Virus record (IMG/VR): IMGVR_UViG_3300017743_000112
Coordinates: 1-25,073 of that record
Direction: 5' to 3' (one strand)
Source: a virus
DNA: 25,073 nt
Both the position numbers and the translations under genes were made by a program. The notes under the pieces are model-generated. The model was given only the letters and a program-made list of their open reading frames with translations. It was not told where the DNA came from and made no database searches. Below, piece after piece: positions 1 through 25,073 of the stretch; the first letter of the stretch is position 1; each line of letters begins with the position of its first letter.

Positions 1-1
1 A

Positions 2-778
2 AGTCCTCCAGATTCAGTGAATGGATTCTTTTTAGATTTTGCTGATGCTTCTGATTTAGGTAATGATGCTAGTGGTAACAGCAATAACTTTTCTCTAGTC
101 AACATCACATCAGCCGACCAAGCTACGGACACGCCTACCAACAGCTTTTGTACGCTTAATCCTTTGATGGCTAACGCAGGTCCAGCAAATTATTTACCAA
201 TAACTGAAGGTGGAACTAAAGCTGTAAATACTGCTGCTGCATACAAAATTGCTAACTCAACTTTCGGTGTTACATCAGGCAAATGGTATTGGGAGGTCAA
301 GGCAACAGATGTAAATGGAGTTACAGCAATAGGTGTAACTATGCCTTTTTACTGGGATGCTGATTACACATTACAAGGATGTATTTATTATGCTCAAGGT
401 CCTCAAAGATATAATAATGCAAGTGCTTCTAGCTTTGGAAGTGGTTATACAGATGGAGATATAATTTCATTTGCTTTAGATATGGATGCAACTCCACCCA
501 CTATGGAAGTTTATAAAAACAATTCTAGTGAAGGCAATTTAATGGCAGGACTTTCTATTAATGGAACAGGTGGTGCATTTTTACCAGTCAAAGAAGATGG
601 CTACTTTCCAAAGGTTGTAGGCTATAACGCAAATACTTTTGAATGTAACTTTGGTGGCTATACATCTTTTTCAATATCAAGCGCAGCAAGTGATGCCAAT
701 GGCTACGGAACTTTTGAATATGCGCCGCCTAGTGGTTACTATGCAATTTGCACTAAAAATTTAGCGGAGTACGGATAA
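2..778 (+). CDS. Tail-fibre-type protein with SPRY-like domain, 5' end cut by window edge
   Basis: The reading frame is open from base 2, so the gene starts outside the window. The GTG at 17 lies inside a conserved-looking stretch (PPDSVNGFFLDF) and is probably not the start. The visible part opens with a LamG-like linker (GNDASGNSNNF). A SPRY/concanavalin-like beta sandwich follows over about residues 80-215: SGKWYWEV, an IGV strand, GDIISFALD, MEVYKNNS and FPKVVGYN. The C-terminus, YYAICTKNLAEYG, is of a type common in marine phage fibre proteins. Such domains usually bind sugars or proteins, so a role in receptor recognition is inferred. The stop overlaps the next start (TAATG) and the next gene is another beta-rich fibre protein, which supports a tail-fibre operon. 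The domain call is fairly secure; the exact role is not. Confidence 0.75.
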   Translation, partial: SPPDSVNGFFLDFADASDLGNDASGNSNNFSLVNITSADQATDTPTNSFCTLNPLMANAGPANYLPITEGGTKAVNTAAAYKIANSTFGVTSGKWYWEVKATDVNGVTAIGVTMPFYWDADYTLQGCIYYAQGPQRYNNASASSFGSGYTDGDIISFALDMDATPPTMEVYKNNSSEGNLMAGLSINGTGGAFLPVKEDGYFPKVVGYNANTFECNFGGYTSFSISSAASDANGYGTFEYAPPSGYYAICTKNLAEYG

Positions 779-1839
779 TGGCTTATACAAATATAGACGA
801 TCCATCAGCACATTTTCAGACTGCTCTTTATACTGGTGATGGTTCAGCACATTCAATAGGAAATGATGGTAACAGTGATTTAAAACCTGACTGGGTTTGG
901 ATTAAAAAAAGAAGTGCTTCAGGTAACCATTCTGTATTTGACTCAACAAGAGGTGTATATGAAGAACTGGTAACGAATGGTACAAATGCAGAAGCATCAG
1001 ATGTACAGCTTTTAACACAGTTTGATACTGATGGTTTTACAGTAGGAACAAATAGTGGTGTTAATGGTTCGGGTGCTACATTTGTCGGATGGCAATGGAA
1101 AGCCAATGGTGGTACGACTTCAAGCAATACGGATGGTGCTACGACCTCTACAGTTCAAGCCAATACTGATGCAGGATTTAGCATAGTTACTTGGACTGGT
1201 ACAGGTTCAGCAACAACTTTAGGACATGGTTTGGGTGTAGCACCTGCTGTTTTAATAGTAAAAAATAGAAGTACAGCAGTTGACTGGGCTGTTTATCACA
1301 AAGACCTAACAGATGCAGGGTATGTACTACAATTAAATACAGCAGATGGTGAAGTTGATAGTGGAACAAACAGGTGGAATCATACTGACCCAACCTCAAG
1401 CGTATTTTCTGTAGGTTCAGGACAGCAAACTAATCAAAGCTCAAATAACATGGTTTGTTACGCCTTCGCAGAAAAACAAGGCTACAGCAAGTTTGGCAGT
1501 TATACTGGTAATGGAACCGCAAACGATGGACCTTTCGTGTATCTAGGATTTAAACCTGCTTTTGTGATTATTAAATCACTTGCTGCTACAGGTGCACACT
1601 ATTTATGGGATACAAAGCGAAATACTTTTAATGGAGCAGATGATACTGTAAATGCAGCAGAAGCTGATGCAGAAACATCTAATGGAATTATGACAGTAGA
1701 TATATTAAGTAATGGCTTTAAAATAAAGAATACAGGAGCAAACAATGGAACAAACCAATCAGGTACAAAATATGTGTATTACGCATGGGCAGAAAATCCA
1801 TTCGTAACATCAACAGGAATTCCAACAACAGCGAGGTAA
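778..1839 (+). CDS. Beta-rich tail-fibre/receptor-binding protein with repeated domain (DUF7483-like)
   Basis: This 353-residue protein contains repeated beta-sandwich-like units. Each pairs a short opener (YTGDGSAHSIG, WTGTGSATTLG, YTGNGTANDG) with a strand such as PDWVWIKKRS, PAVLIVKNRS or PAFVIIKSLA. Units end near GWQWKANGG, VCYAFAEKQGYSKFG and YYAWAENPF. This looks like the DUF7483-type repeat seen in phage fibre and structural proteins; the family name is from memory and unchecked. Composition is rich in Gly, Asn, Thr and Ser and has no enzyme motif, as expected for a surface-exposed fibre. The start is fixed by the TAATG junction with the SPRY-like gene, and GGAG lies a short distance upstream. 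The likely role is host recognition or decoration of the tail. A virion decoration protein is the main alternative. Confidence 0.75.
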   Translation: MAYTNIDDPSAHFQTALYTGDGSAHSIGNDGNSDLKPDWVWIKKRSASGNHSVFDSTRGVYEELVTNGTNAEASDVQLLTQFDTDGFTVGTNSGVNGSGATFVGWQWKANGGTTSSNTDGATTSTVQANTDAGFSIVTWTGTGSATTLGHGLGVAPAVLIVKNRSTAVDWAVYHKDLTDAGYVLQLNTADGEVDSGTNRWNHTDPTSSVFSVGSGQQTNQSSNNMVCYAFAEKQGYSKFGSYTGNGTANDGPFVYLGFKPAFVIIKSLAATGAHYLWDTKRNTFNGADDTVNAAEADAETSNGIMTVDILSNGFKIKNTGANNGTNQSGTKYVYYAWAENPFVTSTGIPTTAR

Positions 1840-1842
1840 ATT

Positions 1843-2451
1843 ATGTGGGCATTAGTAGAATCAGGAAGTGTTAGCAAAGTCTATACACGACCAAAATCAA
1901 TAACATTAGGAGATATTCAATATCCTAGTAACATCTTTATGCTTTGGACTAGCTCTGAGCTAGAAGCCATAGGCATTTATGAAGTGGTTATAGACAACAC
2001 CAATTATAAAGACCCTGCATATTATATTAATACGAATCAATCTTTTGCATTTGGGAGCGGCAAAGTTACAGCCACCTATGGTACAGCAACAGCTAGACCT
2101 TTAGATAATGTTTTATGGCAAGATGGTGACTCAGATATGCCTGAAGGAACTTCAGTAGGTGATGTAAAACAATCTGGAGTAAGACCACCTAAGTTAGCTA
2201 TTGTAGACCAACAAGCTTATGGCTTACTCCAGCCTAATGACTGGATGGTAGTTAGAAATGCAGAAAGCTCTAAAGCCATACCTTCAGATTGGTTAGATTA
2301 CAGAGTAGCAGTAAGGACAGCGGCAACTGACATGAAAACAAAAATAAATGCAGTTGCAAATGTAGATGCTTTGGCTGCATTATATGTGTATAACGATGCC
2401 ACACCACCAGTAAGACCACTTGGTGAGTTTCCAACAGAACCAACTTCATGA
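1843..2451 (+). CDS. Tail-fibre-associated protein, possible tail assembly chaperone
   Basis: This protein has 202 residues. The N-terminal half is beta-rich and aromatic (MWALVESGSVSKVYTRPKS, then IFMLWTSSELEAIGIYEVV). The C-terminal half carries SDWLDYRVAVRTAATDMK followed by a short helix and PLGEFPTEP. That tail resembles phage tail assembly chaperone or DUF4376-type proteins, which typically have a W-x-x-YR-x-AVR helix. The start lies 3 bases after the upstream stop, behind GCGAGG, so the gene is probably co-translated with the fibre genes. Position directly after two fibre genes fits a chaperone or fibre-tip accessory protein. There is no catalytic motif. The assignment rests on the C-terminal pattern and context only. 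Confidence 0.6.
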   Translation: MWALVESGSVSKVYTRPKSITLGDIQYPSNIFMLWTSSELEAIGIYEVVIDNTNYKDPAYYINTNQSFAFGSGKVTATYGTATARPLDNVLWQDGDSDMPEGTSVGDVKQSGVRPPKLAIVDQQAYGLLQPNDWMVVRNAESSKAIPSDWLDYRVAVRTAATDMKTKINAVANVDALAALYVYNDATPPVRPLGEFPTEPTS

Positions 2452-2543
2452 TTTATGAAATAATTAATTTAAGTGTAGGTGTGTTTATATTTTCAGGCAC
2501 ACTTGTTTTATTGATCGGTAATAGTGATAACCACTCTTTATAG
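2448..2543 (+). CDS. 31-residue single-helix membrane peptide
   Basis: A short frame begins at an ATG that overlaps the previous stop (ATGA), which suggests coupled translation. The peptide starts MIYEIINLSV, continues with a hydrophobic helix (about residues 5-24), and ends in a short polar tail, GNSDNHSL. It is of a size and type seen for phage membrane peptides such as holin or antiholin partners. Its stop is part of the AGGAG ribosome site of the next gene. No family is recognised, and very short genes are easily over-called. Confidence 0.45.
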   Translation: MIYEIINLSVGVFIFSGTLVLLIGNSDNHSL

Positions 2544-2552
2544 GAGAAAATT

Positions 2553-2720
2553 ATGTTAGATATGATATTAAAAATAATTCAAATAGCCCCTTGGGTTATT
2601 TCAGGAGCGTCTTTAGTTTGTGCTTTAACACCAACACCAAAAGATGACCAAATGCTTGGCAAAGTTTATAAATTAATTGATTGGTGTGCAATTAATGTAG
2701 GTAAAGCAAAAGAAAAATAA
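2553..2720 (+). CDS. 55-residue small hydrophobic phage protein
   Basis: The ATG is preceded by AGGAG at a good distance (about 7 bases). The protein has an amphipathic-to-hydrophobic N-terminus (MLDMILKIIQIAPWVISGAS), then LVCALTPTPKDDQ, and a basic C-terminus (NVGKAKEK). A similar small protein with a TPTPKDD motif is, as I recall, common in marine phages, without known function. One membrane-associated helix over about residues 5-25 seems likely. It sits between two other small membrane-type proteins, so a part in lysis or in membrane handling is possible. This is inferred only from location and hydrophobicity. Confidence 0.6.
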   Translation: MLDMILKIIQIAPWVISGASLVCALTPTPKDDQMLGKVYKLIDWCAINVGKAKEK

Positions 2721-2723
2721 CTC

Positions 2724-2906
2724 ATGACTACTGCAAAAGAAGCGTTGATTAAACTAGAGTCGCATGAAAAACAATGTGCAATAAGATATGAACATATCGA
2801 AAAACGTCTAGAAGAAGGTTCTGCTAAATTTAAAAGACTTGAACTTATTCTTTGGGGTTTATATGGTTTAACAGCTGCTTCTTTAGGCGTTGATAAATTA
2901 TTGTAG
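2724..2906 (+). CDS. 60-residue coiled-coil plus transmembrane protein (XhlA-like layout)
   Basis: Residues 1-38 form a charged helix with heptad-like spacing (ALIKLESHEKQCAIRYEHIE, then KRLEEGSAKFKRLE). A hydrophobic segment follows at about 40-55 (LILWGLYGLTAASLG), and the protein ends DKLL. A cytoplasmic coiled coil followed by a C-terminal membrane helix is the layout of XhlA/hemolysin-type phage lysis accessory proteins. No sequence identity to that family can be claimed by eye. It starts 3 bases after the upstream stop without a clear ribosome site, so it may depend on coupled translation. It ends just before the AGGAG of the large tail gene. Confidence 0.6.
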   Translation: MTTAKEALIKLESHEKQCAIRYEHIEKRLEEGSAKFKRLELILWGLYGLTAASLGVDKLL

Positions 2907-2915
2907 GAGAGTTAG

Positions 2916-4775
2916 ATGCCTTTACAAAAGTTCCTTTTTAAACCTGGAATCAACAAAGAAGGAACAGCTTATTCAAACGAAGGCGGTTGGTTCGATTCTA
3001 ATTTAATTCGTTTTAGAAAAGGTCTTCCTGAAAAAATAGGGGGATGGGCTAAAAGTGTTGCTAATTCATTTTTAGGAACGGGTAGAGCTTTACACGCATG
3101 GGTTGCTTTAGATGGAACAAAATATTTAGGATTAGGTACTAATTTAAAATATTATATTTTAGAAGGAGCAAGTTTTAATGATATAACTCCTATAAGATCA
3201 ACAGACGAAAATGTTACAACGTTTGCAGCTACTAACGGTAGTGCTGTTATAACAGCAACAGATACAGCTCATGGTGCTGTTATGAATGATTTTGTAACTA
3301 TTTCTAATGCTGTATCTTTAGGTGGTAATATTACCGCAGCAGTTTTAAATCAAGAACATCAAATAACTTCTATACCCTCACCGAACACTTATACGTTTAC
3401 TGCTTCTGCTACAGCAAATGCTAGTGATTCAGGCAATGGCGGCAGTGCAACTGATGCTGCATATCAAATAAACACAGGAATTAATACGTATGTACCTTCT
3501 ACAGGTTTTGGAGCAGGTACTTGGTCAGCAGGTACTTGGGGTTCAATAACATCGATTAGTTTTATAAACCAGTTACGGTTATGGTCGCATGATAATTTTG
3601 GTGAAGATTTAATTATAAACCCTCGAGGAGGAGGTGTGTTTTATTGGGATGAATCTAACGGGCTTACTACGAGAGCTGTTGCTCTTTCAAGTTTATCAGG
3701 AGCTAATCTTCCTCCTACGTTAGCTTTACAAGTTTTAGTATCTGATATCGATCGACACGTAATTTGTTTTGGTGCGGATCCTTTAAATGCTTCTGGTACA
3801 GCAAGAACAGGTTCTATTGATCCAATGCTTATTGCTTTTTCTGATCAAGAAAATGCAGCACAATGGGAACCTTTAGCTACAAACACTGCGGGTTCTCTTA
3901 GACTTTCTGCGGGGTCTTCTATTGTAGGAGCTTTAAGATCTAAACAAGAAATATTAGTTTGGACGGATATTGCTTTATATTCTATGTCTTTTATAGGACA
4001 GCCTTTTACATTTGGATTAAATTTAGTAAATGAAGGAGTAGGTTTAATAAGCCCTAACGGTATGGTAAATACTCCTAAAGGTATTTTTTGGATGGATAAA
4101 AAAGGTTTTTATGCTTATAATGGAGCTGTTCAAGAAATACCATGTACCGTCCAAAATTATGTTTTTAGCGATTTAAACGAAACACAAAGTTATCAAGCGT
4201 TTAGTTTTGTTAATAAGGCTTTTGATGAAGTAGGTTGGTTTTATTGTAGCGGTAGTTCTAACGTTATTGACCGATACGTAGTTTATAACTACGAAGAAAA
4301 TCTTTGGACTATTGGATCTTTATCTAGAACTGCTTGGTTAGACGAAGGTGTTTTTGATAATCCTAAAGCTGTTTTATCTTCTTCTGATATTGGTTATGTT
4401 TATAACCATGAGGTAGGTAATGATAATGATGGTTTACCTATGACTGATGTATTTATCGAATCTAGTGATTTTGATATTGATCCAGGAGGAGAAGACTTTC
4501 AATTCATTAATAGAATTATTCCAGATATTAAATTTACAGGAACAGCAGCAACAGGTTCTGACGGACAAGCGGTTAACCTTGTTTTAAAACGTAGAAATTT
4601 TCCAGGAGAGGATCTAACAACAGCGGTAACAAGTACTTGTACATCTAATACAACAAAAATAGACACTAGAGTAAGAGGCAGACAAGCAGTGCTTCGTATT
4701 GAATCTAATGACGATGGTGTTGGTTTTAGAGTTGGAGCAATGCGATTAGATTTTAGACCTGACGGTAGAAGATAA
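2916..4775 (+). CDS. Tail / packaged-DNA stabilisation protein, P22 gp10-like
   Basis: This protein has 619 residues. It opens with a short conserved-looking entry (FKPGINKEGTAYSNEGG, then LIRFRKGLPEKIGGW). Beta-propeller-like strands follow: LRLWSHDNFG, FYWDESNGL, ALRSKQEILVWTDIALYSM, GLISPNGMV and GIFWMDKKGFYAYNG. The pattern 'screen or instrument variable, then sample name, then identity check' of strands resembles P22 gp10 and other podovirus nozzle proteins, which close the tail channel and stabilise packaged DNA. An Ig-like insertion (about residues 95-170, Thr/Ala/Asn-rich) is unusual relative to P22 gp10. The start follows AGGAG. The stop overlaps the next start (TAATG). Position between fibre genes and lysozyme fits a tail protein. 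Confidence is good for tail structure and moderate for the gp10 analogy. Confidence 0.7.
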   Translation: MPLQKFLFKPGINKEGTAYSNEGGWFDSNLIRFRKGLPEKIGGWAKSVANSFLGTGRALHAWVALDGTKYLGLGTNLKYYILEGASFNDITPIRSTDENVTTFAATNGSAVITATDTAHGAVMNDFVTISNAVSLGGNITAAVLNQEHQITSIPSPNTYTFTASATANASDSGNGGSATDAAYQINTGINTYVPSTGFGAGTWSAGTWGSITSISFINQLRLWSHDNFGEDLIINPRGGGVFYWDESNGLTTRAVALSSLSGANLPPTLALQVLVSDIDRHVICFGADPLNASGTARTGSIDPMLIAFSDQENAAQWEPLATNTAGSLRLSAGSSIVGALRSKQEILVWTDIALYSMSFIGQPFTFGLNLVNEGVGLISPNGMVNTPKGIFWMDKKGFYAYNGAVQEIPCTVQNYVFSDLNETQSYQAFSFVNKAFDEVGWFYCSGSSNVIDRYVVYNYEENLWTIGSLSRTAWLDEGVFDNPKAVLSSSDIGYVYNHEVGNDNDGLPMTDVFIESSDFDIDPGGEDFQFINRIIPDIKFTGTAATGSDGQAVNLVLKRRNFPGEDLTTAVTSTCTSNTTKIDTRVRGRQAVLRIESNDDGVGFRVGAMRLDFRPDGRR

Positions 4776-5098
4776 TGGGTAAATTATTAGAAACTAAATT
4801 ACCGATTTCTATTGGTGAAGTTTCTTCTGAAACATTTAATCGTTTAGTAAGAGTATTAGAATTAAGTTTAAATAAAGTCGATGTAAATTCCACACTTACA
4901 GTAAACGAAACTCAACGTAATGAAAATAAATTTAATAGTGGCGATATTATATGGAATTTAACTAGTAATCAGTTACAGTTATGGACAGGCGAAAAATGGG
5001 TAAATTTATATTCAGGAAACGAAACACATTTCCAAGCGTCTGCAGAATTAGGAAATGTAACAGTTACGCTTGGTGGCGTCGTTACAATACAACTTTGA
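4775..5098 (+). CDS. Small virion-associated protein of unknown function
   Basis: This 107-residue protein starts by TAATG overlap with the gp10-like gene. It has a short helical N-terminal part (ETFNRLVRVLELSLNKVD). A beta-rich part follows, with the motif GDIIWNLTSNQLQLWTGEKW, then a C-terminal run of valine/threonine strands (ELGNVTVTLGGVVTIQL). The 'W-N-L-x-S-N-x-L-x-x-W-x-G-x-x-W' arrangement is typical of small phage fibre or tail accessory proteins that display a beta segment. Tight coupling to the gp10-like gene suggests a partner in the tail. No named family is recognised. Confidence 0.6.
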   Translation: MGKLLETKLPISIGEVSSETFNRLVRVLELSLNKVDVNSTLTVNETQRNENKFNSGDIIWNLTSNQLQLWTGEKWVNLYSGNETHFQASAELGNVTVTLGGVVTIQL

Positions 5099-5109
5099 GT
5101 AAATTAAAT

Positions 5110-5553
5110 ATGGATATTAATAAATTAAGAGAAGAATTAGAGTTTGATGAAGGCTGTGTATATGAAATTTACAATGATCATTTGGGTTATCCTACTTTTG
5201 GTATTGGTCACCTTGTGCTTGAAAACGATCCCGAACATGGAAAACCAGTTGGAACCCCAGTATCAAAGGAACGAGTTATCGAATGTTTTGAAAAAGATAT
5301 AGAGTCTGTATTTGCTGATTTAGAAAGAAATATGCCTTGGGCGTCTGATCAGCCTGAAGATATAAAACGTGTATTAGCTAATATGTGTTTTAATTTAGGC
5401 ATTACACGATTATTAAAATTTAAAAAGTTTTTAGGAGCTTTAGAATCGAAAGATTATAAAACAGCTTCTGAGGAAATGATGGACAGTAGATGGGCTACGC
5501 AAGTAGGTCCTAGAGCTGACCGATTAAAACAACGAGTATTAAACGGAGACTAA
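5110..5553 (+). CDS. Endolysin: T4-type lysozyme (glycoside hydrolase 24)
   Basis: This 147-residue muramidase should cut the beta-1,4 bond between N-acetylmuramic acid and N-acetylglucosamine in peptidoglycan. The T4 lysozyme catalytic triad is present with exact spacing: Glu14 in DEG, Asp23 in YND and Thr29 in PTFGIGH (E11, D20 and T26 in T4). The C-terminal SRWATQVGPRADRL matches the T4 region around SRWYNQTPNRA. It lacks a signal peptide or membrane anchor, so it needs a holin to leave the cytoplasm; a holin candidate lies at 7251. The ATG at 5110 gives a T4-like length. A TTG at 5095, overlapping the previous stop, would add five residues. The frame is open back to 4981, but that part is antiparallel to no known domain and overlaps the preceding gene. 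Confidence 0.93.
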   Translation: MDINKLREELEFDEGCVYEIYNDHLGYPTFGIGHLVLENDPEHGKPVGTPVSKERVIECFEKDIESVFADLERNMPWASDQPEDIKRVLANMCFNLGITRLLKFKKFLGALESKDYKTASEEMMDSRWATQVGPRADRLKQRVLNGD

Positions 5554-5554
5554 T

Positions 5555-5677
5555 ATGAAAAAAGCAAAAGGTTATAAACGCGGAGGAGCTATTAAATCTT
5601 CTAAATATAAGAAGAAAGGCGGCTCTAAAAAACGTATGATGAAAAGCTCTAAAAAGAGAAGTAGCAAGAAGAAGTAA
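5555..5677 (+). CDS. 40-residue Lys/Arg/Ser-rich basic peptide
   Basis: A short gene lies between the lysozyme stop and the next GTG start. It encodes MKKAKGYKRGGAIKSSKYKK followed by a similar tail rich in Lys, Ser and Arg and ending SSKKK. Almost half the residues are basic and none is acidic. It starts one base after the lysozyme stop and ends directly against the next start codon, so the spacing supports a real gene. Nucleic-acid binding is a reasonable inference from charge alone. It is the first of three basic proteins in this block. Confidence 0.6.
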   Translation: MKKAKGYKRGGAIKSSKYKKKGGSKKRMMKSSKKRSSKKK

Positions 5678-6352
5678 GTGCCTTCTCTAATAAGTAACAT
5701 CCCACATTTCAAATGTTGGGTGCGAAGGGAGTTCACCGCGAATCATACAAAATATCATGGAGAGTTTCTTCATGCAATAGCTTTTGCTGTTAATACAATA
5801 CCCGATAGGTCTTTATCGTTTCAAGTAGTTTTTACAGGCTGTGAAACTGAATATGAAGATTGGGATGAAGGTAATATTCACGGTGGAGCTATGTGGGCTA
5901 GAATGCCCATACAAGGTTTAATTGCCGATATACCTGTTGAAGAATGGGCGGTTCCTATGGAAGATCATATAGCTCAACCATGGGATTGTGAAGCGAGAGA
6001 TCATTCTGTAATAGTTATGGATAGAGTAAGTTCTAGTCCGTGGCTTTGCAAAATCGATGGAAAGTTTTATACTGGTAAATATATGTTCACTGTGGACTAT
6101 ACAGGAAACGCCATCGCGGATTGTCCTGCACAACACAAACAATCTCATGTATTATATATTACAGAAGATTGCAAATGGAAAGGTAACTTAGTTGCTTTAC
6201 CTAACAACAGGGTAAGAGCTACAAGTCCTGCTTTATGGGTGACAGGTGAAGGAGCCCCTGATTTTATTCCTTCCCAACATCTTCATTCAGCGGAAGGACA
6301 TGAAAGCTATTTAGACCCTGCAATAACTTTTAATAATTTATACGAGGATTAG
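5678..6352 (+). CDS. Conserved phage protein of unknown function
   Basis: This 224-residue protein starts at a GTG directly abutting the stop of the basic peptide. It is soluble and rich in Trp, His and Cys. Notable stretches are LISNIPHFKCWVRREFTANH, GNIHGGAMWARMP, AQPWDCEARDHSVIVMDR, SSPWLCKIDGKFYTGKYMF and HKQSHVLYITED. I recall similar proteins in marine phages (the IPHFKCWVRREF start is characteristic) but no function. Repeated His, Cys and Asp residues could bind metal, though no known metal site is evident. Position among structural and lysis genes suggests late expression. No signal peptide or membrane helix is seen. Confidence 0.7.
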   Translation: MPSLISNIPHFKCWVRREFTANHTKYHGEFLHAIAFAVNTIPDRSLSFQVVFTGCETEYEDWDEGNIHGGAMWARMPIQGLIADIPVEEWAVPMEDHIAQPWDCEARDHSVIVMDRVSSSPWLCKIDGKFYTGKYMFTVDYTGNAIADCPAQHKQSHVLYITEDCKWKGNLVALPNNRVRATSPALWVTGEGAPDFIPSQHLHSAEGHESYLDPAITFNNLYED

Positions 6353-6353
6353 T

Positions 6354-6542
6354 ATGGCTAACAGAAAAAAGACTCATAAGACTAAAGACGGTCGAACAGC
6401 TAAAAAAGGTTTATATTATAATATAAACAAAAAGCGTAAAGAAGGTAGAAAGATGCGAAAGAAAGGAGCTAAAGGTGCTCCGACTGCAGCAGCCTTTAAA
6501 CGTTCTGCTAAGACCGCTAAGAAGCCTAAAAAGAAAAAGTAA
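6354..6542 (+). CDS. 62-residue highly basic protein with KKGLYYNINKKRK motif
   Basis: Nearly half of the residues are Lys or Arg (KTHKTKDGRTAKKGLYYNI, KKRKEGRKMRKKGAKG, ending KKPKKKK). The KDGRTAKKGLYYNIN core recurs, as I recall, in many marine phage small proteins without known role. GAGG precedes the ATG. The stop overlaps the next start (TAATG), tying it to the 91-residue basic protein. DNA condensation or packaging assistance is suggested by composition and late-gene location, but host-directed action is equally open. Confidence 0.65.
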   Translation: MANRKKTHKTKDGRTAKKGLYYNINKKRKEGRKMRKKGAKGAPTAAAFKRSAKTAKKPKKKK

Positions 6543-6817
6543 TGGCTAAGCCGAAGAAACGCACAGAAAAGTCTATACGACGCACTACGAAGGGTAAGGG
6601 AGCTAATTTCCGATCTACTAAGTCTGGTGCGGGTATGACTAAAAAAGGCGTAGCGGCTTATCGACGTAAAAATCCTGGATCAAAATTAAAAACAGCGGTT
6701 ACAGGTAAAGTTAAAAAAGGTAGTAAAGCAGCAAAAAGACGTAAATCATTCTGTGCTAGATCGAAAGGTTGGAAAGGTGAACGAGGCAAAGCGGCTAGAA
6801 GAAGGTGGAAATGTTAA
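6542..6817 (+). CDS. 91-residue basic protein, DUF5872/DUF6321-like
   Basis: The protein is strongly basic and has the recurrent core GAGMTKKGVAAYRRKNPGSK, then LKTAVTGKVKKGSKAAKRR and KSFCARSKGWKG, ending RRRWKC. This GAG-T-x-KG...K-R-R-KSFCAR pattern is a known phage and viral family of unknown function; I place it near DUF5872 or DUF6321 from memory. Two conserved cysteines (in FCARS and the terminal WKC) could bridge or bind metal. It starts by TAATG overlap with the 62-residue basic gene and ends directly before the nuclease ATG. A DNA-binding or virion-DNA role is inferred from charge. Confidence 0.7.
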   Translation: MAKPKKRTEKSIRRTTKGKGANFRSTKSGAGMTKKGVAAYRRKNPGSKLKTAVTGKVKKGSKAAKRRKSFCARSKGWKGERGKAARRRWKC

Positions 6818-7249
6818 ATGTATGAATATAATTGCACAGTTACTAGGGTGGTTGATGGCGACACTATTGACGTTATCCTTGATCTTGGGTTTTCTATTCT
6901 TCACAAGTGTCGTGTACGTCTTTATGGGATTGATACGCCTGAATCAAGAACCAGAGATAAAGACGAAAAAGCCAGAGGTAAACTTGCGGCTAAATTCTTA
7001 GAAGATTCAATTAATAACGGTGACGTAGTTGTTTTACAATCTAAACTTAAAGACTCTAAAGGTAAATATGGACGGGTTTTAGGAGCTGTTATTGTAGACG
7101 GTGTGGATATTAACGAAGAAATGATTACTAAATTTTTTGCTGTTAAATATTTTGGTCAAAGCAAAACAGATATTGAAGCAGAGCATTTAGAAAACAGATC
7201 AAAATTAATAGAGTTAGGACAGTTTGATCCTACTACAATAGGTAAATAA
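6818..7249 (+). CDS. Staphylococcal nuclease-like (SNase/thermonuclease-fold) enzyme
   Basis: This 143-residue protein carries the SNase signature: RVVDGDTIDV (Asp15), then RVRLYGIDTPES with Arg34, Asp39, Thr40 and Glu42, and GKYGRVLG with Arg86. These match R35, D40, T41, E43 and R87 of the Staphylococcus enzyme, including spacing, so calcium-dependent cleavage of DNA and possibly RNA is likely. No signal peptide is present, so it acts in the host cytoplasm or virion. It sits between basic DNA-binding-type proteins and a holin. Possible roles are host DNA breakdown or nucleotide recycling; neither is shown. The start abuts the preceding stop. A hydrophobic overlapping frame at 6822-7001 is discussed in the findings. 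Confidence 0.88.
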   Translation: MYEYNCTVTRVVDGDTIDVILDLGFSILHKCRVRLYGIDTPESRTRDKDEKARGKLAAKFLEDSINNGDVVVLQSKLKDSKGKYGRVLGAVIVDGVDINEEMITKFFAVKYFGQSKTDIEAEHLENRSKLIELGQFDPTTIGK

Positions 7250-7250
7250 T

Positions 7251-7634
7251 ATGAACGACGGACAAGGCAGGTTTGGCGGAGATATGGATCGTAATGAAGT
7301 TGAGATGGATCTCAACAAATTTATGGCGATGATACAAGAAATATCTGATCTTAAAGATAAAATAAGAGATTTAGAAGCTGACGATAAAATAAACCCACAC
7401 CAAAAATGGATTCATTTAGCTAAAGCGGTAGACTCATGGCGTATTTTTCCTAGAGCTTTTTTAACTGTTTATATTGTTTTATTGTATAAATGTACTATTT
7501 GGTTTATGGAACTACCAGAACCTAGTTTTGAACAATCAGGTCTTATATCGATTGTTGTTGGTGCAGGTGCTGCTTGGTTTGGTTTATACGCAGGTACAAC
7601 AGGGAGTAGTAAACAGTTTAAGGGTGAAGATTAG
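7251..7634 (+). CDS. Holin candidate, two transmembrane helices
   Basis: This 127-residue protein has an N-terminal charged helical region (FMAMIQEISDLKDKIRDLEA), then two membrane segments. The first is IFPRAFLTVYIVLLYKCTIW, the second GLISIVVGAGAAWFGLYAG. It ends with a charged tail, SSKQFKGED. This layout (cytoplasmic coil, two helices, short charged tail) matches many marine phage proteins annotated as holins. The holin would form membrane lesions that release the lysozyme encoded at 5110. The ATG follows the nuclease stop by one base. The stop overlaps the GTG of the next gene. Other membrane proteins in the window could share or replace this role. Confidence 0.65.
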   Translation: MNDGQGRFGGDMDRNEVEMDLNKFMAMIQEISDLKDKIRDLEADDKINPHQKWIHLAKAVDSWRIFPRAFLTVYIVLLYKCTIWFMELPEPSFEQSGLISIVVGAGAAWFGLYAGTTGSSKQFKGED

Positions 7635-8755
7635 TGAGTAAAAAAGAAGAACAACAACACGACAAGATCCTTTCATGGGCGGGTATTCTGTTTTTAATAA
7701 CAGTTGTAATTGGTTTATCTATAAACGTAAACGCTCAATCTAGCCAACAATCAGGCACAGCTTGTGTCAATGGCTCACAGTATTGTGAAAATAATAGTTT
7801 AGATACAGTCAATACAACGACGACGACTAATACCAATACTAACACCAACACAAACACTAATACAAATTCCAACACGAATAACAACACCAACGTCAACACT
7901 AATACAACAAATACGACTGCATCAAATACCAACGTAAATACGAACACGAACAATAACACCAACAATAACGTAAACACTTCAACAGCAACTTCGACATCGA
8001 ATAATACCAATACAAACAATAACGTTAATACTTCGACTTCTAATTCAACGGTTAATTCAACAGTGAATCAAAACGTTAATAATACAAATAATTCAACGTC
8101 GACATCAAATAATACGAACACTAACACTAACGTAAATCAATCGACTTCGGATTCGAACGTTACAACAGATAATCGAAACGTAAACGAAAATAACTCAAGA
8201 TCCGATAATACTAATCGGAACATAAACGAATCTAATAGTACGCAAACAATTAATCAAAACGTAAAAAGTGAAGCACCTCCTGCTTCTGCTATCGCACCTA
8301 GTATCATGTCTTACTCACAAGACCTCTGTACAACAGGTGTCTCAGGAGCTTTTCAAGGACAGGTGTTTGGTTTATCTGGTGGTAAAACTATTGTTGATGA
8401 AAACTGTGAAAGGTTAAAACTATCTAAATATTTGTATGATATGGGAATGAAAGTAGCATCGGTTGCATTGCTCTGTCAAGACGAAAGAGTGTTTAAAGCT
8501 ATGTCGATGGCAGGTACGCCTTGTCCGTATAATGGTAAAATTGGTAAAGAAGCTACTGTAGCATGGGAACAAAACCCACAAAAAAGACCTGATAAAGATG
8601 ACGCTTTAGACGAATACATAGCTCAATGTACTCATGAATCTAATCCTAATAGAGAAAAAATAAACAGAGATGTTGTGGGTGCGGTCAAAACTATTTATAC
8701 AAGAAAAACTAAAACAGCTAAACAATGCAAAAAAGAGTTTTATTCTACGCGTTAG
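7634..8755 (+). CDS. Exported or membrane-anchored Asn/Thr-rich repeat protein
   Basis: The GTG start overlaps the holin stop. Residues 1-12 are charged, 13-31 are hydrophobic (LSWAGILFLITVVIGLS), and INVNA-Q at 30-35 fits a signal peptidase I site; otherwise it is a membrane anchor. Residues 56-210 are almost only Asn, Thr, Ser and Val in NT, NNT and NVNTST units, with no Cys. The C-terminal part (211-373) looks folded: GVSGAFQGQVFGLSGG, LYDMGMKVASVALLCQDERV, then basic ends. It has eight cysteines (44, 51, 232, 258, 281, 297, 332, 365), an even number that fits disulfides outside the cytoplasm. The NT segment is probably an unfolded or beta-stacked linker. Function is unknown; cell-surface, virion-appendage and lysis roles are possible. 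Confidence 0.7.
   Translation: MSKKEEQQHDKILSWAGILFLITVVIGLSINVNAQSSQQSGTACVNGSQYCENNSLDTVNTTTTTNTNTNTNTNTNTNSNTNNNTNVNTNTTNTTASNTNVNTNTNNNTNNNVNTSTATSTSNNTNTNNNVNTSTSNSTVNSTVNQNVNNTNNSTSTSNNTNTNTNVNQSTSDSNVTTDNRNVNENNSRSDNTNRNINESNSTQTINQNVKSEAPPASAIAPSIMSYSQDLCTTGVSGAFQGQVFGLSGGKTIVDENCERLKLSKYLYDMGMKVASVALLCQDERVFKAMSMAGTPCPYNGKIGKEATVAWEQNPQKRPDKDDALDEYIAQCTHESNPNREKINRDVVGAVKTIYTRKTKTAKQCKKEFYSTR
7799..8263 (+). repeat. Low-complexity Asn/Thr-coding repeat
   Basis: The DNA here is a degenerate repeat of AAT/AAC and ACN codons (AATACNAA-type units) encoding residues 56-210 of the Asn/Thr-rich protein. Synonymous codons vary freely (ACT, ACC, ACA, ACG), so selection seems to act on the amino acids rather than on the DNA repeat. 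The opposite strand is open over 7735-8019 only because such codons read as Val and Leu in antisense. Confidence 0.8.
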
Positions 8756-10983
8756 GGTGTTTATTTAGTTTTAATGTACTAGGGCAGTATACATACGAAG
8801 CTAATCAAGACCTTTACGACCTTAATGCTAATGCTAATAACTTCAACGGTGAATTAGCGTACGAGGTATCCGATGATGGAATTAGTCCCGCGATTGATCT
8901 TTCTTTTAATTTTACTTTTTATGGCTCTACGTTTTCACAGGCGAGGATGGCAACAAATGGATGTCTTCATTTTGGTAATAGTGGCAGCTATTGTAATGAC
9001 TATACTCCTGACCCTATTAACGGACAACATACTTATACCATATACCCTTTCTGGACTGATCTCATAAGAGACAGTAACTCTCGCATGAAATCTTGGGGTG
9101 ATTCTAGCAAGATGATCTTCGGGTGGTACAATCTTCGAGAATACAATAGAAGTAATACAGATAACAGTTTTGAAGTAATACTTTGGAATAATAATTCTTT
9201 TGATTTACGCTACAGAGAATTAGAAATTATTAACCATGATGTTCTTATAGGTGAGGTAGGGGCGAATAAAACTAATTCTTATACGTATTATTATCACGAT
9301 GAGTGTAACACAGGTACAACCAATAGCTCTAGTTGCGTAAGCACTAATTGGAACAATATAACGATGAATACCACATTAGAAAACGGTGGTTCTTTATATG
9401 GTTCGGGTAGTGGTAATGGTGTTGATTGTAGCGATCCGTTAAACGATAGTAGTTGTTCAGGTTACGCAGATGCGTATCTTACACAACAATGTAATATTAC
9501 GCAGTTACATAGTGAATCTTGTCCTAATTATTGGGATGCTTATGATGATTTACAATGTGCAGACGATCCACAATACGCACCATTTTGCCAAGGTTATAGA
9601 CAAGAAGAATCAGTAGCTTTCTTCGATGACGAGCAAGTTGATTATGGTTTTATAGATGAACAAGAACAATTTGCTACAGGTATATTTACTGATGATCATC
9701 AACAACATCATGATAACTTAGGTTTTGAAGACCCTAATGAACCTATAGAAATATTTGAAGAAGAAATGTTTCCGCCTTTTGAAGAATTTGGAGATAACCC
9801 TAATGACTATTTTGAAGATCCATTTATAGAAGAATTTATTGTTTTTTACGATCCAGAGCCTTTACCTTTTATCGATAATTTTAACTCTCATCATGATGAA
9901 CCATTTCATCATCAAGACGAAGTTTTATTAGATGAATTTATATTTCAAGAAACTTTTTTGGTAGAAGATTATAGTGAGCCTGAAACCTTTATAGAGTTTA
10001 ATAATGTAGAAGAACTTGAAGAATGGTTCGAAGAAGAAACAAGAGAGCATCATGAAGAAAGACACGAAGAAGAATTAGCTGATCTTGATGAACCAGAAGA
10101 AGAATTTATTGAGGAAATCTTCGAAGAAGAAGTTGTAGAAGAAGTATTCGAAGCGATTGAAGAACGTATAGCAGAAGCTGAAATAGAAGAAGAAAGAATC
10201 GAAAGAGAAGAAATCGTAGAAGAATTCGAAGAAGTATTTGAGGAAGAGTTTCAAACTGCGGAAAGGGAAGAAGCTACAGGTAAGAGTTCTATTAGCAGAG
10301 ATATAGCTTTACGAGTTGTTTCTTCTACCCTAGCTACAGCCACACAAAGTGTAAGCGGTACAAACGCAGGTAATAGTATTCATGCTACAGGTAATAGTGC
10401 GGCTTCTGGTAACGCTGTAAGTAATAGTTCTACAGGAGCTTCGTCAGGTAACGCAGGGATAAGTACGAGTAGTTCTCCGAGTATGTCAGACCAGTTTGCT
10501 TCAGCTACAGTACAAACAAATCAAGTATTAGATATGAGTTCTATGTCTGTTTCTAGTTCTTCTACTAGTGATTCTATGAATTCAACAGACGTTAATACTT
10601 CGGTTGTTGTAGCTAACGTAAATACTAATACGGTACAAGACCAAATAGATACTTCGATTAGTTCTATGGATACATCCTCTGATACAGATACTACGGTAGA
10701 AGATTTAATCGCACAAAATTTACAAACAGCACAAGAAGAAGTAGAAGCCCAACAAGAAGAAACAGGTGAGTATGGTTCAGAAGATACAATTATTGCATAT
10801 ATGGGTTTTGTTCCTGGATTTAATACTTATGAGAAGGTTTTAATGGTAGATCAAGATCAATGGTATACGTCTAGAACCATCTATACTGAGACGATGCCTG
10901 ATAATATAAACGCTTTTTATGAACTAGCAGGTAGTAATATAACTAAAATGAACGATATAATAAATTCACAACCACCGTTATAG
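8725..10983 (+). CDS. Exported NIDO-like, Cys-repeat, highly acidic protein
   Basis: This 752-residue protein overlaps the previous gene by 31 bases. Residues 1-20 are a signal peptide (MQKRVLFYALGCLFSFNVLG, cleavage before QYTY). Residues 55-165 resemble a NIDO/lectin-like extracellular fold: FNFTFYGSTFSQARMATNG, then YPFWTDLI and FEVILWNNNSFDLRY. Residues 235-291 hold three tandem cysteine units. Residues 292-516 are extremely acidic, rich in Glu, Asp, Phe and His (for example EEFIEEIFEEEVVEEVF). Residues 520-700 are Ser/Thr/Asn-rich. A folded end follows (YGSEDTIIAYMGFVPGFNTY). The parts point to a secreted or surface protein, odd for a lytic phage gene next to a holin. Calcium binding by the acidic part is a guess. 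The ATG is chosen because the signal peptide begins there. Confidence 0.7.
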   Translation: MQKRVLFYALGCLFSFNVLGQYTYEANQDLYDLNANANNFNGELAYEVSDDGISPAIDLSFNFTFYGSTFSQARMATNGCLHFGNSGSYCNDYTPDPINGQHTYTIYPFWTDLIRDSNSRMKSWGDSSKMIFGWYNLREYNRSNTDNSFEVILWNNNSFDLRYRELEIINHDVLIGEVGANKTNSYTYYYHDECNTGTTNSSSCVSTNWNNITMNTTLENGGSLYGSGSGNGVDCSDPLNDSSCSGYADAYLTQQCNITQLHSESCPNYWDAYDDLQCADDPQYAPFCQGYRQEESVAFFDDEQVDYGFIDEQEQFATGIFTDDHQQHHDNLGFEDPNEPIEIFEEEMFPPFEEFGDNPNDYFEDPFIEEFIVFYDPEPLPFIDNFNSHHDEPFHHQDEVLLDEFIFQETFLVEDYSEPETFIEFNNVEELEEWFEEETREHHEERHEEELADLDEPEEEFIEEIFEEEVVEEVFEAIEERIAEAEIEEERIEREEIVEEFEEVFEEEFQTAEREEATGKSSISRDIALRVVSSTLATATQSVSGTNAGNSIHATGNSAASGNAVSNSSTGASSGNAGISTSSSPSMSDQFASATVQTNQVLDMSSMSVSSSSTSDSMNSTDVNTSVVVANVNTNTVQDQIDTSISSMDTSSDTDTTVEDLIAQNLQTAQEEVEAQQEETGEYGSEDTIIAYMGFVPGFNTYEKVLMVDQDQWYTSRTIYTETMPDNINAFYELAGSNITKMNDIINSQPPL
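9427..9597 (+). repeat. Three tandem C-x8/9-C-x2-Y units (protein-level repeat)
   Basis: Within the NIDO-like protein, cysteines fall at residues 235, 244, 256, 266, 278 and 288, giving a period of 21-22. Units read C-x8-C-SGYADAYLTQQ, C-x9-C-PNYWDAYDDLQ and C-x9-C-QGY. The repeat is shared at the level of Cys, Tyr and 'DAY' positions; the DNA itself has diverged. Confidence 0.75.
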
Positions 10984-10993
10984 GAGAATTACT

Positions 10994-11353
10994 ATGGATT
11001 GGTTTCAAAATAAAACAACACAAATAATTGCTTTAGTCGGTATCGTAGGTACTCTTGCTGGTTTTGGGTATACAGGTGCAGAGTATGTCAACAGGCTAGA
11101 AAACTTAGAAGCTAAGATAGGTGGTATAAGTGAAGCAGAAGATGAAATGAAAATTATAGAAGAACGTTTTGCTTCTATAGAAACATCTGTACAGTTTTTA
11201 GAAAAACAAATAGATAGTGTTGAAGTGCCTGATGTGACAGAGATAAAAACTGATATAGCCACTATCAAAGCTGACTTAATAAGTTTAGATAATAACTTAA
11301 ATAAACTAGAAGCTAAATTAGATAAAAAGGACGATAATCCATTAAACGGATAA
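10994..11353 (+). CDS. Membrane-anchored coiled-coil protein
   Basis: This 119-residue protein has one membrane helix at about residues 10-28 (IIALVGIVGTLAGFGY). A long charged, heptad-like region follows (NRLENLEAKIGGISEAEDEM, IIEERFASIETSVQFLEKQI, LISLDNNLNKLEAKLDKK). AGGAG precedes the ATG, formed partly from the TAG of the upstream stop. The shape fits an i-spanin-like or lysis-accessory protein with the coiled coil in the periplasm, or a virion-associated membrane protein. No outer-membrane spanin partner with a lipobox is seen nearby, though the NIDO-like protein has a weak ALGC near its N-terminus. The stop overlaps the next ATG. Confidence 0.6.
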   Translation: MDWFQNKTTQIIALVGIVGTLAGFGYTGAEYVNRLENLEAKIGGISEAEDEMKIIEERFASIETSVQFLEKQIDSVEVPDVTEIKTDIATIKADLISLDNNLNKLEAKLDKKDDNPLNG

Positions 11354-11535
11354 TGAAAGTTTTCATTACAGAATTCAAACACGACGGACTTTTTTACGAA
11401 GGTCCTAATATTGTAGCAGAATCATTTGAGGATGCAGAAGTAACTGCAGAAACATATGGGGTAAATGTGGTCGGTATGCTTGACGTGATTATCACCGATA
11501 ACAACGAAGATGACTATAAAAGGGTTTTACATTAG
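11353..11535 (+). CDS. 60-residue small protein of unknown function
   Basis: Its ATG overlaps the previous stop (TAATG). The protein is soluble and acidic, alternating beta and helix: MKVFITEFKHDGLFYEGPNI, SFEDAEVTAETYGV, VVGMLDVIITDNNED. The 'ESFEDAEVTAETYGVNVVG' pattern resembles small phage proteins that contain an alpha/beta fold with a helix following an A-x-S-x-E-D-A motif; no function is known to me. It ends the gene run just before a promoter-like site at 11526. Confidence 0.55.
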   Translation: MKVFITEFKHDGLFYEGPNIVAESFEDAEVTAETYGVNVVGMLDVIITDNNEDDYKRVLH

Positions 11536-11555
11536 TCCTTTCTTTGATATATAAT
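11526..11555 (+). promoter_or_regulatory. Candidate sigma-70-type promoter, TTTACA-N18-TATAAT
   Basis: TTTACA at 11526-11531 and a consensus TATAAT at 11550-11555 are 18 bases apart. The -10 hexamer overlaps an inverted repeat, TTTGAT (11543-11548) and ATCAAA (11554-11559), which could be a repressor or activator site. The -35 lies over the end of the 60-residue gene. It would drive the virion gene run starting at 11631. AT-rich DNA produces such matches by chance, so this is a candidate only. Confidence 0.4.
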
Positions 11556-11559
11556 CAAA

Positions 11560-11630
11560 TATTCAGCCATGTGCTGCAGTTTACGGGGTGAGCTATAACT
11601 CGCAAAACGTTTATAAACGCTGAGGAAACA
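11560..11630 (+). other. Structured leader between the promoter candidate and the 35-residue gene
   Basis: About 70 bases without a gene. It has a hairpin at 11588-11603 (stem GTGAG/CTCGC, loop CTATAA, with one G-U pair) and a perfect 12-base palindrome, CGTTTATAAACG, at 11608-11619, shortly before GAGG and the ATG. This could be an RNA structure that tunes translation or stability, or a DNA-binding site. Neither has a known counterpart that I recognise. Confidence 0.4.
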
Positions 11631-11738
11631 ATGGTTGGAGTTGATAAAAAGACATACAAAAAGAATAAAGGTCGTCGTTCTGACTTCGTAATTTATTCGT
11701 CTAAAGGCAAGAAAACAAAAGCTAGGAGTAGGTTCTAG
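11631..11738 (+). CDS. 35-residue basic peptide
   Basis: A short frame with GAGG seven bases upstream of its ATG. It encodes MVGVDKKTYKKNKGRRSDFV and a basic tail, KGKKTKARSRF. The stop overlaps the GTG start of the following virion gene (TAGTG), as with many real junctions here. It is the fourth small basic peptide in the window. No family is recognised. Confidence 0.5.
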   Translation: MVGVDKKTYKKNKGRRSDFVIYSSKGKKTKARSRF

Positions 11739-12670
11739 TGTTACAGTTTCTTATTCCTGCCTTAACCACACTAGCAGTAACTAAATACGCAGCTAATACG
11801 CGTAATGATCCTAAAGCCCCTATTGGTAGTGGTACAGCACCTACATTACAACCTGGAGGAGATATTCAAGTTACTCCTGTTGAAGGAAGTGATGTACAAG
11901 ATTTTGGAGATTTCGAAACTGAAAATATAGCAGAACCACAAAACTTAACTGAAGAAGAACAATTAATGATGATGTTGCAAGAAGCAGGAGTTGATTTAGA
12001 AGGTTTAGCTAGTCTTGCATTAGGTGGAGCTGTTCAAAATAAAAGCAATGGAGGTATTTTAGATATCTTAGGTTTATCTATGGATGATTTAACAAGTCCT
12101 GAAGGTATAAATTTTGATGAAATAGAACCTATGGATCCATCGTCTCCAGATGCTTTAGAAATAAGTATGGATCAAAATGAATTAAAACCCTCTATAGGTG
12201 ATATGTCTGATCCAGAAGTAGGTCAGGAACAAACAGGAATACAAAAAGTTCTTAATATAGCCGCAACAGATCCTGAATTATTTCAAACAGGAGTAGGTTC
12301 ATTAACTAAAGTTCTCGCTACTTTAATGACCGATAAACCTGAACGTAAAGGTAGTATGGTTAGAACACAAACACTTCCAGGAAATTCAACACGTAGAAGA
12401 TCAGCACAAATGAATATACAACCGATTGGTGGTTCTAAAGTAACTTTTGCTAATCAAGGTAAAGCATTACAAAGACCGATGTTCATGCCTCACGGAGGAC
12501 AGATGAGAGGTCCAGGAGGTCCTAAAGATGACCTTATACCTGTAATGGCAAGTAACGGTGAATATATGCTTTCTAAAGCCGCAGTTGATGCTGCAGGTGG
12601 TGGTAGTCATGCTAAAGGTTTAGCTCGTTTAGACGCGTTTAATAAAATGGGAAATAAAAGATACGGATAA
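11738..12670 (+). CDS. Virion-type protein with Gly-rich C-terminal motif
   Basis: This 310-residue protein begins at a GTG overlapping the previous stop. A short hydrophobic N-terminus (LQFLIPALTTLAVTKYAA) is followed by an acidic, disordered-looking middle (about residues 50-190, rich in Glu, Asp, Met and Pro). The C-terminal 60 residues carry GGQMRGPGGPKDDLIPVMAS followed by NGEYMLSKAAVDAAGGG. This G-x-x-KDDLIPVxxSxGEYM-x-x-AAV element recurs in many phage tail and internal proteins, where it marks a short conserved module of unknown job. It heads a run of virion-type genes with 1-4 base junctions. The N-terminal hydrophobic stretch may be a membrane or ejection signal. Confidence 0.65.
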   Translation: MLQFLIPALTTLAVTKYAANTRNDPKAPIGSGTAPTLQPGGDIQVTPVEGSDVQDFGDFETENIAEPQNLTEEEQLMMMLQEAGVDLEGLASLALGGAVQNKSNGGILDILGLSMDDLTSPEGINFDEIEPMDPSSPDALEISMDQNELKPSIGDMSDPEVGQEQTGIQKVLNIAATDPELFQTGVGSLTKVLATLMTDKPERKGSMVRTQTLPGNSTRRRSAQMNIQPIGGSKVTFANQGKALQRPMFMPHGGQMRGPGGPKDDLIPVMASNGEYMLSKAAVDAAGGGSHAKGLARLDAFNKMGNKRYG

Positions 12671-12673
12671 TTT

Positions 12674-13804
12674 ATGGCAACTAGAGAAGAACAAGAATAT
12701 TCAAGTCAAGCCACCGCGGGTTATATAGGTGATCTTTTACAATCAGGTATTTTTCCTTATGCAAGAACGTTTTTAGATGACCAGTTCAATAACTTAGGTA
12801 GACCTGATAGTAGTCCGTTTACTTATACAGGTCCACGAGTAGCTCAATTTGATCCTAGAGAAAGATATGCAATGGATTTACAAGACGCGGCTATTGGTAG
12901 TTATAGACCATATTTAGGCGAACAAGCAAATTTACTAAGCGAAGCCGCAGATGTTTCTAGAGCAGGAACGGTACGTGGTGCTGACGAAATATCTCAAGGT
13001 TTAAGAAGCGGTAGAGATTTAACTGCTCAAGCGAATATTACAGGGATGGGTTCTGCACGAGCTTTTGACCCACGTGGTATAGGTAGTTTTTATAATCCTT
13101 TCGAAGATGCAGTTGTTCAACAAACACTTACAGATTTAGACCGACAAGGAGCACAACAAGATATGGCTCTTAGAGATAGAGCTGTATCTTCTGGAGCTTT
13201 CGGTGGGTCACGTGGTAGGTTAGCTCAAGGTGAGTTAGCTAGACAACAAGAACGTGGAGCAGCAGAAGCTATCGCAGGTATACGTTCAGGCGGTTTCCAA
13301 GATTCAGCTAATAGAGCACAACAAGCGTTTGAATCACAACAAAATAGACAAGCACAATTAGCAGGTCTTCAATCTCAACTAGGTCAAGGAGTCTTTGGTA
13401 TGGGGTTACAAGGTGGTCAAGGCTTAGCAGGTTTAGGTTCTCAGTTCTCACAAGGCTTTGGTCAACTCGGGCAACAATACGGTAGTATGGCTCCCGCATT
13501 ACAAGGATTACAACAAAACGATATTAACCAACAGTTAGCATTGGGCGGATTAGGTAGAGGTAGACAACAATCTCTCATGGATCTCGGTTATCAAAACTTT
13601 ACAGGTCAATACAATTTACCGATGCAAACATTACAAAACGTTGGTTCGATTACCGCGGCTCTTGGACCGTTGGCAGGTGGTTACGGTTTTGCAGGTGCTA
13701 ATCCAACAACCAATTCTATGTATGCTCCGTCTACAGCGGGGTCAATTAACAACCAAACTAATCCATTTTTCGGTGGGTTAGGTGGCTTTAGCTTTTACGG
13801 ATAA
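12674..13804 (+). CDS. Gln/Gly/Ala-rich internal virion protein candidate
   Basis: This 376-residue protein is mostly long helix followed by Gly/Gln low complexity. Features include FDPRERYAMDLQDAAIGSY, FYNPFEDAVVQQTLTDLDRQ and SSGAFGGSRGRLAQGELARQ, followed by many Gln and Ala. The stretch NPxxxxVVQQTLxDLDRQ...AxxSGAFGGSR is common in internal or ejection-type proteins of marine podoviruses, as I recall. About residues 235-300 are Gly-Leu-Gln-rich (GLQGGQGLAGLGSQFSQ). Such proteins are packaged in the head and released with the DNA. There is no signal peptide or enzyme motif. The stop overlaps the next start (TAATG). Confidence 0.65.
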   Translation: MATREEQEYSSQATAGYIGDLLQSGIFPYARTFLDDQFNNLGRPDSSPFTYTGPRVAQFDPRERYAMDLQDAAIGSYRPYLGEQANLLSEAADVSRAGTVRGADEISQGLRSGRDLTAQANITGMGSARAFDPRGIGSFYNPFEDAVVQQTLTDLDRQGAQQDMALRDRAVSSGAFGGSRGRLAQGELARQQERGAAEAIAGIRSGGFQDSANRAQQAFESQQNRQAQLAGLQSQLGQGVFGMGLQGGQGLAGLGSQFSQGFGQLGQQYGSMAPALQGLQQNDINQQLALGGLGRGRQQSLMDLGYQNFTGQYNLPMQTLQNVGSITAALGPLAGGYGFAGANPTTNSMYAPSTAGSINNQTNPFFGGLGGFSFYG

Positions 13805-15477
13805 TGGCTTTACCATTTATAGGTCCCGCATCTCTTAATCCACAACAAGGCGGTGGAGGAGGAATAACTAGTGTGAAGTTGAGTCCTGCGGCTGTTAGAT
13901 TTCCTACAGCTAGACGTCCTGCTCCACAAAGACGTCCCTTAGAACCAACAACTAAAGAAAAGTTTGCACCACTAGCACCTTTTTTAGTCGGTGGTATTAT
14001 GGATATGTTTCAAGGAAAACCTGAAACATTAACAGACGAACAATATTTACAAAATTTAGGAGCTGATCCTAAAAATATAAGTGATGTAGAACAGGCTTCC
14101 TTAGACGCTTATAAACTATACGGACCACGAGCAGAAGCCAATACTTTTGGCTTAGATGAAATAGCTAATATTGTAGCTAGTTCTCAAATGGGAAGAGGAG
14201 CAAAAGATTATGCAAGTACTTATATGGCTATGCGTAAAGCCGACGCTACTAAAGATGCTCGAACAGAAACAGCAAGATCAGCTTTTATTAAAAATCAATT
14301 AGATAATGGAACTGCTGCATTTTTAAACTTACAAGATTCTGACGCAGCAAGAACAGGAGTAGTTGATATCCGTCCAGGATTTGTACAAAGCAAAGGACCA
14401 CAAGCAGGAGTTGCTTTTATAAATGATCCTGAACACCCTGATGCAGATGAGAATGGTTTTAGACCCGCAGGACCTAATTGGGTTGATCCTTCTAAATTAG
14501 ATTCAGGTAAAGGTAGTGCTGTAGATATATTTAAAAATCCTAATTATACAGAGTTAAGAGAAACTAATAAAAAACTAACAGCTAGAGATCAAGCAGTCAC
14601 TAGTATGTTAAACGTATCTAATTCAACAATAGAAATGTTACAAGAAGGTATTAATGATCCAACTAAAGCGGGTACAACAACGGTTGCTGCTTTAGCTAAC
14701 ATAGCAAATAGTGCTTTAGTTAATTTTGATGTAATAGCAACAGCCGCAGGAGGTGACGCAGGTATCGAAGGTTATTTTAGTAGTGATAATAGAGGCGGTA
14801 CTTTATTAGGAACAGGGGATAACGCTAGAAAATTATATAACGCTATTAAATCGGGTGATGAAGATCAAATTAATCAAGCCACTGCTGATTTTGAAAATGC
14901 AACAGGTACTGATATAAGACAAATATTAGGTGAAACTGCTTACGCAAACGTAGCAACTCGTGCAAATTTTTTACAATTAGCTTATATGGCTGCTGCGGCA
15001 AACGGACAGACAGGTAGAACGTTATCGGATAAAGATTTAGCCTACCATTTACAAATTGTTGGTTTTGGTAGTACGCAAGATCCAAAAGTATTAAACGATA
15101 ATTTACTTCGTTTCGGAGATCAATTAGTAAGAGGATTAGATGCTGAAACACAAGTAGCATTACCTACTAACGGTATGTCTCGATACGATATACTAGATCC
15201 TAAATTTCAATCAGTTGTTTCTATGTATTATAACCCTATGGTTAAACCTGATGCAGAGGGTAAAGATACTGCTCAATGGTTAGATTACGATACTTATACA
15301 TATAAACCTTTTTATCAAAGATACGGAAATATTCCTCAAGTAAACCAATGGCAACAACATGAGGGGATTTATTTCGATAGAAAAAATCAAAAAACAGCCG
15401 TCCGTCCTGGAGACCCAATAGATCCTAATAAAGAATATAGTTTCGAAATACAAAAAATAAGGGACTTAACTCAGTAG
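13804..15477 (+). CDS. Internal virion protein candidate, 557 residues
   Basis: The N-terminus is a flexible Pro/Gly/Arg-rich stretch (NPQQGGGGGITSVKL, RRPAPQRRPLEP). A mainly helical body follows, with DEQYLQNLGADPKN and KDYASTYMAMRKADATKDAR. A folded region at about 260-450 contains FLQLAYMAAAANGQTGRTLS and DKDLAYHLQIVGFG. A C-terminal part with aromatic residues ends NKEYSFEIQKIRDLTQ. The GRTLSDKDL element (residues 404-412) recurs in the product of the gene at 19867. I recall the 'Y-x-x-A...GR-x-S-D-K-D' pattern from phage virion proteins of unknown role. Position in the virion run and size fit an internal or ejection protein. The start is fixed by the TAATG overlap. Confidence 0.6.
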   Translation: MALPFIGPASLNPQQGGGGGITSVKLSPAAVRFPTARRPAPQRRPLEPTTKEKFAPLAPFLVGGIMDMFQGKPETLTDEQYLQNLGADPKNISDVEQASLDAYKLYGPRAEANTFGLDEIANIVASSQMGRGAKDYASTYMAMRKADATKDARTETARSAFIKNQLDNGTAAFLNLQDSDAARTGVVDIRPGFVQSKGPQAGVAFINDPEHPDADENGFRPAGPNWVDPSKLDSGKGSAVDIFKNPNYTELRETNKKLTARDQAVTSMLNVSNSTIEMLQEGINDPTKAGTTTVAALANIANSALVNFDVIATAAGGDAGIEGYFSSDNRGGTLLGTGDNARKLYNAIKSGDEDQINQATADFENATGTDIRQILGETAYANVATRANFLQLAYMAAAANGQTGRTLSDKDLAYHLQIVGFGSTQDPKVLNDNLLRFGDQLVRGLDAETQVALPTNGMSRYDILDPKFQSVVSMYYNPMVKPDAEGKDTAQWLDYDTYTYKPFYQRYGNIPQVNQWQQHEGIYFDRKNQKTAVRPGDPIDPNKEYSFEIQKIRDLTQ

Positions 15478-15480
15478 ATT

Positions 15481-18400
15481 ATGAGTTCAACACAAGCACA
15501 ATACGACGCTTTTATTGAAGATAGAAATAAAGCAGCACTAGAATTAGGCACACAAGCTCTTACTAATAACCCCAACGTTACTTACGGACAGGTGCTTTCT
15601 CCCCAAGAATTACAATCAGCGGCTATTATCTTTAGTCCTGAACTTAATGCTAATGCAAGAGAACTGTTTGATCAAAATACAATGAATGAAATTGAAGCTT
15701 CTGTTGATTTCGAAAATCGAGTAAAACCTTATAACAGAGCTCCAATCGAATACGATATGTATGAGCGTCATCCTGAATATATGCGACAAGTAGATTATTT
15801 TAATTCAGGTGAGGGTCAACAACGTAGTCAAGAAGCTTTCGTACGCGGTAACTATCCTGACGATTATCGACCTTTTGAACCTCAAGCTCCTTTTGGTATT
15901 GAAAAAGCTAAAGAGATTGCTGCATTTGGTTTTGATCCTGCTAAAGAAATAACTTTTGATAACTTTGGCGATCAAGCAGGGTTTAGAACTAAAATAGGTT
16001 TAGCTCCACGTAATTTAACAAAAGAAGATATTGAATTTATCGGTAATCAATATGGTTTAGACGGAACTTATCGATATATAAATCCAAGTAAGCCTTCATT
16101 AGGGTTAGTTTATAAAGCAAAAGGTTCTGATGAAGAACAGTTAGTAAACACACCTTATGTTACTGCGGAAGATACATACAAATTTTTAATAAATGAAGTT
16201 CCTGCGATTGCAACAGATATCGCTCTTACAGTTTATGGAGCTAAAAAGTTTGAACCTTTACTAAGAGGAAAAGATGTAACTAAAGATCCAGGAGTTATTC
16301 GACGAGCAGGTCAAGTTTTAGGTATTTCAGGTTTATCAGCCGCTGGTGCGGCAGGTGGAGATCTTGTAAGATTGACTGCAGGAGTAGTAGCGGGAGCTCA
16401 TGATAGAGATTTTATGGATATTTTAAAAGAATCGGGAATGATTGGTGCTTTAGCTTTTGCAGGTACGTCTACTATCGGTGTAGCAACAAATATTATTCCT
16501 AAATTATGGAGAAATGCAACAGGAAAAGATGTTCCGCCTGAGTTCTTCGAAAAAATAGATGAGTTAATGCGACAAGCTAGAGCTTCTGAAGGAGGAGTAG
16601 CTAGTAGCCCTAAAGGAATTTTATATGGTAATGCTGGATCGGTACAAGAAATAAACGACGCTATTGCTGAATTAGCTTCTCGTACAGGGGTAGAAATTAA
16701 AAAATATAACCCAACATTAGCTTCAGCAACAGGTATTATAGAAGCTGCTGATTTAGAAAATATTTTTTTAAAAAATGCTGATGACGAAACTTTAGCTGCT
16801 TTATACCAACAAATTAAAAATGGAAATCAACAAGTTATAGATGATTTTCTCAAAGCATTAAATGCTGAAATAGGACCTGATTTAGCAACTTCGGGTGCTA
16901 CAGGTGCAACAACAAGTCAAGGTATACGTAATTTAGTAGAACAAGATGTTTTAGCTTTTGAAGAAAATTCAAGAGCCGCTATTACTAATATGCGTAATAA
17001 TTTAATCGGTGCTGAAGATCCTGCAGTTGCAGGTCAAACATTACTTAGACAAGTAGATGACGCAAAAGCAGGAGAAGGAATGTTTCCTCGTACACGTACA
17101 CGTTTGAATGAAATAAGAGAAAATTATATCAAACCTTTCAATCAAGCTTGGTCAGATTCTTTAAACAACCCACTATATGCTGATTTAACAACAGGTGCAG
17201 GGTATACAAGAGCTCCTGCTACCGCTTGGTCTAAATCTACTAAAAGACAATCAGATCAATTATTACGTAGTTTAGATTCTAAAGAATCAAAAGATGTTTT
17301 AATGCAAATGTTAGGTACAGAAGGTGGTGCAGTTCTAAAAAGACTACAAGGATTAGGTAAAGAAGGTTTTGAAAGTCCTAATTTTACATTACAAGAATTA
17401 AACAATGCTCGTGTAGTTTTAAATGATTTCGCTAGTAACAATCCTAACTTAAAAGGAGCTGTTGGGTTTGCTAGAAACTTAGAACGTGGTATAGAAAAAC
17501 AGATAAATGCTTTAATAGATGAGGGGGCAAAAGCTCAGATGGAAGCTCAAGGCATAAACGTAACTAAAAAATCTTTACGTGAGTATAAACAAAACACAGG
17601 TTACGGAGAAGATTTAAAAGGTGCTTGGTCTAATCAAAAAGAAGCAATTCAATTAAGTAATTCAGAAATATTTAGAAGTTTAAACCAACAACAGCCTGAA
17701 AAAGTTGTAGATTTTTTATTAGGTTCAAGCACGTCAGGCAGTAACGTTAATACTCGAGTTGGTCAATTAATGAAAGTTTTACGTGAAGAAGGTTCCGACG
17801 AAGTATTAGATATACAAAAAGGTATTGCATCTTATGTTCAACGTAATATTTTAGATCAAGCAGATAAAACACCTTTACAAATCGCTAAAGATTATCGTGA
17901 ATTTATGAAATTACATAGAGGTACTTTAAAAGAAATATTTGGTGATAATTATAAAATGTTTGACTTTAGTCCTAAACAGTTCGAGAAAAACGTTATCCAA
18001 CAATTACAAAAGAATGAAGATACGATTCAGTTTTTACGTGCAAGATTTGGTAGTGCGACTAACCCTAACCCCAGTGCTGCAAACGTTGTGGAGTTGTTAT
18101 TAGAAACAGGTAAAACACAAAAACTTTCAGGACAGATATTAGAAGATCAAAAATATTTGATGAATTTAATAAAAGATAATCCTGAATTGAAAGAACAAGT
18201 TGCGGCAGTTACAAAACGTTATATAAATCAGTTTATATTAAAACCTAAACAAGGTATTGCTGGAGGAACAGAAATTGATCCTGTTGCTTTAAATAGATTA
18301 ATTACAGAAGGATTTGGACCACAAGACGTTACTGGACCTGTATTAACGTTTGATAATTTTATTACACCGTTATTAGGTAAAGAAGGTAAAGAATATATTA

Positions 18401-18858
18401 AATTATTTAAAAGATTGAATAATATTGTTCAAAAAGAAGTTGGACCTGCTGTTTCATCAGCTGCAGAACAAGCTATATTACGAGAAGCTCCTGCTACTAA
18501 AATTGAATATATTAAAAAGTTTATTATCCCACCACTTACACAGTTTGGTAGACGAGTTAACGCGGCAGAAAAACGAACTAATGAAGCTAGTCGAAGATTT
18601 ATTGGTAAAATGTTACTAGATCCTGAATTATTTAGAATGACTATGAATTACGCAGAAGGTCGAGTAAGAGCACAAAATTTTATAAGATTTTTAACTTCAT
18701 ATGGAACAGTCGCTACACAAGATTTAGCTAATGATTTAGAAGATTATGATACAGAAACAAAAACACAACCTAAACGTAATAAACCCGATCTCAGTTTAAG
18801 CACTGCGATAGAAGAGTCTTCAGATACGATAGACCCATTTGTAGGAGCATTTCAATAA
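15481..18858 (+). CDS. Large internal virion / DNA-ejection protein candidate, 1125 residues
   Basis: This is the largest gene of the window. The first 200 residues are hydrophilic. Hydrophobic segments follow at about 237-255 (NEVPAIATDIALTVYGAKK), 281-306 (GISGLSAAGAAGGDLVRLTA, GVVAGA) and 316-342 (ESGMIGALAFAGTSTIGVAT). The rest is long, charged and helical, rich in Leu, Lys and Gln, ending with an acidic tail. Large internal proteins of podoviruses (for example T7 gp15 and gp16) have this mix of helical body and membrane-active segments and help carry DNA across the envelope; analogy rests on size, position and layout. No lytic transglycosylase motif is evident. It begins 3 bases after the upstream stop and ends overlapping the next ATG. 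Confidence 0.65.
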   Translation: MSSTQAQYDAFIEDRNKAALELGTQALTNNPNVTYGQVLSPQELQSAAIIFSPELNANARELFDQNTMNEIEASVDFENRVKPYNRAPIEYDMYERHPEYMRQVDYFNSGEGQQRSQEAFVRGNYPDDYRPFEPQAPFGIEKAKEIAAFGFDPAKEITFDNFGDQAGFRTKIGLAPRNLTKEDIEFIGNQYGLDGTYRYINPSKPSLGLVYKAKGSDEEQLVNTPYVTAEDTYKFLINEVPAIATDIALTVYGAKKFEPLLRGKDVTKDPGVIRRAGQVLGISGLSAAGAAGGDLVRLTAGVVAGAHDRDFMDILKESGMIGALAFAGTSTIGVATNIIPKLWRNATGKDVPPEFFEKIDELMRQARASEGGVASSPKGILYGNAGSVQEINDAIAELASRTGVEIKKYNPTLASATGIIEAADLENIFLKNADDETLAALYQQIKNGNQQVIDDFLKALNAEIGPDLATSGATGATTSQGIRNLVEQDVLAFEENSRAAITNMRNNLIGAEDPAVAGQTLLRQVDDAKAGEGMFPRTRTRLNEIRENYIKPFNQAWSDSLNNPLYADLTTGAGYTRAPATAWSKSTKRQSDQLLRSLDSKESKDVLMQMLGTEGGAVLKRLQGLGKEGFESPNFTLQELNNARVVLNDFASNNPNLKGAVGFARNLERGIEKQINALIDEGAKAQMEAQGINVTKKSLREYKQNTGYGEDLKGAWSNQKEAIQLSNSEIFRSLNQQQPEKVVDFLLGSSTSGSNVNTRVGQLMKVLREEGSDEVLDIQKGIASYVQRNILDQADKTPLQIAKDYREFMKLHRGTLKEIFGDNYKMFDFSPKQFEKNVIQQLQKNEDTIQFLRARFGSATNPNPSAANVVELLLETGKTQKLSGQILEDQKYLMNLIKDNPELKEQVAAVTKRYINQFILKPKQGIAGGTEIDPVALNRLITEGFGPQDVTGPVLTFDNFITPLLGKEGKEYIKLFKRLNNIVQKEVGPAVSSAAEQAILREAPATKIEYIKKFIIPPLTQFGRRVNAAEKRTNEASRRFIGKMLLDPELFRMTMNYAEGRVRAQNFIRFLTSYGTVATQDLANDLEDYDTETKTQPKRNKPDLSLSTAIEESSDTIDPFVGAFQ

Positions 18859-19865
18859 TGGCTAGATTTAGATTACCAACCGACAACAATATGTTCCAAT
18901 TCGAAGATTTCGATATGTCAGGAATAATGAATCCTGAACTTGTTGATATTATGGAAATGCGTAAAGAAGCGAACCTTGCTAGAGGTAACGCAACAGATCA
19001 ATACGAAGCTGACGTTGCTGATTTTAAAAATATACAAGCAACTGAAGCAGAACAAGGGATAGCTTCATTACCAACAGCACCTTCTATGCCTAACATACCA
19101 ACGGTGCCTAATATCGATTACACAAATTTTAATCCTACAATATTCGGACAACCTTTTATTACTCCTGATCTTAATTTTGAAGATATAGATTTAACAAATA
19201 TTCCTAATATACCAACGTTTGTTAATAATCCATATACAGAAGTATTTAATACACCTACCCCCGAACCAGATCCTTTTGTAAATCTCCCCGATTTAGGTAT
19301 ATATGATTTTGATATAAACGATTTTATTGATCCTGTCGACACTAATCCTCCCGAATTACCTACTGACGATATAATTGATGTGGATATTCCTGTATCAGAT
19401 ATCCCCTTACCTGATTATCCTTTCGTTGATCCTGAAACAGGTGGAGATTTAGTTTTAGTTCCAGGAGATCCTAATAACCCTGTTATAGTTAGAGATCCTG
19501 AAACAGGTGAATTACCTCCTGGATTTGTTGAAGGAGGAGGAGATGGACCTGCAGAAACAATACCGCCAGAAGTTTATGTACCTAGACCACCACCCCCCGC
19601 ACCTAGATCATACGAAACAGTTATTCCTTATGAACGACCTTTAGATAATGTTATGGCGGGGTATACAAGACCAATGGATCCAAGTTTATTTGGTAGTACT
19701 CCAGGATTCGAAAACAGTCCTTTTAGACAACAACCAACAGGGATGAGAGGGGGAGGTCCTTTGAGTAACAGCATGTTAAATAGTGGGCTATCAAGGTTGC
19801 CCTTAAATCAACAAAACGATACACTTACTCAAGTGTTCCAATCAGGCTTTAGACCACGGAGATAA
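18858..19865 (+). CDS. Pro/Asp-rich, disordered virion-type protein
   Basis: This 335-residue protein has a short helical N-terminus (NPELVDIMEMRKEANLARGN), then about 190 residues rich in Pro, Asp, Asn and Ile (NIPTVPNIDYTNFNPTIF, LPDLGIYDFDINDFIDP). DPETG occurs twice, followed by a Gly/Pro-rich part (VPRPPPPAPRSYE). The end is basic and Gly-rich (GMRGGGPLSN, FRPRR). It looks mostly unfolded, with repeated small hydrophobics between acidic residues. Coupling to the 1125-residue gene (TAATG) suggests a partner such as a scaffold, chaperone or linker. No recognised domain is present, so function is unknown. Confidence 0.6.
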   Translation: MARFRLPTDNNMFQFEDFDMSGIMNPELVDIMEMRKEANLARGNATDQYEADVADFKNIQATEAEQGIASLPTAPSMPNIPTVPNIDYTNFNPTIFGQPFITPDLNFEDIDLTNIPNIPTFVNNPYTEVFNTPTPEPDPFVNLPDLGIYDFDINDFIDPVDTNPPELPTDDIIDVDIPVSDIPLPDYPFVDPETGGDLVLVPGDPNNPVIVRDPETGELPPGFVEGGGDGPAETIPPEVYVPRPPPPAPRSYETVIPYERPLDNVMAGYTRPMDPSLFGSTPGFENSPFRQQPTGMRGGGPLSNSMLNSGLSRLPLNQQNDTLTQVFQSGFRPRR

Positions 19866-19866
19866 A

Positions 19867-20625
19867 ATGGCAAACGGAATAGAAGATTTAATGAATATAC
19901 GAACAATGGGGGGCACACAAAATGTTCCTCCTAGACCTCCTATGAATCCTATGCAGGGTGGATTAGCATCTATGGGTGGAACAAAACCAACGATGCCTCC
20001 TGTAGTAGAGGAACAAAGAGCTATGCCTCCGATGGGAGGACAAGAAATGCCTTCTGAACGACCACAAGAACCTGTATCTGCAGAACAAGATGGAGCAGCA
20101 TTAGCTCAAGCAGTCGTAGGTAGAGCAAACGGTGATATTGGTACAGCTATTGATATTTTAGATAACGCTAAAGCTATGCTTATGCAAAGCGGTCAAGAAG
20201 AACCTATGATGATGGCGGATGGTGGTGAATTAAATCCAGGATTACAAGCTTTACAAAGAACAAACCCTGAAGTCGTTGATAAAATCTTAAAAAGAGAAAT
20301 GGGTGGACCTTTGTATGCTGAAGACGGTATGCCTTTAACGGATGCTGAAACTATGAAACAAATGATAATGAATAGTTTAAGAGAAAATCCTGTACTAAAT
20401 AGTGAAGGTGCTTATAATATTACAAGTCCTATGGGAACAAATGTAAGAACAGCTGTATCTCAGTTAAGTAATGATGTTTTAGGTAGGGATGTTTCTGATA
20501 ATCGTACTACCTCAGGCAGAGGATTATCCGATAAAGATTTACAAAACTATATGAATATGAATTCTGATAAGAGCACTCAAGAAGCTGCAAATGCTGCTAT
20601 TGCGTATCAGATGTCTTTACGTTAA
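19867..20625 (+). CDS. Met/Pro-rich protein sharing a GRxLSDKDL element
   Basis: This 252-residue protein starts one base after the preceding stop. The first 75 residues are Met/Pro/Gly-rich (MNPMQGGLASMGGTKPTMPP). A helix follows (DGAALAQAVVGRANGDIGTA), with AIDILDNAKAMLMQSGQEE and MMADGGELNPGLQALQRTN. Residues 216-226 hold SGRGLSDKDLQ, very like GRTLSDKDLAY in the 557-residue virion protein. The 'MMADGGEL' type motif is frequent in phage virion or minor tail proteins. Its 3' end overlaps the opposite-strand helicase gene by 4 bases. Likely a virion accessory protein; no function is known. Confidence 0.6.
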   Translation: MANGIEDLMNIRTMGGTQNVPPRPPMNPMQGGLASMGGTKPTMPPVVEEQRAMPPMGGQEMPSERPQEPVSAEQDGAALAQAVVGRANGDIGTAIDILDNAKAMLMQSGQEEPMMMADGGELNPGLQALQRTNPEVVDKILKREMGGPLYAEDGMPLTDAETMKQMIMNSLRENPVLNSEGAYNITSPMGTNVRTAVSQLSNDVLGRDVSDNRTTSGRGLSDKDLQNYMNMNSDKSTQEAANAAIAYQMSLR

Positions 20626-22064
20626 TCGATCCAGTCTTTCCACTTTTCATCTCCTAGTACTTCTTGTGCTAGGTCGAGTTTATTTCTAAGAGCTTTTACG
20701 ATCTTTTCATCAACCGTTCCTTTAGCAACTAAATCAATATAAGTAACTTTATTTGTTTGACCTATACGGTGAGCCCTATCTTCTGATTGTAAACGTTTTT
20801 CTAAATCATAATTATTAGAATAATAAATCACGGTACTTGCTTCGGTCAACGTAATACCATAACCACCTGTTTGTACGTTACTAATTAAATACGTAAGCGG
20901 TGAGTCAGGATCTTGAAATGATTTAATTATTTGTTGTCTATCTTCATCTAACGTTTCACCGTAGTAAGTTGCTACTGCTTCTGTACCCACGGTATCTTGT
21001 AATGTTTTTAAGATACGTTTAATATCGTATTGATAATTAGCCCATATAATAACTTTACCTTGAGTTTCTGCTAATACATCTAATAAACTATCTAAACGAT
21101 TGCTTTTAATTTCTACTTCATCACCTTGATCATGTTTAACGAAACCACAAACAACTTGATGTAGCCTAAGAATCTGTGTTAGAACAGAAGTAACACTTAC
21201 TAATTCACTAGATTCTAATTGTGCGATAGCATAGTCTTTTAATTGTTTATAAACTTTCTTTTGTTCAGGTGTTAGTTCAACTTCTCTGCGTTGATATACT
21301 TTATCAGGTAAGTCTAAACATTCTTTCTTTAGCACTCTGTAAGAGAACTCATTTACATTTTCTGTAAGTTCTTCTAAGTTTTGATAACCGACCACCTGTC
21401 TAAAAGTTCGTTGTCCCATACTTCTATTAATAACTTTTGCATATCTGTTTTGAAATGAATAAAACGATGAGTAACCTAATAGCTGTGTAGATAAGAATGC
21501 ACTTTGGCTATATAAATCTAACGGTGATTGCGTTACGGGAAAGCCTGTAAGGATTCTACGATACTTTGTATTAAGAGCTAATTTTAATAAGTTCTTAGTT
21601 CGTTGTGCTTTAGGATTCTTAATAGTCGTAGATTCATCAACCGCGATCAGTGCGTTGTGAGCTAGTATAAACTTTTCAACAAAAGCTACGCCTTTTTTCG
21701 TACTAAAAGCTTCTACATTAATAATTAATATTTTAAGTTCAGGTGAAACTTCGAACAACTTCATTAGTTCTGCTTTTTGTTTTACCGTAGGTGCGGGATT
21801 CCATACACCAACTTCTAGTTCTACATGGTCAGGCATATGAGCAGGTATTTCTTTTCCAGACCAGTTACGATAGACCCCTTTGGGTGCTACGATGATAGAC
21901 GCGTTTATCCCACCTTTATCATATAGAAGTGCAATATTATCTATAAGTACTTTAGATTTACCTGTACCCATTTCCATAAAATAAGCATATTCACGCTTAT
22001 TCCATGATCTTTTTAATGCCTCAAGCTGATGCTCATAAGGCTTGGTTTTAAACTTATACTGCAT
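20622..22064 (-). CDS. SNF2-family DNA helicase / ATPase
   Basis: This 480-residue protein has the superfamily 2 SNF2 motif set in order. They are a Q-like PYEHQLEAL (9-17), motif I EMGTGKSK (31-38), Ia IIVAPKGVYRNW (57-68), II DEST (143-146), III LTGFPVTQSP (172-181), V QTGGYGITLTEA (398-409) and VI SEDRAHRIGQ (427-436). SNF2 proteins translocate on double-stranded DNA using ATP. The length is that of a bare motor, with no added chromatin or nuclease domain. Phage versions accompany replication and recombination genes, as here beside the primase-polymerase operon. Motif III has Phe-Pro where LTGTP is usual. It is the only leftward gene in the window. The ATG at 22064 has a weak ribosome site. 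Confidence 0.9.
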   Translation of the reverse strand: MQYKFKTKPYEHQLEALKRSWNKREYAYFMEMGTGKSKVLIDNIALLYDKGGINASIIVAPKGVYRNWSGKEIPAHMPDHVELEVGVWNPAPTVKQKAELMKLFEVSPELKILIINVEAFSTKKGVAFVEKFILAHNALIAVDESTTIKNPKAQRTKNLLKLALNTKYRRILTGFPVTQSPLDLYSQSAFLSTQLLGYSSFYSFQNRYAKVINRSMGQRTFRQVVGYQNLEELTENVNEFSYRVLKKECLDLPDKVYQRREVELTPEQKKVYKQLKDYAIAQLESSELVSVTSVLTQILRLHQVVCGFVKHDQGDEVEIKSNRLDSLLDVLAETQGKVIIWANYQYDIKRILKTLQDTVGTEAVATYYGETLDEDRQQIIKSFQDPDSPLTYLISNVQTGGYGITLTEASTVIYYSNNYDLEKRLQSEDRAHRIGQTNKVTYIDLVAKGTVDEKIVKALRNKLDLAQEVLGDEKWKDWID

Positions 22065-22087
22065 ATTCTTTCTAATTTCTAGTTCCC

Positions 22088-22093
22088 ATTATA
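22088..22093 (-). promoter_or_regulatory. Candidate -10 element for the leftward helicase
   Basis: Read on the minus strand this is a perfect TATAAT, 24 bases upstream of the helicase ATG. No good -35 hexamer is found 16-18 bases further upstream, where the sequence is T-rich, so the promoter may be weak or need an activator. Confidence 0.3.
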
Positions 22094-22144
22094 TATTACA
22101 ATTTACTTATAAAAAGCCCCAAACTAAATACTTTTCTCATGCCC

Positions 22145-22238
22145 TCTAATAGAATTAGTAGTTTCTAATAGATTGAATCGTACAATCTAATAGACTGTAA
22201 CACTCTTAAACATTGGCTTTGTTAGAAAATCTATTAGA
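22145..22238. repeat. TCTAATAGA repeat cluster
   Basis: Copies occur at 22145-22153, 22164-22172 and 22186-22194, all in the same direction, with start spacing of 19 and 22 bases (about two DNA turns). The reverse complement TCTATTAGA lies at 22230-22238. A shorter ACTAATAGC lies at 22309-22317. The spacing on one DNA face suggests cooperative protein binding, as for repressor operators or origin iterons. Confidence 0.65.
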
Positions 22239-22242
22239 TTAT

Positions 22243-22332
22243 TACCGATATTAGTAGTTTTCGAAAAGTTTTTCCTATAAACTTTTTTATTCTTAAAACT
22301 ACTATATAACTAATAGCTTTACTTTGTCGGTA
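22243..22332. repeat. Nested inverted repeat
   Basis: Three pairs of arms are nested: TACCGA (22243-22248) with TCGGTA (22327-22332), TAGTAGTTTT (22252-22261) with AAAACTACTA (22295-22304), and AAAAGTTT (22264-22271) with AAACTTTT (22279-22286; 7-base loop). The middle pair is a perfect 10-base match. As RNA or single-stranded DNA this would fold into a long, interrupted hairpin. A terminator seems unlikely between two divergent gene starts. Confidence 0.6.
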
Positions 22333-22346
22333 TTGCTAGATATTAT
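22318..22346 (+). promoter_or_regulatory. Candidate rightward promoter, TTTACT-N17-TATTAT
   Basis: TTTACT at 22318-22323 and TATTAT at 22341-22346 are 17 bases apart, ideal for sigma-70, and about 30 bases before the GTG of the replication operon. The TCGGTA arm of the nested dyad lies in the spacer, so a protein bound there could block the promoter. A candidate, judged by eye. Confidence 0.4.
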
Positions 22347-22365
22347 TTAAGTTCTAGAAATAAGA

Positions 22366-22371
22366 AAGGAG
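22366..22371 (+). promoter_or_regulatory. Strong Shine-Dalgarno AAGGAG for the GTG start at 22378
   Basis: AAGGAG followed by six A residues and GTG fixes the first gene of the replication operon at a non-ATG start. Confidence 0.75.
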
Positions 22372-22377
22372 AAAAAA

Positions 22378-22704
22378 GTGACAGTATATGTCGTACAGGA
22401 GATTCCAGGACGTAACATTGCCTCGGCTAGAAGCTATGGTGATTTTCAAGTTCTGTTACCTTCTAATACACAAATTATGTTAAGTGCTGCTCCATCTGTT
22501 CGTAGGATGAAAAAACTCTTACAGGACTTCAAAGAAGGAGATTACTTATTATTAATAGGCGATCCTGCCGCCATTGGCGTAGCGTGTTCTATCGCTGCAT
22601 TTTATAACCGAGGTAGATATAGTATATTAAAGTGGGATCGACAGGAAAGTTTATACTATCCTGTTGATATCGATCTACATCAGAAAGGAGAAATAGATGA
22701 ATAA
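22378..22704 (+). CDS. Conserved early phage protein of unknown function
   Basis: This 108-residue alpha/beta protein starts MTVYVVQEIPGRNIASARSY, followed by FQVLLPSNTQIMLSAAPSVR and a helix (MKKLLQDFKE). It continues with DYLLLIGDPAAIGVACSIAA, a hydrophobic core segment that looks like a buried strand-helix rather than a membrane helix. It ends with YPVDIDLHQKGEIDE. I recall very similar proteins at this position in marine podoviruses; their function is unknown to me. As the first gene behind the divergent control region it may be expressed early. It overlaps the next gene by 8 bases. Confidence 0.7.
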   Translation: MTVYVVQEIPGRNIASARSYGDFQVLLPSNTQIMLSAAPSVRRMKKLLQDFKEGDYLLLIGDPAAIGVACSIAAFYNRGRYSILKWDRQESLYYPVDIDLHQKGEIDE

Positions 22705-23269
22705 ACCAACTTTTGAGGACTTAGTCGGTACGGAATCCGTTGAAGAATGGACGAATGACGTATCTGATGGAGAACTTAATATTGTTTCTAACTTAGCTAA
22801 GAAACAACTTCAACTAGCTAGGCAAGTAGCCACGTTAGAAGAAGATCTTAAAGCTAGGAAAGAAGAACTTCGTTTAACTTCGGAGCAAGAACTACCTGAC
22901 GCGATGCAAGCAGCAGGTCTTAATCAAATAGTACTCAGTACTGGAGAAAAAATCTCTATAGGCGAGTTCTATAACGCTCACATATCGAAGGCAAACCAAG
23001 AAGTAGCATATCAGTGGTTAGTAGAAAACGGTCACGAAGGACTTATAAAGAACGAGGTTCTTTTAAAGTTCGGACGTGAGGAAAGCACAGTCGTAGACGA
23101 AACTGTTTCGGCTCTGCAATCTAGAGGTCTATCACCAGAAGTGCGACAGAGTGTTCATCCGAGTACATTAAAAGCTTTTGTAAAAGAGCAGTTTACTTCG
23201 GGTAACGATATACCAACCGAACCATTTGGTATCTATATAGGTACTAAAGCAACCATTAAAAAGGATTAA
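22697..23269 (+). CDS. Coiled-coil early phage protein of unknown function
   Basis: This 190-residue protein has an N-terminal acidic region and a helical coiled-coil-like part at about residues 28-66 (SNLAKKQLQLARQVATLEED, LKARKEELRL). Then comes ELPDAMQAAGLNQIVLSTGE, a pattern (helix, 'LP-x-x-M-x-x-xG', strand with a polar turn) found in a widespread phage family of unknown function. The C-terminal half includes HISKANQEVAYQWLVENG and FGIYIGTKATIKKD. The ATG overlaps the previous gene, with GAAAGGAG upstream. It lies directly before a candidate ssDNA-binding protein, so a role in replication or recombination is plausible. Confidence 0.65.
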   Translation: MNKPTFEDLVGTESVEEWTNDVSDGELNIVSNLAKKQLQLARQVATLEEDLKARKEELRLTSEQELPDAMQAAGLNQIVLSTGEKISIGEFYNAHISKANQEVAYQWLVENGHEGLIKNEVLLKFGREESTVVDETVSALQSRGLSPEVRQSVHPSTLKAFVKEQFTSGNDIPTEPFGIYIGTKATIKKD

Positions 23270-23271
23270 TT

Positions 23272-24057
23272 ATGACAGATAAAAAAGATATAGCTGAAAC
23301 ATCTAATACCGCTATCAGCACTTTTGACGATACTTTATTGTCAGGCGGTACAGGACTAGAAGAAACAACGACAGAGGATTTTGCGATCCCCTTTATAAGA
23401 GTTCTTCAACCCATGTCACCACAACTACAAAAACAACACGGTAGTTATGTACAAGGTGCGAGTGCAGGTGATCTGTACAACACCGTTACAGGTGAAGCCC
23501 ACGACGGAGAAAAAGGAATATTAATTGTTCCGTGTGCTTATAATAAAAAGTACATTGAATGGATTCCTAGAGAGAAAGGTGGTGGTTTAGTAAACGCTAA
23601 CCATGACATTTCTATCTTATCTAAATGTACTAAAGATCCTGAATCTAGACGATCATATACGCCAGACGGTAACGAGATTGTAGAAACCGCACAGTTTTTC
23701 GTCTTAGTATTAGAAGGTGGTGCTCCACAACAGGCTGTAGTAACGTTTACCTCTACACAATTAGGCGTAGCTAGAAAATGGTTAACGATGTTAAGAATGG
23801 CTAGAGTAGAAAATATCAAAGGTGAGTCTGTAGAAGCACCAATGTTTGCTTATACTTACAGACTTACTACAACTACACAATCTAATGATAAAGGTAGTTG
23901 GAACGGATATTCTGTTAACCAAGAAGGTGCTACAGAGATGCCTATTGCGATGATGGCTAAAGACTTTATGTCTGCGGCTAGAGCAGGAGACGTTCAAGTT
24001 AAAGAGGAACATCAAAGAGATGACGTAAAAGATACTACGTTTGACGACGCAATCTAA
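23272..24057 (+). CDS. Candidate ssDNA-binding or replication accessory protein
   Basis: This 261-residue protein begins with a flexible acidic region, then FAIPFIRVLQPMSPQLQKQH, a beta-rich core (GEKGILIVPCAYNKKYIEWI, QFFVLVLEGGAPQQAVVTFT) and VARKWLTMLRMARVENIKG. It ends with an acidic tail, DDVKDTTFDDAI. An oligonucleotide-binding type core with an acidic, hydrophobic-ended tail is typical of ssDNA-binding proteins such as T7 gp2.5, which use the tail to contact partners. The core could not be matched to a family by eye, so this is inference. It lies 2 bases after the previous gene and 14 bases before the primase-polymerase. Confidence 0.5.
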   Translation: MTDKKDIAETSNTAISTFDDTLLSGGTGLEETTTEDFAIPFIRVLQPMSPQLQKQHGSYVQGASAGDLYNTVTGEAHDGEKGILIVPCAYNKKYIEWIPREKGGGLVNANHDISILSKCTKDPESRRSYTPDGNEIVETAQFFVLVLEGGAPQQAVVTFTSTQLGVARKWLTMLRMARVENIKGESVEAPMFAYTYRLTTTTQSNDKGSWNGYSVNQEGATEMPIAMMAKDFMSAARAGDVQVKEEHQRDDVKDTTFDDAI

Positions 24058-24058
24058 C

Positions 24059-24065
24059 AAGGAGG
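24059..24065 (+). promoter_or_regulatory. Consensus Shine-Dalgarno AAGGAGG
   Basis: A full AAGGAGG lies 6 bases upstream of the ATG at 24072. It confirms this start for the open-ended primase-polymerase gene. Confidence 0.75.
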
Positions 24066-24071
24066 GGTTTT

Positions 24072-25073
24072 ATGTCGTTAGCAGAGAAATTTGCTACACG
24101 CTATGCTGGATTGCGGAAAGCTTACGGTACGTTTACCGCAAGTGATGAAACTCGAGAGGATGGCAAGGCAAGTGGTAAAAACATTACCATATCTAAGGAG
24201 TTATCTGATACAGATCTTCTGAAGCTATGGGATGACCACTTGTCAGGTCGTCAAAGCGTAGGGATTGTAGCGATAGATGAAAACAATAGCTGTGTATGGG
24301 GAGCGATCGATGTTGATGAGTATCAACTAGATTTAAAAGACCTCTCTAAGAAACTAGCTAAACAAGAATTACCTCTAATACTTTGTCGAAGTAAAAGCGG
24401 AGGAGCACATATTTATATCTTCCTACAAGAACCTGTTGCGGCTTCGATGCTACAACGAAAGCTTAGACAATTAGCCGCGGCAATCGGCTATGGTCAAGCA
24501 GAGATATTTCCTAAACAAACACAACTGTTATTAGAACGTGGTGATAGAGGTAGCACGTTAAATATGCCTTACTTCGGAGGAGAGAACTCAACACGTTATG
24601 CTTACGGTAGAGACGGTGGAGCGTTAACTCCAGAAGAGTTCCTTAACTTCGCATCTGAATTATCCTTAACTGCAAACCAGTTAGAAAAATTAGAAGCTAG
24701 TCCATTAAACGAAGCTATTGATTGGCTAGATCAATCCCCTCCATGTATACAACATTTAATCGTACAGGGGTTTCCTAAAGGTACACGTAATTCAGGATTG
24801 TTTAACGTAGGAGTATTCCTTAGAAAGAAATTTCCTGACGATTGGGAAAAAAGATTAGAGGATGTAAATATAAAATATATGCAACCACCGTTAGGAGCAC
24901 AAGAAGTGTTGACCGTGGGTAAGCAAGTACAACGTAAAGATTACTTTTACAAATGTAATGATCAGCCAATAGCTAGTCATTGTAATAGTCCGCTATGTCG
25001 AACACGTAAATATGGGATTGGTGCTAATGGCGGTACACCGTTATTTAGTAATTTAACTAAACAAGATAGTGAA
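24072..25073 (+). CDS. Primase-polymerase (archaeo-eukaryotic primase type), 3' end outside window
   Basis: The frame stays open for 334 codons to the window end. Residues 60-180 carry the archaeo-eukaryotic primase motif set: DVD at 80-82 for metal binding, SKSGGAHIYIF (107-117, with His113) and EIFPKQ (144-149), followed by NMPYFGG (164-170). A helical region with GFPKGTRNSGLFNVGVFLR (233-251) resembles a primase C-terminal (PriCT-type) domain. A possible zinc-binding cluster follows at Cys295, His303, Cys304 and Cys309. Such enzymes make primers on ssDNA. The order of domains is like TOTE or phage prim-pols; a helicase domain may follow beyond the window. It is the fourth gene of the rightward operon. 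Confidence 0.85.
   Translation, partial: MSLAEKFATRYAGLRKAYGTFTASDETREDGKASGKNITISKELSDTDLLKLWDDHLSGRQSVGIVAIDENNSCVWGAIDVDEYQLDLKDLSKKLAKQELPLILCRSKSGGAHIYIFLQEPVAASMLQRKLRQLAAAIGYGQAEIFPKQTQLLLERGDRGSTLNMPYFGGENSTRYAYGRDGGALTPEEFLNFASELSLTANQLEKLEASPLNEAIDWLDQSPPCIQHLIVQGFPKGTRNSGLFNVGVFLRKKFPDDWEKRLEDVNIKYMQPPLGAQEVLTVGKQVQRKDYFYKCNDQPIASHCNSPLCRTRKYGIGANGGTPLFSNLTKQDSE

Follow-up and report, generated by a model that had tools for sequence, protein, structure and literature searches.

We found that gene B of the window (the whole 25,073-nucleotide stretch of the IMG/VR record IMGVR_UViG_3300017743_000112 analyzed here) is the middle gene of a conserved three-gene cassette, A-B-C (Table 1), which occurs in many aquatic bacterial viruses. 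B is set apart by its linkage to A and C, a constant domain order, purifying selection and a 22-residue Cys repeat that is nearly confined to viral contigs. The set is undescribed in the literature searched, which was chiefly open-access and included portions of PMC6811365, PMC12753301, PMC9004378, PMC9038755 and PMC6139136. We tentatively propose, as a reading that falls a little short of an even chance, that B is an exported protein of the infected-cell envelope and the central subunit of an A-B-C complex, which would act as a late accessory of envelope disruption rather than as a part of the virion.

Table 1. Genes and protein regions of the A-B-C cassette and its neighbors in the window
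Feature	Position	Strand	Basis or remark
Lysozyme-type endolysin, near but outside the cassette	4981..5553	+	Pfam Phage_lysozyme, E 6.7e-11
Membrane protein (two hydrophobic segments) encoded immediately upstream of A; possibly a holin	7251..7634	+	phrog_10198 (function unknown), E 2.9e-21
Gene A, 373 aa; has a signal peptide (NVNA|QSS), a stretch rich in Asn and Thr and a conserved core with Cys (..LCQDERVFKAMSMAGTPCP..)	7634..8755	+	
Gene B, 752 aa; middle gene of A-B-C	8725..10983	+	ATG start
B 1-20, signal peptide, probably cleaved by signal peptidase I before Q21	8725..8784	+	
B 21-200, NIDO-like beta-sandwich head	8785..9324	+	AlphaFold2, homologous heads
B 235-293, two complete 22-aa Cys units and a partial one (C..Y..AY...QC type)	9427..9603	+	
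B 294-518, acidic stalk	9604..10278	+	Composition
B 519-660, Ser/Asn/Thr-rich linker	10279..10704	+	
B 661-752, C-terminal domain (..GFVPGFNTY....D..WY...IY....DN..AFY..)	10705..10980	+	
Gene C, 119 aa; membrane segment at the N-terminus, a coiled coil, last residues DDNPLNG	10994..11353	+	Hydropathy, coiled-coil-type matches

Architecture and selection of gene B

The B ORF, whose start shares 31 b with the end of A, is a real gene: its median dN/dS against relatives is low across all parts (head 0.05, Cys region 0.09, acidic stalk 0.18, linker 0.21 and C-terminal domain 0.25, with synonymous sites near saturation), which argues against a chance reading frame. The order of its parts is kept in 71 complete relatives, i.e., those of the 80 fetched that remained for alignment after eight incomplete ones and L022 (524 aa) were dropped. 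An HMM of the last 95 aa of B matched 67 ORFs at E<1e-3 in the loci of the A and Cys22 scans; five of these are close relatives, and the best of the others scored 3.9e-11. Scans of the window for tRNAs and Rfam families gave no match.

The claim that B is exported is borne out by hydropathy heuristics, on which all our signal peptide and membrane assignments rest. A hydrophobic N-terminus is followed by a small residue (G, S or A) directly before the mature start (Q/N)YTYE in 78/78 relatives, these being the members of the 80 fetched window-type set with the start of B present. More widely, the N-terminus is hydrophobic in 193 of the 201 B ORFs, the remaining eight having been left out before the counts. 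By the general rules for signal peptidases and lipoboxes, B has a probable signal peptide, within which residues 9-12 of the window protein read ALGC, a lipobox-like but non-conserved match. ALGC recurs in 16 of the 78 relatives, alongside AIAC (8), LLSC (3) and LVSC (1), such that 28/78 relatives and the window itself carry a lipobox-like Cys in the signal; in 49/78 the sole Cys is at position 7. Given the resemblance of ALGC to a lipobox, the subgroup bearing it may be lipidated.

AlphaFold2 predicted a beta-sandwich head in a model of residues 21-293 (mean pLDDT 77, pTM 0.67) built from an alignment of 47 mostly diverged heads, whereas an earlier input of 38 close relatives gave a pLDDT of 29. 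The collected loci hold 46 distinct heads homologous to that of the window B (E up to 1e-5), six of which are close relatives. The extracellular-type beta domain of the initial annotation is thereby recovered, with its boundaries shifted by alignment and model from residues 55-165 to about 21-200, whereas its NIDO membership is weakly supported: Pfam NIDO (PF06119) is matched by two of the 47 alignment rows (best E 5.6e-4), the window row not among them, and the window head hits no Pfam family even at E 10. The head model had no match at E<=0.001 among PDB structures, in a library that may hold no NIDO structure, and PDB sequence and fold searches with B gave nothing convincing. The best VIA match was a GH81 glucanase (Z 5.2); we read the top rows (GH81 and other beta-sandwich enzymes, Z about 5) as a common arrangement.

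The three Cys units described earlier resolve into two full units and a partial one (C235/C244, C256/C266, C278/C288; repeat length 22 aa), with helices at residues 247-258 and 269-280 in the AlphaFold2 model. By motif count the relative L229, 84% identical to the window B in the head region, has five. The pattern occurred in 2 stretches across 84,980 genomes of bacteria and archaea, versus at least 120 in viral contigs. The 225-residue stalk is as acidic as claimed (89 D/E, 6 K/R, 29 F and 10 H; net -83). The regular aromatic spacing read into it holds for one portion: of the four segments tried, residues 430-518 show a helix-like hydrophobic periodicity above that of shuffles (p about 0.012), whereas residues 294-400 do not (p 0.28). 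A cation-binding acidic coat as the core function is weakened, because the stalk varies in length and in many relatives is not acidic: counted per 100 aa, the D/E maximum is 7-20 for many of the Cys22 members, and in 10/46 pelagiphage-type B proteins it is below 30. The initial annotation overlooked the Ser/Asn linker, the conserved C-terminal domain and the link to the flanking genes.

It rightly saw B as a non-standard phage protein: the window B has no tail or capsid match in Pfam, PHROGs or NCBIfam, and neither do ten relatives per scan (Pfam, PHROGs), so that no such family lacking an export signal accounts for it. Its suggestion of a virion appendage, which we widen to include a decoration protein, would suit the fiber-like succession of beta head, repeats and long stalk. 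However, this role is weakened because a signal peptide, which is conserved, and disulfide-type repeats fit the periplasm and not cytoplasmic assembly; it is also hard to square with the strict association of B with another exported protein and with a membrane protein, or with the missing tail or capsid family match, and we consider it most improbable.

Linkage and phyletic spread of the cassette

We counted the linkage of the genes separately in window-type, Cys22 and pelagiphage-type loci, dropping those without room. First, among window-type loci A was detected in 72/74 by motif, the two misses (L014 and L071) carrying A by HMM, and an NPL-ended C was present in 68/68 records with room, the window included; these are close relatives and their counts non-independent, and a repeat scan with the B head returned an almost identical set of 80 loci. 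Second, in the Cys22 loci, where ORFs without a match to the C-terminal HMM were also left out, A lies upstream of B in 58/58, and an NPL-ended C-type gene lies <=1.5 kb downstream in 36/45, against an expectation of 0.056 per 1.56 kb. Third, B follows A in 46/46 pelagiphage-type loci; C is present in 37 of the 46 by a strict rule, and the other nine have an NPL-ended ORF of lower hydropathy.

C further co-occurs with A in 6/6 records and is absent from 4/4 cassette-less pelagiphages. Two of the latter, HTVC019P and HTVC027P, have membrane-plus-coiled-coil proteins without the NPL end, and one such protein (HTVC115P gp52) was mistakenly included in the C alignment; because of these look-alikes, the main grounds for homology of C between groups are its position and NPL end. 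In PHROGs the window C gave only cross-matches of the coiled-coil type. No homology was detected between the window-type and pelagiphage-type B C-terminal domains (no cross HMM matches, hhalign probability 4.9%). The heads are of two classes, NIDO-like and CBM-like, on one chassis: 162 distinct heads fall into two single-linkage clusters and the 195 distinct A cores into a single BLAST cluster. Of seven pelagiphage-type B proteins, two match CBM_4_9 (E 0.0089 and 0.02), short of the curated cut-off.

In viral contigs we recovered 406 relatives of the B head and at least 598 of A. The A core occurs in six named SAR11-phage isolates, and two roseobacter phages have a diverged version. In HTVC202P the A-B-C genes, annotated as hypothetical, make up about 7% of the 32-kb genome. 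A tblastn search of the phage collection with the B head, the B C-terminus, C and two Cys22 proteins gave no match. A 49-aa lipobox ORF embedded in A (8268-8417), which the scan listed for the window, L001, L002 and L005 only, was taken as chance.

The lysis neighborhood and the spanin question

In 63/75 window-type loci a lysozyme homolog shares the strand, lying upstream of A in 14 and downstream in 49 (-7.9 to +4.7 kb), and in 64/75 there is a homolog of the membrane protein that precedes A or of two other holin-like queries. In the relative G002 the gene row reads A-B-C-3TM protein-lysozyme, and in HTVC023P C overlaps an M15 endolysin gene by 1 b. Endolysin adjacency is not the rule, however: it is seen in 23/80 pelagiphage-type loci and in 15/104 of the Cys22 type, with 10 of the latter sharing the strand (short loci and a limited query set), and the endolysin is far from the cassette in HTVC202P, Baldr and MedDCM. 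In HTVC202P and the T7-like MedDCM-S28-C10 and Baldr, the large-terminase gene follows a short way after the cassette, whose slot is taken in T7 by the holin and Rz/Rz1.

T4 RI is a periplasmic regulator of lysis timing. A comparable role, with B or A sensing the state of the envelope and acting on the holin, would agree with exported Cys-bearing proteins adjoining holin-like genes in those 64 window-type loci, but B and A are far larger than RI, contact with the holin is putative and the holin-like neighbor differs between subclades. We regard such a role as very unlikely.

The topology of C and the T7-like gene slot raised the idea that B and C replace the spanin, with C as the inner-membrane and B as the outer-membrane part. 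C has the i-spanin-type membrane segment and coiled coil in what is probably the matching orientation, a non-specific feature, and the lipobox-like Cys in many B signals would suit an outer-membrane partner. No spanin seed matched in G002 or G003. Five phage records with the cassette (HTVC202P, Baldr, MedDCM and bases 1-50,000 of HTVC033P and HTVC115P) were also scanned for lipoboxes; the scan, which does find T7 18.7 and lambda Rz1, turned up nothing there beyond ORFs of 30-71 aa that look like chance. Further, a spanin survey counts 91/677 phages without spanins and asks for another route (Kongari 2018, PMC6139136). However, the cassette-less HTVC010P, HTVC011P, HTVC019P and HTVC027P are also without plausible lipoproteins, and we therefore rejected missing lipoproteins as support; a small lipoprotein-like ORF is near the cassette in 14/80 pelagiphage-type loci. 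Moreover, both an Rz-like gene (phrog_739, E 9.9e-11) and a gene for an Rz1-like lipoprotein (phrog_812, E 1.8e-11) are present among window-type relatives, with homologs in 26/80 window-type loci within the fetched DNA and in four (G001, G004, G005 and G007) of six large relatives scanned. In G007, whose B head and C are identical to those of the window, the Rz/Rz1-type pair is about 33 kb away along the record. These genes refute B-C as the only spanin in the window's lineage, and leave spanin replacement in general quite improbable. The window gene after C has no lipobox; a small lipoprotein sits at the stop of C in 23/68 window-type records, and its homolog is far off in G007.

Proposed function and comparison with known systems

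Under the envelope-accessory reading that we prefer, A and B would be secreted via Sec, with disulfides forming in the periplasm, and C would be anchored in the inner membrane, extend its coiled coil into the periplasm and hold B by the C-terminal domain of the latter. The acidic stalk or the linker of B could span the periplasm, and the head (NIDO-like here, CBM-like elsewhere) would bind a conserved envelope ligand: peptidoglycan, LPS or an outer-membrane protein. A late accessory function in host-envelope disruption, beside holin, endolysin and spanin, would be the likeliest use and is the least certain step. Because viruses of the window's lineage encode an ordinary spanin pair at another place, A-B-C may be dispensable for lysis.

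The closest rival is superinfection exclusion or envelope protection, whereby A-B-C would coat or cross-link the envelope and either block receptors or DNA entry or preserve the cell until lysis. It is akin to the proposal of the initial annotation that B might alter the surface of the infected cell or keep out other phages. The exported, nearly viral-only character of the proteins, the two alternative head classes on one chassis and a position among late genes, where envelope extras reside (lambda bor is such an envelope gene, unrelated to lysis), would all suit it, and the normal spanin pair of the relatives would call for some other job. Against this, a receptor-masking arms race predicts otherwise than the low dN/dS of the head within the clade, and no known exclusion protein is among the Pfam, PHROGs and NCBIfam matches. 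We slightly favor the lysis accessory, and hold exclusion to be possible but less likely than not.

In its boldest form, our proposal makes A-B-C a new disulfide-stapled, inner-membrane-anchored strut that crosses the periplasm, with an exchangeable head gripping a conserved envelope ligand for late-infection control of the envelope; we hold this to be possible but doubtful. If true, many phages of Gram-negative hosts, marine and freshwater alike, would use it. The analysis makes three recurrent 'hypothetical' genes nameable for annotators, adds a nearly virus-restricted Cys repeat and offers a testable case of how marine phages handle the Gram-negative envelope.

Among known systems, the all-beta head of B recalls the extracellular NIDO domain, although the window B does not match that family and no solved structure is convincingly similar. 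The BFVD model A0A6J5P7T5 (507 aa, uncultured Caudovirales phage) aligns with the head and Cys part (Foldseek E 8.5e-12, probability 1.0), and is itself uncharacterised. In PHROGs, phrog_20531 (function unknown) covers A only (E 4.2e-12), with B having no match. The 'putative carbohydrate binding domain containing protein' of HTVC033P (gp45) and MedDCM-OCT-S28-C10 is likewise the middle gene of A-B-C and shares with B the signal peptide, head, acidic middle and helical-looking C-terminus, but has a CBM-like head, no Cys units and a C-terminal domain without detected homology. Finally, two-component spanins (Rz/Rz1) resemble the cassette in the membrane segment and coiled coil of C and in the frequent proximity of window-type loci to lysis genes; they differ in that B runs to hundreds of residues and is probably cut by signal peptidase I, and relatives carry a separate Rz/Rz1-like pair.

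Architecture of the exported protein B and its head

The window, a virus record of 25,073 bases that is itself a fragment, has a stabilization-protein gene whose best matches are in phage DSL-LC04 (41%), Roseobacter phage CRP-902 (36.5%) and Pelagibacter phage HTVC027P (34%). Protein B (8725-10983, 752 residues) is without a covering model in Pfam, PHROG and NCBIfam, which gave weak matches to parts only. Its segments are tabulated below, with signal, membrane and coiled-coil assignments being heuristic throughout. The very acidic segment described in the initial annotation was confirmed.

Segments of protein B and the spanin genes of a window-type relative
Feature	Position	Remarks
B signal peptide, probable	residues 1-20	
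B beta head	residues 21-200	
B Cys units	residues 235-293	
B acidic stretch	residues 294-518	89 D/E, 6 K/R in 225
B Ser/Asn linker	residues 519-660	
B C-terminal domain	residues 661-752	
Rz-like and Rz1-like spanin genes, overlapping	L058 13004-13399 and 13332-13685	before lysozyme

An IMG/VR scan with B residues 1-302 recovered 406 relatives; the best 80 were fetched, 72 of them complete proteins. An alignment was built from the 71 that exceed 600 aa and comprises, with the window's, 52 distinct sequences. Consensus identity averages 0.93 across residues 56-190 and 0.61-0.73 once the acidic part begins. Compared with the window, the median dN/dS is 0.05 for the head, 0.09 for the Cys units, 0.18 for the acidic stretch, 0.21 for the linker and 0.25 for the C-terminal domain; as synonymous sites approach saturation, 43 to 66 of the 71 pairs could be used for each segment. 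G, S or A precedes the mature start in all 78 relatives with the start present, and 28 have a lipobox-like Cys in the signal (ALGC 16, AIAC 8, LLSC 3, LVSC 1); a lipid anchor is thus possible on some members, as a feature that is not conserved. Overlapping B in a different frame is an ORF of 64 aa with hydrophobic stretches (8873-9067), which has a 63-aa counterpart in L069; both may be due to chance, since B is highly conserved there.

An AlphaFold2 head model from 47 sequences, most of them diverged (pLDDT 77, pTM 0.67), predicts a beta-sandwich, with two helices within the Cys units. The extracellular-type fold suggested at the outset stands as a prediction. Membership of the Pfam NIDO family is weakly supported: NIDO matches two of the 47 members (best E 5.6e-4), the window not among them, and Foldseek returned no PDB match at E<=0.001, so that "NIDO-like" is fair as a label and not as a family assignment. 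The best VIA fold-search score was Z 5.2, and matches in the viral structure library were to uncharacterised or loosely named proteins.

The B ORFs of 300 aa or more number 201; we kept the 193 with a hydrophobic N-terminus and dropped the other eight. Their 162 distinct heads form two single-linkage clusters (88 CBM-like, 74 NIDO-like), a method that can chain, such that finer classes may exist; the A cores, of which 195 are distinct, all fall into a single cluster. We read this as exchange of heads on a constant gene set.

A three-gene cassette and its 22-residue Cys repeat

Upstream of B, gene A (7634-8755) codes for an exported, Asn/Thr-rich protein with a Cys-containing core, which tblastn matched in 11 phage records (six Pelagibacter, two Roseobacter and three other phages). 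In MedDCM-S28-C10 and all six pelagiphages, the first large gene after A codes for a protein laid out like B, with a head at the N-terminus, an acidic middle and a charged C-terminus; a membrane-plus-coiled-coil gene comes next, as the NPL-ended gene C does after B in the window. In HTVC115P, the NPL-ended gene lies three genes further along, and B is without a signal peptide at the annotated start. Membrane-plus-coiled-coil proteins without the NPL end are present in cassette-less pelagiphages too.

Scanning IMG/VR with the A alignment gave at least 598 relatives, from the 600 candidates listed, of which 80 loci (pelagiphage-type) were fetched and read; these and the other loci are best-hit rather than random samples. 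Every one of the 46 loci with 3.5 kb or more of downstream sequence has B with a hydrophobic N-terminus. A strict rule recognises C in 37 of them; in the remaining nine, an ORF of lower hydropathy has the NPL end. The majority of these B proteins, though not every one, are acidic: the D/E maximum per 100 aa ranges from 19 to 52 and is below 30 in 10 of 46. In loci with the 22-residue Cys repeat (Cys22), 64 B genes were collected using an HMM of the window's C-terminal domain, then a hydrophobic N-terminus filter. All 58 of these loci with room have A upstream, and 36 of 45 have C no more than 1.5 kb downstream, versus 0.056 expected per 1.56 kb, a conservative background as it counts true C genes too. 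Thus, head, repeat and C-terminal domain travel together with A and C beyond the window's own clade.

The repeat has a 66-base register and up to 11 units, its host proteins are mostly exported, and it accompanies both head classes (31 CBM-like and 27 NIDO-like Cys22 heads). The pattern CPGYxxAYxxQQC matches no fewer than 120 stretches of viral contigs and two stretches in 84,980 bacterial and archaeal genomes; at one of the latter (L346), a GH19-like endolysin comes after the full cassette. Those two contigs (L345, L346), binned in Verrucomicrobia and Alteromonadales MAGs, both carry B and C, with A in L346, and are probably virus contigs inside MAG bins. In L229 (contig shared with L078), a 766-aa B relative has five Cys units by motif count; repeat number is therefore variable.

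Lysozyme-annotated genes of CRP-810 (L138 10162-10584) and CRP-207 (L144 3292-3873) begin with a C-like membrane segment; as the former matches C genes of the window's close relatives (window-type; E 8e-7 and 5e-6), these annotations may be wrong. Elsewhere in the window, 5678-6352 codes for a phrog_3704 protein, to which HTVC033P gp43, directly 3' of that phage's gene C, looks similar by eye, and 6354-6817 has a tandem pair of short ORFs (62 and 91 aa) whose products are strongly basic, rich in Lys/Arg, and possibly nucleic-acid binding.

Spanins, lysis genes and the role of the cassette

In five cassette-bearing phage records (two of these scanned over bases 1-50,000), a lipobox scan with which T7 18.7 and lambda Rz1 are recovered yielded no more than chance-like ORFs, 30-71 aa long; this led to the idea that B and C replace the spanin. 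That support falls away because no plausible lipoprotein emerged from four pelagiphages that lack the cassette either. In the window's lineage, replacement is ruled out by an Rz-like gene and Rz1-like lipoprotein (phrog_739, phrog_812) with homologs in 26 of 80 window-type loci and, among large relatives, in G001, G004, G005 and G007, with none in G002 and G003. Since G007 carries this pair about 33 kb along the record from a cassette whose B head and C are identical to the window's, A-B-C in this lineage is something besides the spanin.

Small lipoprotein-like ORFs lie near the cassette in 14 of 80 pelagiphage-type loci (our count, excluding matches inside A and B); the relaxed lipobox rule also accepts a few of the signal sequences of A and of B. 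Pelagiphage-type loci such as L164, L165, L168 and L175 have a lipoprotein-like ORF of 51-56 aa (CSVGKK.. type), in several about 0.8 kb before the end of A. In window-type records, a small lipoprotein gene begins at the C stop in 23 of 68, versus 8 of 2400 random places (55-78 aa, CAS.PV.KEWNDKYDPA.WR.QFEECRDLL type; L058 12599-12802 and 22 other loci); in G007 its homolog is far from the cassette.

In favour of a lysis setting, same-strand lysozyme homologs accompany 63 of 75 window-type loci (close relatives, hence not independent counts), 49 downstream and 14 upstream, the latter including the window's own subclade. G002 shows the row A-B-C-3TM protein-lysozyme, and in HTVC023P C overlaps an M15 gene. 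In MedDCM-S28-C10, Baldr and HTVC202P, the cassette lies shortly 5' of the large-terminase gene, the place at which T7 has its holin and Rz/Rz1. Elsewhere, a lysozyme or endolysin is near in 23 of 80 pelagiphage-type and 15 of 104 Cys22 loci (17 with two lysozyme-annotated queries that look like C homologs), and distances are large in several complete genomes; adjacency to lysis genes is not a general rule.

We infer function throughout from such features. The parts of A-B-C predict an envelope complex: C would be anchored in the inner membrane, with B attached to it through its end, the B stalk crossing the periplasm and the head sitting on an envelope ligand. What remains is a putative envelope accessory, for which a lysis-related role would be our first choice, though narrowly, over exclusion or protection of the envelope, or regulation. 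In the cassette-less HTVC027P (gp13-gp17, L355 8980-10936), an unrelated exported-looking gp14 lies between two membrane/coiled-coil genes shortly before an M15 endolysin, an arrangement that is a possible functional stand-in for the cassette. In MedDCM-S28-C10, Baldr and HTVC202P, the cassette lies shortly 5' of the large-terminase gene, the place at which T7 has its holin and Rz/Rz1.
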